Under the pieces are notes generated by a model. It saw only the letters and a list, made by a program, of their open reading frames with translations. It ran no database searches and was not told where the DNA came from. The translations under genes were made by a program, and so were the position numbers. Below are positions 1 to 64,000 of a DNA stretch of 64,000 bases, piece after piece. The stretch's first letter is position 1. The number at the start of each line of letters is the position of its first letter. Origin of the DNA: an uncultured Acidobacteriia bacterium (GTDB lineage Bacteria; Acidobacteriota; Terriglobia; Bryobacterales; Bryobacteraceae); assembly GCA_903900705.1 (NCBI GenBank), contig CAIUOG010000066.1:1-64000 (forward strand), given 5' to 3'.

Positions 1-491
1 AGCTGGCCGATGGCGCCCTTGGAGGCGGTATAGGCAGCCGTGGTGCGCCGGGCGGCGAAGGTCATGAGCGAAGCGATGTTGATGATCCGACCCGGTTTTC
101 CCGCCTTGATCAGATGCTGCGCGAAGGCCTGGGACAAGGCGAACACCGCCGTGACGTTGAGCGACATCACTTCATTCCACGCTTCCAGGGGCAGCGCTTC
201 GGCGGGCGCGCGGCGCGTGGTTCCGGCCGCATTCACCAGAATTTCGGGGACGCCCGCCTGCGCCACCAGCCCGTTATACCAGGCCGGAATACCAGCAACG
301 TCCCGTAAATCGAGGGGTACGGCCGCGCATCCCAGAGTGGCGGCAGCCTCTTCCAGATCCACCGAGGCCCGCGCCGCCAGTACCACGGTCGCGCCGGCAT
401 CCCGCATAGCCTGCGCGATGCCCAGGCCAATCCCCCGACTGGCGCCTGTGATCAGCGCCAGTTTACCGTCCAGACGAAAAGGGTCCGTCAT
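1..491 (-). CDS. SDR-family oxidoreductase, partial (C-terminus outside the window)
   Basis: NAD(P)-dependent short-chain dehydrogenase. The visible ~163 residues contain the TGASRGIG cofactor motif near residue 16, the NAAG motif, a LNV asparagine, the IAS serine and YTASKG, which is the complete Asn-Ser-Tyr-Lys catalytic set. The N-terminus (MTDPFRLDGKLALITGAS) resembles the gluconate 5-dehydrogenase/KduD group, but the substrate cannot be assigned. The start is the ATG at 491; an in-frame ATG at 500 is also possible. It lies 13 bases downstream of the glutamate dehydrogenase stop on the same strand, so it is probably cotranscribed. The last third of the protein is cut off by the window edge. 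Confidence 0.88.
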   Translation of the reverse strand, partial: MTDPFRLDGKLALITGASRGIGLGIAQAMRDAGATVVLAARASVDLEEAAATLGCAAVPLDLRDVAGIPAWYNGLVAQAGVPEILVNAAGTTRRAPAEALPLEAWNEVMSLNVTAVFALSQAFAQHLIKAGKPGRIINIASLMTFAARRTTAAYTASKGAIGQ

Positions 492-504
492 CACGCGCAT
501 ACCA

Positions 505-1773
505 TCAGGCGTAAAGCCCCCGCAGGCGCATGGCGGAAGCCACGCGATCCAGCGCCACCATATAAGCGGCAGTCCGGTTATCCACTTTGTGATTGCTCCC
601 GTAGGAAGCCACGGCGTCAAAGCTGCCGACCATGATTTCTTCGAGGCGGGAATTCACCAGGTCTTCGTTCCAGAAGAAGCCCTGGCGATCCTGTACCCAT
701 TCGAAGTAGGACACAGTGACGCCGCCGGCGTTCGCCAGAATATCGGGAATCACGAAGATACCCTTGTCCGCCAGAATCTCGTCCGCTATCGCGGTGGTGG
801 GGCCGTTTGCGCCCTCGCACAGAATGGTGCAGTTGAGCTTGGCGGCGTTCTCGGAGGTAATGACGTTCTCGGTAGCGGCCGGCACCAGAACATCGCACCT
901 GAGGAACATGGCCTCGCGACGGTCGATATCTTCGCCGCCCGCGAAACCGAGGATGGTCCCGGTCTCATTGCGGTGCCGCATGAGCGCTTCAATATCGAGG
1001 CCGTTGGCGTTATAAACCGCCCCGTTGTATTCCACGATGCTGATGATCCGGAAGCCGCGCTTCGCCATCAGCCGCGCCGCCATGCCGCCCACGTTCCCGA
1101 AGCCCTGGATCACCACCTTCGTCTCTTCCGGCTTCAGACCAAAGCGCTTCAGGGCTTCCAGCGTCACGATCATACAGCCGCGCCCGGTCGCTTCCTTGCG
1201 GCCGCGGGAGCCGCCCAGCTCCATCGGCTTCCCGGTCACCACGGCGGTGGTGGCGTGGCCCACGTGCATCGCGTAGGTATCCATAATCCACGCCATCACG
1301 CGGTCATCCGTATTCATATCCGGCGCGGGAATGTCGCGCTCCGGGCCGATCATTTCGATGATGCCCGCGGTGTAGCGGCGGGTGAGACGTTCCAGTTCCC
1401 CGTTCGACATCAGCTTCGGGTCGCAGATCACGCCGCCTTTGGCGCCACCGAAGGGGATGTTGACGACGGCGCACTTCCACGTCATCCAGGAGGCGAGTGC
1501 GCGGACTTCGTCCAGGGATACGTCCGGTGCGTAGCGGATGCCGCCCTTGCCGGGGCCGCGCGCGATGGAGTGCTGCACGCGGTAGCCGGTAAAGACTTCG
1601 AGGCGTCCGTCATCGAGCTGCACGGGGATGGAAACAGTGATCTCGCGCGCGGGACTCTTGAGCACCTTGCGCATTCCGTCGTCCAGATTCAGCTTGCGGG
1701 CGGCGTTGTCGAACCGGGTTTCAGCCGCGAGCCAGGGATTCTTTTCCTGCTCCAGCGAAATAGTAGCGGGCAT
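505..1773 (-). CDS. gdhA: Glu/Leu/Phe/Val dehydrogenase (glutamate dehydrogenase)
   Basis: Cytoplasmic enzyme that interconverts glutamate and 2-oxoglutarate plus ammonia. It has 422 residues, the normal length for the hexameric class. The ELFV dimerisation domain (about 35-165) contains GPGKGGIR, the substrate lysine near K100 (WMTWKCA) and the catalytic PFGGAKGGV with K112, followed by [12 protein letters not shown]. The Rossmann domain has [10 protein letters not shown] at about 221-230, and the closing region has [16 protein letters not shown]. Cofactor preference cannot be read from sequence alone. A 20-base gap separates it from the S41 protease stop upstream, and an SDR gene follows 13 bases downstream. 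Confidence 0.97.
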
Positions 1774-1793
1774 ACAGCCCCATTATGCGCCTG

Positions 1794-3329
1794 TCAGCGA
1801 GGCGATGGCGAAGGCAATGGCGGATGCAGCACGGCTTCGAGGGCTTTCCGGATGGGTGGGTCAAAACGGGCCTCCACCTCATCGCCCTTTTCCACGCCCA
1901 GCGTCAGGTTGTAAAGTTCGGTTTTCAGACGGGACGCGATGTAATCCCGGTTCGCGGTCCACTCCCGCAGAGACGGCTGGATCTGCCGCACCGCAAGCCA
2001 CGCCTGAAACTGATCGAGCACTTCGCCAGTGAGTTCCCAGCCTGGCGTGATCTTGTGGTCGCGGATGTATTCGGCTGCGAAGGTGGTGAAAGACGCGGTG
2101 GCCTCAAAGACGGTCCGCAACTGCGTCATCTCCACCGGATAGGCCGGAACGTCCGGAATAATGCCGCCACCACCGGGCACGGGCCGGCCCGCGTCGGTCT
2201 TGAAATCCGTCCGTTCGTTGGGATGCGCGGCCGTGGCGCCCAGCGCGAAATCGGCGGACCGGAAGGCCTTCTGAATCGAACGGCCGGACGGGATGTAATA
2301 CAGCGCGGTGGTGAGCGCGAGGCCCGTGCCTTCGGAAAGTGGATAAACGCTCTGCACCAGGCCTTTGCCGAAGCTGGGCTCGCCGACGATGGTGGCGCGG
2401 TCGTGATCCTGCAGCGCGCCGGAGACGATCTCCGAAGCGCTGGCGGTCTTCCCGTTCACCAGCACCGCGACCGGAAACGTGAAGGGACGGTTGCCGGCCG
2501 GAACCCGCTCGATCTTTTCCGGCACGTTGCGGCCTTTCACCGAAAGAATCATCTGGCCGGATTCGAGAAAAAACGAAGCCGTTTCGAGCGCCGCATTCAT
2601 CAGGCCGCCGGGGTTGTTGCGCAGGTCAAGCACCAGCCCGTTGAGTTTGCGCCCGCCCAGCTTCTCGATTGCCTCGCGAATCTGCTGCGCGGTCTTTTCT
2701 TCAAAGCTTCCCACGCGGATATAGCCGATTCCGGGCTGCAGTTCGAAGGCGCGCTCCACGCTGGAAGACTGCATCTCCTCCGGCACCAGCGTCAGTTCGG
2801 CCAGACGAATATTCCCCGGGTGCCGTACCACCAGCTGCGCGGGTTTCTGCTTCGACTCATTCAACAACTGCACGATCTGTTCGAGTTCGAGGCGATCCAG
2901 CCGGTAATTATTCACGGCCAGGATCTCATCGCCGGGCATCATGCCCGCCTTGGTGGAGGGAGTGTTCGGCAGAGTCTGCAACACCAGCACGCGACCGGGC
3001 AGAATCGACACCACGGTGCCGAAGCCCTTGCGCGTGGAGGTCTCCATCTGCTTGAGCTGGTCGTACTGGCCGGGGTCGAAGAAAGACGAATGCGGATCCA
3101 GATGCCGCAGCATGCCGGGAATCACGCCCTGATAGAAGGTCTGGTCGATATCGATGGGCTCCGCCGCATTCTGTTCCAGGATGCGGTAGGCGTCGATGAA
3201 ACGCTTCATGGCGGCTTCGTCAGCCTGACCGGCGGCCTGGCCACCGGCGACCGGGCCCGGAGCCTGGGCACTGGCGAGGCCTGCGAAGCAGGCCAGCAGG
3301 ACTGCCGACGATCGGAAAAGTCTGTTCAT
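1794..3329 (-). CDS. S41 carboxyl-terminal processing protease (CtpA-like)
   Basis: Secreted serine protease of the tail-specific/CtpA type, expected in the periplasm for protein processing or quality control. The 511 residues begin with a signal peptide (MNRLFRSSAVLLACFAGLASA). A helical segment is followed by a PDZ domain at about 95-180 that includes GMMPGDEILAVN. The S41 core contains LDLRNNPGGL, the nucleophile S297 in TASASE and the general base K322 in FGKGLVQ, so the Ser-Lys dyad is intact. It starts 5 bases after the Uma2 stop and is the last gene of a three-gene minus-strand operon. The substrate is unknown. Confidence 0.93.
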   Translation of the reverse strand: MNRLFRSSAVLLACFAGLASAQAPGPVAGGQAAGQADEAAMKRFIDAYRILEQNAAEPIDIDQTFYQGVIPGMLRHLDPHSSFFDPGQYDQLKQMETSTRKGFGTVVSILPGRVLVLQTLPNTPSTKAGMMPGDEILAVNNYRLDRLELEQIVQLLNESKQKPAQLVVRHPGNIRLAELTLVPEEMQSSSVERAFELQPGIGYIRVGSFEEKTAQQIREAIEKLGGRKLNGLVLDLRNNPGGLMNAALETASFFLESGQMILSVKGRNVPEKIERVPAGNRPFTFPVAVLVNGKTASASEIVSGALQDHDRATIVGEPSFGKGLVQSVYPLSEGTGLALTTALYYIPSGRSIQKAFRSADFALGATAAHPNERTDFKTDAGRPVPGGGGIIPDVPAYPVEMTQLRTVFEATASFTTFAAEYIRDHKITPGWELTGEVLDQFQAWLAVRQIQPSLREWTANRDYIASRLKTELYNLTLGVEKGDEVEARFDPPIRKALEAVLHPPLPSPSPR

Positions 3330-3333
3330 GTTT

Positions 3334-3894
3334 TTACGGCCAGATCAGGGAGAAATCTACGGTGACGGACGGGAAGCGGAGTGGCTGCGTTACGCCATTC
3401 GGACCAGGCTCCTGGGCGCGATAGCCAGGGTTTGCGGTAGCGTTTTCGAGGATGTGGATGGTGATGCGACGAGCCGCCGGGTCGATCATCCAGACTTCGG
3501 GCAGACCGATGGATGCGTAGTCCGCCAGCAGTTCGCGCACGCGGCCCGGACTGTTCGAAGGCGAAAGGACTTCGATTGCCAGTTCCGGAGCGCTATGGAT
3601 GTAGCCGTCCAGCTGCACCATATTTGCCAGCACAAAAACGGCGATATCGGGCGTGCGCTGCGTCACAGGATGCTGCCGGATCACCAGGCCGAAATCGGAA
3701 TCCGCTACAAAGATCTTCGTCTCATCCAACTGGCTTTCCAGTTGCCGTGTGAGCCGTTTGATAATCCACGCGTGTGAAAACTTTGCAGGAGGCATTTTCT
3801 CAATGACGCCATTGACGCACTCCTCCCGCCCCTCCCCGTTTTCCGGGAGCGCGAGCCATTCTTCGTAGTTCAGAAGTCTGGAAGCGGTGGCCAT
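3334..3894 (-). CDS. Uma2-family (DUF820) PD-(D/E)XK nuclease-fold protein
   Basis: A 186-residue protein of the Uma2 family, which is abundant in cyanobacteria and acidobacteria and has a restriction-endonuclease-like fold. Visible family marks are LLNYEEWLALPE at the N-terminus, FGLVIRQHP, the RTPDIAVF acidic strand, APELAIEVLSPSNS and a late VWMIDP strand. I chose the ATG at 3894 because GGAAGG lies just before it and the 44 codons upstream fall in the preceding gene and are not family-like. It begins 9 bases after the YprB-like stop and ends 5 bases before the S41 protease start. Physiological function is not established for this family. Confidence 0.85.
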   Translation of the reverse strand: MATASRLLNYEEWLALPENGEGREECVNGVIEKMPPAKFSHAWIIKRLTRQLESQLDETKIFVADSDFGLVIRQHPVTQRTPDIAVFVLANMVQLDGYIHSAPELAIEVLSPSNSPGRVRELLADYASIGLPEVWMIDPAARRITIHILENATANPGYRAQEPGPNGVTQPLRFPSVTVDFSLIWP

Positions 3895-3902
3895 CCTTCC
3901 TA

Positions 3903-5165
3903 TTATCGCTGACTGGTCCGGAGGCTGAGGCGTGGCTGCCGGAGCGTGGCGCCCTTCTTCTCCAGACGCGACTGCCGGGTAGCCAGACTTTCGGAATCCT
4001 CCAGACATCGCGCCGCGCGCACGCACTCAATCGCCATGGCGAAATTCCGTTCGCGATGCTCGTAATGCTTGGCCAGTTCTTCGTAGGCCTTCACGCGATA
4101 CGCGTTCGGCGAAAGCGAAAGGTCTGTGAAGGTTGCCAGCGCCGCGTGCTCCTGGCCGAGCTTCTTCTCGATGCAGCCCGCTTCAAACAGAGTCCGGAAC
4201 AACTGCGCGTCCGGAAGCCCCATATCGATGGCGCGCCGCATCAGGCTCAGAGCCTCTTCGAGGCGTCCGGAAAGCTGCAGCCAGCGCGCCAGCCCCACCA
4301 GATCCATCCCATGCCGCGCGCGCATGTTGGCCGGGTCGCGGAAAGCCTCCGGAATAATGCCGGTCAGACAGGCGAGCGAGACGATATCGAGCACGTTGTG
4401 ATGGAAGACCGGCATCAGCCGGTGCGCCCGCTTCGTCCGCAGGTATTCGAAGAAGACGTACGGGATCATCTCGCCGGGGATGTCCCCGATGCGCTCCACA
4501 CCCAGAATCTGATTCTCCAGGTTCACGAGGCGGCAGTTTTCGAGACGCAGTTTGAACAGCCGTCGCGCGCCAAAAAGCAGATCGAGGTGCTCCATGCGGG
4601 AGAAGGGATGCCGCTTCCGGCACATGGTGTAGCGCGTTTCGAGCAGCGGCTGGTCATAGCTGCGGCCGTTGTAGGTGATCAGCACGTCGAAGCGGGCCAG
4701 ATGTTCGGTGAGCGAGTGCAGCACGGAGGCTTCTTCCGCATAATCCCGCATGAAGAACTGGCGCACCCGGAACCCTTCCGCGTCAATGCTGCCGAGTCCG
4801 ATCAGAAAAGCATAGGTGCCGGAACCACCCGCCAGACCGGTGGTTTCCGTGTCGAGGAAAGCCCAGCGGGTGGGCGGGACATCGGCGATGGTGCCGTCCG
4901 ACAGCGCTTCGAGCAGGTTCGGCGACAGCGCGGCAAGGTCGGAAATCTCATAGCTGCCATGCAGTTCGTGGCTGGCGAACAGTTTCTCCGTCTCAAAGTG
5001 TTTCCCGTGCGGCGTTTCGATGACCTCGCCGGTCAGCAGGTCTTCCACAAACCCGCCGCGCCGCGGGGGAACGACTGGCGCCACCAGCGTTTCATCGCCC
5101 TGATATTTGCGGTCGATACCGGCCACCGTCCGGCGAAGATACGCGAGCTGTTCCTGAATATTCAT
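3903..5165 (-). CDS. YprB-like RNase H-fold exonuclease domain protein with C-terminal TPR
   Basis: A 420-residue cytoplasmic protein. Its central domain (about 95-265) carries DEDD-exonuclease signatures: DTETTGL with D105/E107, then LITYNGRSYDQPLLETR, then HHNVLDIVSL with the last acidic residue. This matches the ribonuclease-H-like YprB family (RNase_H_2). The C-terminal ~120 residues contain TPR-like helices (LGQEHAALATFTDL, YRVKAYEELAKHYEHRER). The ATG at 5165 is preferred; the frame remains open to a TTG at 5198. It leads an operon with the Uma2 and S41 genes. The nucleic-acid substrate is unknown. Confidence 0.8.
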   Translation of the reverse strand: MNIQEQLAYLRRTVAGIDRKYQGDETLVAPVVPPRRGGFVEDLLTGEVIETPHGKHFETEKLFASHELHGSYEISDLAALSPNLLEALSDGTIADVPPTRWAFLDTETTGLAGGSGTYAFLIGLGSIDAEGFRVRQFFMRDYAEEASVLHSLTEHLARFDVLITYNGRSYDQPLLETRYTMCRKRHPFSRMEHLDLLFGARRLFKLRLENCRLVNLENQILGVERIGDIPGEMIPYVFFEYLRTKRAHRLMPVFHHNVLDIVSLACLTGIIPEAFRDPANMRARHGMDLVGLARWLQLSGRLEEALSLMRRAIDMGLPDAQLFRTLFEAGCIEKKLGQEHAALATFTDLSLSPNAYRVKAYEELAKHYEHRERNFAMAIECVRAARCLEDSESLATRQSRLEKKGATLRQPRLSLRTSQR

Positions 5166-5238
5166 ATTCGCCGTATTTTCGCCTGCCGGTAAGTCCAATA
5201 TACTAAGGAGTCTGCGAGTCTATCTATACTTCCTGTTT

Positions 5239-6594
5239 TTGTTCGCGGTACTTCTGGCCGCGCACCTGGCCCATTCCGGCGTTCTTTGGGAACCGGAGGT
5301 GCTGCCGCTCGCCGTGGCTCTGCAGATGAAGCGCGGCGCGATGATTTACCGGGACGTCTGGTTCGACAAACCGCCCCTGCTGCCCGCCTTTTACCTGCTG
5401 TGGGGAGCGGCCACCGGGCCGGTGTTGCGCGTGACGGGCGCGCTCTACGGGCTGGGCTGCGCGCTGCTGGGCTATGCCGCGGCGCGAACTCTCTGGGGCG
5501 GGCGGGAAGGTTTCGTGGCAGCCGGGCTCATCACGTTCTTCCTGGTATTCGATCTCCATGCCGCGGTGCTGCCCCTCGGCGCGGACCTGCTGCTGCTCGC
5601 TCCGCACCTGGCGGCCATCCTGTTCGCGGTACGCAAACAGGCCTTCCGAAGCGGCCTCGCGGCGGGCATCGGCCTGCTGGTGAACTCGAAGGGCGTCTTC
5701 GTTCTCGCGGCCTGCGCCTTATTTCTCTGGCCGTCGGTTGTGGCTCTGCTTGCGGGATTCGCCATCCCGAGCGTGGCCGTAGTGGTCTGGTTCGCCGCGA
5801 CCGGGACTCTGACTCCCTGGCTCGATCAGGCTTGGCGCTGGCCCGCGCTCTATGCCGCAAGCCCGGTAGTGGCGGACCCCATCCGCAACGGTCTGGCGCG
5901 AACCGCCAGCTGGCTCGGTTTCCACGCCCTGCTGCTGGTGGGCGCCGCGATATTCTTCCGGCGCGATGGCGTCCGGCGCGAGACAAAATGGAAGTTCGCC
6001 GTCTGGACCGCGCTCTGCTACGCCGGCGTGGTTCTCGGCTGGCGCTTCTTCCCGCGCTATTTCTTCCTGCTGCTGCCGGTCTTTGTCCTGATGGCGGCCC
6101 GGGGGCTGAGTCAGCTGCGCGTCCGTACAGCTGTCGCTCTCGCGGTGCTGCTGCTCGCCGTGCCGCTGGTCCGTTTCGGCCCGCGCTATACGAATCTGAA
6201 CGGCTGGAGCGACCTCGCGATGGACCGCGACAGCCAGGAGGCCTCGCGCTTCCTGGTCGCCCATGCGAAACCTGGCAGCACGCTGTACGTGTGGGGCTAC
6301 AGGCCGGAAATCTTCGTGTACACCGGCCTGAAACCGGCCACGAAGTATCTCGATTCGCAGGCGCTGACGGGGGTTCCGGCGGACCGGCACCTCACGCAAT
6401 CCACCGTGGTCCTGCGCGCCGGAACCCGCGAAGCCCGCCAGGAACTGGCTCGTTCGAAGCCGGACTTCGTTGTCGACGGACTTACGCCCTTTAATCCCGC
6501 GCTCTCCATGGGCCGTTACGCGGAGCTGCGCCCCTGGCTGAGCGGTTATCACGAAATCGGGCGCACGAAGCTGACCGTGATCTACGCCCGCTGA
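5239..6594 (+). CDS. GT-C membrane glycosyltransferase (GT39/PMT_2-like)
   Basis: An integral membrane protein of about 451 residues, probably transferring sugar from a polyprenyl-phosphate donor. The first luminal loop has the acidic/proline pattern typical of these enzymes (VLWEPE, then [20 protein letters not shown]). Roughly nine hydrophobic helices follow and then a soluble C-terminal domain from about residue 320. The start is uncertain: TTG at 5239 is used, but hydrophobic codons continue upstream and AAGGAG at 5205-5210 would suit a start nearer 5212-5220, where no ATG, GTG or TTG exists in frame. It is transcribed away from the YprB-like gene. Donor and acceptor cannot be predicted. 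Confidence 0.8.
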
Positions 6595-6707
6595 GCAGCA
6601 CCGCCGGCAATACGGAGTCTTGCGCCGGAGCCCTGCTTCCTGACCATAATAGGGGGTTCGGTTTGTACGTCCCGATACAGACAGACCTCGGATTCAAGGA
6701 GCTGATT

Positions 6708-9395
6708 TTGACCCAACGTATTCTTCTATTTGTGGCGCTGGCGGGCTTCGGGGCCGCGCTTGCGTCCGGACAATCCGTCCCGCTCCTGCAGGATGCCTGG
6801 GCCGCGCCCGGTACGAACGCGAACTACGGCAGTTCGACCACCCTGAACATCGGCGGCGCCAGCGGTCAGAATCAGGCGCTGGTGCAGTTCGATCTGAGCC
6901 AGCTGCCCTACAACGTCAATGCGGGCAATATCAGCAAAGCAACGCTTACGGTCTACGTGGGCGCTCTTCAGGCTCCCGGCATTCTGGAGGTGGTGGAAGT
7001 CGGCACACCCTGGTCGGAGCAGACTGTGACCGGGAACAGCTTGCCCGCGTCAAACTACCTGATTTCCGCGGTGGGCGTCAATGCGGGTTCGGGCTTTGTC
7101 GCGATTGACGTGACGACAGCGGTTCAGGACTGGCTGAACGGAGTGCCCAATTACGGGCTCATCCTGACATCGTTCGCCGGAACCAGCGCAAAGCCGCGTC
7201 CGAAGGTAATTCTTCCGGCCCTGGCTGCGCGCGGTAGCGGGAACTCCATCAATGCGTTCATCGACAGCAAGGAGAGCACCACCACCGGACATCCGCCCAC
7301 GCTCGATATCTGGGTGAGCAGCGCGGGACCGGCGGGACAACCCGGCCTGCAGGGACCCACCGGGCCTACGGGCCCCCAGGGACCCATGGGACTGACTGGT
7401 GCAACCGGAGCCACGGGCGCAACCGGAGCGACCGGGGCAACAGGCGTGGGTACGGCGGGCGTCAACGGAGTCAGCACCGGCCTCTGCGCCGTACCGGCCG
7501 CGGCGCTGGTGGAGTGCGGACTGCCTGTCACGATTCCCATGACGAATCCGACGCACATGGCTTTTGACGGCGCGAACGTCTGGGTTACGAACTTCTCTGC
7601 CGGTACCGTCACAAAACTGACGGCGGGAGTCATTACGGGTGCATATTCCACAGGCACGAGCCCGGAGGGTGTCGCATTCGATGGCACCTACATATGGGTC
7701 GCGAACTTTGGCAGTAACACCGTGACCAGGCTGCTGGCTTCCACGGGAGCCCTGATCGGCAACTACAGCGTCGGCACGAATCCGCAGGGGCTCACCTTTG
7801 ACGGCACCAATATCTGGGTGACGAACTACAACGGGAGTGCCGTGCAGAAGTTATCGGCCTCCACGGGCGCGGTGCTGGCCAGCTATCAGACGGGGACGAA
7901 TCCGAAGGGAATCGTCTTCGATGGCACGAATATCTGGGTGACGAACAATGCCGACGGCACGGTCACGAGAGTTGTGGTTTCCTCCGGCGTTGTGTCCACT
8001 TTTTCGTGCGGCAGCAATCCGAACGGCATCGCGTTCGATGGGACATACCTCTGGGTGGCCAATAACGTCGGCGCCACGGTGACGAAAATCCTGGCTTCCA
8101 CAGGAGCCACCATTGCGTCGTACGGCGTTGGCTTTTCGCCCCAGGACGTCGCGTTCGACGGAACGTATATCTGGACGGCAAATGCAGGGAGCAGTTCGGT
8201 CACAAAACTTCTGGCGTCCACCGGGGCCACCGTGGCGACGTATCCGGCCGGAAGCATAACAGTGGGCCTCGCTTTCGACGGGGCCGCCATGTGGGTGGGG
8301 AACGGATCCGCCAACACGGTGATGCGAATACCCATCAACGGCTCGGTTGGTCCGGCAGGCGCGACGGGGCCGACGGGTCTGACCGGCGCCACAGGCGCCA
8401 CAGGTGCTACAGGCGCCACGGGTGCTACAGGGCCAACCGGCTTCCCCGGCGCGGCAGGCCCCACGGGTCCGACCGGGCCTTCGGGAGTTTTGACGGATGC
8501 GAATTCCAACGTGTCCGCCGGAACCGGAGCGCTTGGCTCCGTCACGGGAACGGACAATACCGCGGTGGGAGTCAGCGCACTGCACGGCGCCACCACAGGC
8601 GGCACGAATACGGCGGTGGGCTTCGATGCCGGGCTGACAAATTCAACCGGAGGTTCCAATACGGCGATCGGGGCCAACGCTTTGAAAGCCAACTCCACCA
8701 CGAGCGGCAACACCGCACTCGGATCATCAGCCCTGACGGCAATCACCTCCGGCGGCGCTAATATCGCGGTAGGCTCGAACGCGGGAAGCACCCTCACCAC
8801 GGGTTCCAATAACATCTACATTGGCAACACAGGGATCGCCACCGAATCGAACGTGATCAAAATCGGCACGCAGGGAACCCAGACGGCCACGGTCATCGCG
8901 GGCATTTCCGGCGCGACCGTCACCGGCGGCTCAGCCGTGATGGTGAACTCATCCGGCGTCCTTGGAACCGTCACCTCTTCGCGTCGCTACAAAGAAGATA
9001 TTCAACCGATGGCGGACTCAAGCAGCCGGTTGTTCGACCTTCGCCCCGTCACCTTCCGCTATAAGAAGCCGGAGGCGGACGGCGGCAAACCCATTCAGTT
9101 CGGCCTGATCGCCGAAGAAGTAGCCGAGGCTTTCCCCGAACTGGTGGTTCTGAACAGCGAAGGCAAGCCCGAAACCGTGGCCTACCACCTGCTGCCGGGA
9201 CTGCTGCTGAACGAACTGCAGAAGGAACACCGCAAGGCCCTGGAGCAGGCGGAGAAAATCGAGGCCATGGCGAAGGAACTGGCCGAACTCAAGGCCCGTA
9301 TTCCGGCCGCAACGCAGAAGACGGAACTGGAAACGCTGCGCGAGGAGGTGGCGGAACTGAAGCGCCTCACCGCACAACTGGCGGCGCATCACTAA
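6708..9395 (+). CDS. Secreted collagen-like / beta-propeller protein with C-terminal S74 intramolecular chaperone
   Basis: Mosaic extracellular protein of 895 residues. Order: signal peptide (1-22), a DNRLRE-type beta domain (about 25-190), a collagen-like Gly-X-Y stretch (about 211-248), seven propeller repeats each marked FDG..(I/V)W (about 281-545), a second Gly-X-Y stretch (about 546-595), head repeats of the NTAVG type (about 600-705), and a peptidase_S74 domain followed by a coiled coil to the end. S757, R760 and K762 in SSRRYKEDI match the S-x-x-R-x-K-x-x-I self-cleavage motif, so autocleavage before S757 is predicted after trimerisation. The TTG at 6708 is chosen because AAGGA lies 7 bases upstream and a signal peptide follows immediately. 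Such folds occur in phage tail spikes, but no phage genes are nearby. Confidence 0.85.
7398..7442 (+). repeat. Five 9-bp Gly-Ala-Thr collagen repeat units (first block)
   Basis: Five consecutive in-frame 9-base units encode Gly-Ala-Thr inside the first collagen-like segment of the S74 protein. Third-codon positions vary between units, so the amino-acid repeat is better conserved than the DNA repeat. Unit gain or loss would keep the frame. Confidence 0.9.
8385..8429 (+). repeat. Five 9-bp Gly-Ala-Thr collagen repeat units (second block)
   Basis: A second run of exactly five Gly-Ala-Thr codon triplets, in the second collagen-like segment. Neighbouring units differ by only one or two bases (GGCGCCACA against GGTGCTACA), so this block is more homogeneous than the first and could slip during replication in 9-base steps. 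Confidence 0.9.
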
Positions 9396-9434
9396 CCATC
9401 CGGAACTCCGATTCCGAACCGGGGAACGCATACA

Positions 9435-10445
9435 ATGGCTCCAGTGAACTCTTCTTCATCGGATAATTCGCCGGCCAGACGCATCCTGGTAACCGGCGGG
9501 GCCGGTTACATCGGTTCCAACACAACGCTCCAACTGCTCGACGCGGGCTATGAAGTGGTTGTCGCCGACAATCTCTCCCGCGGTCACCGCGCCGCGGTAG
9601 ACCCGGCCAGGCTGCGCGAAGTCGATCTGCTCGATACCGAAGGTCTGGTTCGCGTGATGAGCGAAAAGCCGTTGGATGCGGTGATCCACTTCGCCGCTTA
9701 CATCGCCGTAGGCGAGTCGATGAAGACGCCGGAGACGTATTTCCACAACAACACGGCGGGGTCCCTCTCGCTGCTGACCGCGATGATTCGCACAGGCGTC
9801 CGGCATGTGGTTTTTTCGTCAACCGCGGCCGTCTACGGGATGCCGACAACTGTGCCGATCCCGGAGTCCGAACCCTACGCCCCGGTGAACGCCTACGGGG
9901 AATCGAAGGTCATGGTCGAGAAGATGCTCGACTGGTTCGACCGCATCCACGGGCTGCGCAGCGTTTGCCTGCGCTACTTCAACGCGTCCGGCGCGGACCC
10001 GGACTGCCGCGCCGGCGAGAGCCACGACCCGGAAACCCATCTCATCCCGCTGATCTTCCGAGCCGTGCAGACCGGCACGCCCGTTACGCTGTTTGGGGAT
10101 GACTACCCCACGCCGGATGGCACCTGCATCCGCGATTACATCCACGTCTCAGACCTGGCGCGCGCCCATATTGTGGCCGTGGAATCACTGGTGAAGGGCG
10201 GCGCTTCGAAAAAGTACAACGTCGGCACCGGGCGCGGGTATTCGGTGCGGGAAGTGCTCCAGGCCGTGGAAGCGGTGACCGGCAAGCCGGTCCCCTACCA
10301 GTTCGGACCGCGCCGCGATGGTGACCCGCCCACGCTGGTGGCCGATTCCACACGCCTGCAATCGGAACTGGGCTGGAAGCCGGTGGATTCCGAACTGACG
10401 CGTATTGTGGAAACCGCCTGGCGCTGGGCCAACCGGAAAGCTTAA
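9435..10445 (+). CDS. galE: UDP-glucose 4-epimerase
   Basis: Cytoplasmic extended SDR that interconverts UDP-glucose and UDP-galactose, supplying sugar nucleotides for envelope glycans. It has 336 residues. NAD motif GGAGYIGSN lies at about 21-29, FSSTAAVYG holds the catalytic Ser/Thr, and Y154/K158 sit in NAYGESK. RDYIHVSDLA and the C-terminal GTGRGYSV/RRDGDPPTLVAD segments are typical of GalE. GGGGAA precedes the ATG at good spacing. Its stop overlaps the stop of the convergent amidohydrolase by 4 bases. Confidence 0.95.
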   Translation: MAPVNSSSSDNSPARRILVTGGAGYIGSNTTLQLLDAGYEVVVADNLSRGHRAAVDPARLREVDLLDTEGLVRVMSEKPLDAVIHFAAYIAVGESMKTPETYFHNNTAGSLSLLTAMIRTGVRHVVFSSTAAVYGMPTTVPIPESEPYAPVNAYGESKVMVEKMLDWFDRIHGLRSVCLRYFNASGADPDCRAGESHDPETHLIPLIFRAVQTGTPVTLFGDDYPTPDGTCIRDYIHVSDLARAHIVAVESLVKGGASKKYNVGTGRGYSVREVLQAVEAVTGKPVPYQFGPRRDGDPPTLVADSTRLQSELGWKPVDSELTRIVETAWRWANRKA

Positions 10446-11329
10446 AGCTTCAGCAGTTTCGCCGCATTGCCATGCAGCATCCTGCGCGTGGCGGCAGCGT
10501 CCGGACTAAGCCGCCGCACCAGCGCCAGTTGCTGCGAACCGCTGCATTTCGGGCCCGTGCCCGTGGGATCTTCGCAATCACTGCCGTAAATCAGCTTGTC
10601 CTGATGCCGCCGCAGAAACTGCCGGGCATGATCCTCATCGCGCGTGAAGGCGTTCAGGCCGGAACCGGCGGAGAGGTCGCCCCAGAAATTCGGGTAATCC
10701 GAAAGCAGCCGGTCGGAGATCCCGCCGGGCGTGACCGGCCCTTTCGGATACAGCACGTCCTGCCGGTGCGCCTTGTCGATATTCCCCCAGAACGTCTGCG
10801 CATGCGCGATGAAGTGGACGGTCGGGTACTTCTCCAGCATTTTGTGGAAGCGCTCAATGCCCAGGTTGTAGGTGTTGTGCTGGAAATGCATGAGCACCGG
10901 GACCTGGTAATCGCGGGCGATCTCCGCCACCAGTTGCATGCCGGGCGAGTCGCAATCCACCGGAAACTTCTGCTCGCCGATGCCCTTCGCGCCCAGCTTC
11001 AGATACTTCTCGATCACGGCCTTCGTTTCGGGAATATCGGGCAGTTCGTTGGCGAAGAAGACGAACTGCTTCGGATACGCCCGCGCCAGCGCCAGCACCG
11101 AATCGTTCCCATAGCAATGCGCGTCCAGACCGTACTTCGACCCCGCCGGCAGCAGGACCGTGAGCGTAACGCCCATGGCCTTCTGGTGCGCGATGAGATC
11201 TTCATCCGATCGGTCATGATAATGGGTGTGCTGGTGGAAGTCGATGATCGGTTCAGTGGCCGTTTCGGCGGCACTGGCGGCGGCCACGCAGGCTGTGCCA
11301 AGAAAACTTCTTCGGGATATCCGGAGCAT
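10442..11329 (-). CDS. Tat-exported amidohydrolase-family (TIM-barrel) metal hydrolase
   Basis: A 295-residue amidohydrolase_2-type protein. It begins with a twin-arginine signal (SRRSFLG followed by an Ala-rich stretch), so it is probably exported folded with its metal. The barrel starts at IIDFHQHTH with metal ligands H32/H34, continues with VLMHFQH and HFIAHAQTFWG, and ends with IYGSDCEDP containing the conserved aspartate. The natural substrate is unknown; relatives include decarboxylases and lactonases as well as hydrolases. It is divergent from the DUF1549 gene and convergent with galE. Confidence 0.85.
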   Translation of the reverse strand: MLRISRRSFLGTACVAAASAAETATEPIIDFHQHTHYHDRSDEDLIAHQKAMGVTLTVLLPAGSKYGLDAHCYGNDSVLALARAYPKQFVFFANELPDIPETKAVIEKYLKLGAKGIGEQKFPVDCDSPGMQLVAEIARDYQVPVLMHFQHNTYNLGIERFHKMLEKYPTVHFIAHAQTFWGNIDKAHRQDVLYPKGPVTPGGISDRLLSDYPNFWGDLSAGSGLNAFTRDEDHARQFLRRHQDKLIYGSDCEDPTGTGPKCSGSQQLALVRRLSPDAAATRRMLHGNAAKLLKL

Positions 11330-11349
11330 CGGGATTACCTTACCACTTC

Positions 11350-13386
11350 ATGTTGTATAAGAGTTTAGTGGGCGTCGACAGGAAGACCAGATCGCTTGTA
11401 ATGCTGACCGTGACGCTGGGAGTGTGCGCGTGGGCCGCGGGCGCGGGGGATTCCTACACGCCCGCCGAGCGCCGACACTGGTCTTTTCAGCCACGAGCCA
11501 ACCCCGCTCCTCCACAGTTCCAGAGTGCGGCCGACCGCGCCTGGGCCACCCAACCCATTGACCGCTTTGTTCTGGATCGCCTCAACAAAGCGGGTCTGAA
11601 GCCCGCGCCTCCGGCCTCCCGCCGCACCCTGATTCGCCGCGTTTATTACGACCTGACCGGTCTGCCCCCTTCGCCCGAAGAAGTGGAGGCCTTCGTCAAA
11701 GACGCTTCGCCCAACGCCTGGCCGAAGCTGGTGGACAAACTGCTCGACAGCCCGGAATATGCGGAACGCTCCGCGCAGCACTGGCTCGATGTCGTCCGTT
11801 TCGGCGAGAGTGACGGCTTTGAATACGACACGCACCGTTCCGACCTCTGGCGGTATCGCGATTACGTGATCCGGTCTTTCCGGGAGGACAAACCGTACGA
11901 TCAGTTTCTGCGCGAACAACTGGCCGGCGATGAAATGGCCGGGAACATCCCGTCATCGCCCGAGGAAAGCGAACTGCTGATCGCCAGTTCTTTCAACCGT
12001 CTGGGCCCGCTGCGCAAGAACGGCGGCAACCAGGACGCGGCCTATATCCGCAACGAGATGCTGATTGAGATGACGAACGTGGTCGGCTCCGCCTTCCTCG
12101 GCGTCACGCTCGGCTGCGCGCGCTGCCACGACCATAAATTCGACCCCATTCGTCAGAAAGACTACTACCGCATCCAGGCCTACTTCGCGAAGACGCGGCA
12201 CAGGGACATTCCCCTCTACTCGGCGGAAGAAGAAGCCGCCTGGAAGAAGAAAGACACAGCGATCGCGGCGGAGATTTCGCGGATGAAGAAGGCACTGCCG
12301 CTCGAAGATGGTCCGGAGCGCGCCGCCGGCGAGAAACTGCTGCAGAAGAAGCAGCTGGAGGTTCCCGAACCCCTGCCCGCTCTCACCGTGGTGGAGGATG
12401 ACCCGAAGCAGTTCACCCCCGTGCACGTGCTGACGCGTGGCAATCCCGACGCAACGGAAGACAAAGTGAGCGCCCGGCCGCTCGGCATTCTGCTGCCCGA
12501 AGGCACACCGGAACTTCCGGACGATACGCCAAAGCCCCGGCTCGCGCTGGCGAACTGGATTGCCGATCCGCGCAACCCGCTCACCGCGCGCGTGATGGTC
12601 AACCGCCTCTGGCTGCATCACTTCGGGCACGGCATTGTGGATACGCCCAATGACTTCGGCCGCATGGGCACGCGTCCCTCCAACCCGGAACTGCTGGACT
12701 ACCTGGCCAATGAATTCGTGGCCGGTGGCTTTCACATGAAACCGCTGCACCGCATGATCCTGCTGAGCCACACTTATCAGCAGGACTATGTGCCGGTGAT
12801 GTCCGCAGTGGCGAAGGAGAAAGATCCCGACAACCGCCTGCTGTGGCGCTTCCCCCGCCAGCGGCTCGATGCCGAGCAACTGCGCGACACTATCCTGACC
12901 GTGAGCGGTAAATTCAATCCGCAGGCGGGCGGCCCCAGCGTCATCGTTCCGATTGAACCGGAAGTGGTGGGGCTCATCTATAAACCTTCGCAATGGGTGG
13001 TGAATCCCGACGCGAATCAGTTCTATCGCCGCAGCATTTATCTGCTGGAAAAGCGTAATCTGCGGCTGCCGTTTCTGGATGTCTTCGACTCCCCCGACCG
13101 CCTGCTGAGCTGCGCCCGCCGCGAAAGCGCGACCCATGCGCCGCAGGCTCTGGAGTTGCTGAACGGGGCGTTCACGCGGGAGATGTCCCGGGCCTTCGCC
13201 GAACGGCTGCGGCGGGAAGCGGGCCCATCTCCGGCCAAACAGGTGGAGCGCGCCTGGGAACTCGCGCTCAGCCGCCCGCCGACGCCGCTCGAACGGGACC
13301 GCGCCTTGTCTTTCCTGGCCGCCAATCCCGCCGGCGAATTCACGCTGGCGATGTTCCTGATCAACGATTTTCTGTACGTGAACTAA
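11350..13386 (+). CDS. DUF1549/DUF1553 (PSCyt2/PSD1) secreted protein
   Basis: A 678-residue exported protein of the family expanded in Planctomycetes and Acidobacteria. The PSCyt2 (DUF1549) domain starts near residue 70 with YYDLTGLPPSPEEVEAF and HWLDVVRFGESDGF and contains CARCHDHKFDPI; the PSD1 (DUF1553) domain contains LANWIADPRNPLTARVMVNR and GHGIVDTPNDFG. The N-terminal PSCyt1 cytochrome domain found in many homologues is absent. An ATG at 11401 is an alternative start; the 11350 start gives a positively charged signal-peptide n-region, but TATAAG at 11356-11361 could be a -10 box favouring 11401. Function is unknown; pairing with DUF1501 is the typical arrangement. Confidence 0.9.
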   Translation: MLYKSLVGVDRKTRSLVMLTVTLGVCAWAAGAGDSYTPAERRHWSFQPRANPAPPQFQSAADRAWATQPIDRFVLDRLNKAGLKPAPPASRRTLIRRVYYDLTGLPPSPEEVEAFVKDASPNAWPKLVDKLLDSPEYAERSAQHWLDVVRFGESDGFEYDTHRSDLWRYRDYVIRSFREDKPYDQFLREQLAGDEMAGNIPSSPEESELLIASSFNRLGPLRKNGGNQDAAYIRNEMLIEMTNVVGSAFLGVTLGCARCHDHKFDPIRQKDYYRIQAYFAKTRHRDIPLYSAEEEAAWKKKDTAIAAEISRMKKALPLEDGPERAAGEKLLQKKQLEVPEPLPALTVVEDDPKQFTPVHVLTRGNPDATEDKVSARPLGILLPEGTPELPDDTPKPRLALANWIADPRNPLTARVMVNRLWLHHFGHGIVDTPNDFGRMGTRPSNPELLDYLANEFVAGGFHMKPLHRMILLSHTYQQDYVPVMSAVAKEKDPDNRLLWRFPRQRLDAEQLRDTILTVSGKFNPQAGGPSVIVPIEPEVVGLIYKPSQWVVNPDANQFYRRSIYLLEKRNLRLPFLDVFDSPDRLLSCARRESATHAPQALELLNGAFTREMSRAFAERLRREAGPSPAKQVERAWELALSRPPTPLERDRALSFLAANPAGEFTLAMFLINDFLYVN

Positions 13387-13406
13387 GACCCCGGTTAAAT
13401 AAGCCC

Positions 13407-14819
13407 ATGAGCGCCCACGCCAAACCGACACGCAGCCGCAGGGAGTTCCTCACCGACGCATTCTGCGGCTTTGGCTCTGTGGCGTTTGCGGCGATGCTGG
13501 CCGAAGAACAGGCCCGCGCGGCGTATTTGAATCCCCTCGCCGCGAAGCCGCCGCAGTTTGCGGCAAAGGCGAAATCGGTCATCGTGCTGTTCATGGCCGG
13601 CGGGCCGAGCCACCTTGAAACTTTCGACCCCAAGCCGCTGCTGAACAAGCTGGATGGTCAGCCGGTCCCGAAAGAGTTCGGTACCGCGAAACGGCAGTTC
13701 ATCAAGGGCCCGCCGCACCTGATGGGCACCAAACGCACGTTCAAACAGCACGGGCGGAGCGGCCTCTGGGTTTCAGATCTGCTGCCGCACACCGCGACCT
13801 GCGCCGACGATCTGGCCGTGATCCGCTCCTGTAAGTCCGATGCGTTCGTGCATTCCTCCGCGCAATACCAGTTCTTTACGGGGCGCATTATTCCCGGCTT
13901 CCCGAGCATGGGCGCGTGGGCGCTTTACGGTCTGGGTTCGGAGAGTGAGTCGCTGCCGGGCTACGTGGTGATGCCGGATCCCCGCGGCTCTATCGAAGCC
14001 GGACAGCCGGTTTATTCCAACGGTTTTCTGCCGTCGATTTATCAGGCCAATGTCTTTCGCCCCGGGAAAAAGCCGGTGCTGAATCTGGATATGCCGGCGG
14101 GCGTTTCCGTGGAACAGCGGCAACGCACGCTCCGGCTGGTGCATGATCTGGACAGTGCCCGGATGAGCCCGGATGACGACGAATTCGCGGCCCGCCTGAA
14201 CACCTACGACCTCGCGTTTAAGATGCAGACCGAAGCGCCGGCCGTATTCGATATCTCGCGCGAGTCGCAGGCCACACAGGAAGCCTACGGCGTGGGGCAC
14301 CCGGTGACTGACGACTTTGGCCGCCGCTGCCTGCTCGCCCGCCGCCTGGTGGAAAAGGGCGTCCGTTTCGTGGTGCTGGTAGCCGGTGGACCCGACGTAT
14401 CCCAATGGGACGCGCATGATGACATCGAAGAGAACCACCTCCGCATGGCGATGAAGACCGACAAGCCCATTGCGGGTCTGTTGAAGGACCTGAAACAGCG
14501 CGGGCTGCTCGATTCCACGCTGGTGGTCTGGGGTGGCGAGTTCGGCCGCACGCCCGAAGCGCAGGGCAAGGGCCGGGACCACAACAACACCGGCTACACC
14601 ATGTGGATGGCCGGCGGGGGCGTGAAGGGTGGCGTGGTGGCGGGCGCGACCGATGAGATCGGCCTGAACGCCGTCACCGAACCGCACCATCTGCGCGATA
14701 TCCACACCACCGTACTGCACCAGCTGGGCCTCGAACAGAACGCGCTCAGTTACCTCCACCAGGGACGCCGCGAAAGGCTCACCGAGGTGCAGGGCCAGGT
14801 TATCCAGTCGATTCTTTAG
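13407..14819 (+). CDS. DUF1501 Tat-exported sulfatase-like protein
   Basis: A 470-residue DUF1501 protein. A twin-arginine signal (RSRREFLTDAFCGFGSVAF) opens it, followed by the alkaline-phosphatase-like core: IVLFMAGGPSHLETFDPKP, the HSSAQYQFFTG segment, RRLVEKGVRFVVL, and VVWGGEFGRTPEAQGKGRDHN near the C-terminus. It lies 20 bases after the DUF1549/1553 gene and is almost certainly cotranscribed with it. The pair recurs across planctomycetes and acidobacteria, often suggested to act in exported polysaccharide or sulfate-ester metabolism, but no activity is established. Confidence 0.92.
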   Translation: MSAHAKPTRSRREFLTDAFCGFGSVAFAAMLAEEQARAAYLNPLAAKPPQFAAKAKSVIVLFMAGGPSHLETFDPKPLLNKLDGQPVPKEFGTAKRQFIKGPPHLMGTKRTFKQHGRSGLWVSDLLPHTATCADDLAVIRSCKSDAFVHSSAQYQFFTGRIIPGFPSMGAWALYGLGSESESLPGYVVMPDPRGSIEAGQPVYSNGFLPSIYQANVFRPGKKPVLNLDMPAGVSVEQRQRTLRLVHDLDSARMSPDDDEFAARLNTYDLAFKMQTEAPAVFDISRESQATQEAYGVGHPVTDDFGRRCLLARRLVEKGVRFVVLVAGGPDVSQWDAHDDIEENHLRMAMKTDKPIAGLLKDLKQRGLLDSTLVVWGGEFGRTPEAQGKGRDHNNTGYTMWMAGGGVKGGVVAGATDEIGLNAVTEPHHLRDIHTTVLHQLGLEQNALSYLHQGRRERLTEVQGQVIQSIL

Positions 14820-14828
14820 AAAAGGAAA

Positions 14829-14856
14829 AAGGGGCGGACCCAACGGTCCGCCCCTT
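14829..14856. terminator. Bidirectional intrinsic terminator
   Basis: A perfect 12-bp stem (AAGGGGCGGACC and its complement) closes a 4-base CAAC loop. On the plus strand it is followed by CTTTCC; on the minus strand by a T-rich run, because AAAAGGAAAAA precedes it. It sits exactly between the convergent DUF1501 and M16 genes and can stop transcription from both. Confidence 0.9.
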
Positions 14857-14869
14857 CTTTCCGCCTGGC

Positions 14870-17608
14870 CTACTTGCCCGCGGCCTTCTGGAAGTCGCCC
14901 GCCTTGATGATGCTGAACTGCGCGGCATCCACATACTTCCTCAAAGCCGCCGTGATATCAGTGAGCCGGACTGCCTTCACCTTGTTGTCCATGGATTCGT
15001 CGAAGGCCAGCGTTCGGCCATCGTGATCCCGCGCGGCCAGCAGACCGACCAGCGACGCATCTTCCGCGCGCTGTACCTGCCGGGTTTGCAGCCAGCCGGT
15101 GCGGGCTTCCTCCAGTTCCTTGTCAGTGAAGCCGTCTTTGAGTGCCTTGGCGACTTCTTCCTTAAAAGCCGCCTCCACCCTGGCGATGTTCTGCGGCGCG
15201 GCAATCGCATAGACCAGCATCTGGCCGTCCTGTTCGATCGCCTTCACGGTCAGCTGCGATCCCACGCCGTAGCTCAGACCGTCCCGCACGCGGATTCGGT
15301 CGGCCAGGCGGGAATGCAACGCGCCGCCGCCCAGCATATAGTTCCCCATCAGCAGCGCCGGGTAGTCAGGGTCCTGATCGCTGATGTTGAGCCGCAGACC
15401 GGCGAACAGCGCGGCGTTCGCCTTATCCGGCGTCTCGATGGAAGTGTTCACCGGCGTGACCTTTGCAAACCCGGTCTTGATGCGTTCATACTTTGCCGGG
15501 CTCTTCCAGTTGCCAAAAACCTCAGCCGCCGCCTTCTTCACTTCGGCGGGGTCGAAATCGCCCACCACCGCCATCTCCGCGTGTGACGCTCCATAGAAAT
15601 TCCTGTAGAAAGCCTTCGCCTCGGCGAGCGTAACCGCCTTCGCCTCGGCAATCTGCTCGTCAATCGAGAGGGCGCCCCGGACATCGCCCTTCGGGAAGGG
15701 ATACAGGGTGCGCTGCAGCAGGGTGGGAGCCAGAGCCTGCGGTTCGTTCTTCGAATTTTCGAGACCGGTAATGCGGCCCTTCCGAATCGTTTCGAACTCG
15801 GTCTCGGGTAACGTCGCTTCCTTCAGGATTTCCCCTGCCAGACGAAGCACCGCGGGCAGGTTCTCCCGCGTCGTTTCGATGGACACAGCCGCGCCGGTAG
15901 CGCTGCCGTTCACGCGCAACTGCGCCTTCAGCCTGTCAATCTCGTCCTGAATCTGCTGGCGATTCTTCTTCTCCGTGCCCATGATCAGGGTTGCGCCCGC
16001 CATGCTGCCCGCCGACTGCTTCCCTTTCAACTGATCCACATCGCCAAAGTGCAGGCTGATGGTGGCATTCACGTTTGCCCCGCGCGTCTTCTTGTTGAGC
16101 AGCGCGACCTTCATGCCGGAGGGCAGAGTGTAACGCTCCGTGCGGGCTTCAATGTTCTTCGGCGAGGCGTCAAATACCTCGCCCTGCGCCATCACGGCTT
16201 CGCCCTTGTAATCTTTCAGGGCGGAGGCAAGGTCGAACTTGGCGGGAATCTCCGCGCGATCCGGCTTTGCATCCGGAATAAACTGGCCAATGGTCCGGTT
16301 CGAATCCTTCAGATACGTCGCCGCCACCCGCTGCACATCTTCGGGCTTCACATTCTTCAGCCGGTCGCGTTCGAGGAAAATCAGCCGCCAGTCGCCCTGC
16401 GCCATATACTCGCTCAGCGTCAGTCCCAGCCCTTCGGATTTCCGCAGTACCTGGTCGAGTTGCTGCAGCAGCCGTGTTTTCGCGCGCTCCACCTCGTCCT
16501 TGCTGGGCGGCTCCTTCGCCACGCCGGCAATGGTGTCGAGCATAATCTTCCGCGCCTCGTCCATCGAATCCGTCTTGCCCAGCACCGCGCCGAACAGAAT
16601 CATGCCCGGCTCGTTGTTCTCCATGGTGTCGCCAAAGACCTGGCTGGCCTTCTTGCTATCCACCAGCGCCTTGTAGAGCCGGCCGGACGAAGCCTCTCCC
16701 AGGATGCCGGAAAGCACGTCCAAAGCTTCGATATCCGGGTGCGCGCCGTCCGGAATGTGATACGCGCTGATCAGCAACTGCACGTCGCCCACGCGCCGGA
16801 TGGTGGTGGCGCGTTCGCCGTCCTGCACCGGTTCCACCGTGTAGGTCGGGGTGAGTACGCGGGTCGGGCGGGCGATGCCCCCGAAGTCCGCATTGACCAG
16901 TTCCAGAATCTTTGCTTCGTCAATCTTTCCCGCAATGGTCAGAATCGCGTTATCCGGCTGATAGAACTTGTGGTAAAACGCCTGGAGCTTGTCGATCGGC
17001 ACCCGCTCCACATCGGATTTGTTGCCGATGGTGGGTTTGCCATAACTGTGCACCGTATAGGCGGCCGCCAGAGTTCTCTGGAAAGTCACGGCAAACGGAT
17101 TGTTCTCGCCCATCTCGAATTCATTCCGGACCACCGAGAATTCCTTATCGAAGTCCGACTTCTTTATGTACGAATTCATCATCCGGTCCGATTCCAGATC
17201 GAGAGCCCATTTCAGGTTCTCCTCGGTTGCCGGGAACGTTTCGAAGTAATTCGTGCGGTCATAAGACGTGGTTCCGTTGAACGTCGCGCCGTGCGAATTC
17301 AATTCGAGCGGGATGTTTTCATGCTTCGGGCTGCCCTTGAAGACCATGTGTTCCAGCAGATGGGCCATGCCGCCCTCGCCCGCCGCTTCATGGCGCGAGC
17401 CGACCAGATAGGTGATATTGACCGTAATGGTGGGCTTGGAGGCGTCCGGGAAAATCAGCACGCGCAGTCCATTGTCGAGCTTATACTCGGTGATGCCTTC
17501 CACCGAAGTGACTTTTGTGACGCCTTTGGGGAGCGTCTGCGCCTTGCCCGGCGCCGCAAAAAGCAGGAGCACAGCGGCGGTTGCCGCAGCCAGATACGTT
17601 GTCTTCAT
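14870..17608 (-). CDS. M16-family zinc metallopeptidase (insulinase/pitrilysin type), two-domain
   Basis: Secreted M16 protease of 912 residues, comprising two fused halves. After a signal peptide (MKTTYLAAATAAVLLLFAAP), the N-terminal half has the inverted zinc motif HLLEH at 83-87 and, further on, the distal ENNPF segment. The C-terminal half lacks the zinc motif but keeps the substrate-positioning R...GLSYG element late in the protein, as in other catalytically asymmetric M16 enzymes. The ATG at 17608 is used; an upstream TTG at 17629 adds seven non-signal residues. A bidirectional terminator lies just after its stop. The substrate is unknown; oligopeptide degradation in the periplasm is likely. 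Confidence 0.93.
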   Translation of the reverse strand: MKTTYLAAATAAVLLLFAAPGKAQTLPKGVTKVTSVEGITEYKLDNGLRVLIFPDASKPTITVNITYLVGSRHEAAGEGGMAHLLEHMVFKGSPKHENIPLELNSHGATFNGTTSYDRTNYFETFPATEENLKWALDLESDRMMNSYIKKSDFDKEFSVVRNEFEMGENNPFAVTFQRTLAAAYTVHSYGKPTIGNKSDVERVPIDKLQAFYHKFYQPDNAILTIAGKIDEAKILELVNADFGGIARPTRVLTPTYTVEPVQDGERATTIRRVGDVQLLISAYHIPDGAHPDIEALDVLSGILGEASSGRLYKALVDSKKASQVFGDTMENNEPGMILFGAVLGKTDSMDEARKIMLDTIAGVAKEPPSKDEVERAKTRLLQQLDQVLRKSEGLGLTLSEYMAQGDWRLIFLERDRLKNVKPEDVQRVAATYLKDSNRTIGQFIPDAKPDRAEIPAKFDLASALKDYKGEAVMAQGEVFDASPKNIEARTERYTLPSGMKVALLNKKTRGANVNATISLHFGDVDQLKGKQSAGSMAGATLIMGTEKKNRQQIQDEIDRLKAQLRVNGSATGAAVSIETTRENLPAVLRLAGEILKEATLPETEFETIRKGRITGLENSKNEPQALAPTLLQRTLYPFPKGDVRGALSIDEQIAEAKAVTLAEAKAFYRNFYGASHAEMAVVGDFDPAEVKKAAAEVFGNWKSPAKYERIKTGFAKVTPVNTSIETPDKANAALFAGLRLNISDQDPDYPALLMGNYMLGGGALHSRLADRIRVRDGLSYGVGSQLTVKAIEQDGQMLVYAIAAPQNIARVEAAFKEEVAKALKDGFTDKELEEARTGWLQTRQVQRAEDASLVGLLAARDHDGRTLAFDESMDNKVKAVRLTDITAALRKYVDAAQFSIIKAGDFQKAAGK

Positions 17609-17661
17609 GGTAATCAGGACTCTTTGCAAGCAGTATAGCCCGGAACTTGCGAAGGGCTGTT

Positions 17662-18351
17662 TCAGGCGAGGGGGGAGATTCTCTTCACCGGCGTCCGAAG
17701 CGCAGTGGGAAACGGCTGCCCGGTCGGGCGGGCCGGTGCTGCCATCGCCCGGGCTGCCTCCGCGGATTTCAGGCCGAACAGCGCCAGTTCGAACCGGTCG
17801 CGTACGCCCAGTTTCCGGAAGAGCCTCGAAACATAGACTTTGACCGTGCCTTCCGCGACTCCCATCGCTGTGGCGATCTCCCGGTTTTTCAGACCCTGCG
17901 CGAGCAGCGACACCGCCTCGCTTTCCCGCGGCGTCAGAGCCTGCCGGCTCGTCACTGTCATGGAATCCGTCAGCGCCGTGTCGAACCAGAGTTCGCCCTG
18001 ATCCACCCGCGACAGGCAGCGGAGCAGAGTTTCAAGCGGCAGCTTTCGCCTCAGGATTCCCCGCACGCCGAGACTCACGGCCTGAAAGGCCATATTCCCC
18101 GGAATGTTCCGTACCCACAGCACGGTTTTAGCCGTTGCGGCCGCTTTCCGGATGATTCCCAGGTCGGAGGCATTCACTGCCGTCGCCAGGTCAATGAGCA
18201 GCACATCGGGTTCGAAGCGAAGCAGTAAATCCTGCAATTCAGACAGGCTGGCGCAGGAGCCGCCAAGAGCGAAGTCTCCCAACTCGCGGAACGAGCGTGC
18301 GAGGACCGCACTCAGGCCTGGTTCATCACTGCAAAGAAAAACGCTCGGCAT
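17662..18351 (-). CDS. LuxR/NarL-type response regulator with degenerate receiver (copy 1)
   Basis: A 229-residue DNA-binding regulator. The receiver fold is recognisable (SDEP acidic pair, LLIDLATAV with a candidate phospho-aspartate, GVRGILRRKLP), but the conserved Ser/Thr after strand 4 is a tryptophan (VLWVRN) and the conserved lysine after strand 5 aligns with arginine. The C-terminal GerE-type HTH is intact (LTPRESEAVSLLAQGLKNREIA, EGTVKVYVSRLFRKLGV). The ATG at 18351 matches the paralogue's N-terminus, although no clear ribosome site precedes it. It lies 171 bases downstream of its close paralogue. No histidine kinase is adjacent. Confidence 0.87.
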   Translation of the reverse strand: MPSVFLCSDEPGLSAVLARSFRELGDFALGGSCASLSELQDLLLRFEPDVLLIDLATAVNASDLGIIRKAAATAKTVLWVRNIPGNMAFQAVSLGVRGILRRKLPLETLLRCLSRVDQGELWFDTALTDSMTVTSRQALTPRESEAVSLLAQGLKNREIATAMGVAEGTVKVYVSRLFRKLGVRDRFELALFGLKSAEAARAMAAPARPTGQPFPTALRTPVKRISPLA

Positions 18352-18522
18352 CGGAGAAGGCTCTTTCTTCGTAATGTTACTACCAGTACCTTGATTTTTT
18401 CGGGAAGAACTGGGAATTATTTTGCCGGATTCGCCGCGGGTCCCGGCCTTCAGCTCCAAAAGTCATCATCGAATTACTGCGCGCTTTCTTTCAGGAGGGC
18501 AGTTATTAAAGCCCGGCTATTC

Positions 18523-19245
18523 TTATCGGACCGCGGCCATCCGCTCCAGACGTGGCGGGGCGGACTGCACCGGAATCCGGTCTACAAAGAACGACCGGGG
18601 CGACTGCCAGACAGGGGATTTGTCCATCGGACCCAGCGAGTTCGGGCCCGGCGCAAGATTCTTCAGACCGAACAGGGCCAGCTCAAACCGATCCTTCACG
18701 TCCAGCTTCTGGAACAGACGGGACATGTAGACCTTGACGCTGCCCTCGGAGATATCCATTGCCGTCGCGATCTCCTTGTTCTTCAGGCCCTGGGACAGCA
18801 GCGCGACCAGCTGCCCTTCGCGCCGCGTCAGCGCATACCGGCGGGTGGTCATCAGGGAATCCGTAAGTGCTTTCTCAAACCAGAGTTCGCCCTCCTGCAC
18901 CCGCGTCAGACAGCGCACCAGCGTCTCCGCCGGAAGAGTCCGTCGCAGAACCCCCCGAACGCCCACGCTCATGGCCTGCATGGCGAGCTCCGTGGAGATG
19001 GTCCGGACCCAGAGCACAATCTTCGAGTTCGCCGCCGCTTCCTGAATGCCGTTCAGGAATGCGAAGTTGACCTCTGCCGTCAGGTCCAGAAGCAGCAGGT
19101 CCGGCCGGGAGGTCTCCAGTTGGGCCCTGAGGTCTTCCTGCTGCGTACACCAGCCGCAAAGCTCCAGATCGTCCACCCCGGACAGGATCCGGGTGAGCCC
19201 TTCCGCAAGGATTGGTTCATCGCTGCAAAGCAAAACGGTTGGCAT
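18523..19245 (-). CDS. LuxR/NarL-type response regulator with degenerate receiver (copy 2)
   Basis: A 240-residue paralogue of the next gene downstream, similar over its entire length (both start MP.V.LCSDEP and end the HTH with DRFELALFGLK). Receiver residues show the same substitutions: tryptophan at the usual Ser/Thr (VLWVRT) and arginine at the lysine position (GVRGVLRRTLP). The HTH is intact (LTRREGQLVALLSQGLKNKEIA). GAGG upstream of the ATG at 19245 serves as ribosome site. The C-terminal ~40 residues after the HTH differ from copy 1. This indicates a tandem duplication followed by divergence. Confidence 0.88.
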   Translation of the reverse strand: MPTVLLCSDEPILAEGLTRILSGVDDLELCGWCTQQEDLRAQLETSRPDLLLLDLTAEVNFAFLNGIQEAAANSKIVLWVRTISTELAMQAMSVGVRGVLRRTLPAETLVRCLTRVQEGELWFEKALTDSLMTTRRYALTRREGQLVALLSQGLKNKEIATAMDISEGSVKVYMSRLFQKLDVKDRFELALFGLKNLAPGPNSLGPMDKSPVWQSPRSFFVDRIPVQSAPPRLERMAAVR

Positions 19246-19412
19246 AGGAAAAAGCTTACCTCACCAGTAAGCGTATTCCTAGCGGATTATTATTTCCAGG
19301 ACGAAATTGATTTATTTCTGCGGGGAACCTGTAAGCCAGGATACGTTTGCCTTGCAGGGGCCAGGGATGACATTCCAGGCCGTTATTTTTTCTTTATTTA
19401 AGCTGCGAGGTA

Positions 19413-20726
19413 CTACCGATTCAAACTCGGCTGCCAGTACGCGGGCAGGCCCTTTTTCGTGCCCGCAATGATCTCCGCTATAGCTTTCTTGTCGGCGGCG
19501 CTCAAATGGGCGAACTTCGGGCTCGGCTCCGTGCCACTGAGAACATCCCAAAGCCGCTGGTACATCCGGTCCTTCACCATCCCAGGCATGCTGTCCCACG
19601 CATCCGAGTAAATCATGAAGCTGCAGGGATACCGCAGCATGCGCGTCTTCAGATCCAGTTCGTAAAGGGAGCGGCCCTTTGCGTCGCGCGGCTTGTGCCG
19701 GGCGAACTCCTCGGAAAAGCCTGAAGTACCCCGCACCGGCTCCGCCAGTTTCGCTTCGCCACTGAACAACATGTACTCCAGCATCTCTTCCGCCGCCGCA
19801 TTCACCCGGTGAACCGTCGACTCCCGCAGACTCCCCGCCGGCTCGCCCAGCGACTTGTTAATCGCATCATTCTCATAGAGCGCCATCCGGGCCTCCCAAC
19901 CGACCCGCGTGATCAGGTTCGCCATCTGTGTCTCATGCTCCAGCGTCATGAGCGCAACAATGTCGCTGTGAGGCGTCAGATACGCGCCAGTGTCGAGAAA
20001 ACGGGTCAGGCTCGAAACATTGCGATTGCCTTCCGAAACCGGCAAACGGTCGTCCTCCGCCGGATTCTGAATCACCGCGTTGCCCATATGCGCCTGCTCA
20101 CCGGACGTGCCCGTCACGTACCACCCACCCCAGCGCTCCTTCAACGGACTCCGGTGATCGGTAATGTAGCCGCCCAGGGACATCAACGGCATTCCGTTTC
20201 GGTCTGGCGTCACCGAGCGAATCATCATGCCGGGAACGCCGAGCGTCGCGCCGGATTGGTGGCATTGCAGGCAGATGTCCCGCCGTTCGAAGCGGGGATG
20301 CGACGCCTTCTCCTGGTCAAGCGTGTAAAAGATGGTGCCCTGGCGCGGATCGAGCGTTGCGAACTCCAGAACCTCGCCGGTGCGGACGAAGCCGACGGTC
20401 GTCGAATCATTAAAGTACAGCGCGCGCGGTGTGCGCGGCGCAATGCGGGGAGCCTGAAAGCTCGTCTTTGAAAACACCAGCACCTGCGAACTGGAAGGAA
20501 CGTTCAGTTCCTTGAGTACCGAGCGGAGATACCCGAACTCGTCGTCATAGCGCAGTTGTGCCTCACCCGAGTCGAGGCGCTTTTGCAGGCGCGAGATTGC
20601 ATCCGTCACCTCGCCTTTGGAATACTGCAGCGCGTCGTGGTCCACTGGCAACATATAAGAGCTGCTCAGACCCGCCAGCGCCGCCGCCACAGGCGCGAAC
20701 ACAATCCATGCATTACGAAGCTTCAT
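19413..20726 (-). CDS. Exported mono-haem c-type cytochrome-like protein
   Basis: A 437-residue protein with an N-terminal hydrophobic export segment (KLRNAWIVFAPVAAALAGL) and one haem-c motif, CLQCH at C152/C155/H156. I do not recognise a named family; it resembles uncharacterised acidobacterial cytochromes with one haem site in a large conserved body. GGAG sits 9 bases before the ATG at 20726. The first 14 bases overlap the end of the rrf2 gene, so translation is probably coupled and expression is probably under Rrf2 control. An electron-transfer or haem-sensing role in the periplasm is inferred only from the motif. Confidence 0.72.
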   Translation of the reverse strand: MKLRNAWIVFAPVAAALAGLSSSYMLPVDHDALQYSKGEVTDAISRLQKRLDSGEAQLRYDDEFGYLRSVLKELNVPSSSQVLVFSKTSFQAPRIAPRTPRALYFNDSTTVGFVRTGEVLEFATLDPRQGTIFYTLDQEKASHPRFERRDICLQCHQSGATLGVPGMMIRSVTPDRNGMPLMSLGGYITDHRSPLKERWGGWYVTGTSGEQAHMGNAVIQNPAEDDRLPVSEGNRNVSSLTRFLDTGAYLTPHSDIVALMTLEHETQMANLITRVGWEARMALYENDAINKSLGEPAGSLRESTVHRVNAAAEEMLEYMLFSGEAKLAEPVRGTSGFSEEFARHKPRDAKGRSLYELDLKTRMLRYPCSFMIYSDAWDSMPGMVKDRMYQRLWDVLSGTEPSPKFAHLSAADKKAIAEIIAGTKKGLPAYWQPSLNR

Positions 20727-21132
20727 CACAAAGAACTCCAGGGTTTTCGCAAAGTGACTGAATCGTGGTGGTGGCGAAGGCGGTTTCCACGGACTGCGCC
20801 GCATCGTCCAGCTTGCGGTGCAGCGGGCAGAGTTTCTCTCCGTGGGCGACCAGCCCCAGCGGGCAGGTGCGGATCCGTTTCAGCGGATCGACCGCCGTTA
20901 CCACCTCTAATACGGTGAGTTCACCGGCGGGGCGTACTGTCTGGAATCCGCCGCCGCGACCGCGCTGACCCGCCACAATGCCGTTCCGGGCCAGTGAATT
21001 CAATACCTTGGACATATAGTCCAGCGGTACCTGCGCCTTGCCGGCCAGATCCTGCGCGGTCCGGGCTTCATTGCCGCCGGACGCCAGTTCCACCACAGCG
21101 CGAAGCGCGTATTCCGCAGTCTGGGAGAGCAT
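20713..21132 (-). CDS. Rrf2-family transcriptional regulator
   Basis: A 139-residue winged-helix regulator of the IscR/NsrR/RsrR superfamily: MLSQTAEYALRAVVELA, then the recognition region VPLDYMSKVLNSLARNGIV and the wing GQRGRGGGFQ. Cysteines lie in RTCPLG and KLCPLH (C-x11-C), with two more near the C-terminus (SLCENPGVLC). The spacing differs from classic NsrR and IscR, so an Fe-S cluster is possible but unproven. It overlaps the downstream cytochrome gene by 14 bases. A near-consensus promoter and a palindrome precede it. Confidence 0.9.
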   Translation of the reverse strand: MLSQTAEYALRAVVELASGGNEARTAQDLAGKAQVPLDYMSKVLNSLARNGIVAGQRGRGGGFQTVRPAGELTVLEVVTAVDPLKRIRTCPLGLVAHGEKLCPLHRKLDDAAQSVETAFATTTIQSLCENPGVLCDEAS

Positions 21133-21148
21133 GCGTAGCCATCATACG

Positions 21149-21160
21149 ATATCCGGATAT
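21149..21160. promoter_or_regulatory. Palindrome ATATCCGGATAT, candidate Rrf2 operator
   Basis: A perfect 12-base palindrome in the leader of rrf2, just downstream of its predicted transcription start. Related TATCCAG and TATCCGG copies follow at 21164-21179 and overlap the -10 box. This placement fits autorepression by the Rrf2 protein, which is an inference. Confidence 0.55.
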
Positions 21161-21171
21161 GTTTATCCAGT

Positions 21172-21200
21172 ATTATCCGGGTTTCGCCGAAGCGTGACAA
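21172..21200 (-). promoter_or_regulatory. Sigma70-type promoter for rrf2 and the cytochrome gene
   Basis: Read on the minus strand: -35 TTGTCA (21195-21200), a 17-base spacer, and -10 GATAAT (21172-21177). Transcription would start near 21165, about 33 bases before the rrf2 ATG. Confidence 0.65.
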
Positions 21201-21267
21201 ACCCATAATGGACGCATGAATCTCCGGTTTCGGTACGGCCTATCCGTCCAATCCGGCCTACTGGTGT

Positions 21268-21296
21268 TTGACCGCCCAAAACGCACATGGTAGCCT
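21268..21296 (+). promoter_or_regulatory. Candidate promoter for the ATP synthase operon
   Basis: TTGACC (21268-21273), a 17-base spacer and TAGCCT (21291-21296). The -35 box is good and the -10 box is weak. The expected leader is about 36 bases, ending at the b' subunit ATG at 21339. Confidence 0.45.
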
Positions 21297-21338
21297 AAAG
21301 GTTACCCGGTATTTCGCAGTCCTGCTCTTCCTCTTGAA

Positions 21339-21788
21339 ATGGATCAAACTCTGCACGCGCTAGGTGGCATTGTCCTGAATGGGCTGCCTACGTTTTTCCT
21401 TGTCATTCTCCTGACTTTCTGCGTCAAGTATCTCTATCTGAAGCCTCTGGATAAAGTTCTGGCGGAGCGCTTCCGTCTGACCGAAGGCGCGCGCAAGGCA
21501 GCCGAGGATAGCCTCCAAAACGCCGATAACAAAGTTGCCGAATACGAGAATGCCCTTGCGCAGGCTCGCTCCGAAATCTATCGGGAGCAATCTGAGCTGC
21601 TGAGAAAGCTGCGCGACGAACAGTCGGAGCAGGTTCGGGCAGCGCGGGCACAGTCGGAAGCAACGGTTGCCGACGCCAAGGCGACCATCGCTCAGGAAGC
21701 GGCCGATGCCCGGCAGGGCCTTGAGGCGCAAAGTGAAGCTCTGGCCGGCCAGATCGCGGACGCGATTCTGTCACGGAAGGCGGCATAA
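21339..21788 (+). CDS. atpF: ATP synthase Fo subunit b' (b-type stator subunit)
   Basis: A 149-residue stator subunit of F1Fo ATP synthase. It has one N-terminal membrane helix (LPTFFLVILLTFCVKYLYL) followed by YLKPLDKVLAERF and a long charged coiled coil (about 45-140). It is the first of two consecutive b-type genes and heads the operon, so this is the b' member of a heterodimeric stalk. No strong ribosome site precedes the ATG. The next gene begins 3 bases after its stop. The symbol atpF is often given to either b gene; context separates them. Confidence 0.88.
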   Translation: MDQTLHALGGIVLNGLPTFFLVILLTFCVKYLYLKPLDKVLAERFRLTEGARKAAEDSLQNADNKVAEYENALAQARSEIYREQSELLRKLRDEQSEQVRAARAQSEATVADAKATIAQEAADARQGLEAQSEALAGQIADAILSRKAA

Positions 21789-21791
21789 CCC

Positions 21792-22409
21792 ATGTCGATC
21801 AAGCGTCTCTTCGCCACTCTTCTGCTTGCGGGCGCACTTGTCGCTATTCCTGTTTACGCACAGGAAGCCGAGCACAAAGGCGCCGAATCTTCGGAATCTT
21901 CTGAAAAGCCCGGCATGGAACTCTGGAAATGGGCGAACTTCGCCATCCTCGCCGGAATCCTCGGTTACCTGATCTCGAAGAACATGGGCCCCATGCTGGT
22001 CGACCGTTCCCGTCAGATTGAGGAAGGTCTGGCCGCCGGCGAACGCGCGAAGGCGGAAGCCGATGCACGCGCCGCGGCCGTCTCCGCGAAACTGGCGGGT
22101 CTCGATCAGGCTATTGCCCGGTTGCAGGCTTCCGCAAAGGAAGAGCGGGAGCGTGAAGCTGCCCGTATCCAGCGGGAAACCTCCAGCGAACTGGCCCGGA
22201 TTCAGCAGCACGCGCAGCTGGAGATTGAACAGGCCGGCAAGCTGGCTCGCCTTGAAATCCAGCGTTACGCCGCCAAGGCCGCAATCGACCTGGCCGAACA
22301 GAAAGTACGCAGCCGGATGAACCCCGATGTGCAGGCGGCACTGCTGGCGAGCTTTGCCGGTGATATTGCCTCCGCCGGTTCCACCAAACTGACGCAACAC
22401 GAGATCTGA
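21792..22409 (+). CDS. atpF: ATP synthase Fo subunit b with signal-peptide-like extension
   Basis: A 205-residue second b-type stator subunit. The membrane helix typical of subunit b is WKWANFAILAGILGYLISKN (about residues 46-65), followed by the coiled coil to about 185. Unusually, a separate N-terminal hydrophobic stretch ending in PVYAQ (1-24) looks like a cleavable signal peptide, with an acidic Ser/Glu-rich linker between. It would place the new N-terminus outside, the orientation subunit b needs. The atpH gene begins 6 bases downstream. Confidence 0.88.
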   Translation: MSIKRLFATLLLAGALVAIPVYAQEAEHKGAESSESSEKPGMELWKWANFAILAGILGYLISKNMGPMLVDRSRQIEEGLAAGERAKAEADARAAAVSAKLAGLDQAIARLQASAKEEREREAARIQRETSSELARIQQHAQLEIEQAGKLARLEIQRYAAKAAIDLAEQKVRSRMNPDVQAALLASFAGDIASAGSTKLTQHEI

Positions 22410-22415
22410 ACCCCT

Positions 22416-22967
22416 ATGACCTCCACCGCAGTCGTCAACCGCTACGCGAGCGCCCTTGTGGATGTCGTCGTGTCTCCCACCGCGGGCATCAATCCCGCCG
22501 TCGCCGTGGAGCAGTTGCGCGCCTTCAACGCCGCCATTAAAGGTTCGGCCGATCTAAGAACCATCATTGCTTCCCCGGCAGTCTCTGTCGCGCGCAAGCG
22601 CCTTGTGATTCGCCGCATTGCCGAAGCTCTGCAGCTGGAGCGCATCATCCGCAACTTCCTTCTTGTATTGACCGATCACCGGCGGGCCGAAGCGCTCTCT
22701 GACGTGATCGATTCTTTCGATATACTGCTCGACGAACGTCTGGGCTTCTCCCGGGCAGAAGTGGTTTCCGCTTACGAACTCACTCAGGAGCAGCGCGACC
22801 GGCTTTCCGCCGAACTCGCGACTCTCGCGGGCACAGCTGTGCGCATGAAATTCGCCGTCGATCCGGACCTGATCGGTGGCGTAACGGCGCGGCTGGCTTC
22901 CAAGGTTTACGACGGGTCCGTGCGGGGGCGCCTGGCAGCGATGCGGCAGCGCCTCGCAGTCAATTAA
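22416..22967 (+). CDS. atpH: ATP synthase F1 subunit delta
   Basis: A 183-residue peripheral stalk subunit linking the b stator to F1. The N-terminal helical domain begins VVNRYASALVDVV, and the family-specific C-terminal segment contains VDPDLIGGVTARLASKVYDGSVRGRLAAM. Length is normal. It lies between atpF and atpA in the standard order with a 25-base gap to atpA. Confidence 0.95.
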   Translation: MTSTAVVNRYASALVDVVVSPTAGINPAVAVEQLRAFNAAIKGSADLRTIIASPAVSVARKRLVIRRIAEALQLERIIRNFLLVLTDHRRAEALSDVIDSFDILLDERLGFSRAEVVSAYELTQEQRDRLSAELATLAGTAVRMKFAVDPDLIGGVTARLASKVYDGSVRGRLAAMRQRLAVN

Positions 22968-22983
22968 GAGCGCCAATTAATAA

Positions 22984-24531
<1,548 letters not shown>

Positions 24532-24548
24532 GGGTTTTCAGGTAGCCC

Positions 24549-25424
24549 ATGCCAAGCCTTATCGATTTCCGGCGGCGAATCCGCTCGGTCAAGAACACGC
24601 AGCAGATTACCAAGGCCATGAAAATGGTCTCGGCGGCCAAGCTGCGCCGCGCCCAGGAGCGCGTGATCGCCGCGCGTCCTTATGCGCAGGTCATGCGCGA
24701 CATGCTGGCGAATCTTGTCGCCGCCGCGTCGTCCGATGATCGCTCCGCCGATAGCCCCTGGCTGGTTCGGCGTGAACCGAAGCGCGTCGATCTGATCTTC
24801 TTCTCCAGCGATACGGGTCTTGCCGGCGCCTTTAACTCCAACCTGCTGAAGGCCGCCCAGAAATTCCACGAAGAGAACGCCGGCGCGGAAATCACCCTCA
24901 CCCTGGTCGGTCGCAAAGGCCGCGATTTCTATCGCAAACGCCAGGCGACGATCCTTTCCGAACACATCAACGTTCTCAACAAACCGACCTATCAGGATGC
25001 CGCCGGCATCGCCGCCGAAGTGATCCGCCGCTACAAGGATGGCGAAACCGACGCCGTCTATGTCATCAATAATGACTTCAAGAGCGTGATGGCCGCCAAT
25101 CTTTCCGTCGCGCAACTGCTGCCCCTCGAACTTCCCAAACAGGAAGGCCGGGGCGCCACGTCGCAGTCGGACTATCTTTACGAACAATCCCCGCTCGAAA
25201 TGCTGGAACGGCTGATGCCTCGTTTTGTCGAGGTGGCTGTCTACCGCGCCATGCTGGAGACGGTGGCCGCCTATCAGGCTGCCCGTATGACCGCGATGGA
25301 CACTGCGTCGTCCAACGCGAAGGACGTGATCGACTCCCTGACTCTGCACATGAACCGTGTGCGGCAGGCCGCGATTACGAAAGAAATCATCGAAGTTGTC
25401 AGCGGCGCGGCGGCCGCGGAATAA
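24549..25424 (+). CDS. atpG: ATP synthase F1 subunit gamma
   Basis: A 291-residue central rotor shaft. The N-terminal helix has IDFRRRIRSVKNTQQITKAM and the C-terminal helix has SSNAKDVIDSLTLHMNRVRQAAITKEI, both diagnostic for gamma. The middle Rossmann-like domain includes FFSSDTGLAGAFNSNLL. It lies between atpA and atpD. Confidence 0.97.
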   Translation: MPSLIDFRRRIRSVKNTQQITKAMKMVSAAKLRRAQERVIAARPYAQVMRDMLANLVAAASSDDRSADSPWLVRREPKRVDLIFFSSDTGLAGAFNSNLLKAAQKFHEENAGAEITLTLVGRKGRDFYRKRQATILSEHINVLNKPTYQDAAGIAAEVIRRYKDGETDAVYVINNDFKSVMAANLSVAQLLPLELPKQEGRGATSQSDYLYEQSPLEMLERLMPRFVEVAVYRAMLETVAAYQAARMTAMDTASSNAKDVIDSLTLHMNRVRQAAITKEIIEVVSGAAAAE

Positions 25425-26909
<1,485 letters not shown>

Positions 26910-26915
26910 TCCACC

Positions 26916-27326
26916 ATGGCAGACACTCTTCAGCTTCAGTTAGTCAGCCCCGAGCGCATGCTCGTGGATGAACAGGTGACGGAAGTGCAGATTCCGGCGC
27001 TCGATGGCTACATCGGCGCAATGCCGGGCGGCGCTCCGCTGCTTTCGGCGCTGAAGCCCGGTGGTCTTTTGACTTACATCGCGGGCGGCCGGCAGAAAAC
27101 GCTGGCCGTCTATGGCGGGTTTGTCGAGGTGCTGGCGGATCGCGTCCGCGTTCTGGCCGATGCCGCTGAATTCGGCGAAGAGATCGACGCGGCAAAAGCC
27201 CAGGCCCGCCTGCAGGCTGCCGTGAAGGCATCCGAAGCCACGCAGAGCGAGACTGCTGATCCGCAGCTGGTGATCGACGAACTCGCCCGCGCTCAGGCTG
27301 CGGTCGAAGCAGCCGCCGCGAAGTAA
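26916..27326 (+). CDS. atpC: ATP synthase F1 subunit epsilon
   Basis: A 136-residue subunit coupling the rotor to F1 and limiting ATP hydrolysis. The N-terminal beta-sandwich (LQLVSPERMLVDEQVTEVQIPALDGYIGAMPGGAPLL) is typical, and the C-terminal helical pair is Ala/Glu-rich. It is the last ATP synthase gene; the reading continues 7 bases later into the SIS-domain gene with no terminator visible. Confidence 0.95.
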   Translation: MADTLQLQLVSPERMLVDEQVTEVQIPALDGYIGAMPGGAPLLSALKPGGLLTYIAGGRQKTLAVYGGFVEVLADRVRVLADAAEFGEEIDAAKAQARLQAAVKASEATQSETADPQLVIDELARAQAAVEAAAAK

Positions 27327-27333
27327 CAAACGC

Positions 27334-27918
27334 ATGGCCCTCAGCGACCAGACCACCGGCACCGCCGAATTCCTCGCTTCCTATCGCGATTCGCTCTTCC
27401 GTGCCATTTCCGGCATCGATCTTGATGCCGTGGGTGCAGCCATCCAGGTCCTCGCAACCGCCCGTGACGCGGACCGAACGATCTTTGTCTGCGGCAACGG
27501 TGGCAGCGCCTCCACCGCGTCACACTTCGCGTGTGACATGGTCAAAGGGGCCAGCTACGGCCATGAAAAGCGTTTTCGCATCATGGCGCTCACGGACTCC
27601 CTCCCCACTCTGACCGCCTACTCGAACGACGTCAGCTACGACTGCGTCTTTGCCGAGCAACTGAAGAACTTCGCCAAACCGGGCGATGTTCTCATCGCCA
27701 TCAGCGGCTCCGGAAACTCTCCGAACGTCCTCCGCGCCGTGGAGTACGCCACCTCGATCGGTTGCGAAACCATCACGCTCACGGGCAGGGACGGCGGCAA
27801 ACTCGCTCCGCTCGGCAAGACCCGCATCCACGTTTCCGAACCGCACATGGGGCGTATCGAAGACGGCCACATGATCGTCTGCCACATGCTCGCCTACCAC
27901 TTCATGGAAAAGCCGTAG
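27334..27918 (+). CDS. gmhA: SIS-domain phosphosugar isomerase (GmhA-like)
   Basis: A 194-residue SIS-domain protein resembling sedoheptulose-7-phosphate isomerase, the first step in heptose synthesis for lipopolysaccharide. Marks are FVCGNGGSASTASHFACDM, YDCVFAEQLKNFAKPGDVLI, SGSGNSPNVLRAVEYA and a C-terminal DGHMIVCHMLAYHFM with histidines in the GmhA pattern. DiaA-like replication factors share the fold, so the symbol is provisional. It follows atpC with a 7-base gap and runs directly into the phosphoesterase gene. Confidence 0.8.
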   Translation: MALSDQTTGTAEFLASYRDSLFRAISGIDLDAVGAAIQVLATARDADRTIFVCGNGGSASTASHFACDMVKGASYGHEKRFRIMALTDSLPTLTAYSNDVSYDCVFAEQLKNFAKPGDVLIAISGSGNSPNVLRAVEYATSIGCETITLTGRDGGKLAPLGKTRIHVSEPHMGRIEDGHMIVCHMLAYHFMEKP

Positions 27919-28422
27919 TTGCGGGTCGGGCTTCTCTCAGACACGCACGGCTTTCTCGACGACCTGATTTTCACCAAATTCGCCGAATGCGATGAAATCT
28001 GGCACGCCGGAGATTTCGGACCACCGGAGATTCTGGACCAGCTTCGCGCCTTCCGCCCTACCCGCGGAGTCTACGGTAATATCGACGGCCCGGACCTCCG
28101 CGCCAGCCTGCCTGAACACCAGCACTGGGATTGCGAAGGGCTGCGCGTCTACATGACGCACATCGGCGGCTACCCGGGAAACTACGACCGGCGCGCCAAA
28201 GCGGAAATCCTCCGTCACCGGCCCGGCCTGTTTCTGTGCGGTCACTCGCACATTCTGAAAGTGACCCGCGACCCGAACCTCGGCCTGCTTCACATGAATC
28301 CCGGCGCCTGCGGGCACCATGGCTGGCACCTGGTCCGGACCATTCTTCGCTTTACCGTTGAGGCCGGGAAGGTTTCGGCGCTCGAAGCCATCGAACTAGG
28401 CGCTCGCGGCCGCCGCAAGTAG
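27919..28422 (+). CDS. YfcE/MJ0936-type metallophosphoesterase
   Basis: A 167-residue cytoplasmic phosphodiesterase of the YfcE family. All five metal-binding blocks are visible: LLSDTHG, IWHAGDFG, VYGNIDG, YMTHIGG, and LFLCGHSHI, followed by MNPGACG. The start is a TTG abutting the TAG stop of the SIS gene, so the two are translationally linked. The last 27 bases overlap the end of the convergent decarboxylase. The natural substrate is unknown. Confidence 0.9.
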   Translation: MRVGLLSDTHGFLDDLIFTKFAECDEIWHAGDFGPPEILDQLRAFRPTRGVYGNIDGPDLRASLPEHQHWDCEGLRVYMTHIGGYPGNYDRRAKAEILRHRPGLFLCGHSHILKVTRDPNLGLLHMNPGACGHHGWHLVRTILRFTVEAGKVSALEAIELGARGRRK

Positions 28423-29853
28423 ACTCCGGCCCAGCTGCCGCAGCAGTCCCAGCGTCTCTTCCACCCCCGCTTTCGTCACCATATGGCTGGCAATACACGC
28501 TCGCAGCACCTGCCTGCCCTCCAGCACAGTGCCCGATATCAGCGCGCGCCCATCCTCCATGAGCCGCATTTCGAGGTCTTCGTTGAGCCTGTTCAGGTCA
28601 ACGTCCACCCCCGGCGGCGCATAGCGGAAACAGCAGATGCTCAGCACCGGCTCGCCCATCAGCTCGAAATCCGGCGCTTCCTCCACCAGCCGGGCCAGAT
28701 GCCGGGCCAGTTCAAGGTGCCCGCGAATCATGGCGGTGTAATGCCCCAGGCCATACTGCCGGAGCGCCACCCACACCTTCAATGCCCGGTCTGTGCGGCT
28801 GAGTTCAAAACCGCACTCGTACTGATTCTGTTCCGCCCCCATGGCGCCCCGCAGATAGGCCGGAACCAGGCCAAACGTATCGCTCAGGTCCGCCCGGTCG
28901 CCAACCAGAATACAACCGGCCTCAAAAGGCACATTCAGCCACTTGTGCGGATCCACCGTGAGCGAATCGGCCCGCTCGATTCCCCGGAACAGGTGTCGCG
29001 CCTCCGGCACAATGGCGGCCAGTGCGCCGTACGCGCCATCCACATGGAACCACAAATCATGCCGCCGCGCGATATCCGCCAGTGCGTCCAGCGGGTCGAT
29101 GGACCCTGTATCCACGGTGCCGGCATTTCCCACCACACAGAACGGTCGGCAGCCGTCGTCGATGTCGTGTCGGATCGCCCGAACCAGCAGGTCCAGCCGA
29201 ATCCGCTGGTGTGAGTCCACCGGAATCAGGCGCAGCGATTCCGACCCGAGCCCCAGCATTTCCACGCTGCGCGTGAAACAGGAATGGGTCTGTGAGGAGG
29301 CATAGACCGTCAGGCGAGGATGCCCGTACAAGCCTTCTTTCCGAACGTCCCAGCCAGCCCGCCGCACCCTCGCCACAGCCAGCGCGAAGAGGTTCGCGGT
29401 GGAACCGCCGGAGGTCACGTACCCGGCCGCTTCATCGGAAAATCCCGTCATGCTCCCCAGCCAGCGCGTCACCGTCGTTTCAATCCGGCAGCTGCCCGGC
29501 TGATTTTTCCACGTGGTGGGACGGAGTTTGATCGCGGCGACCAGGGCCTCCAGCATGGCAGGCAAGGGCGTGGAAGCGGTCAGCACATAGGCCATTTGGC
29601 GGGGGTGGTTCGGGTTCCCGGCGGCCGGCAGGAGATGGTTTTCGAGGAAATCGAGAATCTGGCCGGGGTCCGCGCCATCAATCGGCACGGGTCCGCCGAA
29701 AAGGCTTTCCATCCGCTCGGTGGTCTGTGCCGGCGGAAAAGGCGGCCGGCGGGCGGGGCCGGCAAATTCTTCGGTAATGAGGTCGATGATCCGGTGGCCC
29801 AATTCCCGGATGACCGCGGGATCCATCTCCAGCGTCACGAGATCAGGTGACAT
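28396..29853 (-). CDS. Group II PLP-dependent decarboxylase (aromatic-amino-acid/tyrosine decarboxylase type)
   Basis: A 485-residue fold-type I decarboxylase, probably converting an aromatic amino acid to its amine and CO2. The PLP lysine is K304 in VDPHKWLNVPFEAGC; the ring-stacking histidine is in SSQTHSC near 190, and the PLP-pyridine aspartate in WFHVDGAYGA near 272. N-terminal PRQMAYVLTAST and TTWKNQPGSCRIE segments are typical. The ATG at 29853 is chosen; a GTG directly before it at 29856 is possible. It starts 3 bases after the acyltransferase stop, implying cotranscription. The amino-acid specificity is not readable. Confidence 0.88.
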   Translation of the reverse strand: MSPDLVTLEMDPAVIRELGHRIIDLITEEFAGPARRPPFPPAQTTERMESLFGGPVPIDGADPGQILDFLENHLLPAAGNPNHPRQMAYVLTASTPLPAMLEALVAAIKLRPTTWKNQPGSCRIETTVTRWLGSMTGFSDEAAGYVTSGGSTANLFALAVARVRRAGWDVRKEGLYGHPRLTVYASSQTHSCFTRSVEMLGLGSESLRLIPVDSHQRIRLDLLVRAIRHDIDDGCRPFCVVGNAGTVDTGSIDPLDALADIARRHDLWFHVDGAYGALAAIVPEARHLFRGIERADSLTVDPHKWLNVPFEAGCILVGDRADLSDTFGLVPAYLRGAMGAEQNQYECGFELSRTDRALKVWVALRQYGLGHYTAMIRGHLELARHLARLVEEAPDFELMGEPVLSICCFRYAPPGVDVDLNRLNEDLEMRLMEDGRALISGTVLEGRQVLRACIASHMVTKAGVEETLGLLRQLGRSLLAAAASA

Positions 29854-29856
29854 CAC

Positions 29857-30960
29857 TCACCGCCCTTGTTTCAGCATTCTGTACGCGAGCGACTTCGAAA
29901 GATTCAGCAGGAACTTGGCCGCCAGTTCGGCTCGGGACGTCAGCACCCGGTCGAGCGTTCGGTCGTCCAGCACCAGCAGCCGTACCAACGGGCTGGCCGC
30001 AAAGACGTCCGCGGTTCGTTTCGTGTCCAGCAGCAGCGCGAATTCCCCGAACAGTTCTCCCGCTTTGAGATGCGCCACCGTCTTGCCGTTGGCGCGGACG
30101 TCCACGCTCCCGTCCAGAATTACGAAGGCCGTCCGGGTTCCCTGGCCCTCCAGAATCACCTGCTGGCCCTCTGCGCATTCGAGAATCTGGCTGCGTTCAA
30201 GAAATGCCGCCAGTTCCTCTTCCGAAAAGCCCTGAAAGGCGCCAACCGGCTCGCTGGCGCGGCTCAGGACGCCGAACGTCTCCGCCCATTTCTCCCCTTC
30301 GAGCGCGGCTCCGCTGGCCACCGGCGCTTCCGCGGGCAGCAGGGAACTGATGCGCGCACAAAGTTCCGGCCGGTCCGCATGCTTCGGAAAGTAGCGCAGC
30401 AGAGGCGACCGGATGGAACGCAGATGCGCCACGTCATGCAGAGAAAACAGCAGCGGCACCATGACGCCAAAGCCGGGCTGGTCAAATACCGGAGCATACG
30501 GACGGAACCCGAGGCTTTCATACAGGTTGAGCAGGTGCGGCTGGCAATCGCAGAACACCAGATCCACCCCGCGCCCCGTCAGAAAAACCGCGCTCTCCAC
30601 CATCATGCGGAAAGACAGCATGGAACTGCGGAACTTCTCCCGCACCAGAAACCGGATATTGATCGCCATCCGTTCACGAGGGACGACCGGAAGGAACCGC
30701 GCCACCTCGAAACCATGCTCGAAATGCGGCGGGAAAGGCCGCTCATCGCCAATCAGCATTCCCATGGTTCCGGCGAGTTCGCCGTCCACCGTGGCATAGA
30801 GCAGATGGGAGCGTGCAATGGCGTCATCGACCACGATTCTCTTTTCATGGTCGGCATCCTCTCGCAGGGTGCCCATTTCTTCGCAGAACACTTCGTAAGC
30901 CAGGCCATAACAGGCCTGCCGCTCTTCTTCGTTGGCAATCTTGATCAGGATTTCCGGCAT
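29857..30960 (-). CDS. FeeM-like N-acyltransferase fused to a cyclic-nucleotide-binding domain
   Basis: A 367-residue two-domain protein. Residues 1-200 resemble N-acyl amino acid synthase/PEP-CTERM-type acyltransferases of the GNAT superfamily (YGLAYEVFCEEMG, EVARFLPVVPRER, MMVESAVFLTGRGVDLVFCDC, LNLYESLGFRPY). Residues about 243-350 form a CNB domain whose phosphate-binding cassette is FGEFALLLDTKRTA at 304-317, with G305, E306, R315 and T316 all present, so real ligand binding is plausible. The Arg-Thr pair resembles cGMP-type pockets. The order GNAT then CNB is opposite to mycobacterial cAMP-regulated Pat. It is the upstream partner of the decarboxylase. Confidence 0.8.
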   Translation of the reverse strand: MPEILIKIANEEERQACYGLAYEVFCEEMGTLREDADHEKRIVVDDAIARSHLLYATVDGELAGTMGMLIGDERPFPPHFEHGFEVARFLPVVPRERMAINIRFLVREKFRSSMLSFRMMVESAVFLTGRGVDLVFCDCQPHLLNLYESLGFRPYAPVFDQPGFGVMVPLLFSLHDVAHLRSIRSPLLRYFPKHADRPELCARISSLLPAEAPVASGAALEGEKWAETFGVLSRASEPVGAFQGFSEEELAAFLERSQILECAEGQQVILEGQGTRTAFVILDGSVDVRANGKTVAHLKAGELFGEFALLLDTKRTADVFAASPLVRLLVLDDRTLDRVLTSRAELAAKFLLNLSKSLAYRMLKQGR

Positions 30961-31037
30961 GGGGTCTCAATGTTGGGCGGCGCTGGGGGTAGAACTGTTC
31001 CGCTATCCTAACACCGCCGCCATGCGGCACACCGCCG

Positions 31038-32549
31038 CTAACCCTGTACCACCACCCGCAACTGGCGAGCAATATTGTTCATCACCGCCGCCTGGGAAGC
31101 CATCTCCTGGCTTGCGGCGGCCGTCTCCTCGGAACTCGCGGCGCTGTTCTGGATTGTGTCCTGCATCTGCACCAGCGCCAGAGAAACCAATCCCATACCC
31201 TGTGCCTGATCCTCGCTGCCCAGATTAACTTCGTCCACCAGTTTCCGCGCCCGGGAGGAACTCGTCGCGATCGCGTGAATTGCCATGGAAGTCCGCTCCA
31301 ACTCGACGCTCCCGGCATTCGAAATGTTGATGGACTCCTCAATCAGCGGCGCCGTCTCTCTTGCCGCCTGGGCGGACCGGTGCGCCAGATTGCGCACTTC
31401 ATCGGCCACCACGGCAAACCCCGCGCCAGCCTCTCCCGCCCGGGCCGCTTCCACCGCCGCATTGAGCGACAGGATGTTCGTCTGGAAAGCGAGTTCATCG
31501 ATCACACGAATAATCCTGCCTATATTTCTGCTCGACGCCTGAATCTCCGCCATTGATCGGCTCATGGCCTCAATCGCGGTCGTACTTTCCCGGACCTGCC
31601 GATCCACCTGGCCCATCTCGACCGCGGCCTCTCGTGAGTGTTCCGCATTGGCGCGCGTCGTACCCGCGATCTGCGAGGTGGAAGCCGTGGTTTCTTCCAG
31701 AGACGCGGCCTGGCGACTGGTTGCAAACGCCATCGACTGGTTCGAACTCGAAATCTGGTTGACTGCTCCGGTGACCTGGTCGGAACTGGAGGAAATCGCG
31801 TCCACCAAAGTCATCAGGCGTTTGCTCAGCCGCCCGATCAGGAAGTAAACGCCAATCCCGATCGCCCCCGCCAGCGGAATCAGCCAAACCGCAGCCTGCA
31901 CCATACCCGCCTTCACGTGGTCATCCACCCGTGTCAGCTTCGAGCGCAGCAGAAAGACTCCGTGACGGTCTCCCTCGCGCCACCCCTCCATCGGAAGGCC
32001 GAGGATATCCTTGCCATCGGCAGTGACGCTCGTCGCCGGGTCGCCATGGCAAACCATACAGTCTCCGCTCAGAATGATCGGCCGACCGTAGATTGCCTCG
32101 TTAGTACTCTCGTCAACTTCGAAGAACTCGCCCAGCTTTTCGCCGTCCATCCGGCTCAGAATACGGTCTTCCTGTTCGTTGGGAGAATTCTTCGGGTTGC
32201 GCGGATGCCGGGCCGGAATACGGAATTCGTACCCTTCGTGCCTGGCAACTTCCGCGATCGAATTCCATGCCGCAACCACCGGCACGGTCTGGTAGAGTTT
32301 CGACTGCCGGTAGTCCGACGACCCCGCCGCATCCGCCTTCAACACCGCCTCATCGAACACTTTGAGGTTGCGCATGCCGGAGACCGACTGGCGGTTATTC
32401 TCCGCGCTCAGCAACGTCGCCCGCATCGTGTCACGGATCATCTCGATCCCCTGACGCCGGATCACCGCCCTCTGAATGGTGAGTCCGGTCAGAGTGGTGA
32501 TGGCGATGGAAGCCAGTGAGACGAGTAGAATCCTCGTTCCTAAAACCAT
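31038..32549 (-). CDS. Methyl-accepting chemotaxis protein with haem-type DUF3365 sensor domain
   Basis: A 503-residue transmembrane chemoreceptor. TM1 is near 6-25; the periplasmic domain (about 30-210) is Tll0287/DUF3365-like and has a c-type haem motif, CMVCH at C164/C167/H168; TM2 is near 218-238; the cytoplasmic part is a methyl-accepting coiled coil with the signalling tip [38 protein letters not shown]. The classical HAMP is short or divergent. GGAAGG lies 10 bases before the ATG. A redox or gas stimulus is inferred. No che genes are nearby in this window. Confidence 0.88.
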
Positions 32550-32650
32550 TTCGATACAGCCTTCCAGGGCACCCCAAACGGGGGCCCTGTACGTTCTATC
32601 GTCGAAATCGGGGCCAGGCTGTAATCAACCCGTCATCGGATTTATACGAA

Positions 32651-34547
32651 TCAGGCCTGAACCTTCAACAGCCCCCGGACCTGGATCGTCCCGCTGGAAC
32701 TCGTCAGCGATACCGAATAGTCGCCCGCGACCAGCGTGGCTGGAACTCGGAATTGCAGCGTTTTATCCACTGCCGCACCCTCATGCGGAATCGTGGTCTT
32801 CGTACCCTCCGCGACGGGCGTCAGAATCAGGCTGCTCACGGCGGATGCCGCCAGTTTTTCGATCGTCACCGTCAGCAGTTCGCCAAGCTTTACCGGAGAA
32901 GGGCTGAAGCTCGCTGAAGGCATATCCGGCGTGGGAGCACCGGAACCGCCCGGGCCACCTGATTGCTTCTTGGCATCCTCGGTCTTCTGGTCAATCGAGT
33001 CTTCCAGCTTCTTCACGATGGTGTCGAATAACCGTTCAGAGAAGCCCAGCAGGAATGCGGCCGCCAGCGTTTCCGGTTTGCAGGGGTCATTCCACTTCAC
33101 AACCTGGAAGGCCGCTCCCAGCAGTTGCAGGTGCTCCCCCGTCGCCAGTTGGATCAGCAGCACTCCCGTCCATCCCGAAAGCGCCCCCAGCACTGGGCTC
33201 AGAAACAGCATGCTCCACGATGCGCCATAGTCCGTCGGCACCTTCGCCCGTCGCAGTTGTTGCGCAAGGCGGCTCAGGAACCCGCCCGTCGCGCCCAGCA
33301 CCAGCAGAATGTAATGCCCACCCACCACGGCCAGCACCAGCGCCAGCACGATGCCCACCACCGTCAGCCAGACCGCCTTGTTCAGCCAGCCGGTGAATTC
33401 ACTGAATTCACTGTCCCCCACATCGTAGAGGAAGTATTCCGCCTCCACCAGCAGCGCATGCAGTTGCCCGGCATCGACCGGCGTGGTGGCGGAGAGCGCG
33501 TTCGCTATCCGGTCGCTCAGCGCCTTCGCCACGGGATCCTCCACCTTCGCGATACGGTCTTTCGCGGTCATCAGGCGCGCCACCACGGTATTGGCATCCA
33601 GATGGTCCAGCAGCGCCAGTTCGCAGAAGTGAATGGTCTTGTACGCCGCGTTTTCGAGCCCCATGGACCAGAAGACTGACTCGCTCAGGCGGTCCAATAC
33701 CTGTCTCACCCGACTCCCGTCCGCCTTCACCAGCCCCGCGCGTTCCAGTTCCGCAATACGTTTCGCGAGTGTCGGCTTCAAGCCGCTGGCCTCGATGCGG
33801 TCCATCAGATCCGCCACCCTCGCCACCAGAAGCCGCCGCCCCGGCAATGCGACCTTCACCGCCCGCACCCAGATAATCGCGATGATGTAAAACACCACCA
33901 GCAGAATCGCCGCGACGTAGTGATCGTTATTCACGCCGCAACCGGAACAGTCCTGCTCACAGCCGGTCGTGCAAAAAGCCAGTTCCAGTTGCTTTCTGCC
34001 GCCATCCGATAAGGTCTGCGTGATTTTGGCCGACGTCGGATAGCCCGGCTTTCCGATCTCGATTGTGTAGTCCCCCGCGGGCAGGGAACCCGAATCAAAC
34101 GAGCCAGCGTCCGCGCCACCCGACGTAATGACTTTCGTCGTCGGCGGAGCCGCCACCTTCGCCATGGATGTGAACGTTACCACAGCATCGGGAACCGCCT
34201 CCCCGTTCGAACCCTTCACGTGCCCGCTGAAATGCCCGCCAGTCTTCGCTCCGTTCGGCCCCAGCACCAGCAGCACAGAGGTGGAGGGCGCGCTCAGCGC
34301 CTGATTGGGAAGCACCGCCTGCGAGAACCCGGTCGCCTCGGCAATCACCGTATAAGAACCCGGCGTCAGTGAAGCGGAAGTGAACGTGCCGCCTGCCGCG
34401 GACTGTACCGCCGTCCTTTTCAAAACGCACCAGCGCCCCTGTAACGGGGTTCCCGGCGGGGTCCAGCACTTTGCCCGTGAATGTCGCCTGGCCGGAGGCG
34501 ATTCCAGCAATCAGCAGCAGACAGGTAAACAGTTTCCGTGGTTGCAT
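32651..34547 (-). CDS. Membrane protein with carboxypeptidase-regulatory-like domains, apparent frameshift
   Basis: The N-terminus starts at the ATG at 34547 with AGGA just upstream: a signal peptide (MQPRKLFTCLLLIAGIASGQ) and a CarboxypepD_reg-like strand pattern (FTGKVLDPAGNPVTGALVRFEKDG). Beyond about 34424 the sensible continuation (QSAAGGTFTSASLTPGSYTVI) is in the next frame, which stays open to 32651; deleting one base between 34403 and 34424 would join them. The remainder (about 620 residues in total) has a second regulatory-like beta domain (GHVKGSNGEAVPDAVVTF), one TM helix, a helical region, a pair of TM helices (VGIVLALVLAVVGGHYILL onward) and a C-terminal beta domain. Function is unknown. 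Confidence 0.7.
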
Positions 34548-34604
34548 TTTCCTGCTATCTTAAGCGAAATCGGGGCGCGCGAGCGGACACAATTAAACTG
34601 GGCT

Positions 34605-35885
34605 TTGCGCCGCGTTTTTGCACTTTTCGCCATCTTCCTCCTCGCACTGGCCCTCCGGGGTACTTTTCTCTACCTCTACGTGGTGCAGCACAACGCCCGC
34701 GCGCTCTCCACCATCCCGTTTCTTTTCGAGCCCGGCAACATCGCGTACTCCCTCGCTACCGGCAATGGCTTCAGCAACCCCTTCCGGGTGGAAACCGGGC
34801 CCACAGCCTGGATGACGCCGGTGTATCCCCTGCTCCTCGCGGCCATCTTCCGACTGTTCGGAACTTACACGTTGAACGCTTTCATCGCCGCCGCGAGCTT
34901 CAATGCCGTCTGTTCAGCGCTCACCTGCTTCCCGCTCTGGCTCGCCGCCCGCCGCATCGCGAACACCCCCACCGCCGTGCTCGCCACCGTGCTCTGGGCC
35001 GTCTTCCCCACCGCGATCATCCTGCCCTACGAATCGCTGTTTGACGCTTCCCTCTCCACCCTGCTCGCCACCAGTCTGCTCGCCGCTACCCTCGCGATCG
35101 TCGAATCCGGTCGCGTCCGCCACTGGTGCGCCTATGGGTTCCTTTGGGGTCTCGCCCTGATGACCAATGCAGCCTTCGTCGCGCTGCTGCCTTTCCTATT
35201 TGGATGGGCCGAATACCAGTCGCACCGAAACGCCCTGTACCACTTTCGTAACGCCGCCCTTGCCGCCGCCATGACACTGCTCTGCTGCGTCCCGTGGACC
35301 GTCAGAAATTTCCGCGAGTTCCATACCCTCGTCCCCCTGCGCTCCGTCGGCGGGCTCGCTCTCTGGCTTGGCAATAACGAACACGCCGGCAGCAATTCCG
35401 TGGCCGGTCTGCACCCCATCTCCAACCAGGCCGAACGCGATCACTATGTGGAAGTGGGCGAAATCCTCTACATGCGCGAAAAGCAGTCGCTCGCCATGGA
35501 CTACATCTTTTCCCACCCCGCCGCGGAAGCCTCCCTCATTTCGGAGCGCTTCACCGCGTTCTGGACCGGTGGCGGCACCAGCCTTTTCCGAGACCTTGCC
35601 CGCGCCAAAACCGCGCGCTTCCACCTGGTCGTCCTCTCGAATCTGCTGGCCGCGTTCGGCTCCCTCGCGGCCCTCGTTCTCCTATGGCGAACCCGGAGCG
35701 CGTACCGCGTCCCCCTCGCCGCCTTCCCGCTGGTTTATCCCCTCGTTTACTACCTGGCCCTCGCGCCACCGCGCTACCGCCATCCCATCGACCCCGCGCT
35801 ACTTTTGCTCACCGCCCTCGCAGCGGTCCGTCTGTCAAAATATAAACAGAGGTTCGAAGACCCCGTGCCCGGGGCCCTCCGCTAA
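34605..35885 (+). CDS. GT-C membrane glycosyltransferase (ArnT/PMT-like)
   Basis: A polytopic membrane protein of about 426 residues. It starts with a TM helix (RRVFALFAIFLLALALRG), then a luminal loop typical of polyprenol-dependent glycosyltransferases (FEPGNIAYSLATGNGFSNPF, TAWMTPVYPLLLAAIFRLFG), and a further eight or so helices. TTG at 34605 is the best in-frame start because coding upstream would intrude into the divergent gene's promoter and N-terminus; no clear ribosome site is visible. It is unlike the GT-C protein at 5239 apart from general fold features. Only 6 bases separate it from the oxidoreductase gene. Confidence 0.75.
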   Translation: MRRVFALFAIFLLALALRGTFLYLYVVQHNARALSTIPFLFEPGNIAYSLATGNGFSNPFRVETGPTAWMTPVYPLLLAAIFRLFGTYTLNAFIAAASFNAVCSALTCFPLWLAARRIANTPTAVLATVLWAVFPTAIILPYESLFDASLSTLLATSLLAATLAIVESGRVRHWCAYGFLWGLALMTNAAFVALLPFLFGWAEYQSHRNALYHFRNAALAAAMTLLCCVPWTVRNFREFHTLVPLRSVGGLALWLGNNEHAGSNSVAGLHPISNQAERDHYVEVGEILYMREKQSLAMDYIFSHPAAEASLISERFTAFWTGGGTSLFRDLARAKTARFHLVVLSNLLAAFGSLAALVLLWRTRSAYRVPLAAFPLVYPLVYYLALAPPRYRHPIDPALLLLTALAAVRLSKYKQRFEDPVPGALR

Positions 35886-35891
35886 GCAATC

Positions 35892-38800
35892 GTGAACAAG
35901 ACATCTCAACCATCTGGTTTGGCGCGCGCCGCTCAAACCGCGCGGGCTGCCCGCACGCTTTCTCTCCTGCCCGGCATCACCTTTGAAGATCTCTATGATC
36001 GCGAAGGTCTGGTCCGTCTCGACGCGCTCTTCCTGTCACACCTGGAGGAGGCCGCGCCCGCCCTGCACGGCCAGTTGCTTGCCGCGCGGCAGGACCCCTC
36101 GGCGCTCTCGCTGAAAGCCGCTTCGGAACTCATCATCGAAGTCGCGCCCTATCTGGACGATTTCCTGGGCCAGCTCTTCGGCATCATGCCGGAGCTGCGG
36201 CAACTGCGGCAGAAACATCACGATCTGGCGCCTCTCTATTATGTGAAGCGCCAGTTTGTGCAGCGCAAAGCGCTCGTCGGCCAGACGCCGGAAAAAGCGG
36301 CGCTGCTCGATGGTCCCGGGCTCGCCTGCCAGCTCGAAGAAACCTTCACCGAACCGCTCACCGAAATCGGCTACGCCACGCATGTCTCCCGCTGGATCAC
36401 CAGCAGGGAAACCGAAGCAGCCCATGCCGACCAGCTCAAAGTGGCCGCCCAATATGCCGCCTGGGCAACGCTCACGCCCGCCGGCCGCGCGAAGCACAAA
36501 GACGGTGTCCTCTTCAAAACCCCGCACAAGCTCGATATGTTCCATCTGGTGCCGGCCGCCGAACTGCCCACCAACGGACTCATCCAGCTGCAGTTTGGCC
36601 CCGATCACTGGCGTCATCGCCAGGGCTTCCAGCTCACCGACCCCGGCATGGATACCCTGCATGCTCTCGACCAGGCACACTACTGCATCAAGTGCCACAA
36701 CCAGGGCAAAGACAGCTGCTCCCACGGCCTGAAAGAGAAGGACGGCGCTTATAAAGCCAGCGTTTTCGGCGTGAAGCTGGCCGGCTGCCCGCTCGAAGAG
36801 AAAATCTCTGAGATGAACGTCGTGAAGGAAAACGGCGTTCCCCTGGGCGCTCTCGCCGTTGTCACCATCGACAATCCCATGGCCGCCGCCACCGGGCATC
36901 GCATCTGTAATGACTGCATGAAGGCCTGCGTCTTCCAGAAACAGGAACCGGTCGACATCCCGCAGATTGAAACCCGCACTTTAAAAGACGTGCTGGAACT
37001 CCCCTGGGGCTTTGAAATCTACAGCCTGCTCACCCGCTGGAACCCGCTGAATTTCTCGCGCCCCTTCCCGCGCGCGGCGTCCGGCAACAAGGTTCTGGTC
37101 GTGGGCCTCGGCCCCGCCGGTTTCACTCTTTCCCACCACCTGCTGAATGACGGCCACATGGTCGCCGCGGTCGATGGTCTGAAAATCGAGCCGCTTCCGG
37201 CCGATATTTCGGGTGTCGACCCCCTCGGAAACCCCGTTCCGTTCCGCCCGATCGAAGATATCACCGAAATTTACGAACGCCTCAGCGAGCGCGTCATGGC
37301 TGGCTTTGGCGGTGTGGCCGAATACGGCATCACGGTCCGCTGGAACAAGAACTTCCTCAAGGTCATCCGCCTTCTGCTCGAACGCCGTCGCAGCTTCAGC
37401 ATGTTCGGTGGCGTCCGCTTCGGCGGCACCATGACGGTCGACAGTGCCTTCAACATGGGCTTCGACCACATTGCCCTCTGCGCCGGCGCCGGTCGCCCGA
37501 CCGTCATTCCGATGAAAAACGGCCTGGTCCGGGGCGTGCGGCAGGCGTCCGACTTCCTGATGGCCCTCCAACTCACCGGCGCCGCCAAGTCCGACTCCCT
37601 CGCCAACCTGCAGATCCGCATGCCGATCATCGTTATCGGCGGCGGTCTCACCGCCATCGACACCGGCACTGAGTCCCTTGCCTATTACGTTGTGCAGGTG
37701 GAGAAATTCCTCTTCCGCTACGAACAGCTGGTGGAGGAACTCGGCGAAACCGCCGTCCGTTCCAAGTGGACCCCGGACGAAGCCGTCACCGCAAAGGAAT
37801 TCATCGCCCACGCCCGTGCCATCCGCGCCGAACGCGCCCAGGCTGCGGCGGAAGGCCGCGCCCCCCGTCTCATCGAACTGCTCAACTCCTGGGGTGGCGT
37901 CACGGTGGCCTACCGCCGCCGCATGATTGACGCGCCCAGCTACACGCTCAACCACGAAGAAGTTTCCAAGGCCTTCGAAGAGGGTGTTCGCTTCGCCGAA
38001 TGCCTCGCGCCGGAGGAAGTGGAAGTCGACGCCGCTGGTTCCGCCGCCGCCCTGCGCTTCCAGAAGTATCAGTGGGATGAATCCGCCGGCAAACTGGTCG
38101 CTTCCGGCGAAATGGTCACCCTGCCCGCCCGTACCATCCTCGTCGCCGCCGGCACCCAGCCCAACACCGTGCTGGCCCGCGAAGACGATCACAATGTCTT
38201 CCTCGATGGCCGCTACTTCCAGGCTTATGACGAAGACGGCGCGAAGGTGAAGCCCGAACGCATCTCCAAGCCGACCACGCCGCACGTCCTCATGTCTCTG
38301 CGGCCCGACGGCAAGGCCATCAGCTTCTTCGGCGATCTGCACCCTTCGTTCTCCGGCAACGTCGTGAAGGCCATGGCGAGCGCCAAACAGGGCTACCCTG
38401 TTGTTTCCCGCACGCTCGCCCGCCTCGCCGCCACTACCGAACCCCGGCCTGCGGAACTGCTCGCCACGCTGAATGACGAATTGCGCGCCACCGTCCACGA
38501 CGTCATCCGGCTCACCCCGAACATCGTCGAAGTGGTGGTCCGCGCCAAACTGGCCGCGCGCGCCTTCCTGCCGGGCCAGTTCTACCGCCTGCAGAATTAT
38601 GAGGTGCTTGCTCCGCGCACAAAGAACACCGTGCTCGGCATGGAAGGCCTCGCGCTCACCGGCGCTTCCGTCGACCATGAACAGGGGCTGCTCTCCACCA
38701 TCGTGCTCGAAATGGGCGGTTCTTCTGATCTCTGCGCCATCCTGAAGAAGGGCGAGCCCGTCATTCTGATGGGCCCCACCGGCGCTCCCAGCGAAACCCC

Positions 38801-39464
38801 CGCCAAAGAAACCGTGCTGCTGGTGGGCGGAGGTCTCGGCAACGCCGTGCTCTTCTCCATCGGCCAGAAACTGCGCGAAGAAGGTTCCCGCGTCGTCTAT
38901 TTCGCCGGCTACAAGAAGATCATTGATCGCTACAAGGTCGAGGAGATTGAGAAGGCTGCCGACCTCGTCGTCTGGGTCTGCGACGAAGCCCCCGGCTTCA
39001 CCGCCACCCGCGCGCAGGACAGCGCTTTCGTGGGCAACATCGTCGAAGCCATGGCCGCTTACGGGCGTGGAGAACTCGGCAGTGATCAGGGCGCCGCGCC
39101 CATCCCGCTGAGCGCCGTGGATCGCCTCATCGCCATCGGTTCAGACGGCATGATGAAAGCCGTGCAGCAGGCCCGCCACACCGTACTCCGGCCCTATCTG
39201 AAGCCGGATCATCACGCCATCGGCAGCATCAACTCGCCCATGCAGTGCATGATGAAAGAGATCTGCGCCCAGTGCCTGCAGGTTCATAAGGACCCACAGA
39301 CCGGCGAAGAGACGGTGGTGTTCTCCTGCTTCAATCAGGATCAGCCGCTCGACCACGTCGATTTCAGCAGCCTCCGCACCCGCCTCTCACAGAACGGCGC
39401 GCAGGAGAAACTGACCAAGCTCTGGATCGACCACTGCCTGCGGGAAATCGGCGTCCGCGGCTGA
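35892..39464 (+). CDS. Large multidomain FAD/Fe-S oxidoreductase (GltD-like core with PyrK-like C-terminus)
   Basis: A 1190-residue cytoplasmic protein beginning at GTG. Residues 1-250 are helical and unrecognised. A cysteine region follows (C265, C268, C276, GCPLEEKI near 298, then CNDCMKAC near 338-345), matching the double [4Fe-4S] N-terminus of GltD/DPYD-type enzymes. A flavin/NADPH disulphide-reductase-type core spans about 395-830, with LVVGLGPAG near 402 and VIGGGLTAIDT near 580. From about 860 a ferredoxin-reductase-like module (FLPGQFYRLQNYEV, LLVGGGLGNAVLF) ends with a PyrK-type cysteine cluster (MQCMMKEICAQC and a later CF). This would allow NAD(P)H-flavin-Fe-S electron transfer, possibly bifurcating. 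The electron partner is unknown. Confidence 0.8.
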   Translation: MNKTSQPSGLARAAQTARAARTLSLLPGITFEDLYDREGLVRLDALFLSHLEEAAPALHGQLLAARQDPSALSLKAASELIIEVAPYLDDFLGQLFGIMPELRQLRQKHHDLAPLYYVKRQFVQRKALVGQTPEKAALLDGPGLACQLEETFTEPLTEIGYATHVSRWITSRETEAAHADQLKVAAQYAAWATLTPAGRAKHKDGVLFKTPHKLDMFHLVPAAELPTNGLIQLQFGPDHWRHRQGFQLTDPGMDTLHALDQAHYCIKCHNQGKDSCSHGLKEKDGAYKASVFGVKLAGCPLEEKISEMNVVKENGVPLGALAVVTIDNPMAAATGHRICNDCMKACVFQKQEPVDIPQIETRTLKDVLELPWGFEIYSLLTRWNPLNFSRPFPRAASGNKVLVVGLGPAGFTLSHHLLNDGHMVAAVDGLKIEPLPADISGVDPLGNPVPFRPIEDITEIYERLSERVMAGFGGVAEYGITVRWNKNFLKVIRLLLERRRSFSMFGGVRFGGTMTVDSAFNMGFDHIALCAGAGRPTVIPMKNGLVRGVRQASDFLMALQLTGAAKSDSLANLQIRMPIIVIGGGLTAIDTGTESLAYYVVQVEKFLFRYEQLVEELGETAVRSKWTPDEAVTAKEFIAHARAIRAERAQAAAEGRAPRLIELLNSWGGVTVAYRRRMIDAPSYTLNHEEVSKAFEEGVRFAECLAPEEVEVDAAGSAAALRFQKYQWDESAGKLVASGEMVTLPARTILVAAGTQPNTVLAREDDHNVFLDGRYFQAYDEDGAKVKPERISKPTTPHVLMSLRPDGKAISFFGDLHPSFSGNVVKAMASAKQGYPVVSRTLARLAATTEPRPAELLATLNDELRATVHDVIRLTPNIVEVVVRAKLAARAFLPGQFYRLQNYEVLAPRTKNTVLGMEGLALTGASVDHEQGLLSTIVLEMGGSSDLCAILKKGEPVILMGPTGAPSETPAKETVLLVGGGLGNAVLFSIGQKLREEGSRVVYFAGYKKIIDRYKVEEIEKAADLVVWVCDEAPGFTATRAQDSAFVGNIVEAMAAYGRGELGSDQGAAPIPLSAVDRLIAIGSDGMMKAVQQARHTVLRPYLKPDHHAIGSINSPMQCMMKEICAQCLQVHKDPQTGEETVVFSCFNQDQPLDHVDFSSLRTRLSQNGAQEKLTKLWIDHCLREIGVRG

Positions 39465-39468
39465 CAAA

Positions 39469-39945
39469 CTAACGCCGCGTTTCCTGATTTCTCCGCGTAC
39501 TGAAGAAGCTCTGCAGCAGCGCGGTCGATTCCGCCCCCAGTACTCCCTCAATCACCGTCACCCGGTGATTGAGGAGTTCGGAATCCGCTATCTGAAACTT
39601 GCTGCGCACGCCCCCGAAACGCAGATCCCTCGCTCCGAAAACCAGCGTATTCACCCGCGCCGCCACCAGCGCGCCCGCGCACATCGGGCAGGGTTCCAGC
39701 GTGCAGTACAGCGTGGCGTCGCTCAGCCGGTAATTGCCCAGCGCGAAGGCGCCCTGCCGCAGCGCCAGCATTTCCGCATGGGCCGTCGGGTCGAGTATCT
39801 CAATGGGAGAGTTCCGGCCCCGGCCAATCACCTCGCCTCCGGCCACCAGCACGCAGCCCACCGGCACCTCCCCCGCGGCCTCCGCCTCACGGGCCAGTGC
39901 GAGCGCCTCCCTCATCCATTGCTCGTGTTCCTCTAAACTGACCAT
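39469..39945 (-). CDS. tadA: tRNA-specific adenosine deaminase TadA
   Basis: A 158-residue zinc deaminase that converts adenosine 34 to inosine in tRNA-Arg(ACG). Zinc and catalytic residues are intact: H56 and E58 in TAHAEML, C86 and C89 in EPCPMC. VPVGCVLVAGGEVIGRGRN is typical. The ATG at 39945 is chosen by homology; the open frame upstream belongs to the antisense of the next gene. Its start codon abuts that of the divergent neighbour (CATATG at 39943-39948), so its promoter must lie inside that gene. It is convergent with the oxidoreductase gene, 4 bases apart. Confidence 0.94.
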   Translation of the reverse strand: MVSLEEHEQWMREALALAREAEAAGEVPVGCVLVAGGEVIGRGRNSPIEILDPTAHAEMLALRQGAFALGNYRLSDATLYCTLEPCPMCAGALVAARVNTLVFGARDLRFGGVRSKFQIADSELLNHRVTVIEGVLGAESTALLQSFFSTRRNQETRR

Positions 39946-40446
39946 ATGCGTTCCGCTCTCATTCTGATTCTCGCCTGTGCCGCTCTTCTTCCTCAGGCCG
40001 CCCACGCCCAATCCGCCGGCGGTCTCACGTGGACTGCCCCTGCCGGCTGGACCTCCAAAGGCACCGCGCCGATGCGCGCCGCCACCTATCCGGTGGACGA
40101 TGCCGAGTGCGTCGTCTACTTCTTCGGCCAGGGGCAGGGCGGCAGCGTCCAGGCGAATATCGAACGCTGGGTCGGCCAGTTTACCGTTAAGGGTGGCCAC
40201 GCCATGCCCAAAACCGGAAAACGTACGGTGAACGGGCTGGAAGTCACCGATCTCGATATCAGCGGCACCTACGCGGGCATGGCTGGTGCTACGCCGCTCG
40301 ATCCGAAATCCGACACCCGGATGCTCGCCTCCATCGTGGAAAACCCCGGTGGCAACCTCTACGTCAAGTTCACCGGGCCGGTCAAAACCGTCACCGCGAA
40401 CGAGGCCAGATTCAATCAGCTCGTGAAGTCGATCCGGAAGCAGTAG
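39946..40446 (+). CDS. Small secreted hypothetical protein
   Basis: A 166-residue protein with a clear signal peptide (MRSALILILACAALLPQAAHA). The mature part starts GLTWTAPAGWTSKG and includes VDDAECVVYFFGQGQGG and WVGQFTV; no domain was recognised. Only one cysteine is present in the mature part. Its start codon is adjacent, back to back, to that of tadA, and its last 35 bases overlap the end of the convergent transglutaminase. It is likely exported to the periplasm. Function is unknown. Confidence 0.7.
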   Translation: MRSALILILACAALLPQAAHAQSAGGLTWTAPAGWTSKGTAPMRAATYPVDDAECVVYFFGQGQGGSVQANIERWVGQFTVKGGHAMPKTGKRTVNGLEVTDLDISGTYAGMAGATPLDPKSDTRMLASIVENPGGNLYVKFTGPVKTVTANEARFNQLVKSIRKQ

Positions 40447-41323
40447 CCGCCGGCGGCAACACCTGTACCGCGACGTTGACGATCTGCTCGCCCCCGCCCA
40501 GCGCTACGCCCCTCACAGGCGCGACGTCCGAGTAGTCCCGCCCATGCGCAATAGTGACATGGTTGCAGTTCGGCATCACGTCGTTGGTGGGGTCGAACTC
40601 CAGCCAGCCAAATTCCGGACAATAAATCGAACACCAGGCGTGTGACGCTTCTCCGCCCAGGGTTTTTTCGTTACTGCGCAGATAGCCGCTGATATAGCGC
40701 GCCGGCAATCCCAGAGACCGGACGCAGGTGATCATCAGATGCGCGAAATCCTGGCACACCCCGCTGCGCTTTTCGAGAACTTCCTCCACCGGCGTGGAGA
40801 TGGTCGTGGCTCGCGGGTCGTACTTGAAGTCCCGGAAGATCCGGTGGCAAAGATCCAGTCCGGCTTCCAGAATCGGGCGGCCCTTCGTAAACGATTCCCG
40901 TCCGTACGCTTCACAAGCGGGGCTCGGTTTCACGAATGGAGATGGATAGGAAAACTCCGCTGCCCGGAATAGCTCTTCCGTCTTCGTCCCGCGCACCGCT
41001 TCCACAACTTCTTCCCAGGGTGGCGTCAGTCCGCCCGCCGGTGGCTCCTCCGGCAGCAGTTCGATCTCGCTGTGCGCCGTGATGCTCAGCGTCTCGTGCG
41101 CCTCCTGAATGGAGAAAATCGTAATCTCGTTGCCGAAATAATCGCGCCTGGAAGTGGTGAACGCGGGCTCGGGCGAAATCCGCAGTTCATGCGATATCAG
41201 GCGCTGATGCGGACATTCGCGGGGCGCTAGATGCACTTCGGTGTGACAGATCGAGACCGAATCACTGTAGAGGTAAGTGGTGGTGTGCGTGGTCTGGACG
41301 TGCATCGTATCCACTTTCTTCAC
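40412..41323 (-). CDS. Transglutaminase-like cysteine protease-fold protein
   Basis: A 303-residue transglutaminase-superfamily protein. The N-terminal beta domain (TTHTTTYLYSDSVSICHTEVHLAPRE) is followed by the catalytic core with Cys in SGVCQDFAHL, His in ASHAWCSIY and Asp in LEFDPTND. The GTG at 41323 overlaps the ATP-grasp stop by 4 bases (GTGA), suggesting translational coupling; the ATG at 41305 (MHVQTT) fits the usual family N-terminus equally well. It is encoded directly after the ATP-grasp/alpha-E protein, as in many bacteria. The substrate is unknown; peptide ligation, modification or release has been proposed for such clusters. Confidence 0.88.
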   Translation of the reverse strand: MKKVDTMHVQTTHTTTYLYSDSVSICHTEVHLAPRECPHQRLISHELRISPEPAFTTSRRDYFGNEITIFSIQEAHETLSITAHSEIELLPEEPPAGGLTPPWEEVVEAVRGTKTEELFRAAEFSYPSPFVKPSPACEAYGRESFTKGRPILEAGLDLCHRIFRDFKYDPRATTISTPVEEVLEKRSGVCQDFAHLMITCVRSLGLPARYISGYLRSNEKTLGGEASHAWCSIYCPEFGWLEFDPTNDVMPNCNHVTIAHGRDYSDVAPVRGVALGGGEQIVNVAVQVLPPAATASGSTSRAD

Positions 41324-43815
41324 AACCGGGCCTGCGATCGTAACTGGTGCGTGAAGTACACCCGGCTGATCGTGTCAGACAGCAGCCCCAGGTCTTCCTC
41401 CATCTTTGCCGTCAGTTCGTCCAGATAAGACAGCTTCACCAGTTCCTCTGTCTCCGCGAGTTGTACGCTCGTCAGCAGTTTCAGCGCCAGCCGCGCCTCG
41501 CGGGGAGTGCCGCTGGGAGGATGGCTCTCCGGCAGCCGGTCCACATGCTTCCGCAGCTTGGAAAGCTGGAACGCGGCGGAGCGCGGATTGCCCTCATCCA
41601 GCAGCAGCAGGTCCAGCACCAGATCCATCTGCATCGAGTTCAGATACCGTGAGCGGTACGTCAGCGTGCTGTCCGCGATTTCGAGGATGTTGCTCAGTTC
41701 CGCGTCCGTCGGCTCACTCTCAAAATCCAGCCCGCGTCGAATCAGCTGGACCGTCTGCACCGCGCGTTCCAGCCGCCGCCCCATATCGAGGAAGCGCCAG
41801 CCATGGCCGCGCGTCATATTCTCCGTCGCCAGGCCGCTGAAGGCCGCCAGCGAAATCATCGAATTGTCCAGCAATTCCTGCGCCCAGCTGTTGCGCAGCG
41901 CTTCCGGCGGCAACTCGCCCGTGAACTGCTTGTCCAGTTGTTTCAGCACGCGCCAGGCATCGGTGGAGATGCGGTCGCGCAGCAGGCGCGCCACGCGGCG
42001 GATTTCCTTCGCGCTCGCCCGCAGGCTGGTCCGGACCGTGCTATCTGTAATGGCCGACAACACTTCGGCCTCCGTCAGCCGCTCGCCTTCCGCCGCCTTC
42101 ACCCAACCCCCGCCGGCGAGGATGTTCCGGCACGCCGTCAGCTGCCGTTCCGTGCTGGCGTCCGGGTCCAGATAGAGCCTCGGCAGAACCACGCGGACCG
42201 CGCGCACCGCCGTCTCAAAACGCTCCAGATAGCGGCCCAGCCAGAACAGATTGTCGGCCACCCGGCTCGGCAGGTCGAACGTGGCGCGGCTCACCGGCAG
42301 GGGGCCGGAAGCCCGCCGCAGCAGGCTGAAGGGCGGCTCCGGCGCGTCGGCCAGCACCCACGTGTCCTTGCTGCCGCCGCCATGCTGCATCGAAACCACC
42401 AGGCTGTCGAGTGACGAAGTGATGCGCGTCAGGCCCCCCGGCATCACGGCATACGCCGCGCCGGAAGCCACCGCGAACACGCGCAGCACCAGGTGTCTCG
42501 CCTCCAGTTGCCCGTCACGGGCCACCGGCACCGTGGACAGCGAAACCTGCTCCTGCGCAACGTACGCGCCGGGATTCGAGCGGATCTTCCGGATCAGCAG
42601 TTCGCGTTGCTTCGGACCCAGCCGCGCGCCGAAAATCGGCTCAAAGCTGTGGGCGGGCGTGGCCGGCTTAATCACCAGATGCGCCAGCCGTTCTTCCACC
42701 TGCAGCCGCGCCGCCTCATGCCCGCACCACCACGTGGCGATGTTCGGCATCCGCAGATCCTCACCCAGCACGTGCTTCGAAAGCGCCGGCAAAAAAGCCG
42801 CCAGACCGGAAGATTCCACCAGTCCCGACCCAAGCGCATTCGCCACCGCCACGTTGCCCGACCACACCGCCTGCACCAAACCCGGTACACCCAGCATGGA
42901 ATCGCCGCGCAGTTCCAGCGGGTCGCAGAAGTTGTCATCCTGTCGGCGGACAATCACATCCACCGGCAGCAGGCCGCCCAGCGTCTTCAGATAGACGTTG
43001 TTGTTGCGGACCGTCAGATCGTCGCCTTCCACCAGCGTAAAGCCCAGATAGCGGGCCAGAAACGCATGCTCGAACCACGTTTCGTTGAACGGACCGGGCG
43101 TCAGCAATACAATTCGCGGATTCTCACGCTTCGGCGCCAGTGCCCGCAGCGTGTCTTTATAAGCCTGGAAAAATGGAGCCAGCCGCTGCACGTTGCCCGC
43201 GCGGAAAACATCGGGCAGCACACGCAGAGAAACCAGCCGGTTTTCAAGCGCATAGCCCGAACCGGAAGGCGCCTGCGTTCTATCCGCCAACACCCACCAG
43301 TTCCCGTCCGGCGAGCGCGCGATGTCCGCCGAATAGCTGTGCAGCCAGATGTCGCCTGGCGGCGAAACCCCGGCGCAGGGGCGCAGAAAGCCGGGGTGGC
43401 CCAGAATCAACTCGGCCGGAATCCGGCCTTCTTTCAGCAACTTCTGGGGGCCGTACAGGTCTTTCAGGATGTAGTTCAGCAGCAGCGCCCGCTGCGAAAT
43501 CGCGGATTCAATCGCCGCCCACTCGGTTTTTTCAATCTGAAACGGCAGCGGATCGAGCGGCCAGGGGCGTTCCGTGCTCTGCGGGTCGCCGTAGACGTTG
43601 TAGGTGACGCCGTTGTCGTGAATTACCCGGCGCCCTTCCTGCCAGCGCTCAGCCAGTCCGGAAGGTCCAATGTGGTTGAGCGCGTCCACCAGAGCCTGCC
43701 AGTGCGGCCGGATCTCCCCCTTCGCCGTCAGCATCTCGTCATAAAAGCCGGCGCGGGGCTGGTAGGCCCACGCGGCATTCAGACGGGATTCCGGTTCGGA
43801 TACAGGGGCGCTCAT
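41320..43815 (-). CDS. Circularly permuted ATP-grasp type 2 protein fused to an alpha-E domain
   Basis: An 831-residue fusion. Residues about 1-490 form the circularly permuted ATP-grasp domain (DUF407/404 family): [76 protein letters not shown]. Residues about 515-820 form the helical alpha-E domain (DUF403), starting [20 protein letters not shown]. The two are separate genes in many genomes and are fused here. The ATG at 43815 is chosen by homology. ATP-dependent amide ligation is the predicted reaction; the product is unknown. Expressed with the downstream transglutaminase. Confidence 0.9.
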
Positions 43816-43884
43816 AGGCTTCTGGTTCGATTGGGCCTTGTAACGATTTTCACACGCGCCCGCCGTTCGCTGCCGTTCGTCAAA

Positions 43885-44790
43885 ATGAAATCTGTGATCC
43901 TTTCCGCTCCTGTTACTGAAGTGCTCGCCCGCATGGCCGCCATGGATGATCGCGATGGCTCCATCGAATCCTCCCGGCGCTATCTGCGAAAGGTCAGCGC
44001 TCTCGCCGGTCCTCCCAAAAACCTTCACTCTGTCGAGGACCGCCTGGCTCCCGTGCCGCTCCGCATCTACCGCCCGGTTCCCGGTACTCTCCCCGGCGTG
44101 GTCTTTTTTCACGGCGGATGGTTCTGCCTGGGCGATCTCGAAACCCACGATTCGGCACTGCGCGACATCGCTCTTGAGGCCAACTGCGTCATCGTTGCCG
44201 TGGATTACCGGCTCGCTCCCGAACACCCCTTCCCCGCCGCGCCGGACGACTGCGTCGCCGCCACTCGCTGGGTTGCGGAAAACGCCGCCACCCTCGGCAT
44301 CGATCCCGCCCGCCTCGCCGTCATGGGCGACAGCGCCGGTGGAGCGCTCGCCGCCGTGGTCGCGCGGCGCTGCCGGGATCTCCATCTCGCAAAGCAGCTT
44401 CTCCTCTATCCCGTCACCGATGCCGCGCTCGATACGCCGTCCTGGACCGAGTTCGCCGCCGGTCCCGTCGTCACGCTCGCCCGCGCGCAATGGGCCTGGC
44501 CGCTCTATGTTCCGAACGAAGCCGACCGCACCCATCCGGACGCCTCCCCGCTGCGCGCGCGGGATCTCGCCGGCGTTGCCCCGGCGCTCATCATCACCGC
44601 CGAACTCGATGCCCTCCGCGATGAAGGCGAGGCCTACGGAGTCGCCCTCCAAAAGGCGGGCGTCCCGGCGGAAATCATTCGCTGGCCCGGCCTGATCCAC
44701 GGCTCCCTTCTCATGGCGGAAGTCCTCGAAGATTCGAGGCAGCTGCTGCGCCGTCTCGCCGCCGAACTCGTTGCCGAGGAACCTGCCTGA
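43885..44790 (+). CDS. Alpha/beta hydrolase, HSL/family IV esterase-like
   Basis: A 301-residue cytoplasmic esterase or lipase-like enzyme. The oxyanion motif is [12 protein letters not shown] (HGGW replaces the more usual HGGG), followed by [17 protein letters not shown], the nucleophile elbow in [10 protein letters not shown], the acid in [10 protein letters not shown] and the histidine in LIHGSLLM. The ATG at 43885 is chosen; the frame stays open far upstream inside the opposite-strand ATP-grasp gene, which is spurious. It is divergent from that gene with 69 bases between. Substrate unknown. Confidence 0.9.
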
Positions 44791-44820
44791 GCCCCTTTTC
44801 AATCCAGCTATACTCAAGGG

Positions 44821-46104
44821 TTGCGACTCGTCCTCTTACTCCTCGCCTTCGCTCTGCAACTCGGCGCAGCCGTCTCGCCCGAGTTCGCCGAACGTCGTGA
44901 GAAATGGCGGAAGGCCAATCCCGACGGTATCCTCGTGCTCTTTGGCGCGAAGGAAAGCGAAGACCTGCATTACGGATTCTTCCAGGAAACCAACTTCCTT
45001 TACCTCACCGGCTGGGAAGAACCAGGCGCGATTCTCATCCTCACTCCGGAACCAGACAAAGACGAACCGGGCCTGATGGAGCGCGCCCGCGTGCCGCGTG
45101 AAATTCTGTTCCTGCCGCAGCGCGTCCCCTCTGAGGAGAAGTGGACCGGCCGCAAGCTTGGCCCCTCGGATGAAAACGTCGCCCAGGTCACTGGTTTCGC
45201 CAAGGTCCTGCCCGCCGAACAGTTTGAGAGTCAGTTGCGCGCCCTGCTCGACCTCTACCCCGCCATCTACGCCCTGCCCGGCGACGCTTCGGCAACCATC
45301 AACCGGCTCGCGCCCCTGCGGAATACGCTCGACGCCGCGAAGCAAATCGCCAAACTTCGCATGGCGAAGTCGGAGGCGGAAATCTCCGCCATTCAGCGCG
45401 CAACCGACGCCTCCATCGACGCCCACAAAGCCGCCTGGCGCATGATTCAACCCGGCCAGTTCGAGTACGAGATCGCCGCCGTCATGACCTCGTCTTACCT
45501 GATGGATGGCTGCCGCCGCTCCGCCTACGCGCCCATCGTGGGCTCCGGCCCGAATTCCACCACGCTGCACTACTCCCGCAATTCGCGGCGCATGGATTCC
45601 GGCGAAGTCGTGGTCATGGACGTTGCCGCCGAATGCGCCGGCTACGCGAGCGACATTACCCGCACCATCCCCGCCAACGGCCATTTCACGAAACGCCAGC
45701 GCGAACTCTATGACGTGGTTCTGGGTGCCCAGCGCGCCGCCATCGCGGCCGTCAGGCCGGGCATGACCATCGGCAAAAAAACGCCCGACAGTCTCTACCA
45801 GATCGCCCTCGAATACATCGACCGCCACGGCAAAGATCTGCATGGCAACTCCCTCGGGCGCTACTTCACCCATGGCCTCTCCCACCACGTCGGGCTCGAC
45901 GTGCATGATGCCTCCGATACCGCCGAACGCCTCCGCCCCGGCATGGTCATCACCATCGAACCCGGCATTTATATCCCCGAGGAAAACATTGGCATCCGCA
46001 TTGAAGACGTGATTCTGGTCACCCCCACCGGCGCCAAAGTTCTCAGCGCCGCCCTGCCTTCTGATCCCGACGAGCTGGAACGTGCCCTCGCGCAACGCAA
46101 ATAG
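44821..46104 (+). CDS. pepP: Exported M24B Xaa-Pro aminopeptidase
   Basis: A 427-residue aminopeptidase P. It begins at TTG with a short signal peptide (MRLVLLLLAFALQLGAA), then an AMP_N domain (FLYLTGWEEPGAILIL) and the pita-bread catalytic domain. Metal ligands are visible: VMDVAAEC and YASDITRT (Asp, Asp), LSHHVGLDVHD (His), ITIEPGIYI (Glu) and GIRIEDVILVT (Glu). It removes N-terminal residues before proline. The signal sequence implies periplasmic location, unlike E. coli PepP. The downstream kinase gene overlaps its last 23 bases. Confidence 0.92.
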   Translation: MRLVLLLLAFALQLGAAVSPEFAERREKWRKANPDGILVLFGAKESEDLHYGFFQETNFLYLTGWEEPGAILILTPEPDKDEPGLMERARVPREILFLPQRVPSEEKWTGRKLGPSDENVAQVTGFAKVLPAEQFESQLRALLDLYPAIYALPGDASATINRLAPLRNTLDAAKQIAKLRMAKSEAEISAIQRATDASIDAHKAAWRMIQPGQFEYEIAAVMTSSYLMDGCRRSAYAPIVGSGPNSTTLHYSRNSRRMDSGEVVVMDVAAECAGYASDITRTIPANGHFTKRQRELYDVVLGAQRAAIAAVRPGMTIGKKTPDSLYQIALEYIDRHGKDLHGNSLGRYFTHGLSHHVGLDVHDASDTAERLRPGMVITIEPGIYIPEENIGIRIEDVILVTPTGAKVLSAALPSDPDELERALAQRK

Positions 46105-47944
46105 TTCACGCCGCAGCCTCTTCCTGCTGTCCGTGGCGATGGCGGGAGCAGTCCTGCTGAGCCTGCTCATCAGCTTCACCGCCCTCGGTCGCCAGTTCGA
46201 TAATTACGCCTACGATTTCCTGTTCCGGCTCATCCAGCCGAAGCCGTGGCAGCCGTCCTCCATCATCCTCGCCATCGACGAAGCCACGCTCTCGAAATAC
46301 GGCGGCAATGTGGGGATTCGCGCCGCCATCGCTGACGGCATCGCGAAGATCAAACCAGCGAATCCCGCCGCCGTCGCCGTGGACGTGATCCTCGCGGAAC
46401 CCTCCACGCCCGAAATCGACGCCACTCTCGAAGCCGCGCTCGCCGGCACGCCGAATCTGATCCTCGCTTCCTACCTGCTCGAAAACGAAACCTGGACCAA
46501 TCCGATTCCGCGCTTCCGCCGCTACGCCTTCTCCGTCGGCCACGTGCAGGCCAGTTTCGATGAGCACGATTCCGTCAGCCGCGAAGTGCCCCTCGAAAAA
46601 GTGGCAGGGCATGACCGCCACTGGTCTCTCGCCCTCGACGCCTTTCGCGCCGTCAACAACGTAAAGCAGATTGAGGAATCGCCCCAGGATCTCCGCATCG
46701 GCGCACTCACCATTCCCTCGAAACTTCGCGACAACACCATCGACGGCCGCACCATCCGTGTCCGCTATCCCCCGCTTTCCATGGGCCGCCTGCCCCGCAT
46801 CTCCATTGCGGAACTCGACGCCAATCCAGCCCTCGCCGCGCGCTTCACCGGCAAGGTCGTCTTCGTCGGCGAGACCGCGCTCGCTGCCGGCGACAGCTGG
46901 TCCACACCTTATTCAAACGGCAAAACAACGCCCGGCATCGAAATGCATGCCAGCGAGTACGAAACGCTGGTGCGGCGCAACTTCCTCACAGACGCTTCGA
47001 ATCTCGCGGTCCTTGCGGTCTGCCTGCTCATCGCCACGCTCGCCGGCGTCATCTTCGCGCTGGGCTCCGGTTGGCTCGCCAACACGGAGGCCGCGCTGCT
47101 GATCCTCGGCTCCCAGGCCCTGCCGGCCATCGCCTTCGCCAACTCCACCGTCTGGGACTGGATGCCCGGCACCCTCACCGCCATCCTCTCCATTTCCGCC
47201 GCCGCCACCTGGCGTCATCTTCTGGTCCGTCGCGCGCTCCGCCTTTCGGAGAATGAGAAGACTCGCTATCAGAAGGCCATGCAGTTCGTCACACATGAGA
47301 TGCGCACGCCGCTCACCGCCATCCAGGGCTCCAGTGAACTCATCAGTCGCTACGGCCAGATGCCGGAAGCGAAGCGCAAACAGATGGCGGAACTCATCAA
47401 CGCGGAATCGAAGCGCCTCGCCCGCATGATCGAAACCTTTCTTTCCGTGGAGCGCCTCTCCGCCGGTCAGATGGAAATGAAGCAGGAGCGCTTCCCCCTG
47501 CCGGAACTCGTGGAACGCTGCACCGAACGCGCCCGCCCCTACGCTGACCGCAAGCAGATCGAAATAGACGTGGAGAACCTGCCGCCGGACGAACTCACCG
47601 GCGACCGCGAACTCATGGAATACGCCGTCTACAACCTGCTCACCAATGCCGTGAAATATTCGCCGGAGAAGACACGCGTCAGGGTCTTCGGCGAAGATGA
47701 TAAAGGGGGTCGCATTCGCCTGTCTATAGAGGACCAGGGAATCGGCATGGATAAGAAGGAAGTCAGCCGGATCTTCGAGAAGTTCTACCGCACAAAACGG
47801 GCGGAACAATCGGGCGAAGCCGGCACCGGCATCGGGCTTTCCATCGTGGAGCAGATTGTCACGCAGCACGGTGGAACCATCGATGTTGAATCGGAGCCGG
47901 GCAAAGGGTCCCGGTTCACCCTGGTACTCAAACGCGCATCATGA
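46082..47944 (+). CDS. CHASE2-domain sensor histidine kinase
   Basis: A 620-residue membrane kinase. TM1 is near 13-35; an extracytoplasmic CHASE2 domain follows (IILAIDEATLSKYGG, VAVDVILAEPS, KVVFVGETALAAGD), then two or three TM helices (about 300-380). The DHp box VTHEMRTPLTAIQGSSELI has H405, and the ATPase has NLLTNAVKYSP, DQGIGM and GTGIGLSIVEQ. The GTG at 46082 lies within the pepP gene. Its stop overlaps the regulator start (ATGA), so kinase and NtrC-type regulator are an obvious cognate pair. Confidence 0.92.
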   Translation: MPSRNANSSRRSLFLLSVAMAGAVLLSLLISFTALGRQFDNYAYDFLFRLIQPKPWQPSSIILAIDEATLSKYGGNVGIRAAIADGIAKIKPANPAAVAVDVILAEPSTPEIDATLEAALAGTPNLILASYLLENETWTNPIPRFRRYAFSVGHVQASFDEHDSVSREVPLEKVAGHDRHWSLALDAFRAVNNVKQIEESPQDLRIGALTIPSKLRDNTIDGRTIRVRYPPLSMGRLPRISIAELDANPALAARFTGKVVFVGETALAAGDSWSTPYSNGKTTPGIEMHASEYETLVRRNFLTDASNLAVLAVCLLIATLAGVIFALGSGWLANTEAALLILGSQALPAIAFANSTVWDWMPGTLTAILSISAAATWRHLLVRRALRLSENEKTRYQKAMQFVTHEMRTPLTAIQGSSELISRYGQMPEAKRKQMAELINAESKRLARMIETFLSVERLSAGQMEMKQERFPLPELVERCTERARPYADRKQIEIDVENLPPDELTGDRELMEYAVYNLLTNAVKYSPEKTRVRVFGEDDKGGRIRLSIEDQGIGMDKKEVSRIFEKFYRTKRAEQSGEAGTGIGLSIVEQIVTQHGGTIDVESEPGKGSRFTLVLKRAS

Positions 47945-49254
47945 GTGAAAACATTCTCGTAGTTGAAGACGATCCGGGCGTACGGACAACCATTGTTACC
48001 TTCCTCGAACTCGAAGGTTACGCGGTCGAAGCGGTGTCCAATACCCGCGACGCCATCGCGCGCCTCTCGCAGACCGCCTACCCGCTGGTCATTTCCGATA
48101 TCTACATCGACGACCGCACCGGTATCGACGTGCTCGTGGCCGCAAAGAAGCATGATGAGAACGCGCTCGTGATTCTCATGTCCGCCCGCGGCACCATGGA
48201 AACCGTCATGGCCGCCACGCGCAACGGCGCCTTCGACTATCTGGCCAAGCCCTTCGAACTCGATACGCTGCTCGAAGCCGTGAAGCGCGCGTTTGAATCC
48301 CGCAATCCGGATGACGATGACGTGGAGCCCGAAGAACTGCCGGAAAGCGAGATGATCGGCAGTTCCGCCGGCATGATTTCCATCTATAAAACGGTTTCGA
48401 GAGTTGCTCCCACAGACGCCACCATCATCATTCAGGGCGAGACCGGTACCGGCAAGGAACTCATTGCCCGCATGATCCACCGCTTCAGTAATCGCGCGCA
48501 GCAGCCGTTCGTGCCCGTCGATTGCAGCGCCATCCCCGCCGCGCTGCTCGAAAGCGAACTCTTTGGCGCCATGAAAGGCGCATTCACCGGCGCCGACCGC
48601 GACCGCATCGGCGTCTTCGAATCCGCCAATAAGGGCACGGTTTTTCTCGACGAAATCGGCGACATTGACCCCGCCTTCCAGGTCAAACTCCTCCGCTTCT
48701 TACAGGAGCGTGAAATCCGCCCCGTCGGCGCTTCCCGTGAGAAGAAGGTTGACGTCCGCGTCATCGCGGCCACCAATCGCGACCTGCAGAAGATGGTGGA
48801 AGAAGACAAGTTCCGGGAAGACCTCTGGTTCCGTCTCAATGTGGTTCGCCTCGACCTGCCGCCCCTGCGCGAACGCCGCATCGACGTTCCCCTGCTCGCG
48901 CACTTCTTCGTCAACAAGTACAACGGGCGCTATAACCGCGACGTCAAACTAACCGAATCCGGTCTGAAAACTCTCAAAGACTTCACCTGGCCCGGCAATG
49001 TCCGCCAGTTGCAGCACCTCATCGAGCGACTGACCATCCTCGCCCCGAATGATCGCATTGACGCCGAAGCCGTGCATGACGCGATTTCCGCCATGGAACC
49101 GAAGGATGGCGGCGGCGAAACCCTGGCCGAGACGGAAGCCGATCAGATCCGCCGCGTACTCGCCGCCACCGGCGGCAATAAGAGCCGCGCGGCAGCCATT
49201 CTCGGCATCGAGCGCAAAACGTTGTACCGGAAGCTCGAACGCATGAAGATCTGA
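47941..49254 (+). CDS. NtrC-family sigma54-dependent response regulator
   Basis: A 437-residue activator. The receiver has D53 (VISDIYID), with acidic ED at 10-11 and lysine in LAKPFE. The AAA+ domain has Walker A GETGTGK at 166-172, the sigma54-contacting GAFTGA loop at 213-218, and Walker B TVFLDEIGD. A Fis-type HTH closes the protein (GNKSRAAAILGIERKTLYRKL). It depends on RpoN and is overlapped by the CHASE2 kinase. Targets are unknown. Confidence 0.95.
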   Translation: MSENILVVEDDPGVRTTIVTFLELEGYAVEAVSNTRDAIARLSQTAYPLVISDIYIDDRTGIDVLVAAKKHDENALVILMSARGTMETVMAATRNGAFDYLAKPFELDTLLEAVKRAFESRNPDDDDVEPEELPESEMIGSSAGMISIYKTVSRVAPTDATIIIQGETGTGKELIARMIHRFSNRAQQPFVPVDCSAIPAALLESELFGAMKGAFTGADRDRIGVFESANKGTVFLDEIGDIDPAFQVKLLRFLQEREIRPVGASREKKVDVRVIAATNRDLQKMVEEDKFREDLWFRLNVVRLDLPPLRERRIDVPLLAHFFVNKYNGRYNRDVKLTESGLKTLKDFTWPGNVRQLQHLIERLTILAPNDRIDAEAVHDAISAMEPKDGGGETLAETEADQIRRVLAATGGNKSRAAAILGIERKTLYRKLERMKI

Positions 49255-49256
49255 GG

Positions 49257-51866
49257 GTGCGCCAAGATACTATTGGTGTAGTTTTTTTCTCGCCTCACAC
49301 TTTCCCCGTTCATCAGACCTATTCCAACGAAGTCATGGCGACTCCAGACCCTCGAAGAAACCGGAACACCGCATTCGCCTTCGGGCTTTGCGTCGCTCTT
49401 GGTGTCCTCGGCCTCGCCTGCTGGAATCTCGCGCTCCGTCGTCAACTGCAGTCGCAGACCTGGCGCATCGGCTGGGAGGACGATGCGCCGCAGCAGTTTC
49501 TCGGGCCCAACGGTGAACCAACCGGCTTCGCCGTCGAACTGATTCGCGAAGCCGCCCGCAGGCGCGGCATCACCCTCCAATGGAGCAAACAAACGGAGAG
49601 TTCGGAGGCCGCCCTCCGTTCCGGCGCGGTCGACCTGTGGCCGATCATGACCATCACGCCCGAACGCGCAAAGTTCCTGCACTTTTCCGAGCCTTACGTC
49701 GATTCCGCCGTTTCTCTGGTGCTGCGTGGTGACACCACCGTCCGCAGCGTTCACGATGTCGCGGGAATGACCGTCGGATACCTGCCCCTGCCCATCAACG
49801 TCCGTCTCGCCGCCCAGTCCCTGCCTGGCGCGCGTATGGTACCTGTCGCGACTCCGCGCGAACTGATCGCCCGGCTGTGCGACCAGTCCCTCGGAGCGGT
49901 GTTCATTGAACAGGATGAGCTGATTCGGGACCTCATGGTCGGTGGTCAGGGCTGCCCCGGTCCGGGCTTCGTCACCGTAGTCGTGCCGGGCGCCAGCCTG
50001 CACCTGGGCGTCGGTTCCACCCTGCGGGCCGCCGACGCGGGGGACGCGCTTCGGGAGGAGATCAACGCCATGTCAGCCGATGGCGCACTCCAGAATCTTT
50101 TCGTCCGGTGGAGCTTCGTCTCCGGCCGCAGTGCCTCCTATGTGGAGGCCTTGCTTGCTGCCCACCAGCGCGTGTTGTGGACCGAAGCCGCAGCCCTCCT
50201 CTTCGGTCTGCTCTTCCTCGGCGCTTCGTGGACGGCCTGGCGATCCCTGCGCGAGACCCGGCGCGCCCGCCACGCCGAAGCCGCGCTGCGCAGCAACATT
50301 GCGGAATCCCGCGCCATGCAGGACCGCCTCCGCCTGCTCGCTCACGCCCTCCGCAGCGCCAGTGAATGCATCACGATTACCGGGCCGGACGACCGGCTCC
50401 TCTATGTGAACGACGCCTTCCTGCAAACCTACGAATACTCCGAAGCGGAACTGCTGGGTCAGCCTCTCGACATCCTTCGCTGCCAGTCCCCGGGCCGCGC
50501 CATCTCCATCGAGACCGCCGCCGCTCTGGCCAGTGGACGCTGGCGCGGCGAACTGTGGAACCGCGGCAAAAGCGGTCGCGAGTTCCTCATCTCACTGGCC
50601 ACCTCGCAGGTGCGGGATGACGAAGGCAACTTCATCGCCATGGTCGGCGTCGCCTCCGATATCACCGCGCAGCGGCGGGCGGAGCAGGAACATGCGGCCC
50701 TGCAGGCCCGCTATCTGCAGGCTCAGAAACTGGATAGCATCGGGCGTCTTGCCGGCGGCATTGCGCACGACTTCAATAACCTGCTCACCGTCATCAACGG
50801 CTACAGCGGCATGTTGGTACAGCGGTCTGAAGGGCAGTCCCGCAAATGGGCGGAACAGATCGTAAAGGCGGGAGAAACGGCCGCCAGTCTCACCCGGCAG
50901 TTGCTCTCGTTCAGCCGGATGGAAGTTTCCAACCCGGAGCCCTTTCATCTCAACAGTCTGGTCGGCGAGGCGCTCGAAATGTTCTCGCGGCTGGTGGACG
51001 CGCGCATTCTGACTACCCATCATCTCCAGGCTCTGCCGGATGATGTTGTGGCAGATCCCAATCAGGTCCGCCTCTGCCTGATGAATCTGGTTCTCAATGC
51101 CCGTGACGCCATGCCGGACGGCGGGGAACTGACCATTTCCACTTCCAACGTGGATGTCGTCGAAGATCACTTCTCCGTGGGAGGCGGCGGCAAGCCCGGT
51201 CCCTACGTCCGGCTCACCGTCCGGGATTCCGGTATCGGCATTGATGCCGAGACGCTCCGCCACATCTTTGAGCCCTTCTTCACCACCAAGGAGAAAGGTA
51301 GGGGCACCGGCCTCGGGCTTTCCACTGTTTACGGCATGGTCCGGCAGTGGCAGGGTCTTCTGCAGGTGGAAAGCGCACCGGGTAAAGGTTCCGAATTCAG
51401 CCTCTATCTGCCTTTGCGCGAACAGCCGGCCAATGCTCCCGAAACTCCCGCCGCCCATTCGGCCGCCCCGGGACCGGATTGCTCCACCCTCCTGATCGTG
51501 GAGGATCAGGACATTGTCCGGCAGTTCGTCTCGGACTCGCTCAAAGCCAAAGGCTTCGAGGTGGTCTCCGTCTGTGGTGGCGCTGCCGCGCTGAACATCC
51601 TGGAGCAGCAGGGAGACCAGATCTCGCTCATGATCACGGACGTCATGATGCCCGGCATGCTGGGTACCGAACTGGCGGTCGCGGCAAGGCAGCGGTATCC
51701 AAAACTCCGCGTGCTCTTTATGACCGGCTATGTGGAAGGCTCCGTCGGCGTGAACGACTACCTCGACGATGGCCAGGAGGTTATCCTCAAACCGTTCACG
51801 CCGGATTCCCTCGTGAACCGTGTTCGCGATCTGCTGCAGGCCAGGCCCGAAGTCGTTCCGGGCTGA
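49257..51866 (+). CDS. Hybrid sensor histidine kinase with periplasmic SBP_bac_3-type domain, PAS and receiver
   Basis: An 869-residue hybrid kinase. TM1 near 38-58, then a periplasmic solute-binding-protein-like domain (GPNGEPTGFAVELIREAARRRG, GAVDLWPIMTITPERAKFLHFSEPY), TM2 near 305-325, a PAS domain (SECITITGPDDRLLYVNDAF), DHp with IAHDFNNLLTVINGY, ATPase with NLVLNARDAMPDGG and GTGLGLSTVYGM, and a C-terminal receiver (LIVEDQ, MITDVMMPG). GTG at 49257 is used; ATG at 49335 is possible. It starts 2 bases after the NtrC-type gene and so shares its operon. An amino-acid-like ligand is inferred from the domain family only. Confidence 0.9.
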   Translation: MRQDTIGVVFFSPHTFPVHQTYSNEVMATPDPRRNRNTAFAFGLCVALGVLGLACWNLALRRQLQSQTWRIGWEDDAPQQFLGPNGEPTGFAVELIREAARRRGITLQWSKQTESSEAALRSGAVDLWPIMTITPERAKFLHFSEPYVDSAVSLVLRGDTTVRSVHDVAGMTVGYLPLPINVRLAAQSLPGARMVPVATPRELIARLCDQSLGAVFIEQDELIRDLMVGGQGCPGPGFVTVVVPGASLHLGVGSTLRAADAGDALREEINAMSADGALQNLFVRWSFVSGRSASYVEALLAAHQRVLWTEAAALLFGLLFLGASWTAWRSLRETRRARHAEAALRSNIAESRAMQDRLRLLAHALRSASECITITGPDDRLLYVNDAFLQTYEYSEAELLGQPLDILRCQSPGRAISIETAAALASGRWRGELWNRGKSGREFLISLATSQVRDDEGNFIAMVGVASDITAQRRAEQEHAALQARYLQAQKLDSIGRLAGGIAHDFNNLLTVINGYSGMLVQRSEGQSRKWAEQIVKAGETAASLTRQLLSFSRMEVSNPEPFHLNSLVGEALEMFSRLVDARILTTHHLQALPDDVVADPNQVRLCLMNLVLNARDAMPDGGELTISTSNVDVVEDHFSVGGGGKPGPYVRLTVRDSGIGIDAETLRHIFEPFFTTKEKGRGTGLGLSTVYGMVRQWQGLLQVESAPGKGSEFSLYLPLREQPANAPETPAAHSAAPGPDCSTLLIVEDQDIVRQFVSDSLKAKGFEVVSVCGGAAALNILEQQGDQISLMITDVMMPGMLGTELAVAARQRYPKLRVLFMTGYVEGSVGVNDYLDDGQEVILKPFTPDSLVNRVRDLLQARPEVVPG

Positions 51867-51913
51867 TCTGTCGCTGCCAGTCGCTGTCCCGCACTCCCCG
51901 CGGGCCGCAAAGC

Positions 51914-51943
51914 TTGACTTCCAATTGACCCTGTGGTTATCAT
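51914..51943 (+). promoter_or_regulatory. Candidate sigma70 promoter for the Tat aminotransferase gene
   Basis: TTGACT (51914-51919), an 18-base spacer and TATCAT (51938-51943) in the 248-base gap after the hybrid kinase gene. The predicted leader is about 165 bases. Nothing else recognisable was seen in this gap. Confidence 0.5.
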
Positions 51944-52114
51944 TCCAGCCAGGATTTAGTTCGCCGATTTTATACGGATCCGCCACGCCGCTGTTCTGTT
52001 CTTTCTCCAGGCTCCCGGTCAGCAGCCTCGCTTTTGCGCTGCGATTATGACCGGCGCACCCCATCAACAATTTCCAGATCAACGGGAGTGCAACCACTCC
52101 GGAGAATGTATTTC

Positions 52115-53305
52115 ATGGCACTATCGCGCAAAACAGAAGAATCTTTGCTGGACAGAGGATATTCCCGCCGCCAGATTGGCCGGATTTCCATGGGCGCCGC
52201 CGCGGCGATTCCGTTCTTTACCGAAATGGCCCAGGCGCAGCAGGTCGCCCGCGCCGCCGCCGTCACCAGCCCGCGCGCCATGCGCGCGTTCGATCCCGAC
52301 GCCATCGTGATCTCCTCGAACGAAAACCCCATGGGCCCCAGCAAAGAGGGCATCGAGGCCATGGCGAAAGTCGGGCCGCTCGGCTGGCGGTATCGCCCGC
52401 AGGGTGAAAACGTCGATTTCGAAAAGCTCCTGCATTCCACCGAAAACGTGAAGCAGGGCTACGTGATGGGCTTCCCCGGTTCCAGTGTGCCTCTGGCCAA
52501 CTGCGCCCCGGCCTTCACCTCCCCCACCAGAAGCTGGGTGATGGCCAGCCCCGGTTACGGCAGCGGCGCGGGCCGCTTCGTCGGCAACAAAGTCGTGAAG
52601 GTGCCGCTCCGCAAGGACTACACCCATGACGTCGAAGCCATGATCAAGGCCGACCCCAACGCCGGCGCCTATTACATCTGCAATCCCAACAACCCCAGCG
52701 GCACCCTCACGCCCCGCAAAGACCTCGAATACATCCTCGCCCACAAGAAGAAAGACGCCGTGCTCATCGTCGATGAAGCCTACGTCCACTTCTCCGGGCA
52801 GGAGAACTACTCCACCGAACTCGTCCGCCAGGATAAAGACGTCGTCGTCCTGCGCACCTTCTCGAAGATCTACGGCATGGCGGGCCTGCGCGCCGGCGCT
52901 CTCTACGGTCGTCCCGATCTGCTTGACAAGGTGGCCGAATTCGGTCGTGGCGGCAATCTGCCCGTCACCGCCACCGCCTGCGCCGCGGCCAGCATGAAGG
53001 TCAATGACGCGCTGATGAAGGAACGCATCGCCATCAACAAGCGCAATCGCGAGTACGCCTACGAAACTCTCGACAAACTGGGCGTCAGCTACATCCCGTC
53101 CGTCTCGAACTTCTTCATGATGTCCGTCAAGGGCATGACCGGCGCTCAGGTCGGCACCGCGATGGCGGCGAAGAAGATCATTCTCGCCGGCAACCGCTGG
53201 CCCGAATGGCCGCAACACATCCGCGTCACCGTGGGAACTTACGAAGAAATGACGAAGTTCAACGCGGCCATCGCCCAGGTGGTCAAGGAAGGGCCGAAGG
53301 CCTAA
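52115..53305 (+). CDS. Tat-exported class I/II aminotransferase (HisC-like)
   Basis: A 396-residue fold-type I PLP enzyme close to histidinol-phosphate aminotransferase: ISSNENPMGPS, ICNPNNPSGTLTP, VLIVDEAYVHF, and the PLP lysine in TFSKIYGMAGLRAG. Unusually, the N-terminus carries a twin-arginine signal (YSRRQIGRISMGAAAAIPF followed by MAQAQQ), so it should act outside the cytoplasm. GGAGA lies 9 bases before the ATG at 52115. Histidine synthesis is unlikely for an exported enzyme; the substrate is unknown. Its stop overlaps the convergent dinB stop by 4 bases. Confidence 0.88.
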   Translation: MALSRKTEESLLDRGYSRRQIGRISMGAAAAIPFFTEMAQAQQVARAAAVTSPRAMRAFDPDAIVISSNENPMGPSKEGIEAMAKVGPLGWRYRPQGENVDFEKLLHSTENVKQGYVMGFPGSSVPLANCAPAFTSPTRSWVMASPGYGSGAGRFVGNKVVKVPLRKDYTHDVEAMIKADPNAGAYYICNPNNPSGTLTPRKDLEYILAHKKKDAVLIVDEAYVHFSGQENYSTELVRQDKDVVVLRTFSKIYGMAGLRAGALYGRPDLLDKVAEFGRGGNLPVTATACAAASMKVNDALMKERIAINKRNREYAYETLDKLGVSYIPSVSNFFMMSVKGMTGAQVGTAMAAKKIILAGNRWPEWPQHIRVTVGTYEEMTKFNAAIAQVVKEGPKA

Positions 53306-54543
53306 TCCGTCTTCCGTTTGGGTTCTTTTCCGGGCAGCGCGGCAGGGTTCTCGTGCACGCGCTCCCGGAACTTCCCACGCAGTCCCGCGCCCAGCGCCAC
53401 CGCTGATTCCCCGTATTTATCCCGCAATTTATCCGCCGCCCCCAGCGCCTGCCGCCAGCGCTCGCTCCGTCCCCCGTCCATCAACTCCAGCTGTCCCGTC
53501 GCCTGCTCGAAACCCGTCGCCTGAATCCCGATCAGTCGCACCGCCTGCGCCCGGTCCCGGTTGGCATGCAGCAGACTGCGCGATTGCTCAATCAGATCGA
53601 TGTCCAGTTGCGTCGGCGTGGCCAGACTGTGCGCCCGCGTAATCGTCGTGAAGTCCGAATACCGCAGCTTCAACTGGATGGTGCGCGCATGCAGGCCATG
53701 CTCCCGCAACCGCCGCGCCACCTTCTCCGCAAGGTGTGCCAGCGTGGCTTCCAGACGTTCCGCGTCGCGCGTGTCTTCGTTAAACGTATGCTCGTGGCTG
53801 ATCGATTTTGGGTTCGCTTTTTCGCCGATTTCTCCGCTGAACCACCCGCCCGCGTCCAGCCCCTGCGACTTGCCCGCCAGCGAAAGCCCCCACTTCCCGA
53901 AACGCCCCGTCAGTTGCTTTTCATCCAGCACGCTCAGGTCGCCAATACGCCTCACCCCGATTCCGTGCAGGTTCTTCTCCATCACCTTGCCCACGCCAGG
54001 AATCCGTTTCACTTCCAGCGGCGCCAGATAGCGCGATTCCAGCCCTGGCAGTACGTGCAGGATGCCGTTGCGCTTCGCCTGATCGGACGCGATTTTCGCC
54101 ACCAGCCTGGAGGTCGCAATGCCGATGGAACAGTTCAGGTCGGTGGCCTTTTTGATCGCTTCGTGCAGCTTGTGCGCCGCCAGCAACGGCGGTCCCAGCA
54201 GCCGTTCCGTGCCGGTCATATCCAGATAGGCCTCGTCGATCGACGCCATCTCCACCACCGGCGTGAACTGGTTCAGGATCTCGAACACCCGCCCCGAATA
54301 CTCCCGGTACCGCTCCGGATGGCCTTCCACAAAGATCGCCTGCGGACAATGCTGGTAAGCGGTCCGCAACGGCATGGCCGAGTGGACGCCGAACTTCCGG
54401 GCCTCATAGGACGCGGCCGAAACCACCCCGCGCTCCGTACTCTTCCCGCCCACCACCACGGGCTTCCCGCGCAGCGAAGGATCGTACAGCTCCTCCACTG
54501 ACACGAAGAAGGCGTCCATGTCGACGTGGAAGATGGTTTTCAT
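53302..54543 (-). CDS. dinB: DNA polymerase IV (Y-family translesion polymerase)
   Basis: A 413-residue Y-family polymerase. Catalytic blocks are VDMDAFFVSVEELYDPSLRGKPVVVGG and ASIDEAYLDMT; the HhH region VKRIPGVGKVMEKNLHGIGV and the little-finger domain (HEHTFNEDT) follow. A clamp-binding-like QLELMD lies near the C-terminus. ATG at 54543 is used, with a GTG immediately before it at 54546. It begins 12 bases after the prmC stop, as the last gene of the minus-strand run. No LexA-type box was seen. Confidence 0.95.
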   Translation of the reverse strand: MKTIFHVDMDAFFVSVEELYDPSLRGKPVVVGGKSTERGVVSAASYEARKFGVHSAMPLRTAYQHCPQAIFVEGHPERYREYSGRVFEILNQFTPVVEMASIDEAYLDMTGTERLLGPPLLAAHKLHEAIKKATDLNCSIGIATSRLVAKIASDQAKRNGILHVLPGLESRYLAPLEVKRIPGVGKVMEKNLHGIGVRRIGDLSVLDEKQLTGRFGKWGLSLAGKSQGLDAGGWFSGEIGEKANPKSISHEHTFNEDTRDAERLEATLAHLAEKVARRLREHGLHARTIQLKLRYSDFTTITRAHSLATPTQLDIDLIEQSRSLLHANRDRAQAVRLIGIQATGFEQATGQLELMDGGRSERWRQALGAADKLRDKYGESAVALGAGLRGKFRERVHENPAALPGKEPKRKTD

Positions 54544-54555
54544 CACCGCGAGGCC

Positions 54556-55389
54556 TCAGCGCTTCTCGCAGACTACCACTCTCGGTATCCCCGCCAGATC
54601 CGGCAAAACCCGCACCCCGGTCCAGTCACCCAGCAGGCTCGTCACCGCATCCGCCTGGCCAAACCCAATCTCCATTGCCAGCAACCCGCCCGGCTTCAGT
54701 ACCCGCCAGGCCTCCGGCGCCAGTTGCTTGTAAATGTTCAGCCCCGAATCGCCCGCAAACAACGCCAGATGCGGCTCCCAGTCCCGCACCTCCCGCTGCA
54801 TCGCCGCCGCCTCGCCTGTCGCGACGTACGGCGGATTCGACACCACCACATCCGCCACCGCATCGCCGAAACAATGCAGCAAATCCCCCTGCGCGAACCT
54901 TACGCGCGCGCCCAGCCGCGCCGCGTTCGCCGCCGCCACGTTCAATGCGCCTGCCGAAATGTCCACGGCCGCCACGGGGCGTCCCAGTTCCAGCGCGAGC
55001 GTCACCGCAATCGCACCGGAACCCGTGCCAACATCCACCATCACCCGCGCTCCCGATCGCCGCTCCAGCACCGCTTCCACCAGCAGTTCCGTCTCCGGTC
55101 GAGGGATCAGCACATCCGGCGTCACCCGGAAATCCCGTCCGTAGAACTCCTGCTTTTGGGTGATGTACTGGGTCGGCTTACCCTGCATCCGCTCATGCAG
55201 ATAACGCCCGTAGTGGATCCACTCCACCTCCCGCAGTTCCTGTTCCGGATGCGCAAAAAAATAAACGCGGTCGCACCGCATGGCATGCGCCAGCAGCACT
55301 TCCGCGTTCAATCCCGGTTCCACGGCTCCTGCTGATTGCAGCAGCTCCCGTCCCTGCGACAATGCCTCGCGAATATTCAGGCGCGGCAC
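54556..55389 (-). CDS. prmC: Peptide chain release factor N5-glutamine methyltransferase
   Basis: A 277-residue SAM-dependent methyltransferase that modifies the GGQ glutamine of release factors. Motif I is VDVGTGSGAIAVTLAL, and the catalytic NPPY is in VVSNPPYVATGE. The N-terminal helical domain for release-factor binding (ALSQGRELLQSAG...LNAEVLLAHAM) is present. The start is GTG at 55389. It lies 14 bases downstream of prfA, encoding its own substrate, as is common. Confidence 0.95.
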   Translation of the reverse strand: MPRLNIREALSQGRELLQSAGAVEPGLNAEVLLAHAMRCDRVYFFAHPEQELREVEWIHYGRYLHERMQGKPTQYITQKQEFYGRDFRVTPDVLIPRPETELLVEAVLERRSGARVMVDVGTGSGAIAVTLALELGRPVAAVDISAGALNVAAANAARLGARVRFAQGDLLHCFGDAVADVVVSNPPYVATGEAAAMQREVRDWEPHLALFAGDSGLNIYKQLAPEAWRVLKPGGLLAMEIGFGQADAVTSLLGDWTGVRVLPDLAGIPRVVVCEKR

Positions 55390-55403
55390 GAAAGTCCGGC
55401 TTA

Positions 55404-56497
<1,094 letters not shown>

Positions 56498-56501
<4 letters not shown>

Positions 56502-57469
56502 GCAATCACCAACTCGCCGCCCTGTTTCTCTTCGAGTGCCATGGCTCCTTTGAGGGCCTGAATCGCAATCTCCACTTCGTCATCGGACGGCGGCTGCGTT
56601 GTAATGCGCTGCGTCCACAACCCCGGCGCGGTGAGCAGGTTGAGAATCGAACCCTGCCGTTTCGCCGCGAACCGGATCAGCTCATAACTCACGCCCGCAA
56701 TCACCGGCAGAAACACAATCCGGATCGCCAGTTTGGCCGCGAAACTCTGCACCGGAATCAGCATGTAGACCAGCATGGAAATCAGCATGATCACGAACAT
56801 GAAACTGGTACCGCAGCGCGGGTGGAAGGTCACGAACTTCTGCGCGTTTTCGAGCGTCACCGGCGTGCGCGCTTCAAAATTGAAGACCACTTTGTGTTCC
56901 GCGCCGTGGTATTCGAACACCCGCCTGATGTCTTTGGTGCGCGAGAGCAGCGTCAGAAAACCCAGGAATATAGAGAGACGGATCACGCCGTCCACCGCGT
57001 TAAACAAAATCTGATTCTTCAGCGCGGGCACCCAGTGCGCCAGCATGTCCGTCAGTTTCAGCGGGATCAGCTTGTACATCACGATGAAAAACAGCACGGA
57101 AAACAGCGCCTGTACCGTCATCATGGTGGAAGAAATCGGTTTCGCTTCCTCGCTGCCGTCGTCGAGAGCGGCATTCGCGGAAAACTGCAAAGCCTTCATC
57201 CCCAGCATCATCGCCTGACCCAGCACGCCCAGACCACGCAGCACGGGCCACTTAAAGTAGGAATGCTTCTCGGAAGGACGCTGCACCGGCATCTCTTCCA
57301 TCGCAATCTCGCCGTTCGGCTTCCGAACCGCGACGCAATAGCTGTGAGGCGCGCGCATCATCACGCCCTCCATCACAGCCTGACCTCCGACAAGTGTCTC
57401 TTCCCCGCTTTCGAGGATCGGTAGCATCTGCACGTGCGCAAAGAGACGTAAAAACTTACTGACCGACAA
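56498..57469 (-). CDS. DUF1385 membrane protein (YqhQ-like)
   Basis: A 323-residue membrane protein of DUF1385. Family marks are [29 protein letters not shown] near the N-terminus, four or five TM helices ([46 protein letters not shown]), and [15 protein letters not shown] and [11 protein letters not shown] loops. I favour the TTG at 57469, because GAGG sits 7 bases upstream; the ATG at 57427 has no ribosome site. The gene commonly precedes prfA, as here, in several phyla. Molecular function is unknown. Confidence 0.92.
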
Positions 57470-57550
57470 TCTTGAACCTCAGCCTTTCATTATACGTGGA
57501 TGCCGGACATGGGTCTTTTGTTGCATCACCGTTACCGGACGGAAGTTAGC

Positions 57551-57578
57551 AGCCGGGAGTTAACCCGGCTGGTTAACC
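57551..57578. promoter_or_regulatory. Nested inverted repeats, candidate operator
   Basis: AGCCGGG-AGTTAA-CCCGGCT (57551-57570) is a perfect 7-bp stem with a 6-base centre, and the palindrome GGTTAACC (57571-57578) abuts it. It lies 11 bases upstream of a candidate -35 box in the divergent region between the DUF1385 and 57632 genes. Confidence 0.45.
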
Positions 57579-57588
57579 TTTGTGGAAG

Positions 57589-57617
57589 TTTACGGTTTCC
57601 CCGGCCTTCACTAAAAT
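57589..57617 (+). promoter_or_regulatory. Candidate sigma70 promoter for the gene at 57632
   Basis: TTTACG (57589-57594), a 17-base spacer and TAAAAT (57612-57617). Transcription would start near 57624, giving a leader of only about 8 bases that begins at the GAGG ribosome site. Confidence 0.5.
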
Positions 57618-57631
57618 TTGATTGAGGTGCA

Positions 57632-59098
57632 ATGCCCGGCAACCGGCCGATCGTCCGAATTCTGCTCGCAGCCGCCATCCCTTTCGCCGCTGCTTCCGGC
57701 GCCGACGTACGGGCCTTCTCCTGGGGCGATCCGGCCGCCGTGGTGCTGAAGACGGAAACCGCCCCCCAAGCCTCCGCCGCCTTCCAGAAGGAACCGGCCC
57801 AGACCATGCCCGGCGTTACTTTCGTGGGTACGCCGCTCTACGGTCAGGTGAATTCGCTCACCTACCGGTTCGATGACAACCTGCTCACCCGCGCTTCCTA
57901 CGAATTCATCGGTCTGCAGCATGAAAAGCTGAAGGACTATTTCGCCGATTACGAACAATTGCAGCATGACCTGAGCGCCGACATGGGCCCTGGCGAGTCC
58001 TGTGACGTTTGGCGCAACGACCGATACCGGGGCGATCCCGCGGCGCGGCCATTTGCACTGGCTCAGCGTCAGTTGAAGCTCGTTACCACCTGGCGGCTGC
58101 CCAGAACCACCGTCGAACTCGTTCTGTCGGGACACCCATTCTTTCCCAACCAGCCCCGGATCTGGCTGATTTTGACCAGCAACGAGTATTTCCGCCCCGC
58201 GACGGTTCTCGGCGTGCCCTCCATCAGTGAATTCCGGGGCGAGCCGCGGCAGGGGCCGCTCGCGGCTACACTGCTGGCACCGCCGCCACCGCCACCTCCT
58301 TCGTTCCGGATGGCCGAACCGGAAGCCACGCCTCCGCCACCCGTTCTCCCTCCAACGTCCGAAGCCACCGTGGTGGCCGATTTCTCCCCTGAACCCGATC
58401 CCGCGCTGGTCGCGCACGCCTTGCCCCCGTCGGCTCCCGCTCCGCCCGCGGCGCTTCCCACACTGCCCCCCGCGCCATCTCCGGGTTTACCGGTTCTGTC
58501 CGAGTCCCAACGCAAAGCCGCCATGGCCACCACTTTCAGCCATACCCACCATGCCACGCTGACAGATATACAGTCACTGGCCCTGGGGTCTCTGGCCGCT
58601 GGTCTCAGCGCGGCCGCCGGTCTCAACCCGGCCAATCCGGAACAATTGGCAAGGATGGATCTCTACATGCCGGACGCCTGGATCTCATTACGCGCCGCGA
58701 GCATGAAGCGGCAGTACCGGCAATACACACCGGACGATCAGGACGCGCTGAACGCACTGACCGTGATTGTCTTTGGCGGAGGCGTTGTCCTGAGATCGGG
58801 CCTCTCCTGCAATGCCATCGACCGGGTGGCACTGATTTCGGACAAGGATGGCGGCGTTGTCCGCGAGGCCCTGCCACGGGATGGCTTTGACGCAGCCTGG
58901 CTCGACGCTACCCTGCAGGATGCGGTCCGCTTTCCCTCCGCATGTCCCGTTTTCAGTGGCCGCTTTCTGCTGTCCGACGTTCAGGCGGTCCAGAAGGCCG
59001 CTCCGGGTGGCGAGTTCCTGCTCGCGGCATTCCAGGGGTCGGAAAAAATCAAAATCTACCGCGTGAAAAAGCGCTTTCTGAACCAGCTCGGCCTCTGA
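57632..59098 (+). CDS. Secreted hypothetical protein with proline-rich linker
   Basis: A 488-residue protein not matched to any family I know. It has a signal peptide (1-23), an N-terminal globular region (about 25-205) that contains a YRFDDNLLTRASYEF strand, a low-complexity Pro/Ala linker (about 210-290, with a run of seven prolines) and a C-terminal region (about 295-488) with AAGLNPANPEQLARMD. Two cysteines (LSCNA, SACPV) could form a disulphide. GAGG lies 4 bases before the ATG. Divergent from the DUF1385 operon and convergent with lctP. Periplasmic or surface location is likely. Confidence 0.72.
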   Translation: MPGNRPIVRILLAAAIPFAAASGADVRAFSWGDPAAVVLKTETAPQASAAFQKEPAQTMPGVTFVGTPLYGQVNSLTYRFDDNLLTRASYEFIGLQHEKLKDYFADYEQLQHDLSADMGPGESCDVWRNDRYRGDPAARPFALAQRQLKLVTTWRLPRTTVELVLSGHPFFPNQPRIWLILTSNEYFRPATVLGVPSISEFRGEPRQGPLAATLLAPPPPPPPSFRMAEPEATPPPPVLPPTSEATVVADFSPEPDPALVAHALPPSAPAPPAALPTLPPAPSPGLPVLSESQRKAAMATTFSHTHHATLTDIQSLALGSLAAGLSAAAGLNPANPEQLARMDLYMPDAWISLRAASMKRQYRQYTPDDQDALNALTVIVFGGGVVLRSGLSCNAIDRVALISDKDGGVVREALPRDGFDAAWLDATLQDAVRFPSACPVFSGRFLLSDVQAVQKAAPGGEFLLAAFQGSEKIKIYRVKKRFLNQLGL

Positions 59099-59110
59099 TT
59101 CCCCTGCCGT

Positions 59111-60733
59111 CTACGGCACCCACATCCGGCCAACCGTCGCAAAAAACATCACAATCAGCCCCACCATCCCCGCCAGCGCCAGCGAGTGCGGCAACACCTT
59201 GCGGAACAGATCGCCCTCACGGCCCTGCTCCCCCACCGCCGCCGCCGCCACCACCAGTGACTGCGCCGCAATCATCTTGCCCATCACGCCTCCCGCCGAA
59301 TTCGCCGCCGCCATCAGCACCGGCGGAATCCCCAGGTTCGTCGCCGTAATCACCTGCAAGCTCCCGAACAGCGCGTTCGACCCCGCATCCGTACCCGTCA
59401 GCGACACCCCAACCCACCCGATCAGCGTCCCGAAAAACGGGAAAAACTGGCCCGTGTGCGTCATCGCCAGCCCCAGCACCGCGTCCATCCCGCTATATCG
59501 CGTCACATAGCCCAGCACCAGCATTGCCATGATGGCGAGCATACTCTTTCGCATCTTGTAACAGGTGCGGAAGAAAACCCGCAGCGTGCGGCCCAGGCTC
59601 AACCCCAGTACCGGCCCCGCGATCAGGCCCGCGATGAACGCCGCGGTACCGGAATTCGCCAGAAAAGTCAGGTCGAAGATCGCGCTCTCCGCATGCGGCT
59701 TCGGGAAGACCGGCGGCATCCGGAACACCAGGTTATGCAGCCCGGGCACCGGGATATTCGGACTCGCCGCGTTCAGCGCCGTCACCACCGCCGGCACGCC
59801 GCTCAACACCACAAACAGTGACAGCAGCAGAAAGCCCGACCACGCATGCACAATCTGTCCGAAGCTGTGCTCCCGCCCCTGTAGCGTCGCCGCCGGTTCC
59901 TGCGGGAACCGCCAGATCTCCTTCGGCTTCCAGATCTTCAGAAACAGCGTCAGCCCGATCAGCGTCACCATGCCGCCAATAATGTCCACCAGACCGAAAT
60001 CCTGATAATTCGCCCAGTAAAACTGGATTCCGGAAAACAGCGCGCCCGCCAGCAGCAGCCCCGGCCAGATGGCGAACACGTTCTTCCACGAAGTCACCAG
60101 CCGGCTCAGCCAGAACGGCAGAATCAGGGCCATGGGCGGCAGAATCCGCCCGATCATCGCACTGATCTCCGTGGCCGGCAAGCCCGTCACCGCCACCAGC
60201 GCACGCACCGGATTCCCCACCGCGCCAAACGCCACCGGCGCCGTATTGGCGATCAGGCAGAGCATCGCCGCCGCAAACGGCTGAAAGCCCAGCCCCACCA
60301 TCATCGCGCCGCAGATTGCCACCGGGCTCCCGCCGCCGCCCGTACCTTCCAGCACCGCGCCAAACGCGAACGCGATCAGCAGCGTCTGCAGCCGCCGGTC
60401 TTCCGTCACGCCGCCAATCGACTGCCGAATCACATCGAACTTCCCCGATTCCACCGTGACCTCATAAACGAACACCGCCGCCAGCAGTGTCCACGCGATC
60501 CGGACCGCGCCATAAACCAGCCCATGCGCCGCCGCCCCGGCGATCTTCGAAAGCGGCATATGGAACTCAAACGCCGCCAGCGCCATGCAGAGCAGCGATG
60601 CCATCACGGCTGCCAGATGCGCCGGTGTCCGCCGGATCGCCAGCAGATAAAACAACAGACAGACGGGCAGCGCGGCGCTGAGCGTGGAGAGGAAGCCGTT
60701 ACCAAGTGGATCGTAAATCTGTTGCCAGGGCAT
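59111..60733 (-). CDS. lctP: L-lactate permease family transporter
   Basis: A 540-residue polytopic transporter with about 12-14 helices; a proton-linked carrier for lactate or glycolate. Family segments are FGAVLEGTGGGGSPVAICGAMMVGLGF, NTAPVAFGAVGNPVRAL, and in the C-terminal half GWVGVSLTGTDAGSNALFGSLQ and MAAANSAGGVMGKMI. The N-terminus is MPWQQIYDPLGNGFLSTL. It is divergent from rlpA with 39 bases between. No lactate dehydrogenase is nearby, so the substrate is inferred from the family. Confidence 0.93.
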   Translation of the reverse strand: MPWQQIYDPLGNGFLSTLSAALPVCLLFYLLAIRRTPAHLAAVMASLLCMALAAFEFHMPLSKIAGAAAHGLVYGAVRIAWTLLAAVFVYEVTVESGKFDVIRQSIGGVTEDRRLQTLLIAFAFGAVLEGTGGGGSPVAICGAMMVGLGFQPFAAAMLCLIANTAPVAFGAVGNPVRALVAVTGLPATEISAMIGRILPPMALILPFWLSRLVTSWKNVFAIWPGLLLAGALFSGIQFYWANYQDFGLVDIIGGMVTLIGLTLFLKIWKPKEIWRFPQEPAATLQGREHSFGQIVHAWSGFLLLSLFVVLSGVPAVVTALNAASPNIPVPGLHNLVFRMPPVFPKPHAESAIFDLTFLANSGTAAFIAGLIAGPVLGLSLGRTLRVFFRTCYKMRKSMLAIMAMLVLGYVTRYSGMDAVLGLAMTHTGQFFPFFGTLIGWVGVSLTGTDAGSNALFGSLQVITATNLGIPPVLMAAANSAGGVMGKMIAAQSLVVAAAAVGEQGREGDLFRKVLPHSLALAGMVGLIVMFFATVGRMWVP

Positions 60734-60772
60734 AGGTTGTCAGGGGAAAGGTTAGGATGTTATCACAAGCCG

Positions 60773-61474
60773 ATGAGCCGGGTTCTATTCTATTGCGTCG
60801 TGTTCGCGCTGCTTCTGGCGGGCTGCGGGAAGAAGAAGGTGAAGGTGCCCGTGTCTCCCCCGGCGCCTGTGCCGGGCGCACGGCCCACTGCGCCCCGAAC
60901 CCCGCCTCCGCCGCCCCCGGAAGTCGGAACCAAAGAACGCGGCAAAGCCAGCTGGTATGGGGCTCCCTACCACGGCAGACAGGCTGCGGATGGCGAAATC
61001 TACGACATGGAAACCATGGTGGCGGCCCATCGCACCATGGCCTTTCAGACCTGGGTGCGTGTCCGGAATCTTTCGAACGATCAGACGGTGGACGTCCGCA
61101 TCATCGACCGTGGCCCATTTGTCGGTGGCCGGATCATCGACGTTTCCCACGCCGCCGCGCAGCAACTCGGGCTCATCGGGCCCGGCGTTGCGGAAGTGGA
61201 ACTCACCGTCATCTCGGCTCCGGTGAGCACCGTCCCGGCGCTCTTTGCCGTGCAGGTCGGGGCGTTTCGCGAGAAAGCCAACGCGGACCGCATGGAACGG
61301 AATATGACCGCCGCCTACGGCGCCGCAAAGTCTTTAGTGCGTCCCGAAAATCCGGGCCTGTGGCGTGTTCTGGCCGGCCGTGAAACTTCGGTCGAAAGTG
61401 CGGAAGCTCTCGCCCGCCGTGTTCGCGAAGAACAAAAAGTCCCGGAAGCCTTTGTCGTGCGTCTGGACCCCTGA
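60773..61474 (+). CDS. rlpA: RlpA-like septal-ring lipoprotein (DPBB plus SPOR)
   Basis: A 233-residue lipoprotein. The lipobox is LLLAGC after a short signal; a Pro-rich linker follows, then the double-psi beta-barrel (GKASWYGAPYHGRQAADGE, RVRNLSNDQTVDVRIIDRGPF with the catalytic-type Asp), and a C-terminal SPOR domain (FAVQVGAFREKANADRM) that binds denuded peptidoglycan. The ATG at 60773 is chosen by the lipoprotein signal. Lytic transglycosylase activity is known for Pseudomonas RlpA and inferred here. Confidence 0.93.
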   Translation: MSRVLFYCVVFALLLAGCGKKKVKVPVSPPAPVPGARPTAPRTPPPPPPEVGTKERGKASWYGAPYHGRQAADGEIYDMETMVAAHRTMAFQTWVRVRNLSNDQTVDVRIIDRGPFVGGRIIDVSHAAAQQLGLIGPGVAEVELTVISAPVSTVPALFAVQVGAFREKANADRMERNMTAAYGAAKSLVRPENPGLWRVLAGRETSVESAEALARRVREEQKVPEAFVVRLDP

Positions 61475-61482
61475 ACTCACTC

Positions 61483-62199
61483 ATGCAACTCACCCGCCGC
61501 CAACTCGCCCTGCTCTCCGCCACCGCCGCGAATCTCACCGCCGCCCGCGCGGAAGTGAGCCCGGATTCCTACCTCGCCGGCGTCATCGCTGAACTGCGGA
61601 AGAAGTGGCCCGCCAACCGGACCATCAATATCGTCTGCCACGGCCACTCCGTCCCCGCCGGTTACTTTCACACGCCCGTCATCCGGCCCTTTGAAGCCTA
61701 CCCCCACCTGATCCATCGCGGGCTCAACGCCGTGTACCCCCATGCCGTCATCAACGTGATCAATACCTCCATCGGCGGTGAGAACTCCAAATCCGGCGCG
61801 GCGCGTTTCGAGCGCGATGTCCTGACCCACCAGCCCTCCGTCGTCACCATCGACTACGCTCTCAACGACCGCCGCCTGTCTCTCGACGAAGCTGCCGCCT
61901 CCTGGCGCGCCATGATCGATGCCGCCCTCGCCAAAGGCGTCCCCGTCATTCTCCTCACTCCCACCGCCGACATCGATACCGATCTGAAGGACGAAAACGC
62001 CCCTCTCGCCCTGCACGCCGCGCAGATTCGACGACTCGCCGCCGATGCCGGCGTGGCCTTGGCCGACAGCTTCGAAGCCTTCCGCCGCACCGTCAATTCC
62101 GGCGTCGATGTCCGCTATCTGCTTTCCCAAAGCAACCATCCCAATCTCGACGGTCACCGGCTCGTCGCAACCGAGGTTTTACGCTGGTTTCAGGCGTAG
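61483..62199 (+). CDS. Exported SGNH/GDSL-type hydrolase
   Basis: A 238-residue esterase-like protein. The N-terminus MQLTRRQLALLSATAANL resembles a twin-arginine-type signal. The SGNH blocks are VCHGHSVPAG (block I, GHS in place of the usual GDS), SIGGENS (Gly), DYALND (Asn), and the C-terminal NHPNLDGHR with His. The serine nucleophile is retained. It lies 8 bases after rlpA and may be cotranscribed. Substrate unknown; acetylated carbohydrates are common for this class. Confidence 0.85.
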   Translation: MQLTRRQLALLSATAANLTAARAEVSPDSYLAGVIAELRKKWPANRTINIVCHGHSVPAGYFHTPVIRPFEAYPHLIHRGLNAVYPHAVINVINTSIGGENSKSGAARFERDVLTHQPSVVTIDYALNDRRLSLDEAAASWRAMIDAALAKGVPVILLTPTADIDTDLKDENAPLALHAAQIRRLAADAGVALADSFEAFRRTVNSGVDVRYLLSQSNHPNLDGHRLVATEVLRWFQA

Positions 62200-62231
62200 T
62201 CGCACAGGCGTAAACAAACGAGGAGAGTTCC

Positions 62232-62627
62232 ATGGCGAAGGTCAAAGCATTCACGGTAACCATCGAAGATAAGCCCGGCGCGCTGGGCACTTGTTTTCGC
62301 GCTCTCGCGGAACGCGGCATCAACATCCTCGCCTTCCAGTCTTTCGTGGAAGAAGGGGAGAGTCTCACGCGCTTCCTCGTGGACAACCCCGCCTCCGCTA
62401 AATCCGTCCTCGGCGGTCTCCGCATGAACTTTGAAGAGACCGATGTCGCGGTGGGGCGGCTCGCGCACAAGCCCGGCGAACTCGGCCGCGCCGCTTCTGT
62501 GCTGGGCGAGCATGGCATCAATATCGATTACTCCTATTGCGGCCTCGAACCCGGCTCCGACAAAGTTCTGGTCGTGTTTGGCGTGGATAATCCCGGCAAA
62601 GCCGGCACTCTGCTCGATACCCTCTGA
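62232..62627 (+). CDS. Tandem ACT-domain protein
   Basis: A 131-residue protein with two ACT modules (about 4-68: FTVTIEDKPGALGTCFRALAERGINI; about 72-131: VGRLAHKPGELGRAASVLGEHGINIDYSY). ACT pairs usually bind amino acids and regulate metabolism. A very strong ribosome site (GAGGAG) lies 6-7 bases before the ATG. It has no fused catalytic domain and no amino-acid biosynthesis gene next to it, so the ligand is unknown. Confidence 0.88.
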   Translation: MAKVKAFTVTIEDKPGALGTCFRALAERGINILAFQSFVEEGESLTRFLVDNPASAKSVLGGLRMNFEETDVAVGRLAHKPGELGRAASVLGEHGINIDYSYCGLEPGSDKVLVVFGVDNPGKAGTLLDTL

Positions 62628-62648
62628 GTCCCGCGGTAAATAAAACGC

Positions 62649-62677
62649 TTGACTGCTTTGCGGGCAGATGTTAATTT
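62649..62677 (+). promoter_or_regulatory. Candidate promoter for the BlaI/M56 genes, probably leaderless
   Basis: TTGACT (62649-62654), a 17-base spacer and TAATTT (62672-62677). The -10 box ends 6 bases before the ATG at 62684, so transcription would begin at or within a base or two of the start codon; no ribosome site is visible. Confidence 0.55.
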
Positions 62678-62683
62678 TTACGC

Positions 62684-63100
62684 ATGGTGCTCAATTCTGC
62701 GCAGGCTGATTCCGGACTCAGCCGTCGCGAACGGCAGATTATGGATATCCTCTTCGCTCTGGGCCGCGCCACCGGCCCGGAAATTCAGGAGCGTCTGCCC
62801 GGGGAGCCGGGCTACTCCGCTGTCCGCACCATCCTCCGCGTTCTGGAACGCAAAGGCCACGTCCGGCATGTGGAAGAAGGCTTGCGATACGTTTATCTGC
62901 CGGTGGTCGAGCGCGAGGCGGCAAAACAATCCGCCATCCAGCGCCTGATCGCCACGTTCTTTGATGGTTCGGCGAAGGCGGCCGCGGCGGCCTTGCTTGA
63001 CCCAGCCGCCTCGAAGCTGTCGGAGACCGATCTCAGGGAACTCGAAGGTCTTATCCGGAAGGCCCGGGGCAAGAAGGTAAAGAAAGAGAGGCAGGCATGA
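62684..63100 (+). CDS. blaI: BlaI/MecI/CopY-family repressor
   Basis: A 138-residue winged-helix repressor: LSRRERQIMDILFALGRATGPEIQERL and YSAVRTILRVLERKGHVRHVEEGLRYVYLP, then a dimerisation helix. In the BlaR/BlaI system such repressors are cleaved on signal. Its TGA overlaps the ATG of the M56 gene (63097-63100). The name reflects family, not proof of beta-lactam response; no beta-lactamase is seen in the window. Confidence 0.92.
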   Translation: MVLNSAQADSGLSRRERQIMDILFALGRATGPEIQERLPGEPGYSAVRTILRVLERKGHVRHVEEGLRYVYLPVVEREAAKQSAIQRLIATFFDGSAKAAAAALLDPAASKLSETDLRELEGLIRKARGKKVKKERQA

Positions 63101-64000
63101 TACTGCTGTTGCTGAAAGTCACAGTTTTGTTCGCGGCGGTGTTGGCCATTCTGCCAGTTCTGGGAAAGGCAACCGCCGGGCTGCGTCATCTGCTCTGCGC
63201 GCTCGCTCTCGCGGTCGCGCTGCTGTTGCCGCTCACCACGCTCTGGGCGCCGCATGCCATTGCGGTCACGCTCCCGGTGGTCTTTGCGGTCACCGCATCC
63301 ACAAAAACCGGCCCGGCCGGAATTTCACCTGGATTCTTGTGGGCGCCGGGCAGCATTCTGTTTCTGCTGCGCCTGGCTATTGGCTACTGGCGGCTATCAC
63401 GCGTCGCCCGCCAACCCGACGCCGGCGCCGGTGTCGCGCTGGCCGATGTCTCGGTTCCCCTGGTGTACGGACTGCTGCGCCCCGTGATTCTGCTGCCCCG
63501 CGAAGCCGAAACCTGGCCCGACAACCAGCGCGCCGCCGCCATCCGGCACGAACGCGCCCATGTGCAACGCCATGATCTTTGGACCAGCCTGATGGCGCAG
63601 GTCGTCTGCGCGGTCTACTGGTTCCACCCGCTGGTCTGGCTGGTCTCCCGCCAGTTGCGTCACGAGCAGGAACTGGCCTGTGACGATGCTGTTCTCTCCG
63701 CCGGCTTCGAGCCGGCCGATTATGCGGAAGCGCTCGTCGCTGCCTCGCAAAACCTCACCGCAACCTTCCTGATCGGATGCCACATGCTGACAAACAAATC
63801 GCTGAAATCCAGAATCGCGCGCTTACTCGACAGTAGTCTGCCGCGCACCCCCTCCACCGCCTCCAGGCGTGTTGCGTGCCTCGCCGCCGCCGTCCTGCTG
63901 GCCTCCCTCGGAATGACCTGGGCGCAGCCACCGCAAGCCGCTCCGCAGGACGAAAAGGTCTACAAAATGAGCGAGGGAATCACCGCCCCGAAACTCACCC
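63097..64000 (+). CDS. M56-family (BlaR1-type) sensor metallopeptidase, partial
   Basis: A membrane zinc peptidase truncated at the window edge (301 residues visible). It has two N-terminal TM helices (LLKVTVLFAAVLAILPVL, LALAVALLLPLTTLW), a third near 95, the zinc motif HERAH in IRHERAHVQRHD with the distal QELACDDAVL glutamate, and a fourth TM (ACLAAAVLLASLGMTW). After that, DEKVYKMSEGITAPKLT begins a periplasmic segment that resembles the start of a TonB-type C-terminal domain seen on other acidobacterial M56 proteins, an inference as the rest is missing. Coupled with blaI through an ATGA overlap. Confidence 0.9.
   Translation, partial: MILLLLKVTVLFAAVLAILPVLGKATAGLRHLLCALALAVALLLPLTTLWAPHAIAVTLPVVFAVTASTKTGPAGISPGFLWAPGSILFLLRLAIGYWRLSRVARQPDAGAGVALADVSVPLVYGLLRPVILLPREAETWPDNQRAAAIRHERAHVQRHDLWTSLMAQVVCAVYWFHPLVWLVSRQLRHEQELACDDAVLSAGFEPADYAEALVAASQNLTATFLIGCHMLTNKSLKSRIARLLDSSLPRTPSTASRRVACLAAAVLLASLGMTWAQPPQAAPQDEKVYKMSEGITAPKLT

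Follow-up and report, generated by a model that had tools for sequence, protein, structure and literature searches.

An acyltransferase with a predicted cyclic-nucleotide-binding domain encoded next to a decarboxylase in Bryobacteraceae: a possible gated N-acyl amine pathway

The stretch analyzed here (hereinafter the window) consists of 64,000 nucleotides of a contig from an uncultured bacterium of the family Bryobacteraceae and encodes, on its minus strand, two adjacent genes. The first (29857..30960), delineated by its open reading frame, Pfam matches and predicted fold, encodes a 367-residue fusion protein in which a NAS/AHL-synthase-like GNAT domain (residues about 1-195) is followed by a linker predicted with low confidence (residues about 211-240) and a cyclic-nucleotide-binding (CNB) domain (residues about 240-367). 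The second (28396..29853, minus strand) encodes a group II PLP-dependent amino acid decarboxylase of 485 residues, or 486 with the GTG at 29856 as the start; its match to Pyridoxal_deC (PF00282) scores 230.9 bits against a cut-off of 27. At the junction (29851..29859, minus strand), GTG and ATG come, in that order, directly after the TGA stop of the acyltransferase; the spacing of 3 bases given in an earlier note on this DNA is correct for the ATG start and becomes 0 with the GTG start. A sequence resembling a Shine-Dalgarno site, AAGGGCGG, was read by eye on the same strand just upstream of the junction, inside the end of the acyltransferase gene. The orthologous genes in three related genomes (G003, G014 and G017) are likewise adjacent and on the same strand, with an ATGA overlap in place of the 3-base gap of the window. 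The gene calls in the relatives are longest-ORF calls. For both genes, dN/dS is below 1 in each pair computed, with many dS values above 1.

The description of the acyltransferase domain as FeeM-like in the earlier note stands, with a weak match: PF21926 aligns with residues 16-168 (30457..30915, minus strand) at 29.3 bits, barely above the cut-off of 27, compared with 111.6 and 88.5 bits for two further FeeM-family proteins of this genome. Comparison of the predicted fold with solved structures relates this domain to the N-acyl amino acid synthase FeeM (2g0b_C; Z 17.2, rmsd 2.7, 169 residues aligned, 12% identity), the 2g0b chain of which, unlike the fusion protein, contains no CNB domain. 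The fold is also common with the AHL synthases BjaI (5w8c), TofI (3p2h), LasI (1ro5) and RpaI (6wn0), with Z of 15.2-16.2 across 163-178 residues; none of the comparisons run on the fusion protein pointed to AHL synthesis. Small GNATs tie with FeeM in the fold ranking (e.g., 5jph, Z 17.3 over 141 residues), and the top profile match among solved structures is ElaA, a plain GNAT, with BjaI also matched. The motif INIR (residues 100-103; 30652..30663, minus strand) places Ile100 in the column that is occupied by Glu in BjaI and the Glu-bearing NAS-like relatives. In 13 of the 15 fusion proteins, including that of the window, this column holds Ile, Val, Met, Thr or Phe instead of Glu, in a count that leaves out the wrong-frame ORFs L095_1623_2945 and L096_1495_2577; the N-terminus of L084 (about 25 residues) is apparently mis-started or frameshifted. 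According to the available part of PMC4897644, mutation of Glu103 of Nas354, which is equated there with Glu95 of FeeM, abolishes the Nas354 phenotypes. Glu95 of FeeM itself was not placed in our alignments, since 2g0b is unaligned across the site with profiles A4, A8 and A9 as well as with the two FeeM proteins from the same genome; only A8 listed 2g0b, over a short stretch away from the Glu site. The fusion enzyme probably attaches fatty acids to amines.

In the C-terminal domain, the cNMP_binding family (PF00027) matches residues 262-341 (29938..30177, minus strand) at 45.4 bits against a cut-off of 27.5, and the predicted fold is close to CRP-, HCN- and PKA-type domains (Z 14.8-18.4). The earlier note described the nucleotide pocket as complete, and this is borne out by the presence of the phosphate-binding cassette FGEFALLLDTKRTA (residues 304-317) and by Gly301, Gly305, Glu306 and Arg315, which are invariant in all 11 aligned fusion proteins. 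The residue that follows Arg315 is Thr in 7 of the 11 and Ile, Met or Ser in the other 4. Three class III cyclase domains are encoded in the genome from which the window comes. Their specificity positions carry Lys together with Asp or Thr, which are residues of adenylate cyclases, so that all three look like the adenylate type. The Arg-Thr pair had been read as a hint of cGMP; because the Thr varies in the wider family and the three cyclases appear to be of the adenylate type, this reading is not supported, and the predicted ligand is a cyclic mononucleotide, with cAMP the likeliest.

The combination of CNB and GNAT domains in one chain is also that of mycobacterial Pat (4ava), and the fusion protein could accordingly be a cAMP-regulated protein acyltransferase that modifies the decarboxylase or another protein. 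The match to the NCBIfam Pat model (33.7 bits) and the position of ElaA and the small GNATs in the comparisons above are compatible with such a role. However, the Pat match is confined to the CNB domain (residues 241-326) and falls far short of the cut-off of 460 bits, the core of 163-178 residues matched in the N-terminal domain suits FeeM and the AHL synthases, and the domain order is reversed, as the earlier note had observed: the CNB match in 4ava is N-terminal (chain residues 18-109), whereas in the fusion protein this domain is C-terminal. We therefore regard this role as quite improbable.

The decarboxylase has intact PLP-site residues. His190, Asp272, His303, Lys304 and Tyr333, the roles of which we assign by presumed analogy with DOPA decarboxylase, are invariant in the four orthologs that are linked to the fusion gene, and Asp272, His303, Lys304 and Tyr333 are also invariant in all 21 wider homologs. 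A Tyr in the catalytic loop distinguishes decarboxylases from aldehyde synthases, which have Phe. In our alignments, the catalytic-loop Tyr is Tyr333, within a PxYL motif, and not Tyr345; 4obu and 7xin also carry Tyr at this position, whereas the phenylacetaldehyde synthase 6eei carries Phe, so that decarboxylase activity is favored over aldehyde synthase activity. By sequence, the enzyme best matches a Trp decarboxylase, a DOPA decarboxylase and an aromatic enzyme from a plant, and the Trp decarboxylase of Ruminococcus gnavus (4obu/4obv) is the top solved relative by both sequence and fold (30% identity, Z 51.7). In the fold ranking, it is nearly tied with the lysine decarboxylase DfoJ (5o5c, 51.5) and GAD65 (2okk, 51.0), ahead of Pseudomonas DODC (48.4) and the animal AADCs (at most 46.2). 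Profile alignment shows RPTTW in the pair-linked enzymes where 6eei has VGFSW and 7xin has LGLSW, with Arg111 and Thr113 in the place of hydrophobic residues. By reference to DOPA decarboxylase, this stretch is presumably part of the substrate pocket; it differs from that of the R. gnavus enzyme and was not found in the other 29 of the 33 decarboxylase homologs compared. Given the tie between Trp, Lys and Glu decarboxylase folds and the two altered pocket positions, the aromatic specificity assumed in the earlier note is not established. The enzyme might instead yield an omega-amino acid or a small amine that is not aromatic (e.g., from Glu, Asp, Lys or diaminobutyrate), in which case the lipid would be an acylated GABA, beta-alanine or diamine. 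The pocket residues and the fold ranking agree with this possibility, but two changed residues cannot predict a substrate and the top sequence matches are to aromatic enzymes, so we consider it doubtful.

The earlier note also allowed for decarboxylation of an acylated amino acid. PLP decarboxylases require a free alpha-amine on the substrate; decarboxylation is therefore expected to precede acylation, and the reverse order was rejected on chemical grounds, as the amine of an acylated amino acid is blocked and cannot form the aldimine with PLP.

Within the genus, the fusion gene is present in 5 of the 19 genomes (at least 62% identity), and it was not found elsewhere among the 237 family genomes searched. 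The decarboxylase adjoins it, and is co-inherited with it, in four of these five. Among 101 genomes, four decarboxylases have at least 60% identity, each encoded beside the fusion gene, and the remaining matches among those listed do not exceed 43%. The four form a single clade (100/100) with the order window,(G003,(G014,G017)), which is consistent with the identities of the acyltransferases. Stretches of G003 (19.7 kb) and G014 (19.2 kb), compared with the whole window by blastn (E up to 1e-10), each yielded a single block (28485-30961 and 28487-30918, respectively) that covers both genes. Because these blocks span only the two genes, the pairing goes beyond chance. The pair occurs in three genomic settings with different flanks (the window; G003; G014 and G017). 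The G018 locus is syntenic with that of G014, with an intact fusion gene and the decarboxylase alone absent; permissive tblastn detected no decarboxylase remnant in G018, only four short matches with a best E-value of 0.91.

Outside the family, the fusion gene was identified in 10 more distant genomes of Acidobacteriota and Myxococcota, and one of the fusion proteins comes from a named strain of myxobacteria, Hyalangium versicolor H56D21. A matching decarboxylase never adjoins the fusion gene in these 10 genomes, so that the pairing is best described as a genus-level trait. The earlier note would have been refuted if the genes were not neighbors in relatives; they are neighbors in three of the four further genomes of the genus that have the fusion gene, and not in G018 or in the distant genomes. 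In G295 and G469, the candidate partner of the fusion protein is a haem-oxygenase-like iron enzyme (PF14518), and in G706 it is a methyltransferase. The counts of absence hold at the E-value limits used and for the limited number of candidates scored per genome. With a score of 24.6, the CNB domain of L077 falls short of the Pfam cut-off of 27.5, G750 and G751 were counted as full-length by profile and blastp coverage, and the G335 contig, with only 3445 bases, leaves a downstream flank of about 0.5 kb. No match to the fusion protein was detected by tblastn in the plasmid collection.

In G018 and the 10 distant genomes, an intact fusion gene has no decarboxylase beside it, so the decarboxylase is not required for whatever role the fusion protein has there. 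It could be, then, that the fusion protein acylates an amino acid, as does NasP, the acceptor of which is phenylalanine according to the available part of PMC5643525, and that the co-transcribed decarboxylase serves some other end, such as drawing on that amino acid as a competitor or removing it. This appears unlikely, considering that the fusion protein lacks the Glu of the NAS-like relatives and that the decarboxylase lies 3' of the fusion gene in all three genomic settings; the latter observation suggests that the two proteins act jointly.

The reading that we favor, with a probability of about 40%, is that the pair forms a small, co-translated operon for a NasP-like, cAMP-gated N-acyltransferase and a dedicated amine-supplying decarboxylase. 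The decarboxylase would convert an amino acid to an amine, and the acyltransferase would pass a fatty acyl group to that amine, with acyl-ACP or acyl-CoA as the probable donor, to give an N-acyl amine. The CNB domain would bind a cyclic mononucleotide, cAMP being the likeliest, and turn the acyltransferase on or off, as reported for NasP. The analysis shows the genes with their domains, predicted folds and intact motifs, their adjacency and co-inheritance, the absence of the decarboxylase from G018 and the three cyclase genes; from there, we infer which nucleotide is bound and that it is bound, how activity is controlled, what each enzyme acts on, which step comes first and what is made. Three observations weigh against this reading: the exchange of the Glu in 13 of the 15 fusion proteins, the FeeM score just above its cut-off with ElaA heading the profile matches, and the fusion genes that have no decarboxylase beside them. 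NasP (ABB76600) is described as an N-acyl amino acid synthase activated by cAMP in the available part of PMC4897644; the fusion protein is likened to it by this activation and not by sequence or domain layout, and the accessible portions of PMC4897644 and PMC5643525 mention no decarboxylase partner such as that in the window. Nas343 and Nas354, as far as described in the same part of PMC4897644, share the plan of the fusion protein (an N-terminal NAS domain, a linker and a C-terminal putative nucleotide-binding domain), make N-acyltyrosine and are judged by the authors to be presumably outside a biosynthetic operon. They differ in having PilZ (c-di-GMP) in place of CNB and in retaining the catalytic Glu103 where the fusion protein has Ile100. 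FeeM and FeeG likewise pair acyl transfer with decarboxylation of related compounds; however, the decarboxylation by FeeG is oxidative and takes place on the N-acylated product (PMC8762209, available part), whereas the PLP decarboxylase must act before acylation.

The simple amides of Xenorhabdus are made by a decarboxylase and an acyltransferase. These phenylethylamides and tryptamides (Bode et al. 2017, via the accessible parts of PMC6305712 and PMC6935581) are bacterial N-acyl aromatic amines and are reported as AHL receptor competitors (PMC6935581). Our literature search, which left most subscription journals outside its coverage, found no paper on the gene pair or on a CNB-bearing N-acyl amino acid acyltransferase, and nothing on N-acyl tyramine with a decarboxylase or on palmitoylputrescine with an N-acyltransferase. 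The two-enzyme, nucleotide-controlled lipid signal had been presented as new; gated synthases are known, NasP being controlled by cAMP according to the source above, and the new part is the partnership of acyltransferase and decarboxylase.

A broader picture, which is tentative and may well prove too ambitious, is that of a second-messenger-gated N-acyl amine pathway in which a PLP decarboxylase feeds a cAMP-switched, Glu-exchanged NAS-like acyltransferase, with the fusion protein serving across Acidobacteriota and Myxococcota as a platform that recruits different partners (the decarboxylase, the PF14518 enzyme or the methyltransferase). Because the fusion family is not confined to uncultured acidobacteria but also occurs in H. 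versicolor H56D21, control by cyclic nucleotides can be put to the test, and the pairing with the decarboxylase, together with its natural loss in G018, offers a defined guess at the acyl acceptor.

In the window, a fusion gene and a decarboxylase gene form a pair whose association is conserved within a single genus. The upstream gene (29857-30960, minus strand) encodes a 367-residue protein with a FeeM-like acyltransferase domain (residues 16-168; 29.3 bits against a cut-off of 27) and a C-terminal cyclic-nucleotide-binding (CNB) domain (residues 262-341; 45.4 bits against 27.5). Downstream lies the gene for a PLP-dependent decarboxylase (28396-29853, minus strand; 230.9 bits against 27). After the fusion stop codon TGA come GTG and ATG, which leaves a gap of 3 bases if the decarboxylase starts at the ATG; the two ORFs and their domain matches above cut-offs thus bear out the arrangement described in the earlier note. 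Directly upstream of the fusion gene, on the same strand after a 77-base gap, is a gene for a methyl-accepting chemotaxis protein (31038-32549, minus strand), possibly a haem-binding sensor because its Tll0287-like domain contains a CxxCH motif (DCMVCHG); this protein is unmatched by any ORF of the stretches from three genomes of the genus, G003, G014 and G017.

Decarboxylase matches at E up to 1e-60 occur in 79 of 101 genomes (own and relatives); only four are at least 60% identical (100, 66, 61 and 61%), each encoded beside a fusion gene, with the rest at 43% or less among the matches listed. These four form one clade (support 100/100) with the order window,(G003,(G014,G017)), with which the acyltransferase identities agree. 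The pair genes overlap by ATGA in G003, G014 and G017, and dN/dS is below 1 for both genes in every pair computed, with many dS values above 1. In blastn against the whole window, the G003 and G014 stretches share one block each, covering only the pair, and the flanking genes represent three unlike settings (window; G003; G014, G017 and a further genome of the genus, G018). Protein comparison adds matches of the G003 stretch to two window genes 15 kb off (11350-14819, plus strand; 46% and 42%), a PSCyt2/PSD1 and DUF1501 gene pair from large families; the adjacency of their homologues to the G003 acyltransferase gene is probably a coincidence in a large paralogous family. On either side of the missing gene, the G018 locus is syntenic with that of G014 (80% over 4.5 kb upstream, 82% in the fusion gene, 73% in the DUF3667 gene), but it lacks the decarboxylase, the best homologue in that genome being 33% identical; loss is the simplest reading given that the gene is present in both outgroups, G003 and the window. 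In G014 and G017 the pair is followed by the DUF3667 gene (L058:13547-14401, L057:12911-13765, L059:8364-9269 across the three genomes), which overlaps the end of the decarboxylase gene; in G018 it comes directly after the fusion gene, and in the window and G003 a different gene is next to the pair.

Among the 101 genomes, the window genome shares the fusion with G003, G014, G017 and G018 (~62% identity), which makes five carriers among the 19 genomes searched in the genus and five among the 237 searched in the family. A sixth match in the genus and family searches comes from G009 and is a FeeM-like protein (201 residues, 27% identity) that lacks a CNB. The phylum search (396 genomes, E up to 1e-15) yielded five matches, the window genome, G335, G295, G469 and, more weakly, G465, the latter four all carrying the fusion. 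A scan of named genomes gave seven loci: four MAGs of the genus, Hyalangium versicolor, a Myxococcaceae MAG and an Acidobacteria MAG, with both domains in the last three. In the class of Hyalangium (147 genomes), 5 of 21 matches are full length (Hyalangium versicolor and the Myxococcaceae MAG, i.e., G667 and G668, with G750, G751 and G706) and 16 cover the CNB part only. All searches together covered 15 fusion-bearing genomes, 10 of them outside the genus, and in the stretches fetched from these 10 no decarboxylase of this kind adjoins the fusion. The earlier note had raised the conservation of the pair in relatives: it holds for G003, G014 and G017 and fails for G018 and the distant genomes. 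A haem-oxygenase-like iron enzyme (PF14518) is a second kind of partner, encoded directly upstream in G295 (pair at L075:9328-11093, overlapping) and G469 (pair at L076:9005-10776, 14 bases apart). A methyltransferase gene lies 6 bases upstream of the fusion in G706, and a DUF72 gene downstream in three myxobacterial loci (L082, L083, L143). Given these other neighbours and the missing adjacent decarboxylase, it is probable that the fusion is older as a unit, with the decarboxylase as a partner seen so far in this genus alone. At L082 and L083 (the Myxococcaceae MAG and Hyalangium versicolor), a response regulator gene and the fusion gene are divergently oriented.

The AlphaFold model of the fusion (mean pLDDT 85, pTM 0.64; linker ~211-240 poorly predicted) matches FeeM (2g0b) in its N-terminal part (Z 17.2, rmsd 2.7, 169 residues); a small GNAT, 5jph, ties (Z 17.3 over 141 residues), and AHL synthases give Z 15.2-16.2 over 163-178 residues. 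The Glu of WEWSR in the AHL synthase BjaI, its second residue, shares an alignment column with the Glu of other FeeM-like proteins; there, 13 of 15 fusions have Ile, Val, Met, Thr or Phe, and two divergent ones (L077, L097) have Glu. In Nas354, a known N-acyl amino acid synthase (NAS), Glu103, equated with FeeM Glu95, is essential according to PMC4897644; Glu95 of 2g0b could not be placed on the fusion by sequence alignment. Loss of this Glu need not mean lost activity, since another FeeM-family protein of the window genome, with a strong Pfam score (L114, L139:7036-7638; 111.6 bits), also lacks it. The window acyltransferase should be called NAS-like and not a proven NAS. L114 lacks a CNB, and its gene overlaps one for a fatty acid hydroxylase (PF04116; both genes at L139:6278-7638, G000:C15); a hydroxylated N-acyl product is possible. 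A third FeeM-family protein of the genome (L140:7487-8158, G000:C39; 88.5 bits) has the Glu motif and is encoded downstream of sulfatase and 3-keto-disaccharide hydrolase genes. Several Acidobacteriota families encode larger proteins (527-556 aa; L115, L117, L119, L121, L124, L126, L130) that combine an N-terminal FeeM-like domain bearing the Glu motif with a long C-terminal part.

The C-terminal part of the fusion model resembles domains of the CRP, HCN and PKA types (Z 14.8-18.4), and the invariance of Gly301, Gly305, Glu306 and Arg315 in all 11 aligned fusions makes a functional pocket likely. The residue following Arg315 is Thr in 7 of these 11, Ile in two, Met in one and Ser in one (within the genus, Thr in all five), a variation that weakens the case for cGMP which the earlier note saw in the Arg-Thr pair. 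In each of the three class III cyclase domains of the window genome, Lys occupies the first specificity position and the second holds Asp or Thr, a pattern like that of adenylate cyclases. Judged from these residues, cAMP is a better guess than cGMP.

The decarboxylase model (pLDDT 90, pTM 0.90) has the group II PLP decarboxylase fold. H190, D272, H303, K304 and Y333 are invariant in all four pair-linked enzymes; Tyr333 aligns with Tyr in the top sequence matches 4obu (R. gnavus Trp decarboxylase) and 7xin (DOPA decarboxylase), and with Phe in another, 6eei (listed by sequence as Tyr decarboxylase 1, but its entry is titled phenylacetaldehyde synthase), a difference that separates decarboxylases from aldehyde synthases. 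Aromatic specificity, as proposed previously, is not established: decarboxylases for Trp (Z 51.7), Lys (51.5) and Glu (51.0) tie by fold, ahead of Pseudomonas DODC (48.4) and animal AADC (46.2 or less), and RPTTW, which of 33 enzymes compared only the four pair-linked ones have, replaces hydrophobic positions (VGFSW in 6eei, LGLSW in 7xin). Because PLP decarboxylases act through an aldimine to a free amine, action on an acylated amino acid, the other route once envisaged, is ruled out, and decarboxylation must precede acylation.

Nucleotide control of such enzymes is already known: according to PMC4897644, which cites Clardy and Brady 2007, the metagenome-derived NasP (accession ABB76600, from PMC11631085) is cAMP-activated, and the same paper describes fusions of NAS to PilZ, a putative c-di-GMP-binding domain. 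NasP acylates phenylalanine (PMC5643525). The coupling of an acyltransferase to a decarboxylating enzyme is likewise known in another chemical form, FeeG, which according to PMC8762209 is an oxidative decarboxylase of N-acyl tyrosines, whereas the window enzyme depends on PLP and must act before acylation. The pair is best read, tentatively and with a probability of about 0.4, as a cAMP-gated N-acyltransferase and a decarboxylase that would supply its amine; the strongest points against this are the missing glutamate and the fusions found elsewhere without the decarboxylase. Within the literature searched, the linkage of a PLP decarboxylase to a CNB-fused NAS-like enzyme appears to be new.
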